Notes: generated by a model not told the origin, from the sequence alone. Positions 1 to 64,000 are shown, counted from the stretch's first letter. The stretch: 64,000 bases of DNA from Thermoplasmata archaeon (GCA_021797355.1 JAJZZX010000004.1:1-64000), one strand, 5' to 3'. Translations and numbers: made by a program.

Positions 1-60
1 CCATCGGTTCACTCTCTCATTCTTTTCAATGTTCTCATACAGTTTTTTCCGGATAACCAT
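1..60 (-). CDS. 5' end of an unidentified gene running off the left edge
   Basis: An ATG at position 60 on the minus strand opens a frame of 20 codons, beginning MVIRKKLYEN, that leaves the window without a stop. A TATA-like stretch (CTTTATATTC, about 76-86 on the minus strand) lies roughly 22-25 nt before the ATG. That matches the leaderless arrangement of other first genes here. Too little is visible to name a product, and a chance open frame is possible. Confidence 0.28.
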   Translation of the reverse strand, partial: MVIRKKLYENIEKNERVNRW

Positions 61-382
61 GAATGACCATGCATAGGGAGAATATAAAGGATGCGATTAC
101 GTCAGTAATCGAATACCGTTCGGGGCGTCATTATAAAAGTCCAAATCCCTCATTTATGGCACTAGCTTTCTGGCTTTGTGTGAATGTATTGGTTTCGGCT
201 TCCTAAGTATATTCATGTGGGAATAAATATAATTTGAAATGGCAGAATTCTCATTAAACTCTTTGCCCTATAAGAATCTCTATCCCCTGAAAGTATACAT
301 CAGAAGCGTTTACATATGAAAAAGAGTTGACATTACAGAGCTTCTAAACTGTAAACCGGACAGACAACAATATAAAAGTAGA
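61..382. other. Non-coding stretch beyond the far end of the CRISPR array
   Basis: This AT-rich stretch separates the leftmost gene fragment from the trailer end of the CRISPR array. I see no open frame of useful length, no further copies of the CRISPR repeat, and no RNA gene. It has several TATA-like runs (for example near 370-378), none assignable to a gene. Confidence 0.5.
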
Positions 383-1295
383 CCTTCAATGTTGGCATGA
401 ATTTTCATTCATGGAAATCCCGAGCAGGCAGGAGAATGTCCTATGATTACTTCAGGCCTTCAATGTTGCCATGAATTTTCATTCATGGAAATGCAACCAT
501 CAGGAAAACAGCCGATTCCGTCAGTGCATTCCTTCAATGTTGCCATGAATTTTCATTCATGGAAATAGGAAGCTGACAGGGAAACCGTACTCAATTACCT
601 CAGCCTTCAATGTTGCCATGAATTTTCATTCATGGAAATAGAGAAATGTGAAGATATCGCATCCGGGATCCTTGAAGCCTTCAATGTTGCCATGAATTTT
701 CATTCATGGAAATAGAATTACGTGAAGGATTATATCAATGCCACAGTAAACCTTCAATGTTGCCATGAATTTTCATTCATGGAAATTGGAGATCTTCTCC
801 CTCCCTATACCGGGGATTCATGCCTTCAATGTTGCCATGAATTTTCATTCATGGAAATATCCTTGTGGACATCCATAATACAACAGTATCATCCGCCCTT
901 CAGTGTTGCCATGAATTTTCATTCATGGAAATGCGGATATACCGTAACATGGTCTCATACCTTCAACTTCCTTCAATGTTGCCATGAATTTTCATTCATG
1001 GAAATCAACTGATGAGTAATCAACTGGGCTTGGCGTGAGGGACCTTCAATGTTGCCATGAATTTTCATTCATGGAAATGATACCTGGCGAGGAGAAAAGG
1101 CTTTTAGAAGAGCTCCTTCAATGTTGCCATGAATTTTCATTCATGGAAATCTTGGACCAGTGTTCAAGAGGGACTATCTTAGAGGGCCTTCAATGTTGCC
1201 ATGAATTTTCATTCATGGAAATATGCCGATACAAAGGAAATACAGGATGCTCTTGATGACCTTCAATGTTGCCATGAATTTTCATTCATGGAAAT
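383..1295 (-). CRISPR. CRISPR array, 13 repeats and 12 spacers, type I-G
   Basis: Thirteen 36-nt repeats start at 383, 457, 531, 604, 678, 751, 823, 897, 970, 1043, 1115, 1187 and 1260, separated by spacers of 36-38 nt. Read on the minus strand, each repeat starts ATTTCC and forms an 8-bp hairpin (CCATGAAT, loop GAAA, ATTCATGG). It ends ATTGAAGG, which resembles the common 8-nt 5' handle of type I crRNAs. Two repeats differ by one base. The 383 copy carries G for C at the base of the stem. The 897 copy has a change inside the handle (ACTGAAGG). The degenerate copy at the left, the handle and the cas operon to the right all indicate a leader on the right and minus-strand transcription. Spacer targets cannot be judged without a database search. 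Confidence 0.98.
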
Positions 1296-1601
1296 GGCTT
1301 TTTATACTCTTGGTTTTCCCCCATGATGTAATTATCTAGCAGGAATTAAGGTTTCTTTCAACTTTCCTTGGACTCTTGTTCGAGAGCTAACATAGACAAT
1401 TGTCTTACCAAATTATAAATCAACAATGAGCCAGTGAAAGGATTGCTATAGATACTGGTTTTTCAAAGATTCGAGTGGATACCCGTACAACGGCATGATA
1501 ATTACCGCTCGAAATTTGGGTTTATATGTTTTCGACTCCAATGAGTTCCGTTTCTCCCACCAAATCGGGTCGTTTTCATTGGAACCGCGGGCAGAGCAGA
1601 T
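1296..1601 (-). promoter_or_regulatory. CRISPR leader between cas2 and the array
   Basis: This 306-nt non-coding stretch lies between the cas2 stop and the newest repeat, where leaders of this layout sit. On the minus strand it holds two TATA candidates, one at 1411-1420 and one (TATAAAAA) at 1299-1306 that nearly touches the first repeat. A perfect 12-nt palindrome, AGACAATTGTCT, lies at 1394-1405 between them. Its role as promoter and as integration anchor for Cas1-Cas2 is inferred from position. Confidence 0.75.
1299..1306 (-). promoter_or_regulatory. TATA box abutting the leader-proximal repeat
   Basis: TATAAAAA on the minus strand ends 3 nt before the first repeat. With the usual archaeal spacing of about 25 nt, transcription would start near 1277, inside that repeat but before its handle. 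It could therefore drive the array directly. Confidence 0.45.
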
Positions 1602-1892
1602 TCAAATCACTAGTCTCCCCATAGTGTCTAATTCACGCTTCACGCCAATGAACTCTATTTTGGACCATTCAGCCTCCAAAGTGTTTCCAAGATTAACAAC
1701 CATTATGCTGTCTTCTTGAGGTTTTATTATGGGTAATAGGTTTGAGATCATTAGCATTTTTTCTATAAGCGAGAGCCTGCAAATAAACACAGAATACTGG
1801 ATTGGCTCGCCAAACCCCCTCATCTTAATATAAACCTTTCTGAGCCTCTTTTCGTCTTTGATGTCATACGTCACTAGGTAATTTGCCCTCAT
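1602..1892 (-). CDS. cas2: CRISPR-associated protein Cas2
   Basis: This 96-residue protein has the length and start of Cas2. Its first strand, NYLVTYDIKD, carries the conserved aspartate at about residue 10, and the ferredoxin-like core follows. Cas2 dimers bridge Cas1 dimers in the complex that inserts new spacers at the leader end of the array. The gene follows cas4-cas1 by 3 nt with the SD GAGGTGA directly before its ATG, so the two are surely co-transcribed and translationally linked. It is the last gene of the operon and lies next to the leader. Nothing looks broken. The family assignment is firm. Activity is inferred. Confidence 0.95.
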   Translation of the reverse strand: MRANYLVTYDIKDEKRLRKVYIKMRGFGEPIQYSVFICRLSLIEKMLMISNLLPIIKPQEDSIMVVNLGNTLEAEWSKIEFIGVKRELDTMGRLVI

Positions 1893-1895
1893 TCC

Positions 1896-3590
1896 TCACC
1901 TCGTACAAAACATTTCGTATTGTGCAATCTCACCTTCTAACCATCTTGCAACAAGCCTGCATTGCACTTCTATTATTCGTCTATAACTGATGCTATAACC
2001 GAAGAGAGGATGAGTTACGAGGCTGTCCATACGTTTTTCGTATTCCCTTATTACTTTCTTTCTTCCACTTTCTGTTATTCCTGTACCAATGCCACGTTCA
2101 ATGAAATCGCTTACCTTGATCTCTTCGTTGTTGATTAAGGAAATAACAGTCGAGTCCGCTATCAAAGGCCTAAACTCTTCCATTAGATCAAGCGCAAGTG
2201 CAGGTTTACCATACTTTGGCTGATGGTAGAAACCCATGTAGGGATCGAAACCAACTGATAGCAGCGTGATCGTAAGGTCCTTAGTCAAAAGGGAATACAG
2301 CAATGACAACATTGCATTTATGGGGTCCTTGGGAGGTCGCCTGTTCCTGTTTTCAAATCTGAATTCCTCCGAGAAATGATTCTCAACAATCATGTCTACG
2401 AAATGGCTGAAATAAATTCTCGCAGCGTTTCCCTCGATTCCAAGAAGCTCCTGAAGACTCTTTGCCGTGCGTGCTTTCCTGTATAATGATTGCAGTTCTG
2501 AGAGTGCAGAGGCGTTCTCAACTTTCGAATTTCTTCTCAGCAAAGTTCTGGAGTTTCTGATCTTCCCCTCAACTATAAGGCGCGAGATGCTGATAGCCTT
2601 AGCTGGATCCTGCGACGCAGAATACTGTCTTCTTCTGAGTATTACGTTTTTGTGGCTTAGGCCTGTTGTGATTCCGTTAAACCATCCACCCGTAGTGAAG
2701 TATGATACGCTGATATTACGCCTGCACAACTCATGGATTGCCTGGGTTGTTATCTGGACATTTCCGAAGACCGAAAGCTGTGATATATCTAGGAACCTTA
2801 TTTTCGCTACCGATTTACCCTCGCTCTTGATCTCGAGCTCTTCATTGCTCTTGCCGACAATAGCGCCCTGTAGCTGGACATAAAGTGGCAGAGTATCGTG
2901 ACGAGCAGGATATAGCCTCCTTACTTCATCTTCCAATCCACTTTTGTTTTCTTCTTTAAGTATTGTGATTTCATCCGGAAGACATAACGAAGCCACTGAG
3001 CAACGCTGGCATTTCGGGCTATCTATCAACGGTGGCGGTATTTTTTCACTATGCCAGAGATTCTTTGCACCCTCTATCATATTGATCGTTCTTGCCAAAA
3101 GATCCTCGGTTATTTCAACGGCGATCCTCTTCTTTGAGCCAGCATAGTAAATTTCCCCTCGTTCAACATTGTATCCGTTATCTCTCAGTATCAATGCTTG
3201 GGCACATATCTGGATGGCATCTGAAAACCATACTCCTTCCTGATTATCTGGAGATTTGGATTTCTTATATTCTACAGGGCATAATTTTCCATTGTCTTCT
3301 TCCACTAAATCCATTCGCGAAGAAATCCCATAGCGGAGGCTGGACATGAGCACTGACGTGGCCTTCATCTTTTGATGTTGGCCATCTTCGTGATGCTCAG
3401 CAGCATCTGTTAGTATGCCAGATTCAATGTCGACCTTCCTATGAATCATTCTGCCCTCAATAGTATCCCCTGAATCCCTGAAATCATTTTCCACCCATTC
3501 TATATAGAAGAGACGGGGGCAATACGCAAATTCATTTATCATTCGAACAGGGATATACAAATCACCGTTTTCTTCACCGTCATTTTGCAT
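1896..3590 (-). CDS. cas4-cas1: Cas4-Cas1 fusion, spacer acquisition nuclease-integrase
   Basis: This 564-residue protein joins two adaptation enzymes. Residues 1 to about 215 are a Cas4 RecB-like nuclease with its iron-sulfur cysteines (about C24, C194, C197, C203) and nuclease residues (about H50, D94, and E107 with K109). From about residue 228 on it is Cas1, with the catalytic glutamate in IEGNAARIYF (about E385), the histidine of FYHQPKYG (about 455), and acidic residues in LALDLMEEF. Cas4 trims prespacers and selects the PAM (protospacer-adjacent motif), and Cas1 integrates them. This fusion is characteristic of type I-G systems, as in Geobacter. All key residues are visible, so both halves look active. 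An SD-like GGAAGGTT precedes the ATG. Confidence 0.96.
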   Translation of the reverse strand: MQNDGEENGDLYIPVRMINEFAYCPRLFYIEWVENDFRDSGDTIEGRMIHRKVDIESGILTDAAEHHEDGQHQKMKATSVLMSSLRYGISSRMDLVEEDNGKLCPVEYKKSKSPDNQEGVWFSDAIQICAQALILRDNGYNVERGEIYYAGSKKRIAVEITEDLLARTINMIEGAKNLWHSEKIPPPLIDSPKCQRCSVASLCLPDEITILKEENKSGLEDEVRRLYPARHDTLPLYVQLQGAIVGKSNEELEIKSEGKSVAKIRFLDISQLSVFGNVQITTQAIHELCRRNISVSYFTTGGWFNGITTGLSHKNVILRRRQYSASQDPAKAISISRLIVEGKIRNSRTLLRRNSKVENASALSELQSLYRKARTAKSLQELLGIEGNAARIYFSHFVDMIVENHFSEEFRFENRNRRPPKDPINAMLSLLYSLLTKDLTITLLSVGFDPYMGFYHQPKYGKPALALDLMEEFRPLIADSTVISLINNEEIKVSDFIERGIGTGITESGRKKVIREYEKRMDSLVTHPLFGYSISYRRIIEVQCRLVARWLEGEIAQYEMFCTR

Positions 3591-3683
3591 TTTTAACCTT
3601 CCAACTAATGGCCTGAACCCAGCTGAACATAGAATCTAGTACAAAAAATGAGGGTTGTTCTCCCGAATTACCACGAAATCCCA

Positions 3684-4589
3684 TTAAGCGGTTGGTGCCC
3701 ATATTAATTCTCCCGGCTGGAATGATCCATAACCCTTTGCAAATTCCATCCTTCTGGATCCATATATAGCGGCCACACCTCTCTGCTGAAGATTACCCCT
3801 CAATGTTTCATCAAATACCTCACTTGACAGTAACAGGCTCCGTATGGAAGATTCATCAGATGGTCTTACCCATATGGGCCAGATAAAATAATCTCCGATG
3901 AACCCTGATGTAATTCTCTTTTTTCCTTCTGCAAGTGTCGGGAAAAGTGGCAGTGATTCGTAGGCGAGCCATTCCGCAGCCACTTCACATAATGGTGAAT
4001 TATCGGTGGAAGGTTCACGACTCCTAAAGGCATGCATTCTGTATGTATTGGGGTCCCATCCCATGGCCAGAGAGTGATCGTCCTTATATTTCCAAGATTC
4101 AAAGAGAGCCTCCATAATTTTGCTTTTATTTACACTATTCATTGCATTTTTAACCTTGTTCAGAAATTTCTGCTGTCCTGAAGCCATGTAGAAGTCGGTA
4201 GGTTTAATCAAACCTTTTGATTTGTCAATCGCCAACTCTGAGCCGAATGCAGCCCAGAAATCAGCCTTTGTCCTTATGGAATATGTGGAAGAATACAGAA
4301 TTTTAGCCGCCTTTTCAACGAACACTTCAGGCTTCATCCGGATATCATCGTCGTCAAAGAAATCCTTTTTTTCTTGCTCTAGATGCGCATAAATCGACGA
4401 TACCAGGCTCTCACACTCAATCTCAATATCTGTAACTAGCACTGGCACCCAGTCATCTTGCTCTCTCCAGTAAATCTTTGGCCTGTACTGATAGAGCTTA
4501 CTGGAGGCGATCCTGAGCACACCAAGTGCAGCCATTATCCCAATGGGAGAGCTTCCCGTTAGTCCCGCCAGTTCAATTTCACTTACCAT
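3684..4589 (-). CDS. csb3: Csb3 (Cas8g2), probable large-subunit analogue of the I-G Cascade
   Basis: This 301-residue protein begins with a segment like the Csb3/Csx17 N-terminus (ELAGLTGSSPIGIMAALGVL) near residue 5. Its place between cas3 and cas4-cas1 also fits Csb3 (the GSU0052 family). In type I-G complexes this family, or the larger Csx17, is thought to take the place of Cas8 in recognising target DNA. I chose the ATG at 4589 because GGAGGAGG lies about 8 nt before it, although the frame is open 16 codons further. It overlaps the end of cas3 by 11 nt. The family is divergent, so the name rests on the motif and gene order. Confidence 0.8.
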   Translation of the reverse strand: MVSEIELAGLTGSSPIGIMAALGVLRIASSKLYQYRPKIYWREQDDWVPVLVTDIEIECESLVSSIYAHLEQEKKDFFDDDDIRMKPEVFVEKAAKILYSSTYSIRTKADFWAAFGSELAIDKSKGLIKPTDFYMASGQQKFLNKVKNAMNSVNKSKIMEALFESWKYKDDHSLAMGWDPNTYRMHAFRSREPSTDNSPLCEVAAEWLAYESLPLFPTLAEGKKRITSGFIGDYFIWPIWVRPSDESSIRSLLLSSEVFDETLRGNLQQRGVAAIYGSRRMEFAKGYGSFQPGELIWAPTA

Positions 4590-7461
4590 GATTCTCTGCC
4601 TCCTCCTCCGACTCCCTGTGATCACCCAGGCGGACAATCATCTCCAAATATGGCAGCCCCCAGTATCCATACCTCTTCAGCATCCTCCAGAACAGGCTGG
4701 GCCACTCCGAGTCAATTCTGTCAAGGCCATGGTACCCGTGATAGTTCACCCGGACACCAAGGAAATTAATGTCTATAGAGGTCCCATTATCCTTGACCAC
4801 AGGCATCAGTGCCCTACCCCTTCCGTGGTGAGAGCCAACAATATATTTGACCAAATCCGGATCGCCAGCTTTCCCCTCAATAAGTTCTGGGGTGCTATCC
4901 AGAATGGCAAGCGAGTAGCATTCATGCCTGCCTCCACTGGGATATCCTGACTTGTCTCTTGCAGCTAATATAGCGTTCAAATCAATTCCGGCACCTCTGG
5001 ATTTGGCTAAAGGTTGAATATCCTTGTTCCACGGCATACCGCCACGGAGCCATGACTGAAATCTTGGGTCAGATTTGCCGAGATCATGCAACAGCCCAGC
5101 CGTAGACAGGTCCGAAACAATTTCATTGGGAAGTCCAAGAGAATTGGCAAAGGTGCGCACATACTTAGCCACTCCCTTGCTGTGATCCTCCAGGGAGACA
5201 TCGGCGCTATAAGACGAACTGTCATCCTCGTCCGTTGTTTCCGTAGCTTGTCTAACCCTCATTTCCAGCACTAACCCTGAGGGTTGAACGGAGGGATATA
5301 TCCATTCTTTCCGCTTATGCCCCGCAGAGGCCCAGTTCCCAAGGGATTCAGCCACAGCAGGACTGATGTCTGGCAGTTCTGATATCCTGATCAAATAACT
5401 CTCTACGAGATCATGAAGGTCTTCTCCTGACGTGAAGTCAGCTATCATCGATTTCAAAAGCTCTCTGCATTTTTCCACGGATTCTGAATCAGGATTGATG
5501 AACCATGAAGAGGCAAGTGCGGGATGAAGCCTGAACAACTGCCTCCTGTATACCTTACTGGCAGCTGCCTCGGCAATATCTGCCACAGGTAGCTTATAGT
5601 CAGGATTCCAGCCGAAACGATCGTATCCCCCATAGGCAGAAGGCAGGATCAGAGTCTGCCCTGGATCTATATCCTTGCTGCCTACTATCTTCCCCCCCTG
5701 CATACCGTTCCAAACAAAAGCTTTCCTAGAAGTCGCCTGACCGCTGTTTGAATCTGATATTTTGCTGCCCTCAACATCCGGGAAGTCTGATTCTAACCCT
5801 TCTAGGAATTTCTTGACCGCCCATATGGGTATTGGGGCAGCTTCATAGGAGTTTGGCGGTATTGATGCCAATGTTTCCCAAATACCCTTCTCACCAAGTT
5901 TTTCAAGATCCTCTGGAATGTCGGCCCGCCATATAACTTGGACATCAGGGGACGATTCCGATGTACCGTGAAGCAGCAGTGGTATGCTTGGCTGGAAGGC
6001 AGGTTCTGGCGACGTCTGTGCCAGCAGATCAAGATGGGATGGCATCAACAGAGGGGTGCCATCAAGGTTGCTTCCAAGATTCGGCGCAGGATGAGTTTGC
6101 TTTAGGTTTTCAAATGCGATGGGGCCAAAATCCACAACATCATGGCTCTTAACTGTATCCAGCCATTTCCAGGCATTTTTCCACGCGTCGCCGTATATGG
6201 ATGCATTAATTTCCTCCCTTTCTGGTGAATAGACAATCTCTCCAAACGACCCAGTTTTGGAACCGAGCCTGTTGAGTCTTCCAAAGCGCTGCTGCAGTGA
6301 GCTCAACGGAGCATTTTCTGATATCATTACGTCGAAGTCTAGGTTGGCCCCAACCTCTATGGTTTGAGTTGAAACCACTATAATGGGCCTGTTCCTGTGC
6401 TGATCTTCCGCTCCAGCCTTCATCTTGGGCAGAATGTTCTCCAGAATGGTGTCTCTCTCGAAGGGCCTGATCCTTCCGACGATCTTGACCACTTCGGCCT
6501 CGTTGTACTTTGAAAGCTCTGAATAGATTGAATTTGCCAGTGCAACGGTATTCACGACGACACTCACAGCAGCATTCTTGCGTTTATTCAGCACCAGCTT
6601 TACCCTATAAGAGAATTCTTCCGCCAGATGCTGGACCTGCTTCACGTGGTCAGATTCTCGGTTGCCCTTTAATTTGATGAGTTTCACAGGTTTGCTTACT
6701 GTAAGCCTGCGAGATAACAAGGGATCAGCGAGATCTTCGGAGTCAAGGCCAAATGCTGTCCCAGATGAACCGGTATGTGTAGCACTCATGCTCACAACTG
6801 ATAGGTTGTTTCCCACCGATATTTCCGACCATTCCTGCCCTTGATATTTCTTCACTGTGTTCAGTGTCTTGAGGAATGGCTCAGAAAGATGTGCCTCGTC
6901 CAGAATTATTATGGAGTCCTTTCCTGCCAGGGCTGCGTGCACAGGCCGCATGAATGGGCTTACACCATACCCCCTGAAGAGAAGACGGGAACCTATTTGG
7001 TCAACTGTTGTCATGATCAATGTTGGTTGAAGGGGATTCTTAATGAAGATCGGCTCATGCGGGATTCCACCATGCATCCTTATGACCTCCAGGGGCTGAG
7101 AACCTTTCAGCATTGCAGATGATGCCAGTGCCCTGGCAACTTCACCAACAGTGTTATCAGTTCCCATTGATGAGACGAGAGATTCCCGTAACCTCATGGC
7201 AGCCAAATACGCTTCATCCACAACAAACCGCCTGTCCACTGTGTAAAATATCCTTCTTTGCGGATTCTTTCCTCTTATTATGCGGAGGGCCATGCTGAAG
7301 ACAGCTACGTCTATCACGGATGTCTTTCCGGCTGAAGTTGGCAGCGATATGATTTCAGGCCATCCATTTTGCTCAACAACTGATAGAAGCCGCTTTTGCC
7401 AAGGAAATGGATTAAACCCATGCACCGCCCGGAAGAAGCCTGCAAAGTCCCCTACGTCCAT
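4579..7461 (-). CDS. cas3: Cas3 helicase with C-terminal HD nuclease, type I-G form
   Basis: This 960-residue protein unwinds and degrades DNA marked by Cascade. Superfamily 2 helicase motifs are visible in order: Walker A SAGKTS (43-48), DEAH (188-191), SAT (226-228), and QRFGRLNR of motif VI. The HD nuclease lies at the C-terminus instead of the usual N-terminus: HD at about 792-793, H846, HH at 878-879, and a final D near 947. C-terminal HD is the arrangement of type I-G Cas3 (GSU0051). The ATG follows the csb2 stop with no gap and has AGGAGGGT about 6 nt upstream, so translation is coupled. All catalytic motifs look intact, so the interference arm should work. Confidence 0.96.
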   Translation of the reverse strand: MDVGDFAGFFRAVHGFNPFPWQKRLLSVVEQNGWPEIISLPTSAGKTSVIDVAVFSMALRIIRGKNPQRRIFYTVDRRFVVDEAYLAAMRLRESLVSSMGTDNTVGEVARALASSAMLKGSQPLEVIRMHGGIPHEPIFIKNPLQPTLIMTTVDQIGSRLLFRGYGVSPFMRPVHAALAGKDSIIILDEAHLSEPFLKTLNTVKKYQGQEWSEISVGNNLSVVSMSATHTGSSGTAFGLDSEDLADPLLSRRLTVSKPVKLIKLKGNRESDHVKQVQHLAEEFSYRVKLVLNKRKNAAVSVVVNTVALANSIYSELSKYNEAEVVKIVGRIRPFERDTILENILPKMKAGAEDQHRNRPIIVVSTQTIEVGANLDFDVMISENAPLSSLQQRFGRLNRLGSKTGSFGEIVYSPEREEINASIYGDAWKNAWKWLDTVKSHDVVDFGPIAFENLKQTHPAPNLGSNLDGTPLLMPSHLDLLAQTSPEPAFQPSIPLLLHGTSESSPDVQVIWRADIPEDLEKLGEKGIWETLASIPPNSYEAAPIPIWAVKKFLEGLESDFPDVEGSKISDSNSGQATSRKAFVWNGMQGGKIVGSKDIDPGQTLILPSAYGGYDRFGWNPDYKLPVADIAEAAASKVYRRQLFRLHPALASSWFINPDSESVEKCRELLKSMIADFTSGEDLHDLVESYLIRISELPDISPAVAESLGNWASAGHKRKEWIYPSVQPSGLVLEMRVRQATETTDEDDSSSYSADVSLEDHSKGVAKYVRTFANSLGLPNEIVSDLSTAGLLHDLGKSDPRFQSWLRGGMPWNKDIQPLAKSRGAGIDLNAILAARDKSGYPSGGRHECYSLAILDSTPELIEGKAGDPDLVKYIVGSHHGRGRALMPVVKDNGTSIDINFLGVRVNYHGYHGLDRIDSEWPSLFWRMLKRYGYWGLPYLEMIVRLGDHRESEEEAENHGK

Positions 7462-8916
7462 CTAATACCCTCCTGAAAATGGATGCAGGAGACCAAAACC
7501 CGAAAATCTCCCAGAACCAACGATGGCTGGTCCGTTTAAACTCTCCCTGAATCTCAATATGGCGTGCATCCTGAGATATTTTCTGAACTTTTGAGGTACA
7601 GCAAAGTCTCTTGAGAGAGCAACTCCTTCAAATACGCTGGTTGACATGGGTATTATCTCCTCGGGCTGTGGAATTCCTGCCATCAGGCAGGCTTCTTTGA
7701 AAACTGGCCCACCATTTCTCCCAGGTCCAAGTGAAGATGGTTTGGGATGCTTGCCAAGTACGATCGGGGTTACGGTTGCCCAAACTTTGCTCGACCCCTC
7801 GTAATGGCTAAGGTCTAGACCAATAGGGAAATATTGAATTAGATCCGGTTCAATGAGTTGCACTTGGAATGACCCAAGCCTGCCAAGCTTCAGGTCATAG
7901 AGCTTTGCCGCAGCGGCTCCAAGTGCAGTTCTGACCTCCGGGTCTGCAGAATCTGGCAGAATCAGTGAAAAGCCCATAAGATGACCTCTCGCAAAGCTGT
8001 GGCCCATATCAATATGTGGCACTACTGATAGGTGCGGAGCTTTCAGGGGAGAACCATCTTGTTGATGGCCTGAAATTATTTCCGGAATAGGATCTGGATA
8101 GAGTGACAGTATTGCTGACCTGGCAGCATCTATGAACCTGTGAAATGCCGTACCTGGAATAATCTCGTGACTGTTTAACTTAAAAGTGAAGCTGTACCCA
8201 GGGACTCTGCCAGTAATCTTTTCATCTGTCTTGGAACCTGCTAGCCCATACCTGACAATCCTTCCAGCCCTAGGCTGAATCCCTGGGTTGCGCTGCCTAA
8301 GCGTGTGCAACTGTTCAAGGTATTTCAACCTTCCCTGGCCAATGGACCTCAGGCTGAATAGGCCGTTCTGTTTCGGGACTATATTGGGGGTAAGGTCTCC
8401 GGTAGTCACCCTAACTGCGACGGGAGATGAGGAATGACCAAGGTATGTGATTCTCTCTGCTATAGATCTCAACCCGGGTATGTAAGTATCGCATTCTTCC
8501 CCAACATTCCAGATGAACCTTACATGCCTGTCAGCTGGTGCTATTGAAGGAAAATTTCTTTCTGCCCTGAGCCTGTTTACACCGATTCCTGGCGAGATTG
8601 ATGGTTGCTTTCTGTACGACTGTACAGATTTCCGATCCTTTGCGCTGGGGGAATCATTTACGGGTACGAAGTATGTCACCTGCGTTTTCCCTAGTTCGTG
8701 CGGATTAAACGCATCTATGAAGAGTGAAGGGTCTCCAAGCGTTTCAAGCCACTCAAGTGATTTCCTGGCATCAATTCCGAGATCATTGTCCTTGTATGCA
8801 GCTACAAAGGCAGAAAAAAGCCTGCTAGGGTGCGGCGGGTATTCCACAGTTGACCTGTCACTATAGGATGATGCGACCACCCTCCCCATTAGATATTCAA
8901 CATCAACTATGAGCAT
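7462..8916 (-). CDS. csb2: Csb2, Cas5-Cas6 fusion of the I-G Cascade
   Basis: This protein of about 484 residues matches Csb2 (GSU0054). It opens with a RAMP strand (LIVDVEYLMGRVVASSY) followed by EYPPHPSRLFSAFVAA, typical of the Cas5-like half. It ends with the glycine-rich loop GSGRFSGFGLLHPF of Cas6-like RAMPs. It should cut the pre-crRNA at the repeat hairpin and hold the crRNA 5' handle. The start is uncertain. The frame is open from TTG 8949, AGGAGGA lies at 8931-8937, and candidates are GTG 8928 (3 nt away) or ATG 8916 (15 nt away). I give the ATG because it aligns with the family start. No separate cas6 is present, consistent with the fusion. Confidence 0.92.
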   Translation of the reverse strand: MLIVDVEYLMGRVVASSYSDRSTVEYPPHPSRLFSAFVAAYKDNDLGIDARKSLEWLETLGDPSLFIDAFNPHELGKTQVTYFVPVNDSPSAKDRKSVQSYRKQPSISPGIGVNRLRAERNFPSIAPADRHVRFIWNVGEECDTYIPGLRSIAERITYLGHSSSPVAVRVTTGDLTPNIVPKQNGLFSLRSIGQGRLKYLEQLHTLRQRNPGIQPRAGRIVRYGLAGSKTDEKITGRVPGYSFTFKLNSHEIIPGTAFHRFIDAARSAILSLYPDPIPEIISGHQQDGSPLKAPHLSVVPHIDMGHSFARGHLMGFSLILPDSADPEVRTALGAAAAKLYDLKLGRLGSFQVQLIEPDLIQYFPIGLDLSHYEGSSKVWATVTPIVLGKHPKPSSLGPGRNGGPVFKEACLMAGIPQPEEIIPMSTSVFEGVALSRDFAVPQKFRKYLRMHAILRFRESLNGPAIVGSGRFSGFGLLHPFSGGY

Positions 8917-8958
8917 GGATATTTTCACCGTCCTCCTGTTTTGAAGCAATTATGCATT

Positions 8959-10173
8959 CTATGCCTCGTTTTCCTCTTCGTCATGAAGCTCACGGCTTCT
9001 CCTTATTAAGTCTATCAGGTTAGAGTTTGGCTTAAGAGCCACATCCCTGTCCAGCCAAGGGAGCCCTGCTTTTCTTGCTTGATCGATCGAATTAACTAGA
9101 ATCTCATCGGCTGTCTTTGAATCTACGCTGAAGAATCTGGAGCTGCCATCCTTGTTAATCAATTCCAGCGGCGGAATTCCCTCCGGCACAAGAAGGCAGC
9201 GGGACCTTAGATCATAGCCTTTATCCCGAGCATGGGATACTGCGGATATTGCCAATGAGAGCAATACAACTTGCGCTTTCTTGTCAGTGGCTTCGCTGTT
9301 CGCCCCGTCCAGTGGAAAGCGCAACTTCTTAAGAGCAGGTATTGAAATTACCGTAGTCTGAACTGCTCCATCTATGGAAACTCCACCTCCGGTCTCCTTG
9401 ATTGTTGGTACCACGTTTCCCAGGTTCAGTTCAGATAACTTCTTTGGAAATTTCTTAGGCTTGTTCTTTTCCAGAACCGATTTTTCAGGAACTGCTGTCC
9501 AGGTACCGTCAGAGGTCTCAAAAAGGGAAGGATTAGAACGAATGATCGGATCAATTCTTGAGGACGTCTGGACACCTGGTTTTGCATTGAGACCGACTAT
9601 TTCCGAAACAACAGTTCTCTGAAACTTGTTTCCCATACCACCGGGTCCGGTGGAATCCCATATCCCAAATATCAATGCATGTGGGCAGTAATGGAAGAGC
9701 CCAGTGGCATCCCTAATATTTGACCTGACGAATGACTGGCCTATTTCAGTATCTCTGAATGGAACTCCATTCAGGGAGCTCTCCCTGAATATTGCATCTG
9801 CAATTCTATGTGGCACTTCATATGTGCTGATCTTTCCAATGTCTGGGAAATATTCACTAAAATCTGTATATAGTAAGCCGATGCCCAAATTCCTCGATTT
9901 TATGGCCTGCAACAATGCCTCTTCCATTCTATTTGCCTGGGACTGGACTGAATCCAGCAGCACACTTTGCACCAATTGCCCATTCTCTCCAATCCTGGTT
10001 TCGAAGGCATATTTCCCCTCTGCAAAAGTTGGAGGGTAAACCTTGCTCCCCTTTCCGCCGGCTGGATAGAGCCTAGTAATCTGTCGGAAGGCGGATCCAG
10101 AATCCATAGATTCCAGCAAGTCCTCATAGCTTATTTTACGATATTTTTGCTTCTCTTCATCCATTTCATTCAT
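8959..10173 (-). CDS. csb1: Csb1, Cas7-type backbone subunit of the I-G Cascade
   Basis: This 404-residue protein carries the strong signature of Csb1 (GSU0053): RLYPAGGKGSKVYPPTF and then LLDSVQSQANRMEEALL near residues 72-90. Csb1 copies are expected to coat the crRNA spacer and form the Cascade filament. It is the first gene of the six-gene cas operon, and csb2 follows with a short gap. The ATG at 10173 has GAGGTTAG at 10183-10190, a good SD distance. A weak TATA-like GTATTTTTT lies at 10205-10213. Family and role within I-G are clear. Confidence 0.95.
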   Translation of the reverse strand: MNEMDEEKQKYRKISYEDLLESMDSGSAFRQITRLYPAGGKGSKVYPPTFAEGKYAFETRIGENGQLVQSVLLDSVQSQANRMEEALLQAIKSRNLGIGLLYTDFSEYFPDIGKISTYEVPHRIADAIFRESSLNGVPFRDTEIGQSFVRSNIRDATGLFHYCPHALIFGIWDSTGPGGMGNKFQRTVVSEIVGLNAKPGVQTSSRIDPIIRSNPSLFETSDGTWTAVPEKSVLEKNKPKKFPKKLSELNLGNVVPTIKETGGGVSIDGAVQTTVISIPALKKLRFPLDGANSEATDKKAQVVLLSLAISAVSHARDKGYDLRSRCLLVPEGIPPLELINKDGSSRFFSVDSKTADEILVNSIDQARKAGLPWLDRDVALKPNSNLIDLIRRSRELHDEEENEA

Positions 10174-10669
10174 GTTACTTCACTAACCTCTACTATCTTT
10201 GTGGAAAAAATACTTGTGGTGTTTCAATGCTATGACCACTTAACAGGAGAAGGTTGTACCAATTGTTTTACTAATTGCCAGGGTTTTGCAGAGCTATGTC
10301 TTCCGTTATATCGAGATTGATGACATCCTTCCCCTTTCCTTGCCATCATTGCTAATCCCATGGTGTTCTGATATGGGGGGCCAGTGCGCTGTTCATGGCA
10401 ATCCACCACTTAAGTTCTCTGCATTCCTTCCTGGCAAACTCACATATAGTTATGCCTTTTCCTGGGCACCGCAACAGCTGATTCAAGATAATGGTATCAA
10501 GGGACCTGTAGCGGAGTGGGAAGATATCCAAGAGGAAATGAGGTGATGGATTCACTTCCCACAATGCATATTCCTCTCAGTTAGATAAAGCAAAGAAGCT
10601 TGAACCGTCTCACTGAACTGCCCATGGGCTAAATTTAAAAGGTAACTATAATTAAGAACCTGCATAATA
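10174..10669. other. Intergenic region between the cas operon and the methyltransferase gene
   Basis: About 500 nt separate two divergent transcription units. Near the left lies the cas operon promoter and SD. At the right, an A/T run (AATTTAAAAGG, about 10630-10640) and a second AT stretch (10645-10655) could serve the methyltransferase gene. Open frames of 70-86 codons exist on both strands in the middle (10286-10564). They show no recognisable domain or convincing start signal, so I do not call them genes. Confidence 0.5.
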
Positions 10670-11788
10670 ATGGAACATCCTTCTGCCCTGGCCCCGTTTA
10701 TGAATAAAATTTTAATGGGAGACACCGTTGAAACATTGCAAAGTTTACCAGATAACACAGCCGATCTGATATTTGCTGACCCGCCTTACAATCTTCAGCT
10801 TAGAGATGAATTATGGAGGCCTAACCAGACAAAGGTTAAAGCTGTCAGCGATGAATGGGATAGGTTCAGTAATTTCAGGGAATATGATGAATTCTCCTTG
10901 AAATGGCTTACAGAATGCAGGAGGGTCTTGAAGAAAGATGGCTCAATCTGGGTAATAGGTACTTACCACAATATATTCAGAATTGGAAAGATAATGCAAG
11001 ATCTCGGCTTCTGGATCATCAACGATATCATCTGGATCAAGACAAACCCCATGCCAAACTTCCGGGGCACCAGGTTCACCAACGCCCACGAAACCCTGAT
11101 TTTCGCAGCCAAGAGCATTGATTCTAAGTACTCTTTCCACTACAAGTCAATGCGGGCTTACAACGACGATGTCCAGATGCGCAGCGACTGGGAAATTCCA
11201 ATCTGCAGTGGAAGTGAAAGAATAAAGATCAATGGCAGGAAGGCACATTCTACCCAGAAGCCTGAAGAGCTTCTCAAAAGGATAATCATTGCCTCCTCGA
11301 ATCCAGGTGACATAGTGCTGGACCCTTTCTTTGGTAGTGGGACGACCGGAGCAGTGGCAAAGCTGCTCAGAAGAAATTTCATAGGCATAGAGCGCAGGGA
11401 GGATTATGTGGGACTGGCTGAGGAGAGGATATCCAAGGTCGTTCCGCTTGAAGCTGATCTCATATCATATCCACTTGATGAGAGACCGGTGCGCGTCCCG
11501 TTTGGAAACCTGGTGTCTGCAAGGATGATAGCTGCCGGCGAGACCATTTTTTCAGCTGACATGAAAAACAGGGCAATTGTGCTGGCTAACGGGACAGTTA
11601 AGAGCGGCAACATATCTGGATCGATACACCATGTGAGCGCTGTCCTGCAAGGAAAACAGAACTATAACGGCTGGTCATACTGGTATGTCCTCAGGGACAA
11701 TAACCTTGTGAGCATTGATCACCTCAGGAACGAATACAGGAAGAATGCTTCCAGGATCGCGCCTCCTGACAATGATTCCTCTATCTAA
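10670..11788 (+). CDS. CcrM/HinfI-like adenine-N6 DNA methyltransferase with RAMA domain
   Basis: This 372-residue protein resembles CcrM of alphaproteobacteria along its whole length. It shows the catalytic DPPYNLQL (from residue 37), IWVIGTYHNIFRIG, NPMPNFRGTRFTNAHETLIF, AYNDDVQMRSDWEIP, KAHSTQKPEELL, and the SAM-binding DPFFGSGTTG (218-227). The C-terminal part, about residues 280-365 (RVPFGNLVSARMI to GWSYWYVL), matches the RAMA domain found in CcrM. The family methylates adenine in GANTC. I infer the same target here, but it must be measured. No restriction gene lies beside it, so it looks like an orphan enzyme, probably acquired from bacteria. It is divergent from the cas operon and not part of it. 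Confidence 0.93.
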   Translation: MEHPSALAPFMNKILMGDTVETLQSLPDNTADLIFADPPYNLQLRDELWRPNQTKVKAVSDEWDRFSNFREYDEFSLKWLTECRRVLKKDGSIWVIGTYHNIFRIGKIMQDLGFWIINDIIWIKTNPMPNFRGTRFTNAHETLIFAAKSIDSKYSFHYKSMRAYNDDVQMRSDWEIPICSGSERIKINGRKAHSTQKPEELLKRIIIASSNPGDIVLDPFFGSGTTGAVAKLLRRNFIGIERREDYVGLAEERISKVVPLEADLISYPLDERPVRVPFGNLVSARMIAAGETIFSADMKNRAIVLANGTVKSGNISGSIHHVSAVLQGKQNYNGWSYWYVLRDNNLVSIDHLRNEYRKNASRIAPPDNDSSI

Positions 11789-11929
11789 TTTAATTCCTGC
11801 AAAATATGAGTTTTCCGATGATGTGTGGAACTTTCCCGGCTTGCCGTGAAAAATGCCACGATGTCAAGATTTTCTTGTAGTTCATAATATTTATTCAGTT
11901 AGAACGATGAAGATTTGAGGTAGTCTTAT
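11789..11929 (+). promoter_or_regulatory. Spacer with promoter and SD for the glycosylase gene
   Basis: A TATA-like stretch (CATAATATTTATTC, about 11883-11896) is followed by GAGGT at 11917-11921 and then by the in-frame CTG at 11930. An SD at this distance supports initiation at or near 11930 instead of the GTG at 11954. Confidence 0.4.
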
Positions 11930-12646
11930 CTGGAAGGGCCTGGAACACGCATCGTGGCGTCAAGCATCAGATCGATTGTTGGCGAGAAGATTCTCTACTC
12001 CCTGAAGGGTGGCCAATGGAAGGCAGCTAAATTAAGGGATGTCTATGTACAGGGGAAACGGCTATATCTTCATCTTGACAATACTGTGTGCGAAATTTTC
12101 TTCGGCATGTATGGAAAAATGACCACCTCGCCTTATGGCACTAGGACTGCCTCCCTGGGCATACGGGCGGAGAGCACTCAATTTTATTTCTATACATGTT
12201 CGGTAAAATTTCTCTCCGAGGACCAGTTTTATGGTATATTCCGGCCTTCAATAGACGTTCTCTCACCGGAATTTTCTGTTGCAGAGGCCGCACTCAAGAT
12301 CAAGAATCCGGAAAACGAAATGCGGCAAGTGTGTGACATACTCCTTGACCAGGAAATATTTGCTGGAGTTGGAAATATAATCAAGAACGAGGCTTTGTTC
12401 AATGCTGGCATTCTGCCTGGGAGACTAGGCAAAACCATCAGCGCCCATGAGGCTGAGAATCTGGCTGCCTGTGTGCGCGAATTTTCCATGGTGTTCCTGG
12501 CAATGAGGATGAAGGGATCAAAGTTATCCAGCTTTTCCAGGGTATATTTCAAGGCAAAATGCCAGAGCTGCGGTGGTAAAATCTCAAGGGGAAAATGCGG
12601 AACTACCAACAGGATAACATTCTGGTGCAGCAGCTGTCAGAAATGA
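11930..12646 (+). CDS. Fpg/Nei (NEIL3-like) DNA glycosylase, apparent CTG start
   Basis: About 238 residues. The protein shows the Fpg/Nei plan. The N-terminal EGPGTR resembles EGPE of Nei and EGPG of NEIL3. A strand in QGKRLYLHLDN carries the conserved lysine. The H2TH segment is DQEIFAGVGNIIKNEALF, and a C-terminal zinc finger has CQSCGG and CSSCQ pairs. Such enzymes excise oxidised bases and cut the abasic site. EGPGTR lies upstream of the only standard start (GTG 11954), and an in-frame TAG at 11921 leaves CTG 11930 as the sole plausible start. The usual nucleophile at residue 2 (Pro, or Val in NEIL3) is not where expected. Family is sure. Chemistry and exact start are not. Confidence 0.85.
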   Translation: MEGPGTRIVASSIRSIVGEKILYSLKGGQWKAAKLRDVYVQGKRLYLHLDNTVCEIFFGMYGKMTTSPYGTRTASLGIRAESTQFYFYTCSVKFLSEDQFYGIFRPSIDVLSPEFSVAEAALKIKNPENEMRQVCDILLDQEIFAGVGNIIKNEALFNAGILPGRLGKTISAHEAENLAACVREFSMVFLAMRMKGSKLSSFSRVYFKAKCQSCGGKISRGKCGTTNRITFWCSSCQK

Positions 12647-13006
12647 TCAGCATTTTCCTGCCTTTCCGTAGTTTTCCGGAGACAGTTTTCCCTCCACTGG
12701 GAGACCTGAATCCACCCATTCCTTCATTCCTCCCCTGTAAGCCATGGCCTCAATCCCATGCTCAATCAGGATGGCGGCAGCGGTTTCTGAAGCCCCGCAG
12801 TCAACGCTCGAACAGTATGTGATTACCCTGAAGCCGGAAAGTTCCTTCCACCCGCCTTCTTCAAGCCTGTCAAATGGCATCCAGATGCTTCCGGCAATAT
12901 GGAGGTTATCGTATGCCTGCTGCGATAGGACGTTTATGACCTTTACGCTGCTGTCATTCAGCAGTTGGAGAAGATCGTTCTTGGAAACTTCCCTGACACC
13001 ATCCAT
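12647..13006 (-). CDS. Rhodanese-domain protein
   Basis: This 119-residue single rhodanese domain starts EVSKNDLLQLLND. The SIWMPFDRL strand and the YRGGMKEWVDSGLPVEG end are typical of the fold. The active-site loop is YCSSVDCGAS, with a cysteine where the persulfide forms, so sulfur transfer is possible. The loop carries two cysteines and lacks the usual arginine. The gene converges on the glycosylase gene with no gap between their stops, which says nothing about function. The substrate is unknown. A second rhodanese lies at 62086-62433. Confidence 0.85.
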   Translation of the reverse strand: MDGVREVSKNDLLQLLNDSSVKVINVLSQQAYDNLHIAGSIWMPFDRLEEGGWKELSGFRVITYCSSVDCGASETAAAILIEHGIEAMAYRGGMKEWVDSGLPVEGKLSPENYGKAGKC

Positions 13007-13092
13007 GCAGACAAGGATTCAACCATTCATTAAAGGCTTTACAGCCCCTTGATGAGCAGCACCGTGATTATAAACAGAAAGGTTAGTAATGG

Positions 13093-14067
13093 ATGCCCAA
13101 ATGCCGCTTTGCCATGCAAACTGGAAATTCCTTCCCGGATCTTTCCTGGTTTGCGTTGTCGATGTCACTGGGGATTATTTCCATATCCGCCTATTACAAC
13201 GGCTTGGAGACCCTGTCACTGGGATTCCTCTATACTGATATTGTAGCTATTTTGGCCCTGACTGGCTGGTTCCTGATCATGGTGCTGAAAACACACAACC
13301 GGCCAACCTGCCAAAGCACAGCATGCAGATATGGACTTTTCAGTGCCGTGGCGGCAGCATCGATCCTGGCGGTTAGGCTATCTTACTCTGGAATTGAAAT
13401 CCCATGGCTCTATTACATGCTCCTTTCCCTATTCCTGCTAGCGGCTTTCCTGATCTCGAAGCCGAGTTTTCCATTGCAGATATGGAATGAAATGGGAAAG
13501 ATCGATACTTCCCTTTCCATCTTCCCCATATCAATGCTCTCTGTTGCCATAGCCACATCGGCATCCGGCATGGGCTTTCAGGCATTTGCGTCTGTGCTGG
13601 GCACGCTCTCCATAATCATCTTCTTTGTATTTCAGGGGCGCTTAATGGCTTCAATTTTTGAACATGGCCTTGAAGAGATTTGCGCATCCGGAGCCCTATT
13701 CATAAATTTCGGCTTTCCTGCCCTTTCAGCCATATTCTTCCATCAATTATCCAACCAGGTCTTAATATATGGGATGCTGCCAATTCATGAACTGTTGATC
13801 CTGCTATCCGTGATCCTCTGGTCATGGGCAACAGTTCTCTTTCCGGTAATGGCGGCAATATATTTGGCCAGCTCTTCTGGCATTCGTTTTGCAACGTCAA
13901 AGCTGGCCATGGTGTTCCCCATTGCTGTTTATTCTGTATCCGCATCTCTCCTTTCCAGCAAGCTGGGAACTGTGATGGAAACAATTTCCCTAGCATTTCT
14001 ATTTTCCTCAATTGCTGTTCTTGCAGTTCTAGCCATGGAACTGACTTACAGCAGGACTCACTTTTAG
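13093..14067 (+). CDS. Multi-pass membrane protein, possibly TDT/SLAC1-like transporter
   Basis: This 324-residue protein has about ten hydrophobic segments and little else. The start MSLGIISISAYYNGLETLSLG and the late VFPIAVYSVSASLL recall the tellurite-resistance/dicarboxylate (TDT) and SLAC1 families, whose members begin with a TGI(V/I)SIA-type helix and have FPLGMYSVATY near the end. These carry organic acids or anions across the cytoplasmic membrane. The match is by eye and partial, so the substrate is open. The start could be ATG 13093 or ATG 13114. No partner gene is linked, and the next gene has its own TATA box. Confidence 0.6.
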   Translation: MPKCRFAMQTGNSFPDLSWFALSMSLGIISISAYYNGLETLSLGFLYTDIVAILALTGWFLIMVLKTHNRPTCQSTACRYGLFSAVAAASILAVRLSYSGIEIPWLYYMLLSLFLLAAFLISKPSFPLQIWNEMGKIDTSLSIFPISMLSVAIATSASGMGFQAFASVLGTLSIIIFFVFQGRLMASIFEHGLEEICASGALFINFGFPALSAIFFHQLSNQVLIYGMLPIHELLILLSVILWSWATVLFPVMAAIYLASSSGIRFATSKLAMVFPIAVYSVSASLLSSKLGTVMETISLAFLFSSIAVLAVLAMELTYSRTHF

Positions 14068-14118
14068 CCGGGGAGATAATGGCCCCAGTCAAAATATTGC
14101 TTCAATTGTGGCCATCGG

Positions 14119-14130
14119 ATATATAATATA
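14119..14130 (+). promoter_or_regulatory. TATA box of the first MscS gene
   Basis: ATATATAATATA is centred about 27 nt before the ATG at 14153. No SD lies between them, which indicates a leaderless transcript. Confidence 0.55.
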
Positions 14131-14152
14131 ATGCGATGCTGATAACGATAGG

Positions 14153-15037
14153 ATGGCAGTCTCATACCGGCGAAGCATAATCAATGTCATAATATCAATT
14201 GCATTGGCTATAGCCCTGGCCTATGCCGTCAGCTTTGTTCTGGACCTGCTTGCTTCAAGATATGCAGTCCTAAAGCCCTATGAGATATACATCAGGGATG
14301 GCGTTGGAGCTGTAATTGCCATTGGCGTATCTGTCGCCGTTGTACGTGTTGTGAGACACCTTATTGAAAGCTATACCTCGAGAACTGAGGGCGGGAGAAA
14401 TCTCCGTGGCCTCTTCATCATTTTTAGGGTTATAATCTATGCCGTTGCCATAACATGGTTCCTTGCCTACATCGGTGTTAACATTGAAGGGGCGCTTGTC
14501 GGTGGTGCCATTGGGGGAATTGTGATAGGCTTTGCTGTCCAGTCTATTGTTTCAAACCTTCTTTCAGGCTTGATGGTGAGCGGCGGCGGATTCATAACCC
14601 CTGGAGAGCCAATTTCAATATATTCATGGATGTTTGGGCCCAATGTCACAGGGCTGGTGGAGGATGTCAAGACCCTTTACACCAGAATAAGGACGCCGGC
14701 AGGGCAAACATACCTTCTTCCCAATACAGCACTTCTTGGAAGTTCCGTTTTCACTCCTCTGCGCGATGCCAAGGGCATACGCACAACATTGGATATAACA
14801 GTCCCGGGAGACGTTCCCGCAAATGAGCTAATGGATGAGGCGAAAAAACTGATAAATGCGGGAATGAAAGATCAGGGGCTTGAGGACTGCCAGCTCTTTC
14901 TTTCAGCAAAGAATGGAACAACTAACACCATTCTCGCTATTCTCATTTTCAGGAATATTGACGATCTGAATAGGGTGTCGAGTTACGTCAACCTTATGGT
15001 CGACCAGACCTACTGGAGCATAAAATCCAGGAAATAG
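14153..15037 (+). CDS. MscS-family mechanosensitive channel
   Basis: This 294-residue protein has three or four N-terminal membrane helices and then the pore helix and beta domain of MscS. The Gly/Ala-rich pore helix is GALVGGAIGGIVIGFAVQSIVSNLLSG (about residues 109-136), followed by a PGEPISIYSWMFGPNVTGLVEDV segment of the beta domain. The family opens on membrane tension and protects against osmotic shock. A second MscS gene lies at 15311-16225 on the other strand, with a small gene between them. The predicted leaderless promoter just upstream implies its own transcription unit. Confidence 0.88.
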   Translation: MAVSYRRSIINVIISIALAIALAYAVSFVLDLLASRYAVLKPYEIYIRDGVGAVIAIGVSVAVVRVVRHLIESYTSRTEGGRNLRGLFIIFRVIIYAVAITWFLAYIGVNIEGALVGGAIGGIVIGFAVQSIVSNLLSGLMVSGGGFITPGEPISIYSWMFGPNVTGLVEDVKTLYTRIRTPAGQTYLLPNTALLGSSVFTPLRDAKGIRTTLDITVPGDVPANELMDEAKKLINAGMKDQGLEDCQLFLSAKNGTTNTILAILIFRNIDDLNRVSSYVNLMVDQTYWSIKSRK

Positions 15038-15076
15038 TAAGGGAAGAAGAGACAGCCATATGGATGTGAGGGAAAG

Positions 15077-15298
15077 ATGGAAAGCATGAAACTGGAAAGC
15101 TTCATTGGAAAGAAAGTCACAGTCTGGCTGTTAGGCCAGGCGCAGCTTAACATATCCCCAGGTATTGTAACCCATGGCGTACTGGAGGGGATTGACCAGG
15201 GCATCTACATAATAAGCAGGCTGGATGAGGGTGGAAATACAACAGGAGAGATAATGCTCATACCGATGGGGCAGTGCAGAATCTCCCTAAAGGAATAG
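15077..15298 (+). CDS. Small conserved-looking protein of unknown function, Sm-like at best
   Basis: This 73-residue soluble protein starts at 15077, or at the second ATG (MKLESFIGKK). The pattern KKVTVWLLG, then THGVLEGIDQGIYII and IMLIPMGQCRISL, alternates beta strands in a way that recalls the small Sm/LSm barrel. This is a suggestion only. It sits 39 nt after one MscS gene, on the same strand, and 12 nt from the end of the other, which is convergent. Co-expression with the first channel is likely. I do not recognise the family. Confidence 0.6.
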   Translation: MESMKLESFIGKKVTVWLLGQAQLNISPGIVTHGVLEGIDQGIYIISRLDEGGNTTGEIMLIPMGQCRISLKE

Positions 15299-15310
15299 TG
15301 CATTCACTTT

Positions 15311-16225
15311 TCACTGACCGAGCTTCAGCGGCTCCACCTGACTCATTATTAATCTCAGTATATCGCTTCTCTTTGCGTCAGCATCAATTGAATTGAAGCT
15401 TGCTACCACCATCACAAGATATGTGTTCAGGGTTGTCTCATCAACAGTAACCGAAACGTCTTCGCGTACATCCGGCATTTTAGCGACAGCAGCTCGAATT
15501 TTCTCCCTGATCAGGTCAAAATCAATGTACTTGGGTACTTCGTACCTGGCCTTCACCCTGATTGAGTCCTTGCGCACAATTATTGCGCCTTGTATCAGTA
15601 TGCCATTTGGTATCTTAACTATGTCACCGCTGTCCATCTTCAGGGAAGTGTAGTTTATGGTGAGATCAACAACTTCGCCGCTGTAGGCAGTTGACTCGAT
15701 CCTGTCAACAGAGAAGTATTTCGGATAAATTACTGGAAATGCGCCACCATACTGCCACATGTTCATTGTTACGTAATCCCCTATCTTGAATGGCCTCACT
15801 ATTGTAAGCATAATTCCGGCGAACTGGTTTGCAAGTACGGTCTGTGAAGCAAGGCCTATGATTACGCTTACCAGGGAGCCTCCCAATATCACTGACGATA
15901 CGTCAATACCAAGGCTTGCCAGTATAGCAAGCCCTATGATGAAGTAGCCGAGGAGAGAAACAAAAAACATTATGGGGTGGACCTTCGACCTGTCTGCATA
16001 CTTTGACAGATAACGCTCCAGGAAACCCCTTATTATCCTGAAAATAAGGTATACTACAACGCCAATAAGTGCCGCTTCTATGTACTTGTAGAAGCTAATC
16101 TGAGTTATGTGAAGGAAAATCGTTATGATGTAGAAAGCCACCAGAACCACACCAAGTGCAATAATTAGCCCAATAATTTTCTGCAAAATCTTGGATCCGT
16201 TGTTTTGAGCCATTTCCCTATCCAT
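15311..16225 (-). CDS. Second MscS-family mechanosensitive channel
   Basis: This 304-residue protein has hydrophobic helices at about 17-40, 45-65 and 85-110. The pore helix is VILGGSLVSVIIGLASQTVLANQFAG, and then VRPFKIGDYVTMNMWQYGGAFPVIYPKYF is typical of the MscS beta domain. An alpha-beta C-terminal domain follows. It differs clearly from the channel at 14153, so the two are not a recent duplication. The start could be ATG 16225 or ATG 16213. It probably has its own promoter. Role as a tension-gated or ion-permeable channel is inferred from the family. Confidence 0.87.
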   Translation of the reverse strand: MDREMAQNNGSKILQKIIGLIIALGVVLVAFYIITIFLHITQISFYKYIEAALIGVVVYLIFRIIRGFLERYLSKYADRSKVHPIMFFVSLLGYFIIGLAILASLGIDVSSVILGGSLVSVIIGLASQTVLANQFAGIMLTIVRPFKIGDYVTMNMWQYGGAFPVIYPKYFSVDRIESTAYSGEVVDLTINYTSLKMDSGDIVKIPNGILIQGAIIVRKDSIRVKARYEVPKYIDFDLIREKIRAAVAKMPDVREDVSVTVDETTLNTYLVMVVASFNSIDADAKRSDILRLIMSQVEPLKLGQ

Positions 16226-16386
16226 GGTGGAGTGGCTAATTTTTTAAAGCATTTTGGATCAGAAAGATGACATATAACAAAGGTGGAACTTTTTCCTTCC
16301 CGTATTCCATGATTTCACTTTTTGTGCTTCGGAAAGCCCTGTCTTAAGGTTCATTTCAAGGGATTTTAGGTGGTTTTATGCATGGG

Positions 16387-16401
16387 AATATATTTATTAT
16401 A
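16387..16401 (+). promoter_or_regulatory. TATA box of the membrane-protein gene at 16421
   Basis: An AT-only stretch (ATATATTTATTATAT) is centred about 27 nt before the ATG at 16421. This spacing selects that ATG over the earlier in-frame starts at 16370 and 16382 and implies a leaderless mRNA. Confidence 0.6.
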
Positions 16402-16420
16402 TCTCACCCATTTCATCTCC

Positions 16421-17695
16421 ATGAAGCACCTACCCAGTGTCTTAGCAGCCGTGATAATAACGCTGTTCATGGTGCTGCTTCTCTTCTCATCATCACAGGT
16501 CTATTCACAGGAAATAGAGTCAAATCACTTTATCCATTATGCCGGAAATGTATATATTTCGCCCCAGATCAATATCCTTATAAGAAGCACCGGGGAGATT
16601 GAATGGTCGCAAAACCATCAGTCCACCCATTTTTATCTCATACCAGCAGGCAAACTTTCAGAGATCACCGACGGCAATCCCGCTGGCCTGGCAATTAAAC
16701 CTGTGAAGTATGCAGGGGGGCCGGATACGTACCTTTATCAGGGACTCAAGGGCTCCTACTATGTTGTTGCAGTGGCAAATTCTAATCCCTCTTCATTTGC
16801 CAGCTATTACTTCAGCCACCCACCTTATGTTGCAGACCCATTAATTGGGGGCCCGTCATCCTACAATGCAGGTCTTGAGGTTTTCTACATTTCCATTGCA
16901 ATGGTAACTGTTGGCTTTGCCATGCTACTGGCATTCCCGGCATACAATAGGGCTAGATCAATACGTATCTCCGGGGGCTCACTCTTTCCTGCTGTGCTCA
17001 ACAGGGTTAAGGCATCTGCATATGTGTGGCGGCGGGCACTGAAGATGCACATGATATCAGCGGTGCTTGTTGCTATTGCAGTGCTGTTCACAGGATTTAG
17101 CCTTGCACAGGCCACCAGCGTGCCTCCAGTGCTCCCCGAGATCAGCACTCACTCATTTACAAATTCCTCACTGATTCCAGCAGGTTACACCTACAATCTA
17201 GACTTTAATGAATCGTCACCGCTTGTATCCTCAGTATACAATGCATTCTTCATGGGGCCACTGCCCGTGGAAGGAGGCATAAATTCCTCACAGATATACA
17301 ACTATGGATACCTCATCACAATAACAAAGGTTAGTGAGAAGCCCTCAATATCAGAGGTGCACCAGACCATTGTTATCAAATCAGTCAATGTGAGCATCGG
17401 CAATATGACTCTCCCGTTCACCCCAAACAATTGGGATTCTGGCCTGGAGTATTACAATGGTGCACTCATTACCGATCCCTCCGGAACATACGATAACGGC
17501 ACTCAATTCGGTTTATACATAATGCCAACAAATGAAATGTCCCTGGGTATCGGGGACGGAAATTATACCATGCATGTCAATATAACGCTTTCTCCGGTAA
17601 CTGTCCTGGGAATATACCACTATTCTGGTTTGCAGAACACCATATCATTGAGCTATCCGGTATACGTGAACAATTCAAAAACTGTCAGTCCATAA
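16421..17695 (+). CDS. Membrane-anchored protein with two extracellular regions, function unknown
   Basis: About 424 residues. A signal-like helix (about residues 4-25, VLAAVIITLFMVLLLF) is followed by an exported region of about 125 residues. Two transmembrane helices (about 158-178 and 208-232) come next, and then a C-terminal region rich in NxS/T sites and beta strands. The short loop between the helices is basic (YNRARSIRIS and RVKASAYVWRR), which places it in the cytoplasm and both flanks outside. Start 16421 is chosen by the TATA spacing. I do not recognise a family. The composition resembles other Thermoplasmatales surface proteins, including the neighbour at 18001. Confidence 0.75.
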   Translation: MKHLPSVLAAVIITLFMVLLLFSSSQVYSQEIESNHFIHYAGNVYISPQINILIRSTGEIEWSQNHQSTHFYLIPAGKLSEITDGNPAGLAIKPVKYAGGPDTYLYQGLKGSYYVVAVANSNPSSFASYYFSHPPYVADPLIGGPSSYNAGLEVFYISIAMVTVGFAMLLAFPAYNRARSIRISGGSLFPAVLNRVKASAYVWRRALKMHMISAVLVAIAVLFTGFSLAQATSVPPVLPEISTHSFTNSSLIPAGYTYNLDFNESSPLVSSVYNAFFMGPLPVEGGINSSQIYNYGYLITITKVSEKPSISEVHQTIVIKSVNVSIGNMTLPFTPNNWDSGLEYYNGALITDPSGTYDNGTQFGLYIMPTNEMSLGIGDGNYTMHVNITLSPVTVLGIYHYSGLQNTISLSYPVYVNNSKTVSP

Positions 17696-17712
17696 ATTTT
17701 CATTTGGTAAGT

Positions 17713-17922
17713 TCATTCAATGAGGACAGTCTTTCTCCGGGACCTGAAGCCCCTTAGAATTCTTATCCTATCCTCACTGATATTCAGGAACCTGGATAAC
17801 TGGCGTATAACGTCAGCGTTTGCCTGCCCGTTGATCCTCTGCTTTGTAGTGTACACAGTGAATGTTTCGCCGTCACTTTTGACTGCCTTATTTCCATCCC
17901 TTACGATAACTGTGATGATCAT
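17713..17922 (-). CDS. DUF167 (YggU/UPF0235) family protein
   Basis: This 69-residue protein fits DUF167. A starting beta strand is followed by FTVYTTKQRINGQANADVIRQLSRFL, then ISEDRIRILRGFRSRRKTVLIE. In the family the corresponding motif is P-x-x-G-K-A-N and then S-x-x-K. It is slightly shorter than usual because the first strand is brief. The molecular role of the family is not established. It lies convergent to the 16421 gene and close behind the promoter of the surface-protein gene on the other strand. Confidence 0.8.
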   Translation of the reverse strand: MIITVIVRDGNKAVKSDGETFTVYTTKQRINGQANADVIRQLSRFLNISEDRIRILRGFRSRRKTVLIE

Positions 17923-17970
17923 GGCTATTCACCATCTGCCTGAACTTGAAACCGGCTTGCACCAATATTG

Positions 17971-17978
17971 TTTAATAT
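17971..17978 (+). promoter_or_regulatory. TATA box of the thermopsin-like gene
   Basis: TTTAATAT lies about 26 nt before the ATG at 18001, which is therefore preferred over the in-frame TTG 17968 and ATG 17977. A leaderless transcript is implied. Confidence 0.55.
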
Positions 17979-18000
17979 GGCATTTTCTCTAAACCCCAAC

Positions 18001-21000
18001 ATGAAGATAAATCCCATGGCAAGGATTGCCGTTATTGCAATTTTATTCCTGACGGTTGCCTCTGCGTTCGCCACTGCATCAGGCCATGGCTCTAATGTGG
18101 CACCTGGAGTTGCTGCCACAGCAGCCTCTCACACTTCTATGGAAAACCAGGGGAACTTCAGTTATGAAATGAATTCAACGGCACTTCAGGCTCCTGCATT
18201 AAACTCCACTGCAAAATGGGCGTCTATGGAGAAGCTCATTTCATCCAGGCTAGACCAGAGCAGCGTTCCCTCCATGGCAAGATATCTTCCTAACTTTGCC
18301 GTTGGGCCAAGAGAGGAGTTTGGTTCATATGCCCCCTCCTATACTTCAGCTCCTGCACCCATGGGCGTTGCCAGCTATGGCACAGAAAACAGCTCCGGAA
18401 GGATTGTTCCCTACACATACAAGACCTCAGGGTTTGAGGGAGAGATCAACCTGACTTCAGCCACGGAATTCTATATGGAGTCGGACAGCCCGCACAGTTT
18501 TTCCCTGCAGCTTAACGCTGTGCTCAATAATGTTACCCTTTTCGGGAGGCAGGGTTTTCAGTACTGGACACAGAATGTTGTGGATTATTCCACGAGGACT
18601 GGGCAGCTGACGCTTATTGACAACATCTGGAATTTCAGTTCACCCTCTGCTGTAATTAATGGGAATGAATTCCATTCACATAACGGCACAGTTGTTCCTG
18701 GGGTATTCTATTACGATATTGGCCCCACAATAAATGTGGCAATGCCTTTCACGCTGAAACTCTTTCTTGCAGCTGCAGTCATTGACGGATACGACACTGT
18801 ATTTTTCAACTATAGCGTCTCGGGGCATTCCGCCAATGGTTCTGCAGTAATCCAATCTGGTACCTATGATACTGTGCAGTTCAACTCCACTGCTGGCTCT
18901 GTTTCAGCAGCTGCTCCAGCCGCTTATTATGAGGTTAGCGGAAATACTCTTACCGGCACAGGATTTATTCCCATGGATGCTGAATTCATACTTGGTGGCC
19001 CAGGTGGAGGAAGCACTGCGAATTTCTATAACATATCAGCAAACATGAGCCTGATGATGCAGAATTCCGGCAAGTCGTTTTCCTCAGTAGGATCAGCATA
19101 CACCGCAGGATCGGAAACTGGGGAAACCTCATCAGGCATAAGTGAATATTTCTCGGGGCATACTGCCTACCTGGGTACCGGCCCGTCATTTGTGGAGCCA
19201 CTGTGGAACCTGACCACAAAGCCAGGATTTGCCACCGTTAGTGGAAACATAGACCCCTCCAGTGCCTTTGTTTTCATAAGCAACACAACCAACTTTAACA
19301 ATAATTCTGCTCAGTGGTCTCCCGTTAATTCAAGCGGGTCCTTCACATTCAGGCTTGAACCCGGAAATTATTCAGTCGAATTCCTCCTCAGCTATCACGA
19401 TCCTGAAACTTATTCCATTGGATACCTTGCGGGCGGCAAGACAGATCCGTTGGGAACGGTAATGCTTCACAGCGATGCATCACGGGGCTTGTACACCCCC
19501 ATCTATATCTTTGGGAATGGCCAGCTGAAGAACTTCAGCCAATCTGGAACCGGGACCGAAGCAAGCCCCTATGTTATTGATGGCCCCTATTCTCTCTCCA
19601 CGGGTTCTGTTATTTCCAACGTCTTCAGCAGAACCAATGATTACCTGTTCCCGGTTTTCAATGCAATCCTTGTCTCCGGAACCACCGATTACACTATTTT
19701 CTCTGGTTTCAAGACTGAATCAGGAGGGGCGCCATTCCTTGTTCACTATTCCTCACCAGGGCTTGCATCGCTTACACAGTCCTTTGATGTGCCGGAATAC
19801 AACTACCTTCCGTCGGCCTTCTACAATTCCTCCAATTTCGTGATCAATGATAGTGCCTTTTCCGGCTGGTTCAGCACAATAGTCTTCAACAACTACAGTG
19901 CAGACAACGTGCCTGTTGTGGCTTCATTAATATTGTGGAATTCCACTGATTCACTGGTAGAACACAGCGTATTCTACAGCCAGGGTTCAGGATTGCTGGT
20001 CTACAATGATAATTCTACCCAGTCTGATAATTATGTATGGAACAACAGCTTCACTGATTACCCTGAGACCTACCCCGGAATGTACTATGGCTACGCCCCA
20101 ATTGGGGCTACAATTGAGAGTTCTGGAAATACCGTCTTCAACAATGCCTTTACATCCACAATCCCAGTGGTGAGCATAGGCGGCCATGATGCGAATATCT
20201 ATACAGGCGGAACTGCCACCTACACCGATAATTTCAATGTTTCAAGGGCGCAGGGTAAATCCGGAATCACCCATGACGGAATTCTTCTCAGGGGAAGCAT
20301 ACTGAATACATCTGTTCCGGGAGGTAATTATTACTATGACTACTTCGGAAACGGTTCAGAACCATACAACGGAAGCGGCCTGGGTTTTGTTTTTAACAAC
20401 CAGGGAATATTCAACGGAAGCATTAATGATGGATATGACCGGGCACCACTTACATTGTACGGCTTTGAGACCAACGTGAGCACAACCGGCCTCCCTTCTG
20501 GGACGGAAACGTACTTTGACGTCAACAACGCCATATATCCAATTTATCCGGGAAGCTCAACGAGTATCTACCTCCCCAACGGATCATATTTCCTGGAGGG
20601 GTTTGAGCTCGTGAGCGCACAGGTCCATCTTGTCCCGACCACAGACATGGGCCACCTTTCCCTCCCTTCAGGAGACTTTTCCGCCATAGGCCCTGTTATG
20701 AATATAACCCTTGCCTATGGTGCCTATTTCAACCTTACAGTACGGGAGTCCGGCCTTCCCAACGGAACACAGTGGGGATTCGCAGTGCCAGCCGCAGGCC
20801 AGGGATATGAGCTAACTGCCGACAACCAATCCCTCTTTGTGCAGCAGGGCATTTATGCAATAGACCCGCTATCAGTAGATGGATACTATGCAAGCTCCAT
20901 TGCAGTTAATGTGCAGGGACCGGTTACTGCCACCATATATTATAGCAATGTCTCTTATTCAAGTGGAGACAATTTTACAGTAATATTCACCGAGACCGGC

Positions 21001-21300
21001 CTCACTAACGGCAGCAAATGGGGAATCACCATAGGAGGGCAGTCGTTTACCACGGAGAGCACAGGCATGGCCATATACGGCTTCCAGAATGGGATCTACA
21101 ACTATTCGGTGATAACCCCGTCCGGATACAGAAGTTCTGGCTCAGGGCAGATAGTTATAGATCATGGCAATGGCAGTGTGGCGATCGCATTTGTCTCCAC
21201 CTCACCTGAGATTCATGAGTATGAATACATAGGTGCCGGTGCCTTGGCCGGAGCAGTAATAGGGGCCGTAGCCATGTCCATGAGAAAGAGGAGGCCTTGA
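18001..21300 (+). CDS. Large thermopsin-like (peptidase A5) surface protein
   Basis: About 1099 residues. A signal peptide (IAVIAILFLTVASAFATASG) is followed by a thermopsin-like region: APAPMGVASYG, PYTYKTSGFEGEINL, LQLNAVLNNVTLFGRQGFQYWTQNVV. Thermopsin is an acid protease of acidophilic archaea. A long middle (about 540-800) has short strand-turn units such as NNYSADNVPVVASLILWNSTDS, suggesting a NosD-like beta helix. Then come at least two copies of an ESGLPNGTQWGF-type module, and a final helix (GAGALAGAVIGAVAMSM) before KRRP that anchors it to the membrane. Many N-x-S/T sites suit a glycosylated exterior. Whether it is an active protease is not shown, since the catalytic residues of A5 peptidases are poorly defined. 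Confidence 0.8.
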   Translation: MKINPMARIAVIAILFLTVASAFATASGHGSNVAPGVAATAASHTSMENQGNFSYEMNSTALQAPALNSTAKWASMEKLISSRLDQSSVPSMARYLPNFAVGPREEFGSYAPSYTSAPAPMGVASYGTENSSGRIVPYTYKTSGFEGEINLTSATEFYMESDSPHSFSLQLNAVLNNVTLFGRQGFQYWTQNVVDYSTRTGQLTLIDNIWNFSSPSAVINGNEFHSHNGTVVPGVFYYDIGPTINVAMPFTLKLFLAAAVIDGYDTVFFNYSVSGHSANGSAVIQSGTYDTVQFNSTAGSVSAAAPAAYYEVSGNTLTGTGFIPMDAEFILGGPGGGSTANFYNISANMSLMMQNSGKSFSSVGSAYTAGSETGETSSGISEYFSGHTAYLGTGPSFVEPLWNLTTKPGFATVSGNIDPSSAFVFISNTTNFNNNSAQWSPVNSSGSFTFRLEPGNYSVEFLLSYHDPETYSIGYLAGGKTDPLGTVMLHSDASRGLYTPIYIFGNGQLKNFSQSGTGTEASPYVIDGPYSLSTGSVISNVFSRTNDYLFPVFNAILVSGTTDYTIFSGFKTESGGAPFLVHYSSPGLASLTQSFDVPEYNYLPSAFYNSSNFVINDSAFSGWFSTIVFNNYSADNVPVVASLILWNSTDSLVEHSVFYSQGSGLLVYNDNSTQSDNYVWNNSFTDYPETYPGMYYGYAPIGATIESSGNTVFNNAFTSTIPVVSIGGHDANIYTGGTATYTDNFNVSRAQGKSGITHDGILLRGSILNTSVPGGNYYYDYFGNGSEPYNGSGLGFVFNNQGIFNGSINDGYDRAPLTLYGFETNVSTTGLPSGTETYFDVNNAIYPIYPGSSTSIYLPNGSYFLEGFELVSAQVHLVPTTDMGHLSLPSGDFSAIGPVMNITLAYGAYFNLTVRESGLPNGTQWGFAVPAAGQGYELTADNQSLFVQQGIYAIDPLSVDGYYASSIAVNVQGPVTATIYYSNVSYSSGDNFTVIFTETGLTNGSKWGITIGGQSFTTESTGMAIYGFQNGIYNYSVITPSGYRSSGSGQIVIDHGNGSVAIAFVSTSPEIHEYEYIGAGALAGAVIGAVAMSMRKRRP

Positions 21301-21308
21301 AGATCAGG

Positions 21309-21869
21309 TTATTTCAATAGATCAATAAGCTGGCTTGCCTCACGCCTGTTCAATTCCCCAACATCTTTTTTATTGATCTTTTTCAGAAAAAGTTCGGCAA
21401 CCTTCTTCTTGTCTTCGCCAGCCATGAGGCTTCCTATGTACTTAACCTGCTTCGGTGTTACTGGAGCGCCAGAAGTATCCTGGCCTTTTCTCATTTCTAT
21501 TGATTTAAGTTTTTCTATAAGCTCCGATGCCTCCTGCATGGTCAGAAGGTTAATGTTGGGCTTTCCTACCCTTTTTAGAAATTCCCTGGCTGCATTCATT
21601 CTCTCCTCTGTACTTTGAAGGCTTGTCAGAAATGATATCTGCTTGCCAGTTGCAAGCGGATCAGTAACCTGGATTTTTTCCCCTTCAGCAGCAGGAGCGT
21701 TTTTCAGCCTGTCGATGAGTTGGGAAGTTTCCTGCACAGTTAGCTCATCAATGCTTCCTTTCCCAACGCTCCGAAGAAAATCTTCCTGAATCTTTTCCCT
21801 GGAAGGTGATTCACCAATTAGCTTTGCAATGAAGCTGATCTGGTTTTTTGTCGGGCCTGATCCTGGCAT
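21309..21869 (-). CDS. Protein of three tandem ~60-residue repeats, function unknown
   Basis: This 186-residue protein is built from three copies of one unit starting at about residues 4, 73 and 133. Each has a T-x-K/G-Q-I/V-x-F/Y-I start (TKNQISFIAKL, TGKQISFLTSL, TPKQVKYIGSL). Then a helix holds FLR/K-x-V/I-x-K, and the unit ends in (E/R)(T/A)S(Q/E)LI(D/E)xLK. The units resemble small helical Q-I-x-Y-I domains that occur next to nucleic-acid proteins in other genomes, but no function is known to me. The protein is charged and likely cytoplasmic. It converges on the thermopsin-like gene with 8 nt between stops. Confidence 0.75.
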   Translation of the reverse strand: MPGSGPTKNQISFIAKLIGESPSREKIQEDFLRSVGKGSIDELTVQETSQLIDRLKNAPAAEGEKIQVTDPLATGKQISFLTSLQSTEERMNAAREFLKRVGKPNINLLTMQEASELIEKLKSIEMRKGQDTSGAPVTPKQVKYIGSLMAGEDKKKVAELFLKKINKKDVGELNRREASQLIDLLK

Positions 21870-22203
21870 TTTAGTTCCTATGGCAGATGTATCTGAAACT
21901 GATTAATGTTTAGCTTCTGGTTATGCAGATCGTCCCTGATGGGAAAATGGTTTACAATGTAATCTACTTGCCAGTTAGCCTCAGCAGAAATAACTTTCTG
22001 GAAACAGTATGTTTGCGGGAAGAATTTGCCCATCGCACTGTCACTAGTTTATATGTCATAGATGTCACTGCTCTGATTGGCAAGGCATGACAGGGTTAGC
22101 AACTATTAATGCTGTCTTTCCGTAATTAACTGAAGAAGAGGCTCTCATCGTTGAAATGAATTATAGACAGATAGTGAATAATAACCGGAAGATGAAATGA
22201 TTA
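21870..22203. other. Non-coding stretch before the recombinase remnant
   Basis: No gene is recognisable here. Short frames (for example LIVEMNYRQIVNNNRKMK ending at 22200) are too short to interpret. The stretch may be decayed sequence of a former mobile element, given the recombinase remnant that follows, or the promoter region of the gene at 21869. Confidence 0.4.
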
Positions 22204-22353
22204 TGGAAAAGTGACCTGAGCAGCACAGAGATCTATCTGCATCCCAAGCAGCTCGATGCGATTGAAATGAAAAGAGGCATAGAACTGTTTGGCGAAACGA
22301 CTGGGGTCCTAAAATCCCCGGGAACCGTACCGTATGGACCGGAGGGGATTTGA
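22204..22353 (+). pseudogene. C-terminal remnant of a tyrosine recombinase, running into tRNA-Ala
   Basis: A frame of about 49 codons, directly after an in-frame TGA (22198-22200) and without a start, encodes SDLSSTEIYLHPKQLDAIEM. This is the ending expected of XerC/integrase-type recombinases: the GHSDLSTTxIYxH block with the nucleophilic tyrosine. The rest of the enzyme, including the Arg-His-Arg residues, is missing. The frame ends at a TGA (22351-22353) inside the tRNA gene on the opposite strand. Archaeal integrases often act at tRNA genes, so I read this as a scar of a lost integrated element. The match is short and by eye. Confidence 0.5.
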
Positions 22354-22406
22354 ACCCCTGGCCTCTTCCATGCCAAGGAAGCGATCTACCTCTGATCTAC
22401 CGGCCC
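22335..22406 (-). tRNA. tRNA-Ala (anticodon GGC)
   Basis: On the minus strand the cloverleaf is complete. The acceptor GGGCCGG pairs with CCGGTCC and includes the G3-U70 pair that identifies alanine tRNAs. The D stem is GATC/GATC. The anticodon stem CTTCC/GGAAG carries the loop TTGGCAT (anticodon GGC). The T arm is AGGGG TTCAAAT CCCCT, and the discriminator base is A. The 3' CCA is not encoded and no intron is present. Confidence 0.97.
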
Positions 22407-22493
22407 AATGCCATTCTCGGGACTAAGGCTACTCCTGATTGATGAAATGCCTATAAACATTATCGTATGCCTTCGTGGGATTGTTGAAGAGTT

Positions 22494-23390
22494 TCATGAC
22501 TTTCTGGAGGGATCAACAGGGGAAGACGGCCCTGAATCTCCGGCTACAGATGATTCTAGGAGAGCAATTTCTTCAGGTGTCATGCGCCATCCCATTGCTC
22601 CTGCATTCTCTCTCACATGATCGGGGTTTGATGCCCTTGGTATTGGAAAGACAAAATTATATTTGCTTATGAACCAGTTCAGAGCGATCTGTGTTATACT
22701 CTTCTTGCCATGATTTCTCTCAATCTCCTTCAAGACATTCTGCCCGAGTGCAGATTCTGAAGTCAGTTTGCCGTGTGCAAGCGGAAAGTATGCGAGTATG
22801 GATATCCTGTTTTCCCTGCAGTAGGGAAGGATATCCTTCTCAATATTCCTGTGCGCAACGCTGAAATTCATCTGTGTGGAACTAAGTGGATGCTTCTTCA
22901 GGCTCTCAACAACCATCTTGGTTTGATCAAGGCTGAAATTGCTTATTCCTATGTATCGAATCTTGCCCTGGTCCACGAGGTGCTCCATTGCCTTCAGTCC
23001 TTCAAGCATCTTGCTTTTGGACGAGGACGGAAAATGCATCTGGTAAAGGTCAATGTAACTTGTATTGAGCTTTCTAAGGCTCCTTTCGCATGATTTTATC
23101 AATTTTTCGTAGGAGAAATTTGCAGGCCAGACCTTAGTTGCAAGGAAAAGATCCTCCCTTGGCAAACCCTTAATGGCCTCAGCAACGAGAGGTTCGCTCT
23201 GGTATATTTCTGCGGTATCTATAAGGTTAATCCCTGAATCAATGGCAGCCCTTATTGCGGAAATCCTCCTTTCTTTTCCAGGCATGATTCCAAGGAGCCT
23301 TGCCGGGGCAATCCAGCGAAAATCGTAATATGTTCCAACTCCAATTGGGCTTACCTTGACATCCGAACCAGCAAAATTAACCCGTTCCAT
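22494..23390 (-). CDS. Aldo/keto reductase
   Basis: About 298 residues. The protein starts VNFAGSDVKVSPIGVGTYYDF and has the family's INLIDTAEIYQSEPLVAEAI with the catalytic Asp and Tyr. It also has FLATKVWPANFSYEKLIKSCERSLRKL with the catalytic Lys, YIDLYQMHFPS with the His, and an NADPH-site region near IPRASNPDHVRENA. Such enzymes reduce aldehydes or ketones with NAD(P)H in the cytoplasm, and the substrate here is unknown. I chose ATG 23390 because it fits the family start and has a TATA-like TTTATATG about 20-25 nt upstream. The frame is open 28 codons further. It is divergent from the secretion operon at 23519. Confidence 0.92.
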   Translation of the reverse strand: MERVNFAGSDVKVSPIGVGTYYDFRWIAPARLLGIMPGKERRISAIRAAIDSGINLIDTAEIYQSEPLVAEAIKGLPREDLFLATKVWPANFSYEKLIKSCERSLRKLNTSYIDLYQMHFPSSSKSKMLEGLKAMEHLVDQGKIRYIGISNFSLDQTKMVVESLKKHPLSSTQMNFSVAHRNIEKDILPYCRENRISILAYFPLAHGKLTSESALGQNVLKEIERNHGKKSITQIALNWFISKYNFVFPIPRASNPDHVRENAGAMGWRMTPEEIALLESSVAGDSGPSSPVDPSRKS

Positions 23391-23482
23391 ATTGGCGTAT
23401 CTGATCAGGCATATAAACGATCCCCCGGTTTCCATAATACCAGCGGAAATAATTTCATCCTGCCAGTGCAACACTGATAATT

Positions 23483-23491
23483 TTTATAGAA
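23483..23491 (+). promoter_or_regulatory. TATA box of the pilus-assembly operon
   Basis: TTTATAGAA lies about 31 nt before the ATG at 23519 with no SD in between. It is the likely promoter of the four-gene operon 23519-28165. Confidence 0.5.
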
Positions 23492-23518
23492 ACATAACGC
23501 TTTGATCTCTGCGAATCC

Positions 23519-25015
23519 ATGGATTCTGTAAAATCTCTGCCAGAAGGGAACCAGGAATGGCACGGCCCAAACATAATCATCGAAAAGTACCAGATTCAGC
23601 CTGGCGTCACGGAAGTGGAGATTGTCAAGATTCCGGAAACATCTGAGATAATGTATATGGTAAGGGAGCCTGAGATATCCCAGCAGCAGAGGAATGAAAT
23701 AACAAAGCTTAGGGATCTCATATCCAGCCTCATACCGGATCTGGTGAGTTCGTCCAGGAAAAACGCTCCTGACATGGAGAAGATGATACAGTCATTCATA
23801 AGGGAAAGGTTTCCCTGGCTCTCCGGCAGTGTTAAGCAAACCTATGAATATTACCTTAACAGGGACTTCAGCGGATATGGCGTAATCGATCCCATAGTGA
23901 GGGATCCCAATGTCGAAGATATATCCTGCAATGGCCCAGGAATTCCAGTTTTCGTTTTCCACTCTGTTTACGGTTCCATAAGGACTAACATAACCTTTGC
24001 CACAGAGATCGACCTCTCCTCTTACATAATACATATGGGGCAGCTCTGTGGAAAACCTGTATCAATAAGCTCCCCGCTCCTTGACGGAATAACCAGGGAT
24101 GGGCACAGGGTTGAAGCCATATACTCAAGAGAAGTTTCCGACAGGGGGCCCGCGTTCACTATCAGGCTCTTCAGGGAAAGCCCGTTCACCCCTACAGAAC
24201 TTATCAGGACCGGGGCCGCTGATCCCTTTATGCTGTCCTATCTATGGCTTATGGTTGAAAATCTCAATTCTGCACTTATAGTGGGAGTTCCCGGATCAGG
24301 GAAAACCTCAACCCTCAACTCCATTCTCATGTTTGCGCCGGAAAATACAAAGATTTTCAGTATAGAGGAGACCCGTGAACTTAATCTTTCGCACGAAAAC
24401 TGGGTACCAGCCGAAACCAGGGAGCTTCAGGGAAGGAATCCCAACGGCATATCAGCCTACGGCCTCTTTGACCTAGTAAAGGTTGCGATGAGGCAGAGGC
24501 CCACTTACATAGTTGTCGGGGAGGTGAGGGGGAAAGAGGTTTATGCCCTGTTCCAAGCAATGGCAACTGGTCATACAACATATTCAACAATCCACGCGGA
24601 TTCAATGCATTCCCTCATGAACAGGCTGGAAAATGAGCCAATGAACGTCCCGAAACTGATGATCTCATACCTTAACATAGTGATATTCGTTAATTTCGTT
24701 AAACACGGGGAAAAACGTGTAAGGAGGATCACTGAAATCAGCGAGATTGTTGGCATTGATCCTGAAAGTGGAGAGTTCACCTACAACAGGGCATTCTATT
24801 ATGATCCTTCGTCTGATTCGTTTGTGTTCACAGGAAACAGCGTGCTTTTTTCAAAAATTGCCGATCAGAAGGGGATTGGGTTTGATGACATACTTGATGA
24901 GGCAAGGAAGCGCTCCAGAGTACTGGAGGAACTGGCGATTCAGGGGGCTGACCAGGGAAAAACGGCAGCTGCCATAAGTTCCTACATCAGGAAGGGGAAA
25001 CCCAGCCATGATTGA
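23519..25015 (+). CDS. Type IV pilus/secretion ATPase, first copy
   Basis: This 498-residue ATPase belongs to the VirB11/TadA/FlaI (GspE) superfamily that powers pilin assembly or removal. Residues 110-230 hold the N-terminal domain (GYGVIDPIVRDPNVEDISCNG). Walker A is GVPGSGKTS at 256-264, a conserved EETRELNLSHENW follows, and Walker B is PTYIVVGEVRGKE. The histidine box TTYSTIHADSM and the NIVIFVN strand complete the fold. It is followed, with an 8-nt overlap, by two TadC-like membrane proteins and a second ATPase. Member of an archaeal type IV filament system, but no pilin is in the operon. Direction of transport is inferred only. Confidence 0.93.
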   Translation: MDSVKSLPEGNQEWHGPNIIIEKYQIQPGVTEVEIVKIPETSEIMYMVREPEISQQQRNEITKLRDLISSLIPDLVSSSRKNAPDMEKMIQSFIRERFPWLSGSVKQTYEYYLNRDFSGYGVIDPIVRDPNVEDISCNGPGIPVFVFHSVYGSIRTNITFATEIDLSSYIIHMGQLCGKPVSISSPLLDGITRDGHRVEAIYSREVSDRGPAFTIRLFRESPFTPTELIRTGAADPFMLSYLWLMVENLNSALIVGVPGSGKTSTLNSILMFAPENTKIFSIEETRELNLSHENWVPAETRELQGRNPNGISAYGLFDLVKVAMRQRPTYIVVGEVRGKEVYALFQAMATGHTTYSTIHADSMHSLMNRLENEPMNVPKLMISYLNIVIFVNFVKHGEKRVRRITEISEIVGIDPESGEFTYNRAFYYDPSSDSFVFTGNSVLFSKIADQKGIGFDDILDEARKRSRVLEELAIQGADQGKTAAAISSYIRKGKPSHD

Positions 25016-25928
25016 CCTGAAGAAGAGGCTGTCCACAAAATCGTCCCGGGAAGAGGGAGAATTCAGGGTTCCCTACTACAGAAGGCTCTCTGTCAGGATA
25101 TTTGGAAAGTACGTATCAAGATATTTCAAGACGGAGAAGATAGAAAGGGACCTGAGGAGGGCCAAGCTTGGCATGAGTGGAGTGGAATTCTATTCCCAGA
25201 GCATGTTCTCCGCCGTCATTCTGGCTGCTGCCATTGCAGCAATTCTCCTTGTTATTGTAAGGATAATGCCCGGTCTGGCTCTTCTGGGAGGGGCTCTTGG
25301 CTTCCTTGCCATTGTTGCGTTCATAGCCATAACGCTTGAAATGCCGTCCAATATTGTAAGGGCGAGACAGAGGAGGATCGACTCCATCATAACCACTGCC
25401 ATAGGATACTTTGCCACCATGGCATCTGCCGACATTCCGGTGGACATAATTTTCAGGGACCTTGGAGGAAGCAGGCAGTATGGTGAAATCAGCCGGGAGG
25501 CCAGGAGCATATGGCTTCGATCTTCAGTGTTCGGCCAGGATATAATAAGTTCAATAAGGGAGGCCGCCAGATACTCACCCAGCCAGAATTTCGCAGATTT
25601 TCTCCAGGGCATCATAACAAGCGTCAATTCAGGCGGGGACCTCAAGTCATATTTCACGTCAAAGGCAGACCAGTTCCAGGAGGAGACACGATCACGCATT
25701 AGGCAAAATTCAGAATCTCTTGGAATTCTTTCCGAGGCTTTTGTCACCGTTGGAGTGGCGTTTCCACTTATTTTCCTGATCATTGTCGGGGTTGTTGCAT
25801 TCCTATCCCCTGTGCCGCCAGCAGGCTACATAACTGTGCTAATATTCACTGTGGCGGTAATGATACCGGCAATCCTGGGAGTTTTTGCATATTTCTTCAG
25901 CACTACCGTGGGTGAGATAGAGATATGA
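25008..25928 (+). CDS. TadC/FlaJ-like membrane platform protein, first half
   Basis: This 306-residue protein has paired helices at about 60-105 and 240-300 with a charged cytoplasmic domain between (about 115-230: PVDIIFRDLGGSRQYGEISREA and GGDLKSYFTSKADQFQEE). This is one T2SF/TadC unit, the inner-membrane platform of type II and IV systems that meets the ATPase. In archaeal FlaJ, two such units lie in one long protein. Here the second unit is a separate gene overlapping by 4 nt. The gene starts inside the ATPase gene. The two halves probably form the platform together. Confidence 0.87.
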   Translation: MIDLKKRLSTKSSREEGEFRVPYYRRLSVRIFGKYVSRYFKTEKIERDLRRAKLGMSGVEFYSQSMFSAVILAAAIAAILLVIVRIMPGLALLGGALGFLAIVAFIAITLEMPSNIVRARQRRIDSIITTAIGYFATMASADIPVDIIFRDLGGSRQYGEISREARSIWLRSSVFGQDIISSIREAARYSPSQNFADFLQGIITSVNSGGDLKSYFTSKADQFQEETRSRIRQNSESLGILSEAFVTVGVAFPLIFLIIVGVVAFLSPVPPAGYITVLIFTVAVMIPAILGVFAYFFSTTVGEIEI

Positions 25929-26749
25929 GGCGAAATGATCTTATCTCTGCGGTTTCCATTGCGGCAGCCTTGCTGGTTGCCATACTGTTCACGGCAATAT
26001 CTGCCAGGTTTGAGAGGACCTCTGATGTTCTGTACTTTACTCTTCCCTTGGCTGCGTCAATAGTGCTGATTCCAGCCGGTACAATCAGGCACTTCAGGCT
26101 GGGGCAGATACGCAATGCCAGGAAGAACCTGCCGGAATTCCTCAGGGACCTGTCGGAATACACGCTCTATGGGGTGCCGCTTGCAGAGGCTGTCCGGATG
26201 GTTTCTGCCAATGATTATGGTTCATTAACCCCAGAGGTGAGGAGGCTGGCCAGAAGCATAAAAGCAGGAATTCCAGTTGAGGAGGCATTGGAAAGCTTCG
26301 GCGACGGTATAGGGGTAAGGGACATACAGAGAATAGGTGTGATACTGAGAAAAGCCGGAGAATCCGGTAGCAATACTTCAGATGTTATCTCAATGATTTC
26401 CCATTTCAGTTCGCAGCTTGAGCTGCTCAATGAGGAGCGCGATGCGGTCATGAAGAATTACAGCCTTATACTGATCATATCATATGCGGTGTTCTTCATC
26501 GTCATAATGATAATCGACGTGAGGTTCTTTGAGGCAATAAGGCTCAGCAGCACGGGATCCCTTGCATTCCACTCATCCGGCGCTTCGGTGCTGGAGAGGA
26601 TATTTGATGTTGGCATATATATTGAAGCTGTGGGCATAGGAATAACCATAGGCATAGTAAAGGACCGCAACCCGCTCTCAGGAACTCTGGAAATGGGCTT
26701 CATGATTCTGGTATCGTCCATAATAATAGCACTTGTGGGGGCGATCTGA
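25925..26749 (+). CDS. TadC/FlaJ-like membrane platform protein, second half
   Basis: This 274-residue protein has hydrophobic helices at about 10-30, 37-55, 185-205 and 245-274. A cytoplasmic domain is marked by FLRDLSEYTLYGVPLAEAVRMV, IKAGIPVEEALESFGDG, and VILRKAGESGSNTSDVISMISHF. This is a T2SF unit, shorter than its neighbour. It overlaps that neighbour by an ATGA, so the two are co-translated. It ends directly before the second ATPase. See the preceding gene for the likely joint role. Confidence 0.86.
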   Translation: MRRNDLISAVSIAAALLVAILFTAISARFERTSDVLYFTLPLAASIVLIPAGTIRHFRLGQIRNARKNLPEFLRDLSEYTLYGVPLAEAVRMVSANDYGSLTPEVRRLARSIKAGIPVEEALESFGDGIGVRDIQRIGVILRKAGESGSNTSDVISMISHFSSQLELLNEERDAVMKNYSLILIISYAVFFIVIMIIDVRFFEAIRLSSTGSLAFHSSGASVLERIFDVGIYIEAVGIGITIGIVKDRNPLSGTLEMGFMILVSSIIIALVGAI

Positions 26750-28165
26750 CTGGATGGCAGGATAATTGAGAACTACACTCTTGAGGATGGCATCATCACT
26801 GTAACAATATATGGGGACAGCGAAGGGAGAGTTTCCTATTCAGTGGAGGAGAGGAAGCCTTCCGCATCGGAGATGGCAGCGGTGTCCAGGATTACGGAGG
26901 ATTACCTGAACAATGCTGATCCGTCAGTTTCCCTTGAGGAATTCCTTTCAAAGATGGGGCGGAACAGCGATACAGCCCTGAAGTATTTCATGTCCAGGTA
27001 TTCAATTGGTCTTGGCCCAATGGAGCCCCTTATGCGGGATTCAAGGATTGAGGATATCTCCTGCGACGCGCCGAACGTGCCTGTATATGTATTCCTGAAG
27101 GAATACGGATACATACCAACCACAATTTCATTCCAATCCGAGGATGAATTGAACTCCTATGTCAGAAAGCTGGCACAAGCTGGAGGAAAACAGATATCAG
27201 CATCGTCACCAGTTGTTGAATCCACGCTTCCTGATGGATCCAGGATACAGGCGACTATTGGCAAATACCTTACCAGCAACGGGCCCAGTTTCGCAATAAG
27301 AAGATTCAGGGAACAACCCATGAGTCCCCTTGATCTCATGGCCCTGGGAACAGCAGATGCGGAAATCATGGCCTACCTCTGGACCATCCTGGAGTACGGA
27401 GCCAACATCATGATTGTTGGAGGAACTGCCAGCGGCAAAACCACCTTCCTCAATGCAATACTCTCCTTTGCCCCATCTGATAGGAAGATAGTATCGATAG
27501 AGGATACCAGGGAGCTGAATCTTCCGCACAGCAACTGGATAGCCACTGTCACAAGATCATCGCCTGGATCAGATGGCGGCACAGATGAGCCGACAAGCAT
27601 AAGCATGTTCGATCTGCTGGAATCCGCCCTCCGGCACAGGCCCAATTACATAGTTCTTGGTGAGGTTCGCGGTGCTGAAACATTCACAGTATTTCAGGCA
27701 ATGTCCGCTGGAAGATTTGGCCTGGGGACGTTCCACGCCGATGATGTTGCCACCTTCATACACAGGCTGGAATCAAGGCCAATAAACATTCCAAGGAGCC
27801 TGCTTGTGTCACTGGATACTGTTGTAATACTCAAGACCGGAAGCGAGTTGGGCAGGCTGCTGAGATTTGTCGGGGAGATCTCTGAGATCGTTGGCCTTGA
27901 TCAGAGCAGCAACGACATCGTTACCAATACTCTATTCAGGAGGTCAGGAAAATCCTACATTTCTTCTGAGTACAGCTACGTTTTGAGGCGGATAGGCGCC
28001 AGGGAAGGCATAGAGGAAGAGGCCCTTAAGACAGAGATGAGGAGGAGGGCAGCTATTCTCAGCAAGATGGCGGAAACAGGAATTGTCCAGTTCAAGGATG
28101 CCTTCAGCTTCTTCTCCCTTTACTCAAGAGACAGGGATCTGGCCCTCAAGATAGCCGGGCTCTAG
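26750..28165 (+). CDS. Type IV pilus/secretion ATPase, second copy, apparent CTG start
   Basis: About 471 residues. The second VirB11/TadA-type ATPase of the operon has Walker A GGTASGKTT, EDTRELNLPHSNW, Walker B PNYIVLGEVRGAE and GTFHADDVATFIHRLE. The nearest standard start, GTG 26843, would drop a region clearly related to the first ATPase: the sequence from 26750 reads IIENYTLEDGIITVTI, against IIIEKYQIQPGVTEVEIVKI in the first copy. An in-frame TGA precedes 26750, so the CTG there, with GGGGG 8 nt upstream, is the best start. Two distinct ATPases in one operon suggest opposing or combined roles such as extension and retraction. This is inference. Confidence 0.88.
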   Translation: MDGRIIENYTLEDGIITVTIYGDSEGRVSYSVEERKPSASEMAAVSRITEDYLNNADPSVSLEEFLSKMGRNSDTALKYFMSRYSIGLGPMEPLMRDSRIEDISCDAPNVPVYVFLKEYGYIPTTISFQSEDELNSYVRKLAQAGGKQISASSPVVESTLPDGSRIQATIGKYLTSNGPSFAIRRFREQPMSPLDLMALGTADAEIMAYLWTILEYGANIMIVGGTASGKTTFLNAILSFAPSDRKIVSIEDTRELNLPHSNWIATVTRSSPGSDGGTDEPTSISMFDLLESALRHRPNYIVLGEVRGAETFTVFQAMSAGRFGLGTFHADDVATFIHRLESRPINIPRSLLVSLDTVVILKTGSELGRLLRFVGEISEIVGLDQSSNDIVTNTLFRRSGKSYISSEYSYVLRRIGAREGIEEEALKTEMRRRAAILSKMAETGIVQFKDAFSFFSLYSRDRDLALKIAGL

Positions 28166-29451
28166 CTACCATTCTGTGGTGGCTTGAGCAGACGCCTTGC
28201 AACCATAGGGACGTAAACGGTCTGAAGTATTATCGAGAATAGAACAACGAAGGAGACAACCACGGCCATTATCTCACCATAATGCAGTAGCATGGCATTG
28301 CCTGTCTCGAGGCCTATTGTATATGGAACAGTTGACATGACCACGGAGACAACCCCCCTTGGGCCTACCATGGAGAAGAATGCCATGGTATTCCTGTCAA
28401 CAGCCGATCTGCTTCTCCTGCGTGGAAAGAAGAATAGTGACCCGAAAACCGCCATTGGCCTGGCCACAAATATGACAAGGAGCGTCATTAGGACTCCAAT
28501 AAGGGCATACTGCTCTATCTGTAGCCTGGTGAGCATGCTCCCCAGGCTAAGGAATATGACTGCCTGTGCAAGGAATGACAGATTCTCCTGAAAACTTTCC
28601 TCACGGTTCCAGAATATGCTTTTGTCAGAAAAATTGCCAACTATTGCTCCCGTGGCAATAATTGCAGGAAATGGCGTTATTCCTGCTGCCTCCATTATTG
28701 TGAACTCCAGTATCACTATTCCAAGAAGAAGCCCGACGATCAGGTTCTCGAAATTCATGAACCTGTTGAGGATTATGACGCTGAAGCCAACAATAATGCC
28801 GATGAGCGAGGGAATCGATATCTGGATTATGAAATAGACAACAGACCCGAAGGCAAGGCCAAGCCGTGCGGCTATTCCCGAGAATGTGGAGATGTAGCTT
28901 GAATTGGGCGCAATTATGAGTATTGCCACCGATACCAGGATTATTCCTATGGGATCGTTGAAAAGGCTCTCTCCAACAAGCGTACCAGATATATCCTCCT
29001 TGAGGTTTATCCTCTTGAACAGTGGTATGAGAGTGGCAGGGTCTGTGGGCGATATTATGGCGCCAAACAGGAAGCCTATGGAGAAAGGCGCTCTGAAGAT
29101 GAGCGAGAATATGCCTCCCGCCACAAGAGCGGTTATTATGACCCCGAGGGTATCAAGTGAGACTATCTTGAAGAAATGCCTCCTTATGACCCTGAAATTC
29201 ATGTGATGGCTTTCATAATATAGTATGATCATTATTCCAAGGAGCCCAATGCCGATTGCACCGAACTGGGTAAGGAAATTTGATGCGAACGTATGGTTAA
29301 TTATCTCAAGAACTGGGCCGAAGATGATTCCCAGAATGATCAGTATGGGGATATCTGCCACAGCAGCTTTCCGTGAGATGGGTATGGCAAAGGCTGCAAG
29401 TATGAGAATAAGACTTATCTGGTAATACTCAGCCTCGAATGCCGTGACCAT
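28162..29451 (-). CDS. Na+/H+ antiporter of the CPA1 family
   Basis: This 429-residue protein has about twelve hydrophobic segments. Family motifs are GAIISPTDPATLIPLF (about 138-153, with the ion-binding Asp), LKEDISGTLVGESLFNDPIGIILVS with the ND pair of CPA1 members, and IIATGAIVGNFSD. The C-terminal region SMVGPRGVVSVVMSTVPY is also typical. It exchanges Na+ or K+ for H+ across the cytoplasmic membrane, a plausible need in an acidophile. Ion choice is inferred. No C-terminal regulatory domain is present. It overlaps the end of the ATPase gene on the other strand by 4 nt. Confidence 0.9.
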   Translation of the reverse strand: MVTAFEAEYYQISLILILAAFAIPISRKAAVADIPILIILGIIFGPVLEIINHTFASNFLTQFGAIGIGLLGIMIILYYESHHMNFRVIRRHFFKIVSLDTLGVIITALVAGGIFSLIFRAPFSIGFLFGAIISPTDPATLIPLFKRINLKEDISGTLVGESLFNDPIGIILVSVAILIIAPNSSYISTFSGIAARLGLAFGSVVYFIIQISIPSLIGIIVGFSVIILNRFMNFENLIVGLLLGIVILEFTIMEAAGITPFPAIIATGAIVGNFSDKSIFWNREESFQENLSFLAQAVIFLSLGSMLTRLQIEQYALIGVLMTLLVIFVARPMAVFGSLFFFPRRRSRSAVDRNTMAFFSMVGPRGVVSVVMSTVPYTIGLETGNAMLLHYGEIMAVVVSFVVLFSIILQTVYVPMVARRLLKPPQNGS

Positions 29452-29460
29452 CTCTACCTC

Positions 29461-30192
29461 TCAGCCCAGGAGCGAAAGCGGCAGCCTCCTCTTGTGTTCG
29501 CTGGAGTTGTAGAGTTCCATAACCCTTTTTTCCGCCTGTGACTGCGGGGCCATCTTCTGGTCAAATATCCTCTCAATGGCAGCGTCCATCTGATCATATG
29601 TCATTCCCAGCTCCTCCTCATCTGTCTGGCCTGCCCATAAGCCGGCAGTTGGCTTCTTTTCTATGACTGATTTCGGGACTCCAAGATAGGCAGCCAGCTC
29701 CCTGACCTGGCGCTTAAGAAGATGCATAATTGGCTCCATGTCGCAGGCGCCGTCTCCGAACTTTGTATAATATCCCACCATAAATTCAGTCCTGTTTGTG
29801 GTTCCCACTACCTTCCCACTGTTTGCGTTGGCGAAATAATACAGGACAGTCATCCGAACCCTGGATTTCATGTTGCCGGTGGAAACCCTGTCTGAAGGGT
29901 GTAACATTTCAATTAATGCATTGGTTGCAAGTCCTATTTCAATGGTGTTTATCGCAATACCAGAAGATCTTGAGAGTTCATTGATGTCATTCCTGTTGGC
30001 GTCGTTTGAATCCTTTTCCGGTAGGTAAAACGCCATGATCTTATCTGCCGGGACTGCCCTTGAGAGGAGATGAAGGACGACTGCGCTGTCAATACCCCCG
30101 CTTACCCCTATTACGGCCGGAGCCTTTCCGAGATTGGCCCGCAGGAATTTGGTTATCCTGGTTACTTCTTCATGAGGCTGCAGACTGCTCAT
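29461..30192 (-). CDS. nadE: NH3-dependent NAD+ synthetase
   Basis: This 243-residue enzyme adenylates and amidates deamido-NAD to give NAD. It shows the PP-loop VIGVSGGIDSAVVLHLLSRA (from about residue 26), NRTEFMVGYYTKFGDGACDMEPI, and EKKPTAGLWAGQTDEEELGM. All of these are diagnostic. It has no glutaminase domain, so it uses ammonia, as usual in archaea. TATA-like ATTTATTTATAC lies about 25 nt before the ATG, so a leaderless mRNA is likely. It runs in the same direction as folD and gdh upstream but has its own promoter. Confidence 0.95.
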   Translation of the reverse strand: MSSLQPHEEVTRITKFLRANLGKAPAVIGVSGGIDSAVVLHLLSRAVPADKIMAFYLPEKDSNDANRNDINELSRSSGIAINTIEIGLATNALIEMLHPSDRVSTGNMKSRVRMTVLYYFANANSGKVVGTTNRTEFMVGYYTKFGDGACDMEPIMHLLKRQVRELAAYLGVPKSVIEKKPTAGLWAGQTDEEELGMTYDQMDAAIERIFDQKMAPQSQAEKRVMELYNSSEHKRRLPLSLLG

Positions 30193-30257
30193 TGGTGACT
30201 TTATCAGCGGTGTATAAATAAATATTTACAATGTAATTAGGAACCGAAGTGTTCGCT

Positions 30258-31118
30258 TCATTTCTGCATGCCGCCCATCTGGATTCCCCTGATGAGGTTT
30301 CTGAAGACCATTGTGGATGTCACGACACCAACTCCACCTGGAACTGGAGTGATAATCCTAACCAGCGAAGACAGCGAAGGGAAATCGGCATCTCCCACCA
30401 GCTTCCCATTTACGGAATTTATTCCAACATCAATCACCGCGCTGTCTTCAGTGACAAAATCGGTTGTGAGAAAGCCTGCATGGCCTGTAGCAACTACCAC
30501 TGCGGCTGCCTTCCTGGAAATCTCCCTTATTGATGCAGACCTGCTGTGCATTATTACCGGAGTGTAGTTCTCAGCGAGAAGGAGCATTGCAAGGGGCTTG
30601 CCAACTGTAATTGTCCTGTTTATTACTGCCACCATGCTTCCTGGAGCGATTTCAGACCTTCTTATGAATTCCATAACAGAAAGCGGTGTTGCAGCAGTAA
30701 GGCAGGGCTTGCCTGACATGAGGCGCCCAAGGCTTTCAAATGATGCGCCGTCCAAGTCCTTCCAGTATGGAATAAGGTTCACCAGATCTTCATAGATAAT
30801 GTGGCTGGGCACCTCGTTCTCCACAATTATGCCATGTATGTTAGGGTCAGATGCCATCTCCCTCACGATTGCAGTGGCCTCTTTCATGGTTGTTGTGGAG
30901 GGAAGCTCTGACGGGGTTGCCGACACGCCAAGCTCCCTGGCCCGCCTTAACTTTGACCTGAAGTATGACCTTGATGCCTCCCCATCGCCTATCCTTACCA
31001 TCGCCAGGCGCGGCTCCACGCCTTGTTCTTTCAGAGTCTTAATTTCCGATATTATGCTTCGCCCGATCTCCTCGGAGATTTGCCTTCCTTCAAGAACCTT
31101 TGCCGGCATGCTCGTCAC
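30258..31118 (-). CDS. folD: FolD, methylenetetrahydrofolate dehydrogenase/cyclohydrolase
   Basis: This 286-residue bifunctional enzyme interconverts methylene-, methenyl- and formyl-tetrahydrofolate. The start VLEGRQISEEIG and the SYFRSKLRRARELG segment (Tyr and catalytic Lys of the cyclohydrolase site) match. So do KDLDGASFESLGRL, AVINRTITVGKPLAMLLL at the NADP site, and ITPVPGGVGVVTSTM near the end. Its first codon, GTG at 31118, overlaps the stop of glucose dehydrogenase, and the ATG at 31109 is an alternative. The pair is a two-gene operon, so one-carbon metabolism and sugar oxidation are transcribed together, both using NADP(H). Confidence 0.95.
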   Translation of the reverse strand: MTSMPAKVLEGRQISEEIGRSIISEIKTLKEQGVEPRLAMVRIGDGEASRSYFRSKLRRARELGVSATPSELPSTTTMKEATAIVREMASDPNIHGIIVENEVPSHIIYEDLVNLIPYWKDLDGASFESLGRLMSGKPCLTAATPLSVMEFIRRSEIAPGSMVAVINRTITVGKPLAMLLLAENYTPVIMHSRSASIREISRKAAAVVVATGHAGFLTTDFVTEDSAVIDVGINSVNGKLVGDADFPSLSSLVRIITPVPGGVGVVTSTMVFRNLIRGIQMGGMQK

Positions 31119-32200
31119 TCCCAGGAAATTACCGTCTTGATCTCTCCGGTAGGCTTTGCAGTGAAAATCCCAGTGCTGCCAGGGCTTGCATAGCCGGTGA
31201 TCAACCTTTCAGCAGCCCCGCCATAAATTGCATTCCACTTTATGAGGTCCTGAAGTCCCCTTTCGTAATGTATTCTTGATCCGTCAACCGAACCTGCCAC
31301 TGTGATATTTCTCTCCACAATTAGATCGATGTCATCCCCATTCATTAAAGCACCAGGCGCCTTTCCATTTGTCCCGAAAAGCAAAAGGATGCCATTGTTG
31401 TTTATCTTCCTGAGGAACCTTATAACTGTTGCCGGATCGCCGCTTGTATCTATGACAAGGTCAAATCCTTGCTTTTCTGACCCAGTATCATGAGTGTAAT
31501 CGTAGAACTCTGCGCCAATCCTGGAGAGAATGCCGACCTTGGTTTCGTCAATGGAGTGCCTGTTCGTTACAATGGTGCGGAAGCCGTAATCCCTGCATTT
31601 CATTGCGTAGAGAAATCCTTCGCTGCCCGTGCCAATCACAAGAGCTGCCTTGCCTTCAAATGAGCCCTGATTGTCAGTGAATATGGATCTCCTTGAAATT
31701 ATGTCCACGACCTCCATGGCTTTTTCCACGTTCTTTGCAGGCTCTGTTAGGACAGCGATCTTCGCTGCGGCCATTTCGGGCACCTTAATCAGGTACTCTG
31801 GGTAGTCGCCGAACTGGCTTCTCATAAAGCCATGCATTCCCGTGATGCCTGCTTCGTGCTTATTCCCGTCGGAACAGTTGTCTGATCTCCCAGCTAGGCA
31901 GTTCAGGCAAGTGCCAGGCCTCCTCACCATGGGAATGACCAGATCCCCTGCCTTTATCCCGTAATTGTTGGGTTCAGCGGATACGACTCTGCACAGGCTC
32001 TCGTGCCCCAGTACCAGCCTGTTGTAGCCATGTGGATTGTATGCGAAGGAGAGGGAACCTGCAACAATTCCCCTGTCGGTGCCGCATATCCCGGTGTATA
32101 TGGGCTTGAGCGTGACGGGAAAGTCCTCTTCCCTCACTTCTATCTTTGAAAAGATTACGCCGCCCTTAGGTGCGTCTGTTAAAATGGCGTCTACAAGCAT
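31115..32200 (-). CDS. gdh: Zinc-dependent glucose 1-dehydrogenase
   Basis: This 361-residue enzyme closely resembles glucose dehydrogenase of Thermoplasma acidophilum. It has TDAPKGGV near the start, GICGTDRGIVAG with the zinc Cys, GHES, the structural zinc loop PGTCLNCLAGRSDNC, and KHEAGITGMHGF. It also shows LTEPAKNVEKAMEV, a Rossmann motif IGTGSEGF, and LLLFGTNGKAPG. It oxidises glucose to gluconolactone with NAD(P), the first step of the archaeal Entner-Doudoroff route. Leaderless start is indicated by TTTTATATATTG about 25 nt upstream. It heads an operon with folD. Confidence 0.96.
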   Translation of the reverse strand: MLVDAILTDAPKGGVIFSKIEVREEDFPVTLKPIYTGICGTDRGIVAGSLSFAYNPHGYNRLVLGHESLCRVVSAEPNNYGIKAGDLVIPMVRRPGTCLNCLAGRSDNCSDGNKHEAGITGMHGFMRSQFGDYPEYLIKVPEMAAAKIAVLTEPAKNVEKAMEVVDIISRRSIFTDNQGSFEGKAALVIGTGSEGFLYAMKCRDYGFRTIVTNRHSIDETKVGILSRIGAEFYDYTHDTGSEKQGFDLVIDTSGDPATVIRFLRKINNNGILLLFGTNGKAPGALMNGDDIDLIVERNITVAGSVDGSRIHYERGLQDLIKWNAIYGGAAERLITGYASPGSTGIFTAKPTGEIKTVISWE

Positions 32201-32279
32201 AATCAGCTATAACTGGGCAATATATAAAATGAATAATTCTAGTGATTTCAGGCCGGAGGATGGTTTATGAGCATGCCCA

Positions 32280-32858
32280 TCAGAGCTGGTGGCCCATCCT
32301 GATCCTTTTTGTCGTGAGGTAGAATTCATCATAGGGAGTTGGCTCGCTCCTGATTGGTATCCTCTCCGAGACGGATATGCCGTTCTTTGTCAGGAAATCC
32401 ATCTTTGCAGGGTTGTTGGTCATCAGCTTGATTGAACTGATCCTGAAATACTTCAGGACTTCCACAGCAAAGCTGTAGTCCCTCTTGTCAACTGGAAGGC
32501 CAAGCATGAGGTTAGCTTCCACAGTGTCATATCCCTCATCCTGGAGGCTGTATGCCTTAATTTTGTTCAGGAGGCCAATGCCTCTGCCCTCCTGCCTTAG
32601 ATAGATGAGAAGCCCGTAGTCCACCTTGCCGAGATAGACCAGGGACCGTATGAGCTGATCCCTGCAGTCGCATCTCCTGGATCCAAGGACATCTCCAGTC
32701 AGGCACTCCGAATGAATCCTTACAGGGATGTCCTGGCGGCCCATTACTTCACCCTTGACCAGGACAGCGTGTTCCTTACTGTCGTCGGATTTGAATGTGT
32801 ATATGTCAAACATGCCTGCCATTGTAGGCAGCTTAGCCTTAGCATTGAGTTCAATCAT
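32280..32858 (-). CDS. ribA: GTP cyclohydrolase II
   Basis: This 192-residue enzyme opens GTP as the first step of riboflavin synthesis. The zinc site [15 protein letters not shown], the catalytic region [15 protein letters not shown], and [17 protein letters not shown] are diagnostic. I chose ATG 32858 because AGGAG lies 8 nt before it. The in-frame GTG at 32867 is less suited. Many archaea instead use the unrelated GTP cyclohydrolase III, so a bacterial-type RibA may have been acquired by transfer. The dihydroxybutanone-phosphate synthase domain that is fused in many bacteria is absent. Confidence 0.95.
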
Positions 32859-32970
32859 CGAATTCACTCCTAAGAACTTCGTGAGTTATAAAAATATTGA
32901 TAAAAAACTGGTGAATATTTTGGCGATTTCGCCCCATGAGATAATGCTACAAACAAGATCAGGAGGCAGA

Positions 32971-34167
32971 TCAGGACAGCCTTGTGCACCCAACGTATCT
33001 CTTTCCAATGGCGAAGAGATAGATGTCCCTTGAACCCTTAAGCCCTGAACCCAGATTATCCCTGTGCTTGTAATATGCAGATTCCTCTATTCTATACCTG
33101 GGAATTACCCTTGCGGCATCTGATCCCGCTATTGCATCTCTAAGGCCGTTTGCGTCTGTTAAAAATTCTGTCCTGTATATTTCTCCCGGGAATTCCTTCG
33201 GCGCATCACTTGATGTGATGATGTACCTGCGGCCGTCATCTGAAATTGCAGCACCGTCCATGCCCCCCATTACAACATGGACAAGCCTTGCCCTGGCTAC
33301 CGCCGGATCAACGACAAGAATGTAATCAAGAATTTCTGTGTCAGGCTGAACTGGAACTTCCCCCGGCTCTCCTTCCACCCTGATGTTCTGCGGTAGGACC
33401 ACGGCAGAGACTTCGCACTGCCTGAGGCTGCTCGAGTAGAGCGTCAGCCTGTTCAGCTGACCTCCAATTGAAGCATATTCCTTCTCGCCAGCGATTGATA
33501 TCTTCTCCCACCTCATCTGTGGAGGAAGATCGAATACTAGGTTCTCTGTCCTTCCACGCAGCATGTCGTAAATCTTCAATGGTGAAGGATGGAGCTCTTC
33601 CAGTGTTCTTTCAGGCGAACCTGGAGGTCGTGCCGGATCGCTGAAGATCACTGTTTCACTGTTGATTTTCATCTCCCCAATGTATTCAAGCGCGTCTCCA
33701 CGTACGAAGGATACGTTGTCACCATGATAAATGGTGCTGTTGATCTCTGACATAATGTGCCTGGCAGGATTAAGCTCAATTCCTATTGCACTGTTGTTTG
33801 ACTTGGAAAAGAACACAGTCTGTATTCCGCCGCCTGAACCTATGTCCACAACATCGTAACCCCTTATCCTTCCTGATCTATAGCGGCATATTTCTTCAGG
33901 CGTAGAATATCTTGCAAGGTAATGGTCCATCCATAACCTGTCCCAGAGTGTGAACTTGTTCCTCAGGCTGATTCTTGCGCTTGCAATTTCAAATAGAATG
34001 CCTGCGGAACCCGAGTCAAGTTTCAGCCTTTTCCTCACGGTAGCCAGGTCCATTCCGCCCCTTATGAGATCCATAACCTCTGAAATCTGCAGGTCTGTTT
34101 CGCGAATGGCATCCCTGTTTCCCCTTATGCGACTCAGGAACCTGTACAGGGTGTCTTCCTTTACCAC
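32971..34167 (-). CDS. SAM-dependent methyltransferase-like protein, THUMP-like C-terminus
   Basis: This 398-residue protein has a Rossmann SAM-binding core: VVDIGSGGGIQTVFFS (from about residue 106), then GIELNP, and FSDPARPPGSPERTLEEL with a DPAR box. The layout, with an N-terminal helical region of about 90 residues and a C-terminal beta-rich domain, resembles the SAM-methyltransferase-like proteins with a THUMP-like domain. Those are thought to act on RNA, but the substrate is unknown. The start is a GTG. A TATA-like ATATAGATATAG at about 34190-34201 lies 27 nt upstream, so it is likely leaderless. It may be an archaeal branch of that family. Confidence 0.78.
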   Translation of the reverse strand: MVKEDTLYRFLSRIRGNRDAIRETDLQISEVMDLIRGGMDLATVRKRLKLDSGSAGILFEIASARISLRNKFTLWDRLWMDHYLARYSTPEEICRYRSGRIRGYDVVDIGSGGGIQTVFFSKSNNSAIGIELNPARHIMSEINSTIYHGDNVSFVRGDALEYIGEMKINSETVIFSDPARPPGSPERTLEELHPSPLKIYDMLRGRTENLVFDLPPQMRWEKISIAGEKEYASIGGQLNRLTLYSSSLRQCEVSAVVLPQNIRVEGEPGEVPVQPDTEILDYILVVDPAVARARLVHVVMGGMDGAAISDDGRRYIITSSDAPKEFPGEIYRTEFLTDANGLRDAIAGSDAARVIPRYRIEESAYYKHRDNLGSGLKGSRDIYLFAIGKRYVGCTRLS

Positions 34168-34295
34168 TCCAGGAAATGGCGGGGGCCTATATCTATATTG
34201 ACAGGATGTTCCCGGAACAGTTTGCTGTCCCCTCGGGAAGCATGTAGACTTCAGCTTAAAAAAGAATTAATACAATTTAAGGCTAACTGCAACAC

Positions 34296-35186
34296 ATGCA
34301 ACTTATAAGAGTGGGGAAAGTTAAGGAGGTGTATGATGAGGGGGAGACCCTTCTATTCAAATTCACTGATAAAATATCGGTGTTTGACAAGATGATTCCG
34401 AGCCTGATTCCGCATAAGGGGGAATCTCTCTGCAGGACATCGGCATACTGGTTCAAGATGGCTTCCGAATCTGCACGGGTGGAGACTCATTTTTTGGACA
34501 TGCCGGCGCCTGACCAGATGAGGGTGAAGAAGTTCTTCGTCCCTGAGGGCAAAGGGAGCCCATACGAGATAGAATATGTCATACCGCTTGAATTCATTAT
34601 GCGCTACTATGTGGCGGGATCGCTTTTCGACAGGCTTAAGGATGGGACCCTAAAGCCAGACGATGTTGGCCTGAACCACATGCCAAAGTACGGCGAAGAG
34701 CTGGATGATCCCTTCTTTGAGGTTACCACAAAATACGAAAAATACGACCGTGTTCTTACCAAGGGCGAGGTCATAGAGATTGGCGGCATGACAGGAAACG
34801 AACTCAACAACATCAGGGAGACCATACTGAAGATAGACAGGCGGCTCAACAAGCAGGTACTGAGCAGGGGGCTCATACATGCTGACGGAAAAAAGGAGTT
34901 CGCATTTGGCGCTTCGAGGCAGCCTGTAGTAATTGATACTTTTGGAACTGCAGACGAAGACAGGTTCTGGGACCTGGAGAAATACAACAATGGTGAAATT
35001 GTTGAGCTGAGCAAAGAATCTGTCAGGCAGTATTACAGGAGCATCGGATACCACGAGAAGCTATATGCAGCAAGGAAGAACGGGCAGAAAGAGCCGGATA
35101 TCCCGCCTCTTCCCAAAGACATGGTGGAAAAGACTTCAAGGCTGTATATGGACATGTTTGAGAGGCTTACCGGACAGAAGTGGTGA
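34296..35186 (+). CDS. purC: SAICAR synthase
   Basis: This 296-residue enzyme joins aspartate to CAIR in purine synthesis. The start IRVGKVKEVYDEGETLLFKFTDKISVFDKMIP is the PurC signature. YIIPLEFIMRYYVAGSL-like sequence (IPLEFIMRYYVAGSLFDRL) and LIHADGKKEFAFGASRQPVV, DTFGTADEDRFW also match. A TATA-like region (GAATTAATACAATTTAA, about 34263-34279) implies a leaderless transcript. PurB is 14 kb away at 49220, so the purine genes are not in one operon. The next gene converges with no gap. Confidence 0.96.
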   Translation: MQLIRVGKVKEVYDEGETLLFKFTDKISVFDKMIPSLIPHKGESLCRTSAYWFKMASESARVETHFLDMPAPDQMRVKKFFVPEGKGSPYEIEYVIPLEFIMRYYVAGSLFDRLKDGTLKPDDVGLNHMPKYGEELDDPFFEVTTKYEKYDRVLTKGEVIEIGGMTGNELNNIRETILKIDRRLNKQVLSRGLIHADGKKEFAFGASRQPVVIDTFGTADEDRFWDLEKYNNGEIVELSKESVRQYYRSIGYHEKLYAARKNGQKEPDIPPLPKDMVEKTSRLYMDMFERLTGQKW

Positions 35187-35582
35187 TCACTGGATACCCA
35201 GATCAATCTGGGTCTCCACATAATGCCAGAAATGATGTTCCAGCTCATATGTCCACAGGGCTTCTGGAGTTTCTGTAAATGATATCATTGGGGCCTCAAA
35301 AATTGGATCTAGTGCCTTGGGTTCAAGATTTGTGAGCCAGTCGGCTATTCCCATCCTTATCTTGAAACTGGCATGGCTTCCGTCTATTGTTATCGTGTAT
35401 GATCTGTTCTCGGCAAGTATCGTCCTGAATATTCCGCCCTTCTTTGCCTGGACAAGAAGCCCCCTTGGATGTTTTCCGCACTGCACCCTGAATCCCTCTT
35501 CCCTGAAAAAGTTGGCAATCAATGTCTGCAGCTGATCAAAATTGACATTTTTTCCTACGTAGTCTCGCTGCACATACTTCAT
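35187..35582 (-). CDS. Conserved-looking hypothetical protein
   Basis: This 131-residue soluble protein has no domain I recognise. It begins YVQRDYVGKNVNFDQLQTL. The middle FREEGFRVQCGKHPRGLLVQAKKGG alternates strands and turns. The end is rich in aromatic residues (EALWTYELEHHFWHYVETQI). Its length, codon use like its neighbours, and position hard against the purC stop support a real gene. It resembles small archaeal proteins of unknown role. It is divergent from the exonuclease gene at 35631, with 48 nt between them that hold the TATA box. Confidence 0.65.
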   Translation of the reverse strand: MKYVQRDYVGKNVNFDQLQTLIANFFREEGFRVQCGKHPRGLLVQAKKGGIFRTILAENRSYTITIDGSHASFKIRMGIADWLTNLEPKALDPIFEAPMISFTETPEALWTYELEHHFWHYVETQIDLGIQ

Positions 35583-35599
35583 AAACTGTCAGTCCACCA

Positions 35600-35607
35600 T
35601 TATATTA
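35600..35607 (+). promoter_or_regulatory. TATA box of the exonuclease-like gene
   Basis: TTATATTA lies about 27 nt before ATG 35631, favouring that start over an in-frame ATG at 35469 and implying a leaderless transcript. Confidence 0.55.
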
Positions 35608-35630
35608 AACAATTATCACATTTCTCCGTC

Positions 35631-36275
35631 ATGAAGAATGAACCTTACCGGTCCATTGTTCCTGAGATTCTCAGCAAATTCGGAATACGCTCCGTACTGT
35701 CACTGGATCTTGAGACAGTAATTCTCAACAAGAACAGCTTTCTCACCAATGAAACAATCATCGCTGTTTCGCTTTCCTACTACACTGAGGATATGCAGAA
35801 TGAACTGTACATCTCACAGGGAGAGGATGCGGATTCAGAGTTCCAGATACTCCAAAAGCTGGACACTTTTCTTGGCAACTTCAAGCCAGCTATATTGATA
35901 GGCTACAACCATACCGGCTATGACATCCCTCTTCTCAGGATCAAGATGGCAAAACTGCCTTACGCAAAGCAGATATGGAATGCCAAATATGTGCTGTCAA
36001 CTGCCTACTGCCTTGACATGATGCAGGTCATCTCAGATTTCCTTGGGGACTACGATGGTGATTACAGGTACCGCAAGCTATCGGAGGTGGTAAGCCATGA
36101 AGCTTTCATGGAACTTCCGCTTGACAGGAAGAAGCATGTTGTAATAAGGGATGACATGAACATCGGGGAAGCAATATACCACATGTGGAAAAATGGTTCG
36201 CCTGAATTCATGGAATACTGCCGTGGTGATACTAGGGATGTTCTCAGCATCTTCCGCTATATATTCCGCGCGTGA
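35631..36275 (+). CDS. DEDD-type 3'-5' exonuclease-like protein
   Basis: This 214-residue protein has the RNase H-like motifs of the exonuclease domain of B-family DNA polymerases. SLDLET (Asp and Glu, motif I, about residue 25) is followed by LIGYNHTGYDIPLLRIKM (motif II) and YCRGDTRDVLSIFRYI (motif III). It stands alone without a polymerase domain. It may proofread, trim or degrade DNA or RNA, but the substrate is unknown. All catalytic acids appear present, so it should be active. TATA spacing fixes the start. The upstream frame is open but non-coding in character. Confidence 0.8.
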   Translation: MKNEPYRSIVPEILSKFGIRSVLSLDLETVILNKNSFLTNETIIAVSLSYYTEDMQNELYISQGEDADSEFQILQKLDTFLGNFKPAILIGYNHTGYDIPLLRIKMAKLPYAKQIWNAKYVLSTAYCLDMMQVISDFLGDYDGDYRYRKLSEVVSHEAFMELPLDRKKHVVIRDDMNIGEAIYHMWKNGSPEFMEYCRGDTRDVLSIFRYIFRA

Positions 36276-36351
36276 CCTTGAATGGATCATTCAGCGGTAA
36301 TGATTTCCCCCTATCCCGGGGAAACCCAGGCCAGCAGTGCGAGTGTAATTT

Positions 36352-36774
36352 TCAGAAGCTTCCAAATCTCGCTATGACATCAGAAAGGTTATCCATGTAA
36401 TCCTTGAATATCCTCAGAACGTCACGGCTCGTTATGACGCCAATAAGCCTCCCGTTCTCCACAACCGGAAGCCTCCTTACCCCGTTCTTGCTCATGAGAA
36501 CTGTGACCTGGTCTGTTGGGGTCTTTGGATCCACTGACATGAGCGGGGTGTTCATGATATCGGACAGCTTTACTGTCTTGGGATCAAGGTCCTTTGCCAC
36601 TATCTTGTTGACAAAATCCCATTCCGTGACCATCCCTATTGGCTTCCCATCCCTCTGCACGATGGCAAAGCCCACATGGTCATTGCTCATTACCTTTGCC
36701 GCCTGGCTGGCTGTAGTTTCTTCCGTCATCATGAGCTTGTATTCCTTCATTATATCCTTAGCGTAAAGCACCAT
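36352..36774 (-). CDS. Protein of two CBS domains
   Basis: This 140-residue protein is a tandem CBS pair and nothing else. The first (about 10-65) has TTASQAAKVMSNDHVGFAIVQRDGKPIGMVTEWDF, and the second (about 72-130) has MSVDPKTPTDQVTVLMSKNGVRRLPVV followed by GRLIGVITSRDVLRIFKDY. CBS pairs bind adenosine nucleotides or related ligands and regulate partners. Which ligand and which partner cannot be read here. It is divergent from the proteasome gene. A stand-alone regulator of this type is common in archaea. Confidence 0.9.
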   Translation of the reverse strand: MVLYAKDIMKEYKLMMTEETTASQAAKVMSNDHVGFAIVQRDGKPIGMVTEWDFVNKIVAKDLDPKTVKLSDIMNTPLMSVDPKTPTDQVTVLMSKNGVRRLPVVENGRLIGVITSRDVLRIFKDYMDNLSDVIARFGSF

Positions 36775-36932
36775 GTATGAGTATATCTCAAGAATATTTA
36801 AGCGAAACTAGCGGAACCTAATTTAGTGATGGATCGCAATCAATGTGGCAGCGGAAGTTCTCGGAATCCTTCAGGAAAATATTTAATAGCAAAATAAACT
36901 ACAGCAACTGCAGGTTTTTAGGACGTGAATTC

Positions 36933-37565
36933 ATGGAGCAAACATTACAGACCGGAACAACCACAGTTGGAATCACAGTAAAGGACGCAGTAATCATGGC
37001 CACGGAAAGAAGGGTGACCATGGACCACTTCATCATGCACAAGAATGGGAAGAAACTCCACCAGATAGATACCCACGCGGCCATGACCATAGCCGGCCTT
37101 GTGGGGGATGCCCAGGTCCTTGTGAGATATATGTCCGCTGAGCTTGAAATATACAGGCTTCAGAGGAGAGTTAACATGCCCATAGAGGCTGCAGCCACCT
37201 TGCTATCAAACATTCTGAACCAGAGCAAGTTCTATCCGTACATGGTGCAGATACTCATAGGTGGATATGACCGATCTCCCCACATTTTCTCCGTTGACGC
37301 TGCTGGAGGTTCTGTTGAGGACATATATGCCAGCACAGGATCTGGTTCACCATTCGTCTATGGCGTACTGGAGAACGGTTTCAGGAGGGATATGCCGGTT
37401 GATGAAGGCGTTGAACTTGTGATCCGTGCCATATCAGCTGCAAAACAGAGGGACTCTGCATCTGGCGGAATGATAGATGTTGCAGTGATCGACAAGAACG
37501 GCTACCGCCAGATACCAGAAGATGAAGTTGCAGACAGAATAAAAAAGTACAAATTGCAGCTATAA
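36933..37565 (+). CDS. psmB: Proteasome beta subunit
   Basis: This 210-residue subunit closely resembles the Thermoplasma acidophilum beta subunit. The propeptide MEQTLQTG of eight residues is removed to expose the catalytic Thr ([20 protein letters not shown]). [20 protein letters not shown] and SIDAAGG-like [20 protein letters not shown] follow, with Lys and Asp of the active site present. Seven-member beta rings cleave unfolded proteins inside the 20S core. I chose ATG 36933 because it gives the known propeptide. The frame is open 30 codons further upstream, but that extension is unlike the family. The alpha subunit is not in this window. Confidence 0.97.
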
Positions 37566-37610
37566 ATCCACTATTACCATTTATCTTAATAAATTGGGGC
37601 GTTCCCAGAA

Positions 37611-39533
37611 ATGTCTTTTAGAGATTATCTTTCGGAAGCAAGGAGCATATTCGACAAGCTGTATCCCGACAACCAGATCACAGAGGTGGACTATGAAGGC
37701 CCTACCATAGTGGTTTACACAAAGAATCTCGATCTCTTCTCACACCGTGACGATCTGGCAAAACAGATTGCACAGGATCTGAGGAGGAGAATAGCCATCA
37801 GGCCTGACCCATCAATTCTGCTGTCTGAGGAGGAGGCAACTGCCATAATCAGCAACATAATACCAGAGACCGCCGGCTTCAGGGATGTATACTTTGAGCC
37901 TGATACCGGGGAGGCGGTAATAGAGGTTGAAGAGCCTTCGATAATAACCGCAAGGGATGCTGAATACATCTCAACCATAAAGGAAAAGACCAAGTGGTCT
38001 CCCCGCTTTGTCAGGGCACCCCCCATGCACTCCAGGACGGTCAAGGAGATGAGGGAGTTCATGAGGGAGGTGAAGCAGGAAAGGAAGGCATTCCTGCATA
38101 ATCTTGGCGAGAAGCTCAACATACCGCCAATGGAGGGTGAGACCTGGGTCAGGATAACTGCAGTCGGCGGGCACAGGGAGGTGGGGCGCAGCGCCACTCT
38201 CGTCTCAACTAACAACTCCAGGATTCTTGTGGACTGCGGCATGATGAACATAAATGATGAGGAGGAATCCCCGTGGGCTGGCGCCCCATACCTTTATATC
38301 CCAGAAATGCAGCCTTTCAGCTCTATTGATGCCGTGATCCTGACTCATGCACATCTTGACCATTCTGGCCTCCTGCCCATCCTGTACAAGTACGGCTACG
38401 AGGGCCCAGTTTACATGACCCCACCCACAAGGGATCTGGCAGCCCTGCTGCAAAATGACTACATAAAGGTTGCACATGCAGAGGGGCACAAGGGTCCTTA
38501 TGAGTCCAAGCATATCAGGGAAGCACTCAAGCGTTCCATCGTTCTCAGGTACAACGAGACAACTGACATAACAAGGGATGTGAGGCTCACATTCTATAAT
38601 GCAGGCCATATCCTTGGATCTGCATCTGTGCACCTGCACATAGGTGAGGGGCTTTACAACATAGTACTCAGCGGTGATGTCAAGTTCGAGAAGACGTGGC
38701 TTTTCAACCCTGCCAATAACAAGTTCCCAAGGGCTGAGACATTCATGACGGAATCCACATATGCAGGGAGGGAAGATTACCACCACCCTAGGGCAGAAGC
38801 ATCCAACCAGCTGGTTGACATTATTAACAGGACCTTCGAGAGGGGAGGTTCAGTCCTCATACCTGTCTTTGCTGTTGGAAGGAGCCAGGAGGTCATGCTG
38901 GTTCTTGAGGAGGCGGTCAGGACAGGAAAGATGAAGGAAGTCCCAGTCTACCTGGATGGGATGATAATGGAGGCAACGGCAATCCATGCGGCCTACCCAG
39001 AATATCTTAACAAGAACCTGAGGGAGGCAATAATGGTCAAGAGGGAGAATCCTTTCCTAAGCCCCATATTCAAGAGGGTCGAATCGAAGAAGCAACGGGA
39101 GGATATTTGCGATTCCACAGAGAACCAGGTTGTGCTCGCCACATCTGGAATGATGAATGGCGGCCCGGTTATGGAATATTTCAAGACATGGGCTCCCTCA
39201 CCAAAGAATGCCCTTGTTTTTGTCGGATACCAGGCGGATGGCACGCTTGGAAGGAGGATCCAGCGCGGAGCCCAGGAAATAACACTGTCAGATAACGGGA
39301 AGCAGGCCAGGTATGAGATAAAGATGGCAGTGGAGAATGCTGAAGGTTTCTCAGGCCATTCTGATAAGAGGCAGCTGCTTGCATACATTGCTACAATGCA
39401 GCCCAAGCCACACCGGATTCTCGTCAACCATGGCGACGGCGAAAAAGCAGTCGAATTTGCAAGACTCATAAGGTCGAAGTTCGGTATTGAGGCCGTCGCC
39501 CTGAAGAATCTTGAAACACTTAGACTGTACTGA
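37611..39533 (+). CDS. aCPSF1 (FttA-type) beta-CASP ribonuclease
   Basis: This 640-residue protein has two N-terminal KH-type domains (about 1-145). The metallo-beta-lactamase core has HAHLDHSG at 246-253, and the beta-CASP region ends with LVNHGDGEKA. The family (aCPSF1, also called FttA) cuts RNA and releases transcripts at T-rich termination sites in archaea. Zinc motifs are intact: HxHxDH, a GHILGSASVH segment, LSGDVKF, and FSGHSDKRQL. It follows psmB by 45 nt in the same direction, which is a common archaeal neighbour pair, perhaps in one operon. Function is inferred from strong family similarity. Confidence 0.96.
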   Translation: MSFRDYLSEARSIFDKLYPDNQITEVDYEGPTIVVYTKNLDLFSHRDDLAKQIAQDLRRRIAIRPDPSILLSEEEATAIISNIIPETAGFRDVYFEPDTGEAVIEVEEPSIITARDAEYISTIKEKTKWSPRFVRAPPMHSRTVKEMREFMREVKQERKAFLHNLGEKLNIPPMEGETWVRITAVGGHREVGRSATLVSTNNSRILVDCGMMNINDEEESPWAGAPYLYIPEMQPFSSIDAVILTHAHLDHSGLLPILYKYGYEGPVYMTPPTRDLAALLQNDYIKVAHAEGHKGPYESKHIREALKRSIVLRYNETTDITRDVRLTFYNAGHILGSASVHLHIGEGLYNIVLSGDVKFEKTWLFNPANNKFPRAETFMTESTYAGREDYHHPRAEASNQLVDIINRTFERGGSVLIPVFAVGRSQEVMLVLEEAVRTGKMKEVPVYLDGMIMEATAIHAAYPEYLNKNLREAIMVKRENPFLSPIFKRVESKKQREDICDSTENQVVLATSGMMNGGPVMEYFKTWAPSPKNALVFVGYQADGTLGRRIQRGAQEITLSDNGKQARYEIKMAVENAEGFSGHSDKRQLLAYIATMQPKPHRILVNHGDGEKAVEFARLIRSKFGIEAVALKNLETLRLY

Positions 39534-39576
39534 TACTGCGTCTTTTTCTGATAAATATGTGGTTGGATCAGTGCCC

Positions 39577-39591
39577 CTGCCTGCTAGGCAG
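39577..39591 (+). terminator. Possible stem-loop downstream of the aCPSF1 gene
   Basis: CTGCCT and AGGCAG form a 6-bp stem with a 3-nt loop, 43 nt after the aCPSF1 stop. T-rich sequence (39609-39620) lies some 18 nt further on. Archaeal termination relies mainly on T-runs, so the hairpin's role is doubtful. Confidence 0.25.
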
Positions 39592-39706
39592 CTTCCATCT
39601 TTCCGGTTATATTTTTTGTCCATAGCATTTGCTGGTTTTATATTTCGTCTTCTTGCGTGCCGATACTCGCCATACTGTTTATTTTTAAATTTTGTAAACG
39701 GCTGAC

Positions 39707-39717
39707 TTTAATAATTA
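39707..39717 (+). promoter_or_regulatory. TATA box of the ornithine cyclodeaminase-like gene
   Basis: TTTAATAATTA is centred about 25 nt before ATG 39737. It supports that start over the in-frame TTG at 39725. Confidence 0.55.
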
Positions 39718-39736
39718 AATACAGTTGTTTGTAACA

Positions 39737-40630
39737 ATGGTTTTGATTGCGAATGACACTGAAGTTGCTGAATTTGGAATAGAAAAAAGCATTTCCATCC
39801 TGGAGAGATGCTTTGTCGAGCATTGCCATGGGACATTGGAAAGCCCGCCCAGACTGCACGCAGAATTGACTGATGGAAAACTTGTCTTCACAGCCGGAGG
39901 CAGCAATATGAATCATGTGGCAGGCTTCAGGGTATACACTACATTTCCCGAGGATCAGCAGCTGACAGTAGTGTATGATTCTGCTTCTGGGAATCTTGAA
40001 GGGGTTGTTGAGGGATCTCTCCTGGGCGTCTATAGGACTGCTTCAATAGGGGCATTATCCATAAAATACATGTCCAGCAGCGATGCCCATTCCCTGGGAA
40101 TAATTGGATCAGGGGTGCAGGCGTTTCACCAGGCTCTGGCTGCCATCAGGATGAGAAACTTCTCATCCATATATGTTCATTCAAGAAATCCCAGCCACCT
40201 GCATTCATTTGCGGATCGGCTGCGCAAATACACTGATCTGCCAGTACATGAACTTGGAAGTTCTGGAGAAGTGGCTGCGATGTCTGATGTCATGATCACT
40301 GCCACCAGAAGCAGTTCCCCTTTATTTAGGCCGCAGAGTGTCAGGAAGGGTGCACACATAGTTGCGGTTGGACGGAAGTCCATTGGGAACAGTGAAATCG
40401 ACCCTGCTTTGGCAGAGCTTTGCACAGTACTTGCCACTGACTCCCCGATACAACTCAAGAATTACGATCCTCCTCATGTAATGGCTGGAAAGAGCGTTAT
40501 AGATCTCAGTGAAATAATCTGCGGGAAACAGCCGGGAAGGATCTCCCACGAAGATGTGACAATGTTCCTTTCTGTAGGCCTATCAGGCACTGAGGTGATG
40601 CTTGCAAAGGCAATTCTGGACCAAAAATGA
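39737..40630 (+). CDS. Ornithine cyclodeaminase / alanine dehydrogenase-family protein
   Basis: About 297 residues. The family's NAD-binding region SLGIIGSGVQAFHQALAAIRM is clear at about 120-140. HSRNP follows, then the TATRSSSPLF loop and GAHIVAVGRKSIGNSEIDPAL. The N-terminal dimer domain has RLHAEL and GFRVYTTFPE. Members convert ornithine to proline, reduce ketimines or act as amino-acid dehydrogenases, and the exact reaction cannot be told from sequence. It is convergent with the transaldolase operon, 16 nt apart. TATA spacing sets the start. Confidence 0.85.
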   Translation: MVLIANDTEVAEFGIEKSISILERCFVEHCHGTLESPPRLHAELTDGKLVFTAGGSNMNHVAGFRVYTTFPEDQQLTVVYDSASGNLEGVVEGSLLGVYRTASIGALSIKYMSSSDAHSLGIIGSGVQAFHQALAAIRMRNFSSIYVHSRNPSHLHSFADRLRKYTDLPVHELGSSGEVAAMSDVMITATRSSSPLFRPQSVRKGAHIVAVGRKSIGNSEIDPALAELCTVLATDSPIQLKNYDPPHVMAGKSVIDLSEIICGKQPGRISHEDVTMFLSVGLSGTEVMLAKAILDQK

Positions 40631-40646
40631 AGTTATGATGGTGTTT

Positions 40647-41318
40647 CTAAAGCGGGAAACTGCCATCCGGAGAAACTTTCTTCCAGTCATCAAGGAACCT
40701 GGCCAGACCCTCGTCCGTCTTTGGGTGCAGTGGGAGTTTCTTAAGGACATCGAACGGAAGTGTCACAACGTCAGCCCCTATGACTGCTGCCCTTAGTACA
40801 TGTACAGGATTCCTGATTGACGCAACCAGTATCTTTGTCTGTATGTTGTAGTTGGTGAAGATGGTCTTTATCTGGTCTATGATCTGCATCCCGTCCTCCC
40901 CTATGTCATCAAGCCTCCCCACGAATGGGGATACGTATTCCGCTCCGCTCTTGGCTGCCAGAAGAGCCTGTACCGGGTTGAATATGAGCGTGCAGTTTAC
41001 TGGAATCCTCTTCTCCTTGAGGCTCTTTATTGCCTTGAGGCCGTCCAGAGTCATGGGTATCTTCACAACTGCATTTGCACCCAACTGGGACACTTTCAGT
41101 GCCTGCTTCATCATGTTGTCATAATCTGTGGCGACAACCTCAACGCTAACCGGCCCTGGGGTAATGCTGATGATCTCCTTCACTATTTCCACGAATGTCT
41201 TGCCCTTGGAAGCCTCCTTGGCTGCAAGAGTGGGATTCGTTGTGACGCCGTCCACCAGCCCAAGTGCAACTCCTTCTCTAATCTCTTCAACATTTGATGT
41301 ATCAAGGAAAATCTTCAT
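40647..41318 (-). CDS. tal: Transaldolase (TalC / FSA-type)
   Basis: This 223-residue enzyme is of the short fructose-6-phosphate aldolase/transaldolase type. It starts [16 protein letters not shown], with [32 protein letters not shown] (the Schiff-base Lys), [11 protein letters not shown], and [16 protein letters not shown]. It transfers dihydroxyacetone units in the non-oxidative pentose phosphate route. It starts inside the transketolase C gene (16-17 nt overlap) with GGGAGGAA about 8 nt before its ATG. It is the last gene of the tktN-tktC-tal operon, so both enzymes of sugar-phosphate rearrangement are made together. Confidence 0.95.
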
Positions 41319-42258
41319 ATCTGGGTTCCTCCCTGAAGCATGCTTCAGCAAACTTTACCATATCATCAACACCCATATGAAAATAATCAAAAAGCTCCCA
41401 GGACTTGCCGCTCTTACCGAAGGTATCCCGCATACCAAGGCGCCAGACTGGTACTGGGTACCCCTCGCCAACGGTTTCTGCCACCCTGCTCCCCAGACCG
41501 TTATAGATGGAATGTTCCTCCACAGTAACAATCTTTCCCGTGTCCCTAGCAGCCTTTAGTATGGTGTTTCTGTCAAGTGGCTTTATTGATGACATGTTAA
41601 TAACCCTGGCATCTATGCCGCGTGATTTGAGCTGCTCGGCGGCCTGCATGGCAAATGATACCATAACTCCCATACCTATTATTGCCATGTCATTGCCATC
41701 CCTTACAATGGTGGCCTTTCCAGGCCTGAATTCATATCCAGGATCGTTAATCACAGGGAATTTTTCTCTGGTCAGCCTCACATAGTATGGGCCTTTCCCA
41801 GTTTCTGCCAGATAATCGATGACGCTCCTGGTCTCAACGGAGTCGACCGGAACAGCTACCTTCATATTCGGAAGCCCGCTCATAATGCCTACGTCCTCAA
41901 CAATCTGGTGGGTAGCCCCGTCTTCACCAACGGTGATTCCGGCATGCGTAACAACGAAATTAACATCAAGGTTGTTGTAGCACACCGACTGTCTCATCTG
42001 TTCATACGTCCTTGTAAGGAATACGGCAAATGTTGACGCGAATACCTTCTTGCCTGAAAGTGCCAGCCCTGCGGCAGTCTCCACCATTGACTGCTCTGCA
42101 ATGCCCATGTTAAAAAACCTGTCCGGAAAGGCCTTGCCAAACTCAGCAGTCTTGGTGGAAGTAGACAGATCGGCATCCAGCACCACCAAATTCCTGTGCT
42201 TGGAACCTAGCCTGATGAGCTCGTCGCCGTATGCCTCCCTGAGGCTCTCTGATGCCAT
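41302..42258 (-). CDS. Transketolase, C-terminal subunit
   Basis: This 318-residue chain holds the pyrimidine-binding and C-terminal domains of transketolase. Motifs are [21 protein letters not shown] with the catalytic Glu, [35 protein letters not shown], and [16 protein letters not shown]. It works only with the N-terminal chain encoded just upstream. The start at ATG 42258, one base after the stop of the partner, is the natural family start. The frame is open further, but that extension lies inside the partner's frame. Split transketolase is the rule in archaea. Confidence 0.94.
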
Positions 42259-42259
42259 C

Positions 42260-43084
42260 TCATTCGCCTCCCAATTCCAGCATTGCCTGCCTGAATTCCT
42301 GCTCATTTGCAGGAGGGGAGCCATGGTATTTTGGATTATTCTCCATGTAGCTTACCCCTTTCCCTTTCACGGTGTGGGCCAGGATGAATACAGGCTTGTC
42401 CCTGGATTTCTTGGCCTCCTCAATGGCAGGTATTATCTGGTCGAAATCATGACCGTCAATTTCCAGAACCTTCCAGCCAAAACTTTCCACCATTTTTCCA
42501 ATGTCGCCGAGGGGCATTATGTCCTTTGTGTAGCCGTCCAGCTGTACTCCGTTCCTGTCAAGGATGGCTATTAGGTTGTTAAGCCTGTACTTGTTTCCAG
42601 CCATGAGCGATTCCCATACGCTTCCTTCCTCTATCTCGCCATCGCCAAGGATAACAAAAGTCCTGTAGTCGCGTTTATCGAGTTTAGCTGCAAGCGCAAT
42701 CCCGACGCCGATGCCAAGGCCCTGCCCAAGTGAGCCGGTGGAGGCTTCAACTCCTGGGACACCCCTGTGGACATGGCCCTCAAGTTTTGAGTTCAGTTTC
42801 CTGAAGCCAGAAAGCAGCGACTCGGGAAAGAAACCCCTGAGGGCTAGTGTCGCATAAAGCCCAGGAGATGCGTGCCCCTTGCTCATTATGAGCCTGTCCC
42901 TGTCCGGATCATCTGGTTCCAGAGGATCGATGTTCATCTCTCTGAAGTAAAGGGCGGCAAGGATATCGGCAATGCTTAGGGACCCGCCTGGATGGCCACT
43001 CTTGGCTTCATAAACCATCTCAATGACCTTTTTTCTGATATTTCTGGCAACATTTTTCAGATCGCTAACAGTGTACTGCTCCAT
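42260..43084 (-). CDS. Transketolase, N-terminal subunit
   Basis: This 274-residue chain has the thiamine-diphosphate domain of transketolase. It shows KSGHPGGSLSIADILAALYF, MSKGHASPGLYATLALRG, GSLGQGLGIGVGIALAAKL, and the ThDP motif ILGDGEIEEGSVWE with the Mg-binding Asp. I chose ATG 43084 (MEQYTVSDLKN) because it fits the family start. The upstream ATG 43141 adds a non-homologous stretch. It heads the operon with the C-terminal chain and transaldolase. Confidence 0.94.
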   Translation of the reverse strand: MEQYTVSDLKNVARNIRKKVIEMVYEAKSGHPGGSLSIADILAALYFREMNIDPLEPDDPDRDRLIMSKGHASPGLYATLALRGFFPESLLSGFRKLNSKLEGHVHRGVPGVEASTGSLGQGLGIGVGIALAAKLDKRDYRTFVILGDGEIEEGSVWESLMAGNKYRLNNLIAILDRNGVQLDGYTKDIMPLGDIGKMVESFGWKVLEIDGHDFDQIIPAIEEAKKSRDKPVFILAHTVKGKGVSYMENNPKYHGSPPANEQEFRQAMLELGGE

Positions 43085-43217
43085 GAACTTTCCACCATGT
43101 CCCCGCCAGACCATTCCCCGGTAGTGGCGAGGCATAACCATTCCGTATTTTCAATTCGATTAAAAATGTTTTTTATACGCAGCAAGCAACATTGATCCAG
43201 ATCAGTAAACAGGAGAG

Positions 43218-44312
43218 TCAGGATACTGTATCTATATCGCCGTCTGGTTCTCTCTTCTCGCTTCCCGGAATCTCCGATGAGCCAAGCCCGGTGGCAACAA
43301 TCAGTATCTCGATCCTGTTGTCGTAGGCAGGATCAACCGTTGCCCCCCATATTATCCTGGTGTTCCTTCCAACCTTTTTCCTCAGAAACTCGGCAGCATT
43401 GCTGGCCTCCTCTAGCTGCATGTCCCTGCCGCCCGTCACATTTATGATGACACCAGTGGCTCCAGAGAGGTCGAATTGAAGGAATGGAGAACTCAGTGCC
43501 TTGCTGACAGCTTCATCCACCCGCTTTCCCGGTTCTCCCTCGGATATGCCCATTCCTATCATTGCAAGACCGGAATCCCTCATGACTGTCTTCAGGTCGT
43601 TGAAATCCAGGTTTATGAGACCAGGTTTCGTCACCAGATCAGAAATGCCGGAAATGGCACGTACAATGATCTCGTCTGCCACCCGAAATGCCTTTTCAAG
43701 CGGAAGGTCATGAACAAGCTCCTTAAGCTTATCGTTGGGTATTATTATGACCGTGTCAGATGCCTTCAGGAGCTTTCTCAATCCCCACATGGCATTGTCC
43801 ATCCTTATTTTTCCCTCGGAACTGAAAGGGAGGGTGACCACAGAGATTGTCAGAGCACCACTGTCCTTTGCTCTCCCGGCGATATAATGCGCCGATCCCG
43901 TCCCAGTGCCGCCGCCTAATCCGGCAGTTATGAAGGCTATGTCTGTTCCTGAAACAAACTTCATTATCTCCTGGTCAGATTCCCGTGCGGCCTGTTCGCC
44001 TATCCTAGGATCTGCCCCTGAGCCCAAGCCGCGTGTTAGGTTTTTGCCCATGAGTATCTTATGGTTTGCCCTTGTCTTTAGAAGGTGCGGAGCATCTGTA
44101 TTGCAGGCAATTAGAGTGGCCCCCTTGATGCCCTCCCTCATAAGGCGGTTTATGGTGTTGGAACCGCCGCCTCCTGCCCCAAATATCTTTATCTTTACCC
44201 TTAGTTTCTCCAGGTATTCCTGCAGTTCGGCTTCGGATGTTGTAAAGTCTTCCTCCGGCTCATCCCGACCATAACCTTCAAACGGCATCATTGACATAAA
44301 ATGATCACTCAT
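43218..44312 (-). CDS. ftsZ: Cell division protein FtsZ
   Basis: This 364-residue GTPase forms the division ring at the cytoplasmic membrane. The tubulin signature GGGTGTG is at 133-139. It also has FGAGGGGSNTINRLM (about 44-58), NTDAPHL, and INLDFNDLKTVMRDSG with the synergy-loop acids. The nucleotide-binding and T7-loop residues all look intact. The N-terminal extension of about 38 residues is acidic and typical of archaeal FtsZ. The family has FtsZ1 and FtsZ2 branches in archaea, and I cannot tell which. A TATA-like AAATATTAATAG lies about 20 nt before the ATG. Confidence 0.96.
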   Translation of the reverse strand: MSDHFMSMMPFEGYGRDEPEEDFTTSEAELQEYLEKLRVKIKIFGAGGGGSNTINRLMREGIKGATLIACNTDAPHLLKTRANHKILMGKNLTRGLGSGADPRIGEQAARESDQEIMKFVSGTDIAFITAGLGGGTGTGSAHYIAGRAKDSGALTISVVTLPFSSEGKIRMDNAMWGLRKLLKASDTVIIIPNDKLKELVHDLPLEKAFRVADEIIVRAISGISDLVTKPGLINLDFNDLKTVMRDSGLAMIGMGISEGEPGKRVDEAVSKALSSPFLQFDLSGATGVIINVTGGRDMQLEEASNAAEFLRKKVGRNTRIIWGATVDPAYDNRIEILIVATGLGSSEIPGSEKREPDGDIDTVS

Positions 44313-44374
44313 ATGGCTATTAATATTTGCAGTGGAAGGGCTCCTTTATGATGAGGACCTGAAAAGATATCGCT

Positions 44375-45595
44375 CTATCTTGTGAGCCATTTGTTTCCGC
44401 CCTTCCAGAATGTAAATATCCCATAAATGTTGGTGGCAAACAGAATTAGGAGGGCAAAAGCCCCATATGCAAGAGTCTTCAGCCTCTCATTCCGTATCCT
44501 GGAAATTACAGCCCCGAGAAAAATCATTGATCCAGATATATTGGCCAATGTTATCATAACCCTTGTGTAGAGGATATAGCCTATGGATGATGGATTGATC
44601 ATTACCATATCGGATATAATGTCCATGAGCCTGAGGTCGCCAGGGTGTGTATAGAGGAAGGAGACCAGCCTGCAGAGACCGAATGAAAGCGCAATGACTG
44701 GAAGCAGATATGTATATATCAACTCAAATGTATAGAATTTGCCAGCCCTAATTGCTGTACCGTCGATGAGTTCCCTTCCGAACCTGATCCATCCTGATCT
44801 GGCCCAGCGTATGTTCTGCTTTATGAATTTTTTCATATCTTTCTGGGGATAGCTCTCCACACGTGTCTGATAATCCTTTACCGCCTTGTATCCCTTATTG
44901 ATAATGTAGCCAGTTATGAGCCAGTCCTCCCCAAGGACACTTGGCTTGCCAAAAAGCTTGAAATCAAGGAACTCAGGAGACTTGATGAATGGCCTGACAA
45001 GCTCTGTCCTGAGCATGACGCATGCCCCGTCAAGGTTCATCACATTGCCGTGAGCAGACATTGCCCTGAAAACTACTTCTCTTGAGCGCTCCACGAATTC
45101 CGAAGCGTAGGCAACAGGAGTTCCGGTCGGCTTTATGGTTATGTTTGCCCCGACTCCACCCACTGTCTCATCAAAGTGGCTCATCATGCTCCCAACAGCA
45201 TTATCTGGCAGGATTGTGTCACTGTCAACAAGCAGAACATATTCTGTGTCCACGAAATCCATGGCACGGGCAATTGCCTTCTTCTGCCCTCCCCTTGTTT
45301 CCTGCAGAACAAAAAGGCCGCCAGCTTTCTGGACAATTGTCCTGTAAGGCTCATCGCTTGAGTCCCCGACCACAACAAACTTGCACCCCTGCTTTGATAT
45401 GGATTCTATTGATTCAGTGAATACTTCAACGTCCTCATTATAAACAGGCATTGCAATGGTAACCTTGGACAGATCAACGTTCCCCGTATTAGTAACGGCC
45501 CTCAGTTTAAGGGAACTGTATGAATTAACTGTGTAGTAGATAAAAGAAATCCCTGTCAGGATAACGAGGCCTAGAAGAATGAATGTGTAGAGCAC
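44375..45595 (-). CDS. Membrane glycosyltransferase, family 2 (hyaluronan/cellulose synthase-like)
   Basis: This 406-residue protein has an N-terminal helix (about 3-25). A GT2 domain shows TIAMPVYNEDVEVFTESI, VLLVDSDTILPDNAV (the metal-binding DSD), GEDWLITGYIINKGY (the acidic base), and QNIRWARSGW (Q-x-x-RW). Three to four further helices lie at the C-terminus. That is the plan of processive or polyisoprenyl-linked sugar transferases at the cytoplasmic membrane. Substrate is unknown, and a role in surface glycan is plausible. The start is a GTG with TATA-like GATTTAATAACC about 27 nt upstream. It is divergent from a sugar-nucleotide epimerase gene. Confidence 0.9.
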   Translation of the reverse strand: MLYTFILLGLVILTGISFIYYTVNSYSSLKLRAVTNTGNVDLSKVTIAMPVYNEDVEVFTESIESISKQGCKFVVVGDSSDEPYRTIVQKAGGLFVLQETRGGQKKAIARAMDFVDTEYVLLVDSDTILPDNAVGSMMSHFDETVGGVGANITIKPTGTPVAYASEFVERSREVVFRAMSAHGNVMNLDGACVMLRTELVRPFIKSPEFLDFKLFGKPSVLGEDWLITGYIINKGYKAVKDYQTRVESYPQKDMKKFIKQNIRWARSGWIRFGRELIDGTAIRAGKFYTFELIYTYLLPVIALSFGLCRLVSFLYTHPGDLRLMDIISDMVMINPSSIGYILYTRVMITLANISGSMIFLGAVISRIRNERLKTLAYGAFALLILFATNIYGIFTFWKGGNKWLTR

Positions 45596-45698
45596 GCTCC
45601 TAACATCATAGAAGGTTATTAAATCTTATAGGTACAAATTTGCCTGAATTTGTAATAAACATGGCAGAAAATAATTAGACAGGACGCAATTTCAGGCC

Positions 45699-46487
45699 AT
45701 GAAGATTCTCGTTACTGGAAACCGTGGATTCATTGGGGCACAGATATATTCATACCTTAAACAGGCTGGCTATGATGTTTACGGAATAGACCTGGGAGAT
45801 GAATTCAATGACAGGAAGTATGATATCATAATACACATGGGTGCAAGAACACTCATAAGGATGTCAAAAGAGAAACCGTTTGAATACTTTGAGGATAACA
45901 TGGTCTTCTCCCTGAGAATGCTGGAGTACTGCCGGAAAACAGGCAGCGTGTTTGTCTTTCCCACATCAGGATCGGTAATGGAGGCTACAAATCCCTACTC
46001 ACTTTCAAAGAAGCAGACTGTTGAGTGGATAGAACTCTATCACTCTCTGTACGGGGTAAGGAGACATGTGCTTAAATTCTATAATATCTATGGGCCAACC
46101 AGCAGGAAGGGGGCGGTCTACCTTTTTGCAAAGGCAGCTCTGGAGGGTTCAGAGGCTGTCATCTATGGAGACGGTTCACATGTCAGGGATTTCATCCATG
46201 TTCGCGATGTGGTCAGGGCAATAGAGATGATTGTTGCCGGAAAGGTCCAGGAGGGTTATCACGAAATTGGAAGCGGCAGGGGAACATCCGTAGCAGAACT
46301 ACTTTCCATGGTGGAAAAGGCAACAGGTAAAAAAATAAAGGTAAGGAACGAGGACTATCTGCTCCCGGAAGCAGAAAAGCTGGTGGCAGAAAACCCGCTA
46401 ATAACTGATCCGGTGCCGCTTGAAGCTGGAATAAAGGAGGTCATTGAAAACCTCCGAGGAGAGATTATTGGGAAAACTTCGCCCTGA
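45699..46487 (+). CDS. NAD-dependent sugar-nucleotide epimerase/dehydratase
   Basis: This 262-residue protein is of the extended SDR family. It starts MKILVTGNRGFIGAQIYSYL (the NAD motif). HMGARTLIRMSKEKPFEYFEDN follows, and the catalytic Ser-Tyr-Lys is FPTSGSVMEATNPYSLSKKQTVEW. YGDGSHVRDFIHVRDVVRA and GYHEIGSGRGTSVAEL also match. It likely epimerises or dehydrates a nucleotide sugar for surface glycans. Shorter than most UDP-glucose 4-epimerases. It shares the intergenic region with the glycosyltransferase, and its 3' end overlaps the convergent acyl-CoA ligase gene by 23 nt. Confidence 0.9.
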   Translation: MKILVTGNRGFIGAQIYSYLKQAGYDVYGIDLGDEFNDRKYDIIIHMGARTLIRMSKEKPFEYFEDNMVFSLRMLEYCRKTGSVFVFPTSGSVMEATNPYSLSKKQTVEWIELYHSLYGVRRHVLKFYNIYGPTSRKGAVYLFAKAALEGSEAVIYGDGSHVRDFIHVRDVVRAIEMIVAGKVQEGYHEIGSGRGTSVAELLSMVEKATGKKIKVRNEDYLLPEAEKLVAENPLITDPVPLEAGIKEVIENLRGEIIGKTSP

Positions 46488-48063
46488 GCGGTTTCTTGTC
46501 TATCTTCCCCGTGCTTGTCTTCTCGAATGAGTCAACGATGAAGTATTCATCGGGAATCCAGAATTTTGCTATTCTGCCTGATTCAACGAACTTCATCAAG
46601 TGTTCAGTCATCTTCGCCTTGTCAACAGACTTGAGGCCTGAAATGAAGGCCACAGGCCTTTCACCCCATTTTGTGTCTGGCTTTGCAACAACCGCCACTT
46701 CCGCAACCCCGGGGTAAGAGCTGATTGCGTCTTCAAGGATTATTGTGGGTATGAATTCTCCCCCAGACTTGACCGCATCCTTCTCTCTGTCAACAATTGA
46801 GAGATAGCCGAGATCATCAACAACAGCAAGGTCTCCTGTGTGCATCCAGTCATCCTTCCATAACTTTCTGGTATTTTCTTCGTCCTTAACGTACACCCTG
46901 GTGAGCCACGGAGCCCTGACAACAATTTCCCCTATGGTCTTAGAATCATGCGGCACTTCCTTCCCGCTGGAATCGACCACCTTGAGGTCAACCAGTGGTA
47001 TTGGTATGCCAGTTTTCGTACGGTATTCCGTCTTCTTTGCCTCGCTGGCATCATTAAGCTGCTTGTTGTACGTCGACAGTGTAAGCACAGGAGCGGTTTC
47101 GCTCATTCCGTATCCTGAAGCTATCTTTAGGTTCATTGAATCTGCCATCTTGGCAAGTCCGCTTGACAGGGCCCCGCCCCCAACTGTAACCCTTAGGTTG
47201 AGATTCTTGAGCTTGCCGCTGTTCTTTCCTGTCATAAGCATATACAGGATTGAGGGGACCATAAGCGATACAGTCACCTTCTCCTTTTCCATTATTCCCG
47301 GGATGGCATCGAAGTCATATCTGCCAGGCAGCACATACTTCATGCCCTTCAGAAGCGCCATGTACGGCACTCCCCATGAATGCACGTGGAACATGGGAAC
47401 TATCGGCATTATGACATCTGTACTCTTCAGGTTTATCGGTTCATCTGCCAGTGCAAAGGCCATGGCCATTGCATGGAGGACTAGCTGCCTGTGGGTAAAC
47501 TCAACACCCTTGGGGAGGCCTGTGGTTCCCGAGGTGTAGAATGTGGTAGCGAGATCGTCTTCATGAATATCTGGAAGTATCACCTTGCCGTCCATGGAAA
47601 GAAGGTCATTGTACACTGTGGCACCGGGGAGCATGGACGCCGGTTTTACTGAATCTGAAGACACTATCCAGTGCTGAACAAAATCAAAGAGAGGTATACT
47701 CTTCTCTATGAGTGGGATGAATTCGTCCCTAATTATGACAAACTTGTCCTCAGCATGCTGCATCGTGTAAAATATGAGCTCTGGGGGATACCTTATGTTG
47801 ACTGTGTGGAGTACACCGCCAGCAATGGGAACTGCATAATAAGCCTCAAGGTACCTTATTGTATCCCAGTCAAGGACTGCAACCCTGTCTCCCTTCTTCA
47901 ACCCTAGCGCCACAAGGCCCTTTGCAATCTTGAAAACCCGGTCCCTGAATTCCCTGAACGTAATGTGCTCCTTGCCCATGTATGATATTACCTGGTCGGG
48001 ATTGTTCCTTACTGACGATGCGAATATCTTCTCAACAGTGAGCTCATACTTTTCCTGATACAT
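46465..48063 (-). CDS. AMP-forming acyl-CoA synthetase
   Basis: This 532-residue enzyme activates a carboxylic acid to its CoA thioester by way of an acyl-AMP. The AMP-binding loop TTFYTSGTTGLPKGVEFTH (about 175-193) is clear. So are IVPMFHVHSWG, the GYGMSETAPV motif, WMHTGDLAVVDDLGY with the ribose-binding Asp, and DREKDAVKSGGEFI. KTSTGKIDKKPLR at the end has the catalytic Lys. The likely substrate is a medium- or long-chain fatty acid, by similarity of layout, but it is not proven. It ends inside the convergent epimerase gene. Confidence 0.92.
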   Translation of the reverse strand: MYQEKYELTVEKIFASSVRNNPDQVISYMGKEHITFREFRDRVFKIAKGLVALGLKKGDRVAVLDWDTIRYLEAYYAVPIAGGVLHTVNIRYPPELIFYTMQHAEDKFVIIRDEFIPLIEKSIPLFDFVQHWIVSSDSVKPASMLPGATVYNDLLSMDGKVILPDIHEDDLATTFYTSGTTGLPKGVEFTHRQLVLHAMAMAFALADEPINLKSTDVIMPIVPMFHVHSWGVPYMALLKGMKYVLPGRYDFDAIPGIMEKEKVTVSLMVPSILYMLMTGKNSGKLKNLNLRVTVGGGALSSGLAKMADSMNLKIASGYGMSETAPVLTLSTYNKQLNDASEAKKTEYRTKTGIPIPLVDLKVVDSSGKEVPHDSKTIGEIVVRAPWLTRVYVKDEENTRKLWKDDWMHTGDLAVVDDLGYLSIVDREKDAVKSGGEFIPTIILEDAISSYPGVAEVAVVAKPDTKWGERPVAFISGLKSVDKAKMTEHLMKFVESGRIAKFWIPDEYFIVDSFEKTSTGKIDKKPLRAKFSQ

Positions 48064-48132
48064 GTGATCAGAAAGGCAGACCTTTGAAGGATTTAAGTTT
48101 TCCAGTCACGATATATCGCAGGAATCGAGTTG

Positions 48133-49104
48133 TTACTGCTGCTCCGGTGAGAACTGCACTGACAGGAACCTGAATACATCAAGCTTCAATGCGCCCGTTG
48201 ATATTAGCGAGATCCTGCCATTACTGTAGTGCACCGTTATTGCATATCCTGAGAAACTCCATGAAGAAAGGGATACAACTGAGGCAAATCCAGACGTGCT
48301 GCTGTTGAACTCATGATAGAGGGCATAATCCCAGGCAGCTGCATAGGTGCTGTTTATAGTGTAATTCATGCTGTGCAGAGTTATGTTTGAGATGGCCACT
48401 GGCTGCCCTTCATAGGCACCCAGGCTGTTGTTCTGGACTTCAATATCCTGCAAAAATACAGGATGCATTGTCACTGTTGCCGATCCTGTTCCTGTGATTG
48501 AGGTTGGCAAGCCGGTTATCCCGGACTGCATGACAAACAGATTCCCAGACGAAACTTCAAAAGGAACCGGCCCCAGCACAGATGGGACCTGCCCATTGCT
48601 GTATTCCTCCATGAGGGCCCCGTCCTCGATTATATAGGAGATTGATGCAACATATACTGTTGTGCTGGAGGAAGAGATTGTTCCTGCACTTGTGACCGTG
48701 GCATCCCGGTAAACAGTCCTGTGGGAAGTTGAATTGGATACTGTATAAGACATGTTGAGCTGCACTGTGGAATTGTAGCCCGATGGGGAAGCAGACACAA
48801 TGATCTGCGTCGGAGAAGCAGGTTCAAAGGGTGGGACTCCTGCAATGCCCAGCGGGAATGATAGTGAAACAGGCGTCCCATTTTGCAGGCTCTGCGGATT
48901 CATTTCTGAAATAGATTGGCTGAATGCTGACTTCTCTGCAATCTGGAACTGGACTTCGTTGCTGGCCATTGTTGTCGGTATATACCATGCAAGGATTCCA
49001 GTTATGACGATGATTGCCACAGCAACGAGCAGTATAGTTCCTATTACCTCTGCTACTGCATCGTCATCCCTGCCCCTGATCATGCGGCCAGATCTGCCAT
49101 TCAT
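48133..49104 (-). CDS. Archaeal pilin-like secreted protein
   Basis: This 323-residue protein begins with basic and acidic residues, then DDDAVAEVIGTILLVAVAIIVITGILAW. That is the class III signal/hydrophobic helix of archaeal type IV pilins (cleaved by an archaeal prepilin peptidase ahead of the helix). A long exported region with many N-x-S/T sites follows, larger than most pilins. It could be a subunit of the filament built by the ATPase/TadC operon at 23519-28165, which has no pilin of its own. That link is inference. Alternatively it is an adhesin. It is divergent from purB. Confidence 0.8.
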   Translation of the reverse strand: MNGRSGRMIRGRDDDAVAEVIGTILLVAVAIIVITGILAWYIPTTMASNEVQFQIAEKSAFSQSISEMNPQSLQNGTPVSLSFPLGIAGVPPFEPASPTQIIVSASPSGYNSTVQLNMSYTVSNSTSHRTVYRDATVTSAGTISSSSTTVYVASISYIIEDGALMEEYSNGQVPSVLGPVPFEVSSGNLFVMQSGITGLPTSITGTGSATVTMHPVFLQDIEVQNNSLGAYEGQPVAISNITLHSMNYTINSTYAAAWDYALYHEFNSSTSGFASVVSLSSWSFSGYAITVHYSNGRISLISTGALKLDVFRFLSVQFSPEQQ

Positions 49105-49219
49105 CCTAATTGCTGGAATTGAGTTCCTGGCTTAATTATTTATCCCTCATGGGTGTTGCTCAATACTTTTCAGGTCATCGTGCTAAAAAGTTTTTAGGCT
49201 ATCATGCCAATAATCCCCC

Positions 49220-50584
49220 GTGTCAATTTCTCCCATAGATTACAGATACGGAAGGGAAGCAGTCAAATCAATATTTTCTGAGGAATCAAAGCTTCGCCAC
49301 ATGCTCAAGGTAGAGAAGATTCTTGCCCAGGCAGAAGCAGAGCAAAACCTCATCCCCAGGGAAGCCTACGAAGATATTGCCAGGGCAGTTGATTCAAATG
49401 CAGTAACTCTTGAACGCGTTAAGCAGATTGAATCAGAGATAAATCACGACGTGATGGCAATGGTGAAGGCTCTAACCGAAAAATGCCAAGCTGGTTCAAG
49501 GTTTGTCCACTATGGCGTCACTTCAAACGACATAATTGATACTGCCACGGCGCTTCAGATAAGGGAGTTCTATCATTTCCTCACTGAGGATATGATCAGG
49601 CTCCAGGATGCCCTGGAAGCCCTCGTCAGAAGGCACCGATCAAGCGTGATGCTTGGCAGGACGCATGGCCAGCACGCAAGCCCCATCACGTTTGGCCTGA
49701 AGATGGCAGTATACCTTTCGGAAGTAAACAGACACGCAGAAAGGATCATGCAGGCAAAGCCCAGAATTGCGGCGGGAAAGATCATGGGCCCAGTTGGCAC
49801 AGGAGCAGCACTTGGCGATGCTGCACTTGAGGTACAGGACAGGGTCATGGAGGTCCTTGGACTGTCAGCTGAAACAGCTTCATCCCAGATTGTCAACAGG
49901 GATCGTTACGTTGAATTTCTTTCAGTCATGAATGGCATTGTTACCTCACTGGAAAAGTTCGCCACCGAGATCAGAAATCTCCAGAGGCCCGAAATCGGGG
50001 AAGTGTCAGAATATTTTGATGCTGAAAAGCAGGTTGGGTCCAGCTCAATGCCAAGCAAGGTAAACCCGATAAATTCTGAAAATGTCTGCAGCCTCTCAAG
50101 GCTGGTGAGAAGCTTCATAATACCAGAGTACGAAGGGGCAGTAACATGGCATGAGCGTGATCTTACAAACAGCGCTGCCGAGAGATTCATTGTCCCATAC
50201 GTGTGCATTCTGACCGATCATGTTCTTGTGAAGATGTCTGATATACTGGAAAAACTCATTGTTTATCCTGATCGAATGCTCAAGAACCTGCTTGCTGACG
50301 ATTTCGTCCTTTCTGAGAGGATCGTTATAGAACTCACCAATTCAGGAATTCCAAGGCAGGATGCCCACGAGATTGTTAGGAAAGCAGCCATGATTGCCCA
50401 TTCAAGTGGTGGATCACTGCTTCAGGCGCTCCGTGACGAAGGTTATATGGACAGGCTGCCTGATGCTGTAAGGCGAACGCTTTCTGACCCGGCATCCTTC
50501 ACTGGAAGTGCTGGGAGGATTTGTGACAGGATAGTGCAGGAGACAGAGTTTGCCCGTAAGCTATTGATGGGTGGGGGAACGTGA
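49220..50584 (+). CDS. purB: Adenylosuccinate lyase
   Basis: This 454-residue enzyme splits SAICAR and adenylosuccinate in purine synthesis. It starts ISPIDYRYG. It has YGVTSNDIIDTATALQI, LGRTHGQHASPITFG with the catalytic His, and VGSSSMPSKVNPINSENV (the fumarase/lyase signature with the catalytic Ser loop). The length is usual. GTG at 49220 is the start and no ATG fits better. Its end overlaps the GTG of the next gene by four bases (GTGA), so the two are one unit. Confidence 0.96.
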   Translation: MSISPIDYRYGREAVKSIFSEESKLRHMLKVEKILAQAEAEQNLIPREAYEDIARAVDSNAVTLERVKQIESEINHDVMAMVKALTEKCQAGSRFVHYGVTSNDIIDTATALQIREFYHFLTEDMIRLQDALEALVRRHRSSVMLGRTHGQHASPITFGLKMAVYLSEVNRHAERIMQAKPRIAAGKIMGPVGTGAALGDAALEVQDRVMEVLGLSAETASSQIVNRDRYVEFLSVMNGIVTSLEKFATEIRNLQRPEIGEVSEYFDAEKQVGSSSMPSKVNPINSENVCSLSRLVRSFIIPEYEGAVTWHERDLTNSAAERFIVPYVCILTDHVLVKMSDILEKLIVYPDRMLKNLLADDFVLSERIVIELTNSGIPRQDAHEIVRKAAMIAHSSGGSLLQALRDEGYMDRLPDAVRRTLSDPASFTGSAGRICDRIVQETEFARKLLMGGGT

Positions 50585-51168
50585 CGTCTCTAACCCAGGA
50601 AAAGCCCCTGAAGGACGATATAGTCTCCGATCTGACTTCAGATGAGAAGTCAATATCGGGACTTCAGAAGTCACTGGAAGAGAAGGGGAGAAACCTCCAT
50701 AGGCTTGTCCTGACAGGCTACCTCAAGGCAATGGTAGACCTTGGCGTGCTGAAGGAGAGGGAGATCAAGCCGTCAAGGATATATTCTGTTAACTCAAGCA
50801 GTGTTAAGGATATCTACGATGTCGTGGGGCTTGCGGTTCATCGCATCGGCGGGACCAGCATGGGAGACGATGCACTTTCTGCACTGAACTTCCTCTTCAA
50901 CAGGCCAATTTTCGCCAGAGAGATAGAGAGATGCAATGTTGAACCTGCAAGGGAATATAGAAAGGTGCTCCCCACAAGGAAGCTTGAGATCATCCAGAAA
51001 CTGAGCGAGCAGGGGATAAAGATACCACAGTCCAACATCATGATGGAGCCAGAGAACAGGGATCTCACTAGGCTGCTCAGGATACTGAAGGAAATAATCT
51101 ACATATCCATGGACCTCAAGAGATACTCTCCATCAGACCAGGAAAATATCCAGAAGACTCTAGATTAG
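50581..51168 (+). CDS. Helical protein with a possible winged-helix start, function unknown
   Basis: This 195-residue soluble protein overlaps purB by GTGA and so is translationally coupled to it. The first half (SISGLQKSLEEKGRNLHRLVLTGYLKAMVDLGVLKER) has the spacing of a winged helix-turn-helix. The rest is mostly helical (IGGTSMGDDALSALNFLF, ending in RLLRILKEIIYISMDLKRY). It may be a DNA-binding regulator or a ribonucleoprotein factor. I do not recognise a named family. Its 3' end overlaps the convergent dph6 gene by 4 nt. Confidence 0.7.
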   Translation: MTSLTQEKPLKDDIVSDLTSDEKSISGLQKSLEEKGRNLHRLVLTGYLKAMVDLGVLKEREIKPSRIYSVNSSSVKDIYDVVGLAVHRIGGTSMGDDALSALNFLFNRPIFAREIERCNVEPAREYRKVLPTRKLEIIQKLSEQGIKIPQSNIMMEPENRDLTRLLRILKEIIYISMDLKRYSPSDQENIQKTLD

Positions 51169-51806
51169 GCCAGCCTAGCGCTGTCAATTATATAGTATCC
51201 ATGTGATCCTTCCCATATCTTGTGGGCAGATTCTATGATTATCCTGTGCTCCCCGAATGAGCGAACAAAGCTTTCATATTCTCCCCCTTCTCCGGCGAGG
51301 TTGATGCCGTACCTTGCATTTCGCCGTTCAAGTTCAGCTATGTATTGCTTGTCTATCTCCCTTCCCAGGTCATCCTCGGTGAAGCCTTCTGCTGATACTG
51401 ACACAATGAGTGAGCTTATACCCCGGAGAAGAAGCTCCTGCAGTATAAGACCCTGATCCTTGTGCCACAGTGGGGTGTAAGATCTTATTCCTGTTTCTGT
51501 GCACAAGCGCTCCAGCCTTGTCTTCTGGTACTCAGAAGCTATGGCGCCAGATACCATTGTAGTGTAGCCCTGCCTTGCGAGATTTTCCACTGTTCCAGGC
51601 AGTTCATCCTCCCGTACAGGTTTCCAGTTTATGCCGAGGAGCCCTGCCACAAGCCTGGCCATCTGTGAGTTCGGATAGTGGTACATCATTGAGAATTCTT
51701 CAGGTATCACAGTAATTGCCAGGTCCACATCGCATCCCTGCTCTGATGCAATAATGGCTGATAGAAAGGAGTCCTTTCCGCCAGAAAGTAGGGATAAGGT
51801 TTTCAA
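51165..51806 (-). CDS. dph6: Diphthine-ammonia ligase, ATP-binding PP-loop protein
   Basis: This 213-residue protein has the PP-loop LSLLSGGKDSFLSAI at the start, MMYHYPNSQMARLVAGLLGI, and YTPLWHKDQGLILQELLLRG. The end GINLAGEGGEYESFVRSFG is the hallmark of the MJ0570/Dph6 family. The enzyme amidates diphthine on elongation factor 2, the last step of diphthamide synthesis. The ATG is probably at 51806. The role is inferred from family similarity, which is strong. No other diphthamide gene lies nearby. Confidence 0.92.
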   Translation of the reverse strand: MKTLSLLSGGKDSFLSAIIASEQGCDVDLAITVIPEEFSMMYHYPNSQMARLVAGLLGINWKPVREDELPGTVENLARQGYTTMVSGAIASEYQKTRLERLCTETGIRSYTPLWHKDQGLILQELLLRGISSLIVSVSAEGFTEDDLGREIDKQYIAELERRNARYGINLAGEGGEYESFVRSFGEHRIIIESAHKIWEGSHGYYIIDSARLA

Positions 51807-51973
51807 TGCCGGATCATGGCATGGACCTATTTATTGGCATCAGTTTGGCCTTCGGCAATAAGCCCGCCATGCAGGTTGTATCTATTCGTGCTTAGAATGA
51901 TTTATATTTCTTACTGACATTATTCGCCAGGCGGAACTGGGAAAGCATTGTTGTGCCAAACACACAGAATGCG

Positions 51974-51984
51974 CAATTTATTCC
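51974..51984 (+). promoter_or_regulatory. TATA-like box of the peroxiredoxin gene
   Basis: CAATTTATTCC lies about 26 nt before ATG 52005. A stronger AT box (ATGATTTATATTTC, about 51897-51910) is further upstream and could serve a longer leader. Confidence 0.35.
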
Positions 51985-52004
51985 TTGCCGCCAGGGTGAA
52001 TTAA

Positions 52005-52478
52005 ATGGCTATAAACGTAGGAGAAAAAGCACCTGATTTTAAACTGCTGGACGCTTCGCTCAAGGAAAAGAAACTGTCTGATTACAAGGGTCAGACCGTG
52101 GTACTGGCCTTCTTCCCAGGCGCATTTACCTCTGTATGTACACAGGAGATGTGCAGTTTCAGGGATTCGCTTGCAACATTCAACAACCTTAAGGCAAAGG
52201 TTATCGGCGTTAGCACTGATACACCATTTGCACAGTCTGAATTTGCAAAGGCCAATAAGCTTAATTTCGAGCTGCTTAGTGACATAACAACAAAGGTAAG
52301 CAAAGATTACGGGGTTCTTTATGACAGTTTCCTGAACATCCCCGGTTTCCATGCGTCAAAGAGGGCCGTGTTCATAATAGACAAGGATGGCGTCGTCAGA
52401 TACAAGTGGGTCACTGAGAATGCTGGAAATCTTCCCAACTTTGATGAGATAAAGAAGGAAGTAGAGAAGCTCAAGTAA
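52005..52478 (+). CDS. Peroxiredoxin (AhpC/TSA or Bcp-like)
   Basis: This 157-residue enzyme has the thioredoxin fold with DYKGQTVVLAFFPGAFTSVCTQEMCSFRD. The peroxidatic Cys is in the PGAFTSVCT motif, and a further Cys, five residues on in the same helix, could resolve it. VIGVSTDTPFAQSEFAKANKL and AVFIIDKDGVVRY also match. It reduces peroxides in the cytoplasm and protects against oxidative stress. Length and motifs place it near the Bcp/PrxQ or Prx5-like group. A T-run (52485-52491) follows the stop. Confidence 0.93.
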   Translation: MAINVGEKAPDFKLLDASLKEKKLSDYKGQTVVLAFFPGAFTSVCTQEMCSFRDSLATFNNLKAKVIGVSTDTPFAQSEFAKANKLNFELLSDITTKVSKDYGVLYDSFLNIPGFHASKRAVFIIDKDGVVRYKWVTENAGNLPNFDEIKKEVEKLK

Positions 52479-52484
52479 CCAGCA

Positions 52485-52491
52485 TTTTTTT
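52485..52491 (+). terminator. T-run after the peroxiredoxin gene
   Basis: Seven T's in a row start 6 nt after the stop, the kind of site used for archaeal termination, often with aCPSF1 (present in this window). Confidence 0.4.
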
Positions 52492-52541
52492 ATACCAACA
52501 ATATTTTGCAACTTTAAATTCCCGATTGTAATTGGTACCCC

Positions 52542-53486
52542 ATGGACATCTTTTCCGCAAAGATCAGGCTAGCCAGCATACTTGCCGGCCTCGCAATAGC
52601 GGCAGTTGCCACCGGCATCATCCTTGCAGTAGTCAGGTATGTGTTTGGCTATTCCCTTAGCCTCGCCATAGTAGGCATAATCCTAATCTTTGTAGCCGCC
52701 ATGGACGCGATACAGTGGCTCATCTCCCCTTACATGATAGGATGGATGTACCATCTTACCCCGCTCTCCTCTTCGGACCCATCAAGTCAATGGATCAGGG
52801 AGAGCGTAGAGAAGGTTGCATCCCTCAGCAACATGAAGGCCCCGCAGGTATTCATAGCGGAGGTTAGCTTTCCTAATGCATTTGCATATGGCTCTCCACT
52901 GACCGGAAGGAGGATGGCAATAACCCGGGGGCTGCTGTCTGTGTTGAATAGGGATGAGATTGAAGCTGTGATTGGCCATGAGCTAGGGCACCTGAAGCAT
53001 CATGACGCAGAGCTTCTGCTTGCCATAGGACTTATCCCGATGCTGATCTTCTACCTGGGATATGCTCTGATATTCAGCGGTGGCAGGGGCCGCCAGAATG
53101 GGTCGGCTTTCATCATCGCTATTGCATTGATTGCCCTGAGCTTTATCTTCAATGTGATAATCCTTGGAGTAAACAGGCTGAGGGAAACTTACGCTGACAT
53201 AAATTCTGCAGTAACTGTGCCAAATGGTGCGAACAATCTTCAGACGGCGCTCGCAAAAATTGCCGGATCGACGCCCCCACGTGCCATCAGGCGCAGGAAG
53301 AATATTTCCAGCAGTGTTGCAAGCATGCTGATGATTTACAACCCTGAAGATGGCCAGCAGGCGGACCACCGTGTGCTTGTCGAGAAATGGAGGCACATGA
53401 AAGTGCCATTGCTGGCATCAATATTCAGCGACCACCCCCATCCTGCAAAAAGGATACAGGTTCTGGAGAAATACAGGAATGCCTGA
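52542..53486 (+). CDS. htpX: HtpX-like membrane zinc protease
   Basis: This 314-residue protein has two N-terminal helices (about 10-32 and 38-60). A cytoplasmic domain carries the zinc motif HELGHLKHHD at 146-155, two more helices (about 158-178 and 190-212), and the third zinc ligand Glu in NRLRETYADINSA. HtpX degrades misfolded membrane proteins. All catalytic parts are present. The end (FSDHPHPAKRIQVLEKY) matches the family. Its own TATA-like CAACTTTAAATT (about 52509-52520) gives a leaderless start at ATG 52542. Confidence 0.94.
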   Translation: MDIFSAKIRLASILAGLAIAAVATGIILAVVRYVFGYSLSLAIVGIILIFVAAMDAIQWLISPYMIGWMYHLTPLSSSDPSSQWIRESVEKVASLSNMKAPQVFIAEVSFPNAFAYGSPLTGRRMAITRGLLSVLNRDEIEAVIGHELGHLKHHDAELLLAIGLIPMLIFYLGYALIFSGGRGRQNGSAFIIAIALIALSFIFNVIILGVNRLRETYADINSAVTVPNGANNLQTALAKIAGSTPPRAIRRRKNISSSVASMLMIYNPEDGQQADHRVLVEKWRHMKVPLLASIFSDHPHPAKRIQVLEKYRNA

Positions 53487-53489
53487 TTC

Positions 53490-54122
53490 CTATTTTATGG
53501 GAAATCTCTCCCTTATCAGGAAACGGCATACGCCATGGCCATCCACCTGCCTGTGTGTTGATTCCACGTCCATGTCAAGTACGGATGAGAAGAGCTTGGT
53601 TTCCAGGCCGCAGGCCACGCCAAACTGCCGTGAAATCTGGTAGATTGGGCAGTTGAATTCCTGAAGTTCGTAAGTGCCGGAAGAAGCTGCCCTGAGAATG
53701 GGGAAATAATTCTCGCTTTCCCTGATTCTGACAAGCTCCTGCAGGCGCATTTCCGGCTTTAGGTGGCTCATGCGTTTCTCATATTCCAGCCTTATCTGGT
53801 CATACCTTTCCCTTAGGAAATTTTCAACTAGCGATCCATTGCCGGTATCCTTAAGGTAACTGATCAGGCCACTGAGCATCCAGGAGCTCGAATTTGCAAG
53901 ATTTTCCTTTGAGTCCTCCGTAACGCTGAACAGAAAGTACGGCCTTCCCACTCTACCCTTCTTCTGTATTCTCCGGATGAGGCCTTTCCCTTCCAGCCTC
54001 TTTATATGGTTCAGGACACCCATTTTTGATATTTTGAGTTCATCTGAAAGCTGCTGAAGACTGCGCTCGCCTTTCTCCTTCAGGATCAGTATAATTTGGG
54101 TTTCAGTCGGATATTCTTCCAT
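53490..54122 (-). CDS. SufR-like winged-helix regulator with likely Fe-S ligands
   Basis: This 210-residue protein has an N-terminal winged helix (about 5-70: TQIILILKEKGERSLQQLSDELKISKMGVLNHIKRLEGKGLIRR). The C-terminal part resembles SufR: LQEFNCPIYQISRQFGVACGLETKLFSSVLDMDVESTHR, then GVCRFLI. The cysteines in NCPI, VACGLE and GVCRF match the cluster ligands of SufR, an iron-sulfur-sensing repressor. Which genes it controls is unknown. It is divergent from an MFS transporter, and a repeated palindrome lies between them (54167-54183). TATA-like sequence (54143-54153) is placed about 27 nt from its ATG. Confidence 0.82.
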   Translation of the reverse strand: MEEYPTETQIILILKEKGERSLQQLSDELKISKMGVLNHIKRLEGKGLIRRIQKKGRVGRPYFLFSVTEDSKENLANSSSWMLSGLISYLKDTGNGSLVENFLRERYDQIRLEYEKRMSHLKPEMRLQELVRIRESENYFPILRAASSGTYELQEFNCPIYQISRQFGVACGLETKLFSSVLDMDVESTHRQVDGHGVCRFLIRERFPIK

Positions 54123-54166
54123 ATGGCATCATGGCAAGGTGCAAATTAATTTTTACCATATTTGTT

Positions 54167-54183
54167 TTTATAAACTTTATAAA
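54167..54183. promoter_or_regulatory. Twin palindrome, candidate operator between regulator and transporter
   Basis: The 8-nt palindrome TTTATAAA occurs twice, one base apart, between the SufR-like gene and the MFS gene. Spacing of about one helical turn is compatible with a dimer or tandem dimers of a winged-helix regulator. The copies could equally be simple TATA elements. Confidence 0.4.
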
Positions 54184-54219
54184 ATTATTTCTTTATATTC
54201 TGGCCTCTCCTGACACCAA

Positions 54220-55440
54220 GTGAAAGAAATGGAGAAAACTGTATACCCTAGACTGCTGCTGGAAAGATTCTTTGGGTTGATGGGCCCGGTGCCTCTGGAT
54301 ATTGAGGCGGTCTTCAGGCTGGCAAGCATTCCCTCTTATGTACAATCACTTGGGACCATAATGATTCTCACGATCCTTCTGGAAATTGTGATCCAGCCAT
54401 TCCTGTCATCACTGTTGGACAGGCATAACAGGAAGACTGTGCTGCTCTGCAACCAGGTTTTGTCTTCATCCATAATGATTGCAATGGGGGCTTTCTTATA
54501 TTCCAGGAGTACTGGGCAGCCATGGTATCTGTCCTCAGTCCTTGTTGTGGATATTTACTACTTTGTCGAGTATCAGGCATATGCAGCAATGGCCAAGGAG
54601 GTTGTGGCTGCAAATAATGCTGGTGCATACAATGGAATTGCGGAACTGGTGAGCCAATCCCCAATCATAATTGGCGGAGTCATGTCAGCATTCCTCTGGA
54701 CATTTATCGGCTTTTCTGGAATCCTGTTACTTGCCGGGATCCTGACACTCGCAGCAACTCCCCTTCTGTTCTCTCTGCAGGTGCCGTTCTCCGAAAACCA
54801 CTTCCCAGAAAACAAGGCAAGGCAGCCTGGAAGTTACATAACGGGGGCCTTCAGGCCGGTTCTTTACATCTTCCTGTTAAATATCCCGTATGTAGCGGTG
54901 GTTTCAGGAAACTACCTTAAGCCTGTATTCATCGCACGCGTTTTGTCAGGAAACCCAGGTACGCTTGGGTTGTCAGAATCAATTTATGCTGGCATGGCCT
55001 CGGTGACAGGACTTATCGCGCCACTTGTTGTAAAAAAGGCCGGCGAATTCAGGAGCGCAATTATATTCAGTATAATTTATGCTGCCGGAAGCGTGTTGAT
55101 GCCACTCTTCCCGGTTGTGGGGTTGTTCTTTATTTTCCAGGCCAGCCATGGCATGGGAAATCCGGGAAACAGGATTAGCAGGAACACCTTGGTAATGAGA
55201 AAGGTGCCACGGGAACAGATAGGGAGGTTCAACGGTTCCGTCAACCTTCTGGACATGATTTGCAGGGTGGCAGTCCTGTCAATTTACATCGCCGCTGTAA
55301 ATGTACTTGGAGTCAGGTTCCTCATGGAGGCAACTGCAGCAGGGGTCTGCATTGCAATGCTGGCGGCCATGGCCCTTCATGGAAGCGATCCCATGAGGGA
55401 GCTCCAGCCAGGAATGACAGTTGGAGCATCACAGGAGTAA
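54220..55440 (+). CDS. Major facilitator superfamily transporter
   Basis: This 406-residue protein has about twelve hydrophobic helices. The loop between helices 2 and 3 reads SLLDRHNRKTVLLCNQVL, which fits the MFS signature (D-R-x-x-R-K). A cytoplasmic loop divides the two halves at about 195-205. Substrate is unknown, and related sequences include drug and sugar exporters. Start is GTG 54220 or ATG 54229. A TATA-like CTTTATATTC at 54191-54200 lies about 25 nt upstream of the GTG. Regulation by the divergent SufR-like gene is possible. It overlaps the convergent helicase by 12 nt. Confidence 0.88.
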   Translation: MKEMEKTVYPRLLLERFFGLMGPVPLDIEAVFRLASIPSYVQSLGTIMILTILLEIVIQPFLSSLLDRHNRKTVLLCNQVLSSSIMIAMGAFLYSRSTGQPWYLSSVLVVDIYYFVEYQAYAAMAKEVVAANNAGAYNGIAELVSQSPIIIGGVMSAFLWTFIGFSGILLLAGILTLAATPLLFSLQVPFSENHFPENKARQPGSYITGAFRPVLYIFLLNIPYVAVVSGNYLKPVFIARVLSGNPGTLGLSESIYAGMASVTGLIAPLVVKKAGEFRSAIIFSIIYAAGSVLMPLFPVVGLFFIFQASHGMGNPGNRISRNTLVMRKVPREQIGRFNGSVNLLDMICRVAVLSIYIAAVNVLGVRFLMEATAAGVCIAMLAAMALHGSDPMRELQPGMTVGASQE

Positions 55441-58113
55441 TTCCCTCAGCCTGAAATCAATCTCTTCTGTAGGTTTCCTCGCGAGCAGGAACTCAATGAA
55501 GAGATCAGGGTCTTCCCTGAACCTCACTGCTTGCTCCAATTTCTGCTTCACGGTCTTCCCCTGCCTTCCCAGTTCGGAATAGTCCCGGATTTCAAGGTCA
55601 TTTTCTTTGAGACCGGAATTAACTGGTTTCCTGAGGTTTACGTAGGCAATGGCACCTCGCATCAGGCTGTCGTCCACATTCCTTGCCATGGAGAAGAGGC
55701 GGCAGTACGCCCATATCTGCTGCCAGTATTCGCTTTTTTTATCCCTGCTTGTCTTGTAATCAAGTACAATGAAGCTTGATTCCGAGGCATTGGAGAAGAC
55801 CGCATCTATGGTACCTTTCATGTATAGGCCGTCCGGCACTTCCTCCTCGAGGAATGCCCCTAGTGGGACTATGATCCTCTGCTCAGTGGCAAGCGGATTC
55901 CTGCTGAATTCCGGTGGAAGCCTCCCAAGAAGGGCCTCAGCTGATTGCAGAAGCCCAATGACTGGCTCCGAAGCTTCTTCCGCCCTGATTGCTCCTCTTG
56001 TGAGCGCCTGCACAGCCTGGTGAAATTCTATGCCGAGCTGTGAATACTCGTTTCCGAATTGCATGCCTAGTATGTTCTCCCTTACGAATTTCCATGGATC
56101 ACCCAGGTCCTGAATGACCGTGAATGAAAATTCCGATATGCTGGAAAGGTAGGAAGATATGCGGTTCCTCAACCATAGCCTGTCAGAATTCAAGAGAGCT
56201 GATGCCTCTTCCTTTCTCCCGTTGATGAACATTGAGTATGCCAGATCATACCTTCCCGATGTGGATTCTGCCAGCCTAGAGTGATCCTCCTCCTGCTGGC
56301 AAAGATCGCTTCCAGCAGAGTATTTTCCGGCATCTTTCTGAGTGCAGGCAACAACAAGCCTCTCCCTGGCACGTGTCATCGCCACATAATCTATCCTGTA
56401 CGGCTCTTCCTTAAGGTCCTCCTCAACATCTATGCCTGCGGAAGCCTTTATTATGGCATATGAAACCAGATCGAGGAAGCCCAGCCTTGCAGTGGAATTG
56501 GAAGGCACATATATGACATTGTCGAATTCCAGCCCCTTTGATTTGTGGACGGACAGAATGTTAACCCTGGATTTCCGCAGATCGTCCTCAGCTTCCCATA
56601 CTGCCATCTCAAGGAAATCCATGAAATGTTCTGGCTGGAAATTTTCGGCATTCTGAAGATAATCAGAGTATGCCGCGCTAACCGCAGCTGCGGCACTGGC
56701 ATATTCCTGGCCCAGGGATACGGAGATAGGTAGGATTACGGAATCCAGGGCCTTTCTAACTGTATCAATGCCCGTCCGGAGATTCCTCAGTTCAGCCATC
56801 TTTCCCGTAACCACATCATCCAGCGACAGCACCCCTAGTTTGCCAGACAGTTCAGAAGCCTCGCGAAAGGAAAGCCCTGAGAATGGCGTGAAAAGTGCCC
56901 TCCTGACATCATCCTCAGATGATGAGAGAATGCCTCGCAGAAAGGCCATTATTTCTCCCATCGAGCTTTCGTTGTTGCTCCTTACCAGTGTTGATGAGAA
57001 CTGAACCTCCTTTGAGTGTAACATATCCCTTATGCGGGAGAGCTGGGAGTTCTTCCTGGCAATAATGGCAAAATCCCCCGGTGTGCCTGCTCTTATCATT
57101 TCGATCAGTTTGTTTACAGCTGCACTTTCTGGATCATCGGAAGCCAGAATTATGATTTTCTCGCCATCCCCCTTGGCCGGGTTCAAGAAACCTTCCAGCT
57201 CCTCCTTTATTGTTGTGTCTGAAGTCCTGGCAGTGAGGAGCCTGGATGAATATTTCAGAATATTGTTTGTGCTTCTCCTATTTGTGTTCTTATGGATAAG
57301 GCGGTAATTTTTTCCCCTCATATATTTATTGAACTGGGAAAGGCTCCCTCCCTGGAAACCGAAAATTGACTGCTTCCTATCGCCTACAAAGAATCTTATC
57401 CTGCCCATGCGCTCTGCTAGGGTCACCTGTTCCCTGCTGAGATCCTGGAACTCATCCACCAGGACATAATCCTTCTGTGGGGCAGTGAGCTTCTGGAGGT
57501 AATTGTGCAGGATATCGTTGTAATCCATGAGGCTATGCCTCTTCTTGTAATCCTCGTAATGCGAGAAGAGAATGATGAAATCCTGCAGTAACCGATGGTA
57601 CTCTGGCTCACCCATATCTTCCTTTTCTTCCTGCTTCAATCTCTCCAGCAGAATGCCCATGGTTCGATCTATATCTATTTCATCAGGATATATGCCAAAA
57701 CTCTTCACGTACCTGATCATGTTTTCCAGTTTTGGAATAATCATGTGGCGTATTGTATCAGGGCTGTAAGTGAAAGTCCCCAACTCTATGATTTTCCGGT
57801 AAATGATGAAGCGGAGCAGTGAGTTGGACACCAGGCCAGGCTGGCCTGATTCGTCTTCTCCATAGGCCAGGCTGTGCATTGTCCCTATGTCCAGAGTATA
57901 AATTGACCTAAGTATCTCCGGATCCTCACCAGCCACCGAAATTATCCTCTGAATCATTTCACGGGCTGCCCGGTTTGTGAAGGTCATGCATGCTATTCTT
58001 TCAGAGGAAACGCCGCTCCGCAAGAGGCCAATAACCGTATTTGCAATCTCCTGTGTCTTTCCGGTGCCGGGGCTTGCAACAACAATGGTGTCAGTTCTGA
58101 TAGGAGCCTCCAT
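55429..58113 (-). CDS. UvrD/Rep-type helicase with C-terminal PD-(D/E)XK nuclease
   Basis: This 894-residue protein has superfamily 1 motifs: Walker A ASPGTGKT (13-20), motif Ia TFTNRAAREM, Walker B LVDEFQDLSREQ, motif III FVGDRKQSIFGFQGG, and VNILSVHKSKGLEFDNVIYVP. MTRARERLVV (motif VI) follows. Near the end, FIVLDYKTSRDKKSEYWQQIWAY is a PD-(D/E)XK nuclease motif, with a RecB-like layout. It likely unwinds and cuts DNA ends in repair or defence. It stands alone without AddB or RecC partners. A helicase-nuclease fusion of this sort is uncommon in archaea. Confidence 0.9.
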   Translation of the reverse strand: MEAPIRTDTIVVASPGTGKTQEIANTVIGLLRSGVSSERIACMTFTNRAAREMIQRIISVAGEDPEILRSIYTLDIGTMHSLAYGEDESGQPGLVSNSLLRFIIYRKIIELGTFTYSPDTIRHMIIPKLENMIRYVKSFGIYPDEIDIDRTMGILLERLKQEEKEDMGEPEYHRLLQDFIILFSHYEDYKKRHSLMDYNDILHNYLQKLTAPQKDYVLVDEFQDLSREQVTLAERMGRIRFFVGDRKQSIFGFQGGSLSQFNKYMRGKNYRLIHKNTNRRSTNNILKYSSRLLTARTSDTTIKEELEGFLNPAKGDGEKIIILASDDPESAAVNKLIEMIRAGTPGDFAIIARKNSQLSRIRDMLHSKEVQFSSTLVRSNNESSMGEIMAFLRGILSSSEDDVRRALFTPFSGLSFREASELSGKLGVLSLDDVVTGKMAELRNLRTGIDTVRKALDSVILPISVSLGQEYASAAAAVSAAYSDYLQNAENFQPEHFMDFLEMAVWEAEDDLRKSRVNILSVHKSKGLEFDNVIYVPSNSTARLGFLDLVSYAIIKASAGIDVEEDLKEEPYRIDYVAMTRARERLVVACTQKDAGKYSAGSDLCQQEEDHSRLAESTSGRYDLAYSMFINGRKEEASALLNSDRLWLRNRISSYLSSISEFSFTVIQDLGDPWKFVRENILGMQFGNEYSQLGIEFHQAVQALTRGAIRAEEASEPVIGLLQSAEALLGRLPPEFSRNPLATEQRIIVPLGAFLEEEVPDGLYMKGTIDAVFSNASESSFIVLDYKTSRDKKSEYWQQIWAYCRLFSMARNVDDSLMRGAIAYVNLRKPVNSGLKENDLEIRDYSELGRQGKTVKQKLEQAVRFREDPDLFIEFLLARKPTEEIDFRLRELLL

Positions 58114-58215
58114 TATGATGAATAATGTGATGTGCTAAAAAATGTTGCAGTTCAATAGGCATGCCAGCAAAGCAGCCTTCACAGGAGGATTAAAAAATAT
58201 AATCTTTGTAGCTAC

Positions 58216-58809
58216 TCAATAATCTATGCCGCGCCTTGCCGGTATTCCCTGAGAATAAGGATGCTTTATTTCCAGCATTTCCGTGATCAGCGATGCCCTC
58301 TGCAGTATCTCATCAGGCATCTTTCGTCCTGTCAGCACTATTTCCAGGTTATCGCTCTTTCCATCGATGAACCTGAGAACCTGTTCTAGATCCAGAAGAT
58401 GATAGTATATAGCAACGTTGACCTCGTCCATGATGACAATGTCCCACTTTCCAGTTGAGACCTCCTGCAGCATGGAGCTGAAGGCTTTCTGCACCTTCTC
58501 CCTATACTCCTGTGGCGGCTCATTCCTCTTGCAAATGACCACATTCTTTATGCGATCCCTGTCTGCCTTGGGAATGTCATCTTCCCATGCAATGAAATAA
58601 GGCATCCCTGCGAAATCCACCCTGAGATCGTCAGGGAATCTGGAAGATGTTCTGTTCTCGCCATAGGTGCCAAGCTTCATAAACTGGATGATGTAAACCC
58701 TCAGTCCCCATCCAAGTGCCCTGAAGGCAAGCCCAAATGAGGCGGTTGTCTTCCCCTTTCCATTCCCGGTGTAAACTTCCACGAGCCCCTTCTTGAGTTT
58801 AGGTGCCAT
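58216..58809 (-). CDS. cobA: Cob(I)alamin adenosyltransferase (CobA/BtuR type)
   Basis: This 197-residue enzyme transfers the adenosyl group of ATP to corrinoid cobalt. The P-loop GNGKGKTTASFGLAFRALGWG (from about residue 16) and VYIIQFMKLG are typical. So are DIVIMDEVNVAIYYHLLDLEQVL (Walker B-like) and LEIVLTGRKMPDEI. The final ASLITEMLEIKHPYSQGIPARRGIDY is the usual C-terminal end. The start ATG 58809 fits the family. No other cobalamin gene is adjacent, so it may serve salvage of imported corrinoids. It is divergent from the nep1 group. Confidence 0.94.
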   Translation of the reverse strand: MAPKLKKGLVEVYTGNGKGKTTASFGLAFRALGWGLRVYIIQFMKLGTYGENRTSSRFPDDLRVDFAGMPYFIAWEDDIPKADRDRIKNVVICKRNEPPQEYREKVQKAFSSMLQEVSTGKWDIVIMDEVNVAIYYHLLDLEQVLRFIDGKSDNLEIVLTGRKMPDEILQRASLITEMLEIKHPYSQGIPARRGIDY

Positions 58810-58867
58810 TTAAACCATTTTCCCGTAATGCAGCAAGGAGATATTAACAATGCCGGGCTTACCAGTC

Positions 58868-59542
58868 ATGCTTACACTCGTGGTTGTTGACGCAGAACTT
58901 GAACTCGTCCCGCCTGAGATGCTGGATGACTATTCCATAAGGATACAGGCGAAGAAGAGGAAGAAGCCTGCAAAGAGGATGATTCTGGACAGTAATTTCA
59001 TGCACGGAGCCATAGAAAGGGCTTTTCCTGGAGAATCCACGAGGCGAGGTAGGCCCGACATAATATTTCATCTTCTCCAGGTTGCGCTTGAGTCCATACT
59101 GAGCAAGAGAGGCCAGTTGACCGTCATAATTCACACAAGAAACGACATAATCATCAGTGTTAATCCCAGGACCAGGCTCCCCAAGTCTTACAACAGATTC
59201 GTCGGGCTCATGGAAGACCTCTTTGAAAAGGGAATCATATCGGGACAGGATGAGGTTCTCCTCAAGACGGAGGCCGGCGACTGGAAGCATGCAATTTCGC
59301 TTGGATCAGGCCAGAGGATATTGCTCTCTCCCAGGGGCGTAAATGCCGGAATCAGGGAGATATTCCGCTCTGGGCCAGGAGAGGATAGGACTGTTGTCAT
59401 AGGGGGATTCTCGCAGGGAGACTTCCTTTCCGATGTTTATTCCCTCGGATCTGGAATAAGCATCTTCCCTGAGGAGCTTACAATTTGGTCAGTGGCCATG
59501 GAGGCAATCTGCCAGTATGAGAGAGATTTCAATATCCTGTGA
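58868..59542 (+). CDS. Nep1/Emg1 rRNA pseudouridine methyltransferase
   Basis: About 224 residues of the SPOUT superfamily. The start LVVVDAELELVPPEM, the SNFMHGAIERAF segment, GRPDIIFHLLQVALESIL, and NPRTRLPKSYNRFVGLMEDL are all diagnostic. The end has VVIGGFSQGDFLSDVYSL. Nep1 methylates the N1 of a pseudouridine in the small-subunit rRNA. I place the start at ATG 58868, and ATG 58850 is a possible longer one. It is followed by ribosomal protein S15, a fitting neighbour for ribosome assembly. Confidence 0.94.
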   Translation: MLTLVVVDAELELVPPEMLDDYSIRIQAKKRKKPAKRMILDSNFMHGAIERAFPGESTRRGRPDIIFHLLQVALESILSKRGQLTVIIHTRNDIIISVNPRTRLPKSYNRFVGLMEDLFEKGIISGQDEVLLKTEAGDWKHAISLGSGQRILLSPRGVNAGIREIFRSGPGEDRTVVIGGFSQGDFLSDVYSLGSGISIFPEELTIWSVAMEAICQYERDFNIL

Positions 59543-59619
59543 ACCATGAGTTGATGGGAGTCTGCAAAAAATAGATTAATACCGTAAAGATAAAGGTAGA
59601 CCTGAAGGTTAGGATCAAA

Positions 59620-60057
59620 ATGGCGCGAATGCACACCAGAAAGAGAGGAAAATCAAAGTCAAGGAAGATTTACAGCTCGGAGAAACCAAACTGGATACAG
59701 TTCTCAAACGATGAAGTAATCAAGATGATAGTTGATATGAAGAAGGCAGGCAGCACGTCGTCTGCAATAGGCATTAAACTTAGAGACCAGTATGGCATCC
59801 CCAGCACCCGGGCCGTCCTAGGGAAGAAGGTTAACCAGGTGCTTGCAGAGGCGGGCATAAAGGATCAGGTGCCGGAGGATCTTCTCAACCTAATAAGGAG
59901 GTACCAGAGCGCATCAAGGCACATCGAGCTGAATCCAAAGGACTACAGCAACAAGAGAGGGCAGATGCTAATAATGTCAAAAATACTCCGGCTTGTGAAG
60001 TACTACAAGCGCGAGGGAAAATTGGCCCCTGAGTGGAACCTGGCAAAGGTTTTATGA
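59620..60057 (+). CDS. 30S ribosomal protein S15 (uS15)
   Basis: This 145-residue protein is the archaeal/eukaryotic form, with the N-terminal extension [16 protein letters not shown]. The S15 core includes [40 protein letters not shown], and [21 protein letters not shown]. It binds 16S rRNA early in small-subunit assembly. The gene ends 4 nt before the RecJ-like gene, a common archaeal neighbour pair, so the two form an operon. Confidence 0.97.
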
Positions 60058-60061
60058 AGAA

Positions 60062-61414
60062 ATGCTCAAGGATATAATAGACGATAAATTTTACAGCATC
60101 CTTAAGGAGGGTTCGCAGCGGATCCTCGCTAACAATTTTGTCAGAATACTGACGCATTACGATGGAGATGGAGGCAGTGCGGCCATCATTCTCACACAGG
60201 CCCTCAGGCGAAAGAATATAAGATTTCATCTCGGGTTCATAAGGAATCTTGATTCTGTTAAATTCAGGGAAAGGGTGGAAGAATATCCAGACGTATTCAC
60301 CATAATTGCCGATGCAGGATCAGACCAGGCAGGTGCCATAGAGGAACATTCCAACGTGGTAATCCTTGACCACCATTTCTTCAGGGATAACAATTTCAAG
60401 GGACTGAATATTAATGCGAGGAACTACGGGGTGGACGGTACCAGAGATGCATGTGGCGCCACCATGGCCTTCCTTATGGCAGTTGCAATTGACGAAAGCA
60501 ACGCAGATCTCCTGCCTTTCATGATATCAGGCGCAATTGCGGATAAGCAAGATATCGGAGGCTTCAGTGGACTGAACCGCACCATCATAGAGCACTACGG
60601 AAGGCAAGGCAGGACCGAACATACTCTGAACATGGAAGGGGAAACCATTCAGGAATCCCTCACCTATTCGACCGATCCTTTCTTCTTTGATCTGTCTGGA
60701 AAGTCAGAAAACGTAAGGACAGAGCTCCAGAAGCTTGGTATCGAGGGAAACAAGGGCATTTTTGACCTCACAGAGGATGAGAAGCGCATCCTTTCTGAAT
60801 ATCTTGCATGGCGCCTACTAAGGCAGAATGCCGGCCCTGAAGCAATCAAATATGTGGAGAGTGACATCATGAAGTTCCCTGGATGGGACTTCACGTCGAA
60901 AGAGATCAGTACAATTGTAGATGGCAACGCCAAGGTTGGCATGAACGCCATACCTGTCATATACTTCCTAGGCGACGAAAGCGCAAGGGAGGAGATGATC
61001 AACAACTGGAAGATTTTCAAGACGAAGCTGATAGAGTATACTTATCGGGCATTAAAGGAGATTTTCGAGGATACAAATGTAAGATATTTCTATGCACCTG
61101 AATCGGAGATGGCCGGCGCCATTAGTGGGATTATGATGCTCTACCTGATGAAACAGGACAAACCCCTCATAGGATTCAATGTCGGGACAGTTGATACCAA
61201 GGTTTCTTCGAGGGGTTCCAGGCGCCAGGTTCAAAAGGGGCTGAACCTGTCGATTGTCATGAAGAGGAGTGCAGAGGAGGTGGGGGGCTCCGGAGGAGGG
61301 CATGACATAGCCGCCGGTGCTGTTATTCCTAGAGGGAAAGAGAAACAGTTTGTGGAAATTGCAAACAGGATAATAGGGGAGCAACTGTCGCCTGGTTTCG
61401 GTGAAAGAAGCTGA
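60062..61414 (+). CDS. Archaeal RecJ-like DHH-family nuclease
   Basis: This 450-residue protein has the DHH motifs: LTHYDGDGGSAAII (motif I, about 29-42), IIADAGSDQAG (motif II), VVILDHHFF (motif III), and a DHHA1-type end GGSGGGHDIAAGAVIPRGKE. Archaeal RecJ/GAN-like proteins degrade single-stranded DNA or RNA and can join the CMG-type replication complex. Motif I reads HYDGDG, close to the usual HxDxDG. Function on which nucleic acid is not set by sequence. It lies directly behind S15. Confidence 0.92.
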   Translation: MLKDIIDDKFYSILKEGSQRILANNFVRILTHYDGDGGSAAIILTQALRRKNIRFHLGFIRNLDSVKFRERVEEYPDVFTIIADAGSDQAGAIEEHSNVVILDHHFFRDNNFKGLNINARNYGVDGTRDACGATMAFLMAVAIDESNADLLPFMISGAIADKQDIGGFSGLNRTIIEHYGRQGRTEHTLNMEGETIQESLTYSTDPFFFDLSGKSENVRTELQKLGIEGNKGIFDLTEDEKRILSEYLAWRLLRQNAGPEAIKYVESDIMKFPGWDFTSKEISTIVDGNAKVGMNAIPVIYFLGDESAREEMINNWKIFKTKLIEYTYRALKEIFEDTNVRYFYAPESEMAGAISGIMMLYLMKQDKPLIGFNVGTVDTKVSSRGSRRQVQKGLNLSIVMKRSAEEVGGSGGGHDIAAGAVIPRGKEKQFVEIANRIIGEQLSPGFGERS

Positions 61415-61476
61415 AACTGTTAAGCTTTTTATGGCATCTTGCATGATGTGCTTGACGATATTCAGGAACGACCGCC

Positions 61477-62085
61477 ATGGCTGATGATGAAACTGTAAAA
61501 TATGATCTTTATCTTCCCGGAGAGGAGAGATTTGGTGCAATTTCGTCCAAGTTCTACGGCATTGTAAGGGCAGTGCCGACGCTGAGGAGATTCTATTCCT
61601 TCGTCGAGAATACTGTTCTTTCCAGAAATTTCGAGAACCTTTTAGACATAGGATCAGGTCCAGGCATAACCCTTTTGGACATAGCGAAGCGTCATCAGGG
61701 TTCCTTTATGGGAATTGATCCATCTCCGCACATGGTCAGGATAGCCAGCAGGAAGACTGCCAAACTGGGGATGGCCGATCGTGTTAGGTTCAGTGTTGGC
61801 AGTAGCAGGAACATCCCTGGAAATGAAAAGTTTGATCTCATCTACACAAGCCTCTCTTTTCACCACTGGAAGGATAGGGAGCAAAGCATCGACCCAATAG
61901 TTGAAAGGCTAAAGCCCTCCGGCAGATTCATGATATTTGAGGTCACAGATGATGGAAGCTTCAACAGGAGATTCGTGATGAGCCACCTCATGAGCAGAAG
62001 GGATTTCGAGATCCTTGGAAGCAAGACCGGGAGAGAAATGGAGTTTATAGAGGATTCCGGCTTTATCTGCTGTATTCTGTCCTGA
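61477..62085 (+). CDS. Class I SAM-dependent methyltransferase
   Basis: This 202-residue protein has the SAM motif LLDIGSGPGITLLDIAKR (about 50-67). GIDPSPHMVRIASRK follows, then FSVGSSRNIPGNEKFDLIYTSLSFHHW and LKPSGRFMIFEVTDDGSF. Its layout is that of small-molecule methyltransferases (UbiE/arsenite-type), but the substrate is not clear. A TATA-like GCTTTTTATGG (about 61423-61433) lies about 47 nt upstream of the ATG, and GTG/TTG alternatives are less suited. It is adjacent to a rhodanese on the other strand, with stops touching. Confidence 0.85.
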   Translation: MADDETVKYDLYLPGEERFGAISSKFYGIVRAVPTLRRFYSFVENTVLSRNFENLLDIGSGPGITLLDIAKRHQGSFMGIDPSPHMVRIASRKTAKLGMADRVRFSVGSSRNIPGNEKFDLIYTSLSFHHWKDREQSIDPIVERLKPSGRFMIFEVTDDGSFNRRFVMSHLMSRRDFEILGSKTGREMEFIEDSGFICCILS

Positions 62086-62433
62086 TCATCTGTCCTTTTT
62101 GTGCCCGTAGAATGAGTTCCAGGCAGTCATTCCGCCTTTCAGGTGCCCTATCTTGCTGAACCCTTTCCTCCGCATTGCTGCGGCAGCTGCTCTACTTCTG
62201 TGGCCTGTTGCACAGACCAGCAGGTAGCTTGAGTTCCTGTCCAGGCTGTCAAGTGTTCTCTTTAGCCTGCCAAGTGATATTAGCTCAACACCTTCGATGT
62301 GATCCCTTTTGTATTCAGCCGCTGTGCGAACATCTATGACTCTATGGCTGCCCTCGCTAATTGCACTCTTAAAATCCTCAGGGCCGTACTCAACCAGCCC
62401 TTCAGGTGTCCTGAAATAATCTAATATCCCCAT
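62086..62433 (-). CDS. Rhodanese-domain protein
   Basis: This 115-residue rhodanese domain has VIDVRTAAEYKRDHIEGVELISLGRL. The active loop LLVCATGHRSRAAAAAMRRKG carries the catalytic Cys and Arg of C-x-x-G-x-R-S. HLKGGMTAWNSF ends it. It can move sulfane sulfur, with an unknown partner. The loop is complete, unlike that of the rhodanese at 12647. A single-domain protein of usual length. Confidence 0.92.
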   Translation of the reverse strand: MGILDYFRTPEGLVEYGPEDFKSAISEGSHRVIDVRTAAEYKRDHIEGVELISLGRLKRTLDSLDRNSSYLLVCATGHRSRAAAAAMRRKGFSKIGHLKGGMTAWNSFYGHKKDR

Positions 62434-62527
62434 GATGCCAAAATTGGACTAAGATATTAATTGTTACTGCCGTTCTGGATTGGCTTTGGCATTGCCCGAT
62501 TTGATGCCACGCCATCCCCGAGGAAAA

Positions 62528-62536
62528 CATTTAAAT
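62528..62536 (+). promoter_or_regulatory. TATA box of the RuvC-like gene
   Basis: CATTTAAAT lies about 26 nt before ATG 62558, with no SD in the gap, so the mRNA is probably leaderless. Confidence 0.5.
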
Positions 62537-62557
62537 CATTGTAGAATTATGAAATGA

Positions 62558-63220
62558 ATGGCACGTATAGGAGTCCTTACTTCAGACTTCAAGTTCTATC
62601 ATGATGTCATAGAACTCCTGAAGTCCTGGGATCTTCCCTTTGTCAGCCTGTCAGAGCCTTCATTTCAGCCTCCGGATGTTAACGTGGTTTTGAGTTCAAG
62701 CAGGGATTGTTTCAATACGAGCAACCAGTTCAAGGGGGAAACACCGCTTGATGCGCTGAGATCGTCACTTGCGAGCCTTTTTTACAAGGAGAAGTTTGAG
62801 ACCTTGACCATCGGAATCGATCCTGGGCCCTACCCCGGAGTCGCTGTCTTTGCTGACGAAATATTGATGGAGGCTTTTGAGTGTACATCCCGTGAAGAAC
62901 TTCCCAATCATGTGTCGAAAATCATAAGCTCATATCCGTTCAGCAAGCTTCAGGTGAAGATAGGGAATGGAGATATTCCCAACAGGGACTTCATCATTAA
63001 GGGGCTTATGGCCCTAAATCTTAATATCAAGATAGTGGACGAGAAGAACACCAGTTTCCCTCACAAGATACATGATAATGCATTGTCAGCAGCCAGGATA
63101 GCCGCGACCGAACGGAGATATATCCATTCAGGACCATTTTCAAACGTTAGGAGAAAAAATATGTTTGAGAGGGAGTTCAAGACCCTCAAGAGCCAGATGA
63201 GAAATTCATCAAACCTCTAA
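62558..63220 (+). CDS. RuvC/RNase H-like fold protein of unknown function
   Basis: This 220-residue protein has an N-terminal domain (1-75). The second domain (from about residue 85: LTIGIDPGPYPGVAVFADE) begins with the D-P-G of RuvC-like nucleases. Then come KLQVKIGNGDIPNRDFI, IKIVDEKNTSFP, and HDNALSAARIAATE. These are the positions where RuvC, YqgF and related folds put their acidic residues: Asp, Glu or Asp, and His/Asp. Whether it cuts DNA is unknown. It may be an archaeal family of resolvase-like proteins. It stands alone in its transcription unit. Confidence 0.72.
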   Translation: MARIGVLTSDFKFYHDVIELLKSWDLPFVSLSEPSFQPPDVNVVLSSSRDCFNTSNQFKGETPLDALRSSLASLFYKEKFETLTIGIDPGPYPGVAVFADEILMEAFECTSREELPNHVSKIISSYPFSKLQVKIGNGDIPNRDFIIKGLMALNLNIKIVDEKNTSFPHKIHDNALSAARIAATERRYIHSGPFSNVRRKNMFEREFKTLKSQMRNSSNL

Positions 63221-63236
63221 GAAACATATAAAGCCA

Positions 63237-64000
63237 CTATTTTCTCCATTTGGGTCTGTTGGGCAGATTTGTCCTTCTACCTGCAGTCAGGGCAAGAAAT
63301 ATCATGAACGCAACAACAATGGCGGCCACATAATAGATCCAGTCATAATTTGGCGGACTTCCGTAGTAAAAATGGGTTGTGTATGTTCCAGATGATCCAT
63401 CTATGCTCACAGCAGGGTTGTTCACTGAAACAGTCAGGGTGTGTTCCCCATTTGTAAGATATGGGTTAACATATGTGAAGTTTACAGTATAGGAACCTCC
63501 GGGGGGGACATACGAAGCCACTGCAGTGCCTACAAACTGGCCATCAACCGTGAAATCCACAGTCAGGTTATGGATTGCAGCAGATCCCGTATCAGTTACG
63601 GTTGCATAGAATACAATGGGAGCAATAACGTTTATTGAGCCGCTAAATGTGGTGTGGACGAAATGAGAGCTATAGTTTGCGCCTGAAACGACCGTGACGT
63701 AGACTGTCTGTGGTGCAGCAGGCATCTTGAGGTTGACGGCAAAATCCGGATTGGATTTATGGAAAGTATGGTATGATGTGGCTGGACTGGCACCTGTTAG
63801 GTTTTCACCTGAGATATAAACTGTAACAGTATAATTGTTGAATCCAAGGGTGTCATTCACATAGAACGTAAAGTTCTGCCCCGTCGTTGCATATGAAGGA
63901 AGGGAGACCGATGCCGAAAATGGCGGGATGTATGTGGCGCTGGATGTGCCTGCAAATCCCATTATAATTACCGCCAGAAGTGCCAGTGCAAATATGCCTA
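63237..64000 (-). CDS. Secreted protein with CARDB-like domain, cut by the right edge
   Basis: The frame runs off the window. Its visible part begins with a hydrophobic signal segment (GIFALALLAVIIMGFAGTSSA), continues past an internal ATG at 63962, and ends at 63237. The middle reads like an archaeal CARDB or Ig-like beta domain: VIAPIVFYATVTDTGSAAIHNLTVDFTVDGQFVG, PPGGSYTVNFTYVNPYL. A C-terminal helix (YYVAAIVVAFMIFLALTAG) before RRTNLPNRPKWRK anchors it to the membrane. It is a likely surface protein with an unknown partner. The true start lies outside the window. Confidence 0.8.
   Translation of the reverse strand, partial: GIFALALLAVIIMGFAGTSSATYIPPFSASVSLPSYATTGQNFTFYVNDTLGFNNYTVTVYISGENLTGASPATSYHTFHKSNPDFAVNLKMPAAPQTVYVTVVSGANYSSHFVHTTFSGSINVIAPIVFYATVTDTGSAAIHNLTVDFTVDGQFVGTAVASYVPPGGSYTVNFTYVNPYLTNGEHTLTVSVNNPAVSIDGSSGTYTTHFYYGSPPNYDWIYYVAAIVVAFMIFLALTAGRRTNLPNRPKWRK

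What the first reader, a model, noticed from the sequence alone, without database searches (positions are those of the whole stretch)
383..10173. Complete type I-G CRISPR-Cas locus in an archaeon
All genes of a I-G system are present and intact by motif: Csb1 (Cas7), Csb2 (Cas5-Cas6), Cas3 with C-terminal HD, Csb3, Cas4-Cas1 and Cas2. Type I-G has been studied mostly in bacteria such as Geobacter. An apparently complete archaeal copy in a Thermoplasmatales genome, with Csb3 and not Csx17, is a useful comparison. The operon and array share one strand.
Basis: partly seen in the sequence, partly recalled or inferred. Interest (0 to 1): 0.65.

Follow-up and report, generated by a model that had tools for sequence, protein, structure and literature searches.

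The report
A Thermoplasma-like archaeon carries a complete, intact type I-G CRISPR-Cas immune system; the system type is already known, also in archaea, but this copy is a hybrid that joins a DNA-targeting part of a mainly bacterial kind to a spacer-acquiring part typical of its own archaeal relatives.

Summary
On the minus strand, 383-10173 encodes csb1, csb2, cas3 (C-terminal HD), csb3, a cas4-cas1 fusion and cas2, followed by an array of 13 repeats (36 nt). All proteins pass curated I-G cut-offs and all catalytic motifs are intact. The host is an archaeon: proteasome and transaldolase best match Thermoplasma acidophilum-type structures. 'Csb3, not Csx17' is right.

The proposed reading needs correcting in two ways. 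(1) Archaeal I-G is not new: it is published for 'E-plasma' (Thermoplasmatales), and I found Cas4g-Cas1g over the cut-off in 13 of 390 genomes of the phylum. The Csb3 kind is rare there: 1 of 293. (2) Neither 'archaeal clade' nor 'nested in bacteria' fits the whole locus, because it is a mosaic. Cas4-1 and Cas2 belong with Csx17/Cas8g2-type Thermoplasmata loci (99/99 support; the alternative rejected, AU p=1e-5). Csb1, Csb2, Cas3 and Csb3 belong with a mainly bacterial Csb3-type group whose closest member is a Methanosaeta MAG.

Two adjacent spacers match an integrated element in a complete congener genome, both beside a 5' TTC. This fits the I-G TTN PAM and fixes array orientation. Module exchange of this sort is a known process: a new member of a known kind.

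The parts
383..1295 (-). CRISPR array, 13 repeats of 36 nt (minus-strand sense ATTTCCATGAATGAAAATTCATGGCAACATTGAAGG), 12 spacers of 36-38 nt
   Evidence: hairpin fold; orientation from the 5' TTC beside two protospacers and the altered repeat at the far end
787..822 (-). spacer 6; matches an integrated element in congener G286 with 2 mismatches in 36, 5' TTC
859..896 (-). spacer 7; matches the same element of G286, 3.5 kb away, 5 mismatches in 38, 5' TTC
1296..1601 (-). leader region between cas2 and the first repeat (TATAAAAAGCC at the junction)
   Evidence: position and orientation; no similarity to other leaders beyond the last bases
1602..1892 (-). cas2 (96 aa)
   Evidence: TIGR01573 over cut-off, PADLOC Cas2g E=9e-26; D10 in 57 of 57
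1896..3590 (-). cas4-cas1 fusion (564 aa)
   Evidence: NF049935 E=1.6e-230; Cas4 Cys 24/194/197/203, D94, K109; Cas1 E386, H456, D468/E471 invariant or nearly so
3684..4589 (-). csb3 (about 301 aa), small Cas8g-position subunit
   Evidence: NF049934 E=1.1e-69; PADLOC Cas8g PDLC01514 E=5.7e-71; AlphaFold model pLDDT 93
4579..7461 (-). cas3g helicase-nuclease with C-terminal HD (960 aa)
   Evidence: TIGR02621 E=2e-218; GKT, DEAH, QRFGRLNR, HD 792-793, HH 878-879
7462..8949 (-). csb2 (Cas5-Cas6 fusion); likely start about 8916
   Evidence: TIGR02165 E=3.3e-61; conserved H306 and C-terminal H462
8959..10173 (-). csb1 / cas7g (404 aa)
   Evidence: PF09617 E=5.7e-47; TIGR02570 over cut-off

Best explanation
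[quoted passage not shown] Expected working, inferred from characterised I-G systems: the minus-strand array transcript is cut by the Cas6-like C-terminal half of Csb2, 4 nt after the repeat hairpin, leaving the 8-nt handle AUUGAAGG. Csb1 subunits coat the crRNA, Csb3 takes the place of the large subunit Cas8g and links to Cas3, and the complex binds DNA next to a 5' TTN motif (TTC in the two cases seen). Cas3 then unwinds and shreds the target. Cas4-Cas1 with Cas2 trims, selects and inserts new spacers at the cas2-side end of the array. By descent the locus is a mosaic: the adaptation module (cas4-1, cas2) is of the local Thermoplasmata lineage, and the effector module (csb1-csb2-cas3-csb3) is of a Csb3-type group found mostly in bacteria. 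Shown here: gene content, intact motifs, repeat hairpin, two spacer targets with TTC, opposite phylogenies. Inferred: biochemistry, direction and order of the exchange.
For: Profile hits over curated cut-offs for all six genes. Motifs conserved in 56-94 homologues. Repeat folds into an 8-bp stem with CAAC before ATTGAAGG, which matches the Csb2 cleavage rule in PMC9638904. Spacers 6 and 7 match one element in G286 with TTC on the 5' side both times; the region has a resolvase and a tyrosine integrase overlapping tRNA-Asp. Cas4-1 tree: window inside Thermoplasmata, 97/97 and 99/99; window with the Csb3-type rows rejected, AU p=1.2e-5, with Methanosaeta p=2.4e-4. Cas3 tree: window with Methanosaeta and bacterial Csb3-type rows (95/93; 97 and 99 SH-aLRT); window with its Cas4-1 neighbour L057 rejected, p=1e-35. 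BLASTP ranks: csb1, csb2 and cas3 50/42/40% to Methanosaeta and about 20-30% to Thermoplasmata loci, csb3 about 37% to Methanosaeta and a myxococcal MAG; cas4-1 and cas2 57/56% to Thermoplasmata loci. Archaeal host genes on the same contig.
Against: No expression or activity data. Only 2 of 12 spacers have a target in the genomes searched, and the target is in a congener, not a free virus. In the Cas3 test a basal position of the window next to all Thermoplasmata rows is not formally rejected (p=0.058-0.065), because it attaches to one long branch; trees are unrooted and some rows are long. The closest effector relative is a MAG contig of 20 kb whose bin assignment I could not verify. Repeats do not discriminate: 31 of 36 identical both to Methanosaeta and to G151.
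Confidence: 0.86

Rival explanations
1. The whole locus came as one piece from a bacterium (simple horizontal transfer), and the apparent mosaic is a sampling or long-branch effect.
For: Gene order csb1-csb2-cas3-csb3-cas4-1-cas2 is identical to the Rhodothermus marinus plasmid locus. Effector genes sit among bacterial ones. Bacterial Csx17-type Cas4-1 are not in my tree.
Against: Cas4-1 with all Csb3-type rows is rejected (AU p=1.2e-5) and is inside Thermoplasmata at 99/99. The nine best Cas2 matches after the window itself, and the five best Cas4-1 matches, are Thermoplasmata.
Confidence: 0.08
2. Old residence: a Csb3-type I-G was ancestral in Thermoplasmata or archaea, kept here and in Methanosaeta and lost or replaced elsewhere.
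For: Window and Methanosaeta Cas3 are sisters (97 SH-aLRT; 78/91 unstarred). A basal Cas3 position is not formally rejected.
Against: 1 of 293 genomes of the phylum has Csb3 over the cut-off. The four other genomes of the genus lack Cas3g over the cut-off. 79 of the 80 best genome loci besides the window are not archaeal. The archaeal pair sits inside bacterial rows.
Confidence: 0.06
3. The locus is a contaminating or misbinned bacterial contig end.
For: It lies at the very start of contig C1 and the assembly is a 15-contig draft; the effector genes look bacterial.
Against: Same 176-kb contig as archaeal proteasome beta, aCPSF1 and transaldolase with Thermoplasma best hits. 12.6-16.2 kb has gene order shared with complete congener G286. 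GC is fairly even. Cas4-1 is of the Thermoplasmata kind, and spacers hit a congener.
Confidence: 0.03
4. A decayed or silent locus.
For: Only 12 spacers; the two spacers with a known target carry 2 and 5 mismatches to it.
Against: No gene is broken and catalytic residues are kept; repeats are near identical.
Confidence: 0.05

Closest known systems
Csb3-type I-G locus of Rhodothermus marinus plasmid pRMAR01 (NC_013502)
   Same: Same six genes in the same order (csb1-csb2-cas3-csb3-cas4-1-cas2), repeat also ends ...ATTGAAGG
   Different: Bacterial plasmid; Cas3 36% and Cas4-1 46% identical; Cas4-1 not in the Thermoplasmata group
Methanosaeta sp. PtaB.Bin018 locus (L076, MVQH01000006)
   Same: Archaeal, Csb3-type effector, closest csb1/csb2/cas3 (50/42/40%) and csb3 about 37%
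   Different: Array lies between csb3 and cas4-1; its Cas4-1 groups with a different Thermoplasmata family
I-G loci of Thermoplasmata, Csx17/Cas8g1 type, including published 'E-plasma' (PMC10354927)
   Same: Cas4-Cas1 fusion and Cas2 alike (Cas4-1 47-57% identical) and one tree group; 36-nt repeats alike
   Different: Order cas3-csx17-csb1-csb2-cas4-1-cas2, Csx17 of 680-812 aa, effector proteins only about 20-30% identical
Thioalkalivibrio sulfidiphilus I-G effector (PMC9638904)
   Same: Csb2 cleavage 4 nt past the hairpin with 8-nt handle; Cas3 bound through Cas8g; TTN PAM
   Different: Large Cas8g1/Csx17 subunit instead of small Csb3
Bifidobacterium lactis I-G (PMC12915315)
   Same: Csb1, Csb2, Csb3, Cas3, Cas4-Cas1, Cas2; works in vivo
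   Different: TAT PAM reported; its Csb3 was not compared with the window's here

Membership tests
Type I-G CRISPR-Cas | Csb2 (GSU0054 family, Cas5-Cas6 fusion), the signature gene | tested here: met
   TIGR02165 208 bits vs cut-off 45
Type I-G CRISPR-Cas | Csb1/Cas7g (GSU0053 family) | tested here: met
   TIGR02570 56.3 vs 38; PF09617 160 vs 25
Type I-G CRISPR-Cas | Cas3g with C-terminal HD nuclease | tested here: met
   TIGR02621 728 vs 400; HD at residues 757-887, conserved HD and HH motifs
Type I-G CRISPR-Cas | Cas4-Cas1 fusion plus Cas2 | tested here: met
   NF049935 766 vs 560; TIGR01573
Type I-G CRISPR-Cas | Cas8g-position subunit (Csx17, Cas8g2 or Csb3) | tested here: met
   Csb3: NF049934 235 vs 65
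Type I-G CRISPR-Cas | 36-nt repeat with hairpin and 8-nt handle; TTN PAM | tested here: met
   TTC at both protospacers found, only two cases
Type I-G CRISPR-Cas | RNA-guided DNA interference in vivo | not testable with these tools
   no wet data
Csx17-type (Cas8g1) I-G of Thermoplasmata | Csx17 large subunit | tested here: not met
   no TIGR04113 match in the locus; Csb3 instead
Csx17-type (Cas8g1) I-G of Thermoplasmata | Cas4-1 of the Thermoplasmata group | tested here: met
   99/99 support, alternative rejected
Csb3 as a Cas8g-like large subunit (rather than a Cas6-like RAMP) | sequence or fold link to Cas8g1/Csx17 | tested here: inconclusive
   hhalign links the first 61 columns (prob 83, E 9e-6); no PDB fold match at E<=0.001 for the confident model

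The most novel reading that the evidence does not exclude
In Thermoplasmata, related Cas4-1/Cas2/repeat platforms work with three different I-G effectors (Csx17, Cas8g2, Csb3), and this locus records an effector swap across the archaeal-bacterial divide: an adaptation module and array that stay while effectors come and go.
Probability: 0.6. Interest if true: 0.45.

Novelty: new member of a known kind. Interest (0 to 1): 0.33.

Why it matters
It adds a rare archaeal example of the smallest I-G effector variant and a clear case of effector exchange inside one subtype. Because closely related Cas4-1/Cas2 sit beside Csx17, Cas8g2 or Csb3 effectors, Thermoplasmata offer a ready comparison for whether spacer acquisition (PAM choice) and interference must be matched. 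The general process, adaptation genes fixed and effectors shuffled, is already described (PMC6452270).

Tried and rejected
Exact 20-22 nt seeds of four spacers in IMG/VR: no match. Array against phage records: no match. Target AAA protein in viral contigs: no relative. Csb3 fold search in the PDB: nothing at E<=0.001. Csb1 against PDB sequences: none. Leader comparison across loci: only the last bases near the repeat look alike. Repeat sequence as evidence for module origin: equal distance to both candidates (31 of 36, counted by eye). AU test of window plus all Thermoplasmata Cas3 rows: p=0.058-0.065, so a basal placement is not excluded; I do not use it as proof.

Full report
WHAT IS THERE. 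The six genes and the array are at the stated place on the minus strand. Transcription order is csb1 (10173-8959), csb2 (8949-7462), cas3 (7461-4579), csb3 (about 4589-3684), cas4-cas1 (3590-1896), cas2 (1892-1602), leader (1601-1296), array (1295-383). Neighbouring genes touch or overlap by a few bases, apart from about 90 nt between csb3 and cas4-1, so one transcript is likely (inference). Every protein passes the curated NCBIfam cut-off for I-G and the PADLOC I-G models; Csb3 is NF049934 ('Cas3-extension family') and PADLOC 'Cas8g'. Catalytic motifs are intact and conserved across 56-94 homologues: Cas3 GKT/DEAH/QRxGRxNR/HD/HH, Cas4 four Cys with D94 and K109, Cas1 E386-H456-D468/E471, Cas2 D10, Csb2 H306 and H462. 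H462 is my guess for the catalytic histidine that PMC9638904 places at the Csb2 C-terminus.

HOST. The locus lies at the start of a 176-kb contig of a 1.74-Mb, 95.6% complete genome. On the same contig the proteasome beta subunit and a transaldolase best match PDB entries 1pma and 3s0c, which from my own knowledge are Thermoplasma acidophilum proteins, and aCPSF1 is present. Genes at 12.6-16.2 kb keep their order in G286, a complete genome of the same genus. The cas genes and the CcrM-like methylase and glycosylase beside them have no counterpart in the stretch of G286 I took (96-136 kb). So the locus sits in a variable region of a genuine archaeal chromosome. No other I-G Cas1 or Cas3 over the cut-off was seen in this genome.

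ARRAY, ORIENTATION AND TARGETS. The repeat in minus-strand sense folds as an 8-bp stem with a 4-nt loop, followed by CAAC and ATTGAAGG. This is the geometry in which I-G Csb2 cuts 4 nt past the stem to leave an 8-nt handle (PMC9638904). A DNA search of the 77 genomes of the family found two spacer matches, both in G286: spacer 6, 2 mismatches in 36; spacer 7, 5 mismatches in 38; targets 3.5 kb apart. Both protospacers have TTC directly on the 5' side, in line with the TTN motif reported for I-G. Matches this close are not expected by chance in 2 Mb. The target region contains a resolvase, a 1985-aa protein without a family, an AAA ATPase (hit by spacer 6) and a tyrosine integrase whose end overlaps a tRNA-Asp gene: an integrated mobile element. 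Two neighbouring spacers against one element suggest real acquisition events by this lineage. No viral contig matched.

RELATIVES. A scan of GTDB genomes with a Cas3 profile returned 80 loci: one archaeal, Methanosaeta sp. PtaB.Bin018, and the rest bacterial (Pseudomonadota, Planctomycetota, Acidobacteriota, Myxococcota and others). csb1-csb2-cas3-csb3 is kept as a block, while cas4-1/cas2 vary in place, order and presence. In a Victivallales MAG, Cas3 and Csb3 are fused in one 1356-aa protein, which supports a direct Cas3-Csb3 contact. In the window's phylum, Csb3 is over the cut-off only in this genome of 293, but I-G Cas4-1 is in 13 of 390 and Cas3g in 8 of 77 of the family. Of the Thermoplasmata loci with a readable effector region, ten have a Csx17-size protein of 680-812 aa at the large-subunit position that aligns as one family (two of them run against the Csx17 profile and both over the cut-off), and two (G151, G421) the Cas8g2/GSU0052 subunit, G421 below its cut-off. 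A published genome, E-plasma, has I-G with Csx17 (PMC10354927). Archaeal I-G is therefore known.

MOSAIC. BLASTP ranking splits the locus in two. Csb1, Csb2 and Cas3 are nearest to Methanosaeta and then bacteria, with about 20-30% to other Thermoplasmata; Csb3 is nearest to a myxococcal MAG and Methanosaeta at 37%. Cas4-1 and Cas2 are nearest to Thermoplasmata loci at 57 and 56%. The Cas4-1 tree puts the window inside Thermoplasmata (97/97 and 99/99). Holding it with the Csb3-type rows is rejected (p=1.2e-5), and so is holding it with Methanosaeta (p=2.4e-4). The Cas3 trees put it with Methanosaeta and bacterial Csb3-type rows (97 and 99 SH-aLRT; 95/93). Pairing it with L057, a near Cas4-1 neighbour, is rejected (p=1e-35). 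A basal position beside all Thermoplasmata Cas3 is not rejected (p=0.058-0.065), because those rows hang on a very long branch. The repeat is equally far from both candidate sources and does not help. So the adaptation and effector modules have different histories. Which one moved is not shown; effector exchange onto a fixed adaptation module is the usual pattern (PMC6452270), and I take it as the more likely.

CSB3. AlphaFold gives a confident model (pLDDT 93.3, pTM 0.92) with no PDB fold match at E<=0.001. Profile comparison links its first 61 columns to the N-terminus of Csx17 (probability 83, E 9e-6), around the shared motif PxxxLxALGxLR; one Csx17 (L061) also touches the Csb3 model weakly. 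Makarova 2011 (PMC3150331) saw no trace of Cas8 in such loci and likened Csb3 to Cas6-like RAMPs with a helical C-terminal extension. My data lean to a cut-down Cas8g but do not settle it.

VERDICT. Ordinary in kind, well supported, with one worthwhile twist (the mosaic).

Noticed in passing
G286:C1 about 116-134 kb (L171 2264-18115): Integrated element in the congener G286: resolvase, 1985-aa protein with no Pfam or PHROG hit, AAA ATPase, tyrosine integrase overlapping tRNA-Asp; hit by window spacers 6 and 7. Left boundary not found.
   Followed up: partly
L172 10212-10247 (G210:C26:57211-57246): A single repeat copy, 2 mismatches from the window's repeat, stands alone near the A-type ATPase operon of another genus that has no I-G Cas3 or Cas4-1 over the cut-off: a possible relic of a lost array.
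   Followed up: partly
L054 3017-3886, L063 7977-8747: Two Thermoplasmata I-G loci carry the Cas8g2 (GSU0052) subunit, so three Cas8g kinds occur with related Cas4-1 proteins in this phylum (L063 scores below the curated cut-off).
   Followed up: yes
L126 4943-9013: Victivallales MAG with Cas3 and Csb3 fused into one 1356-aa protein.
   Followed up: yes
plasmid loci L072, L073, L074, L075: Thermus, Streptomyces, Azotobacter and Methylomagnum plasmids carry csb1-csb2-cas3-csb3 without cas4-1/cas2 alongside: stand-alone Csb3-type effector modules.
   Followed up: partly
window 10670-11788 and 11954-12646: CcrM-like adenine methyltransferase with a RAMA domain, and an Fpg/Nei-like glycosylase with the H2TH domain, sit between the cas genes and the conserved block shared with G286; neither has a counterpart in the stretch of G286 taken (96-136 kb).
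   Followed up: partly
L076 14816-18509: Genes of unknown family beside the Methanosaeta I-G locus, one with an ATPase-like N-terminus; possibly another defence cassette.
   Followed up: no
L071 10209-11132: The csb3 gene of Rhodothermus marinus pRMAR01 runs across the start of the circular record and is missing from the gene table used.
   Followed up: yes
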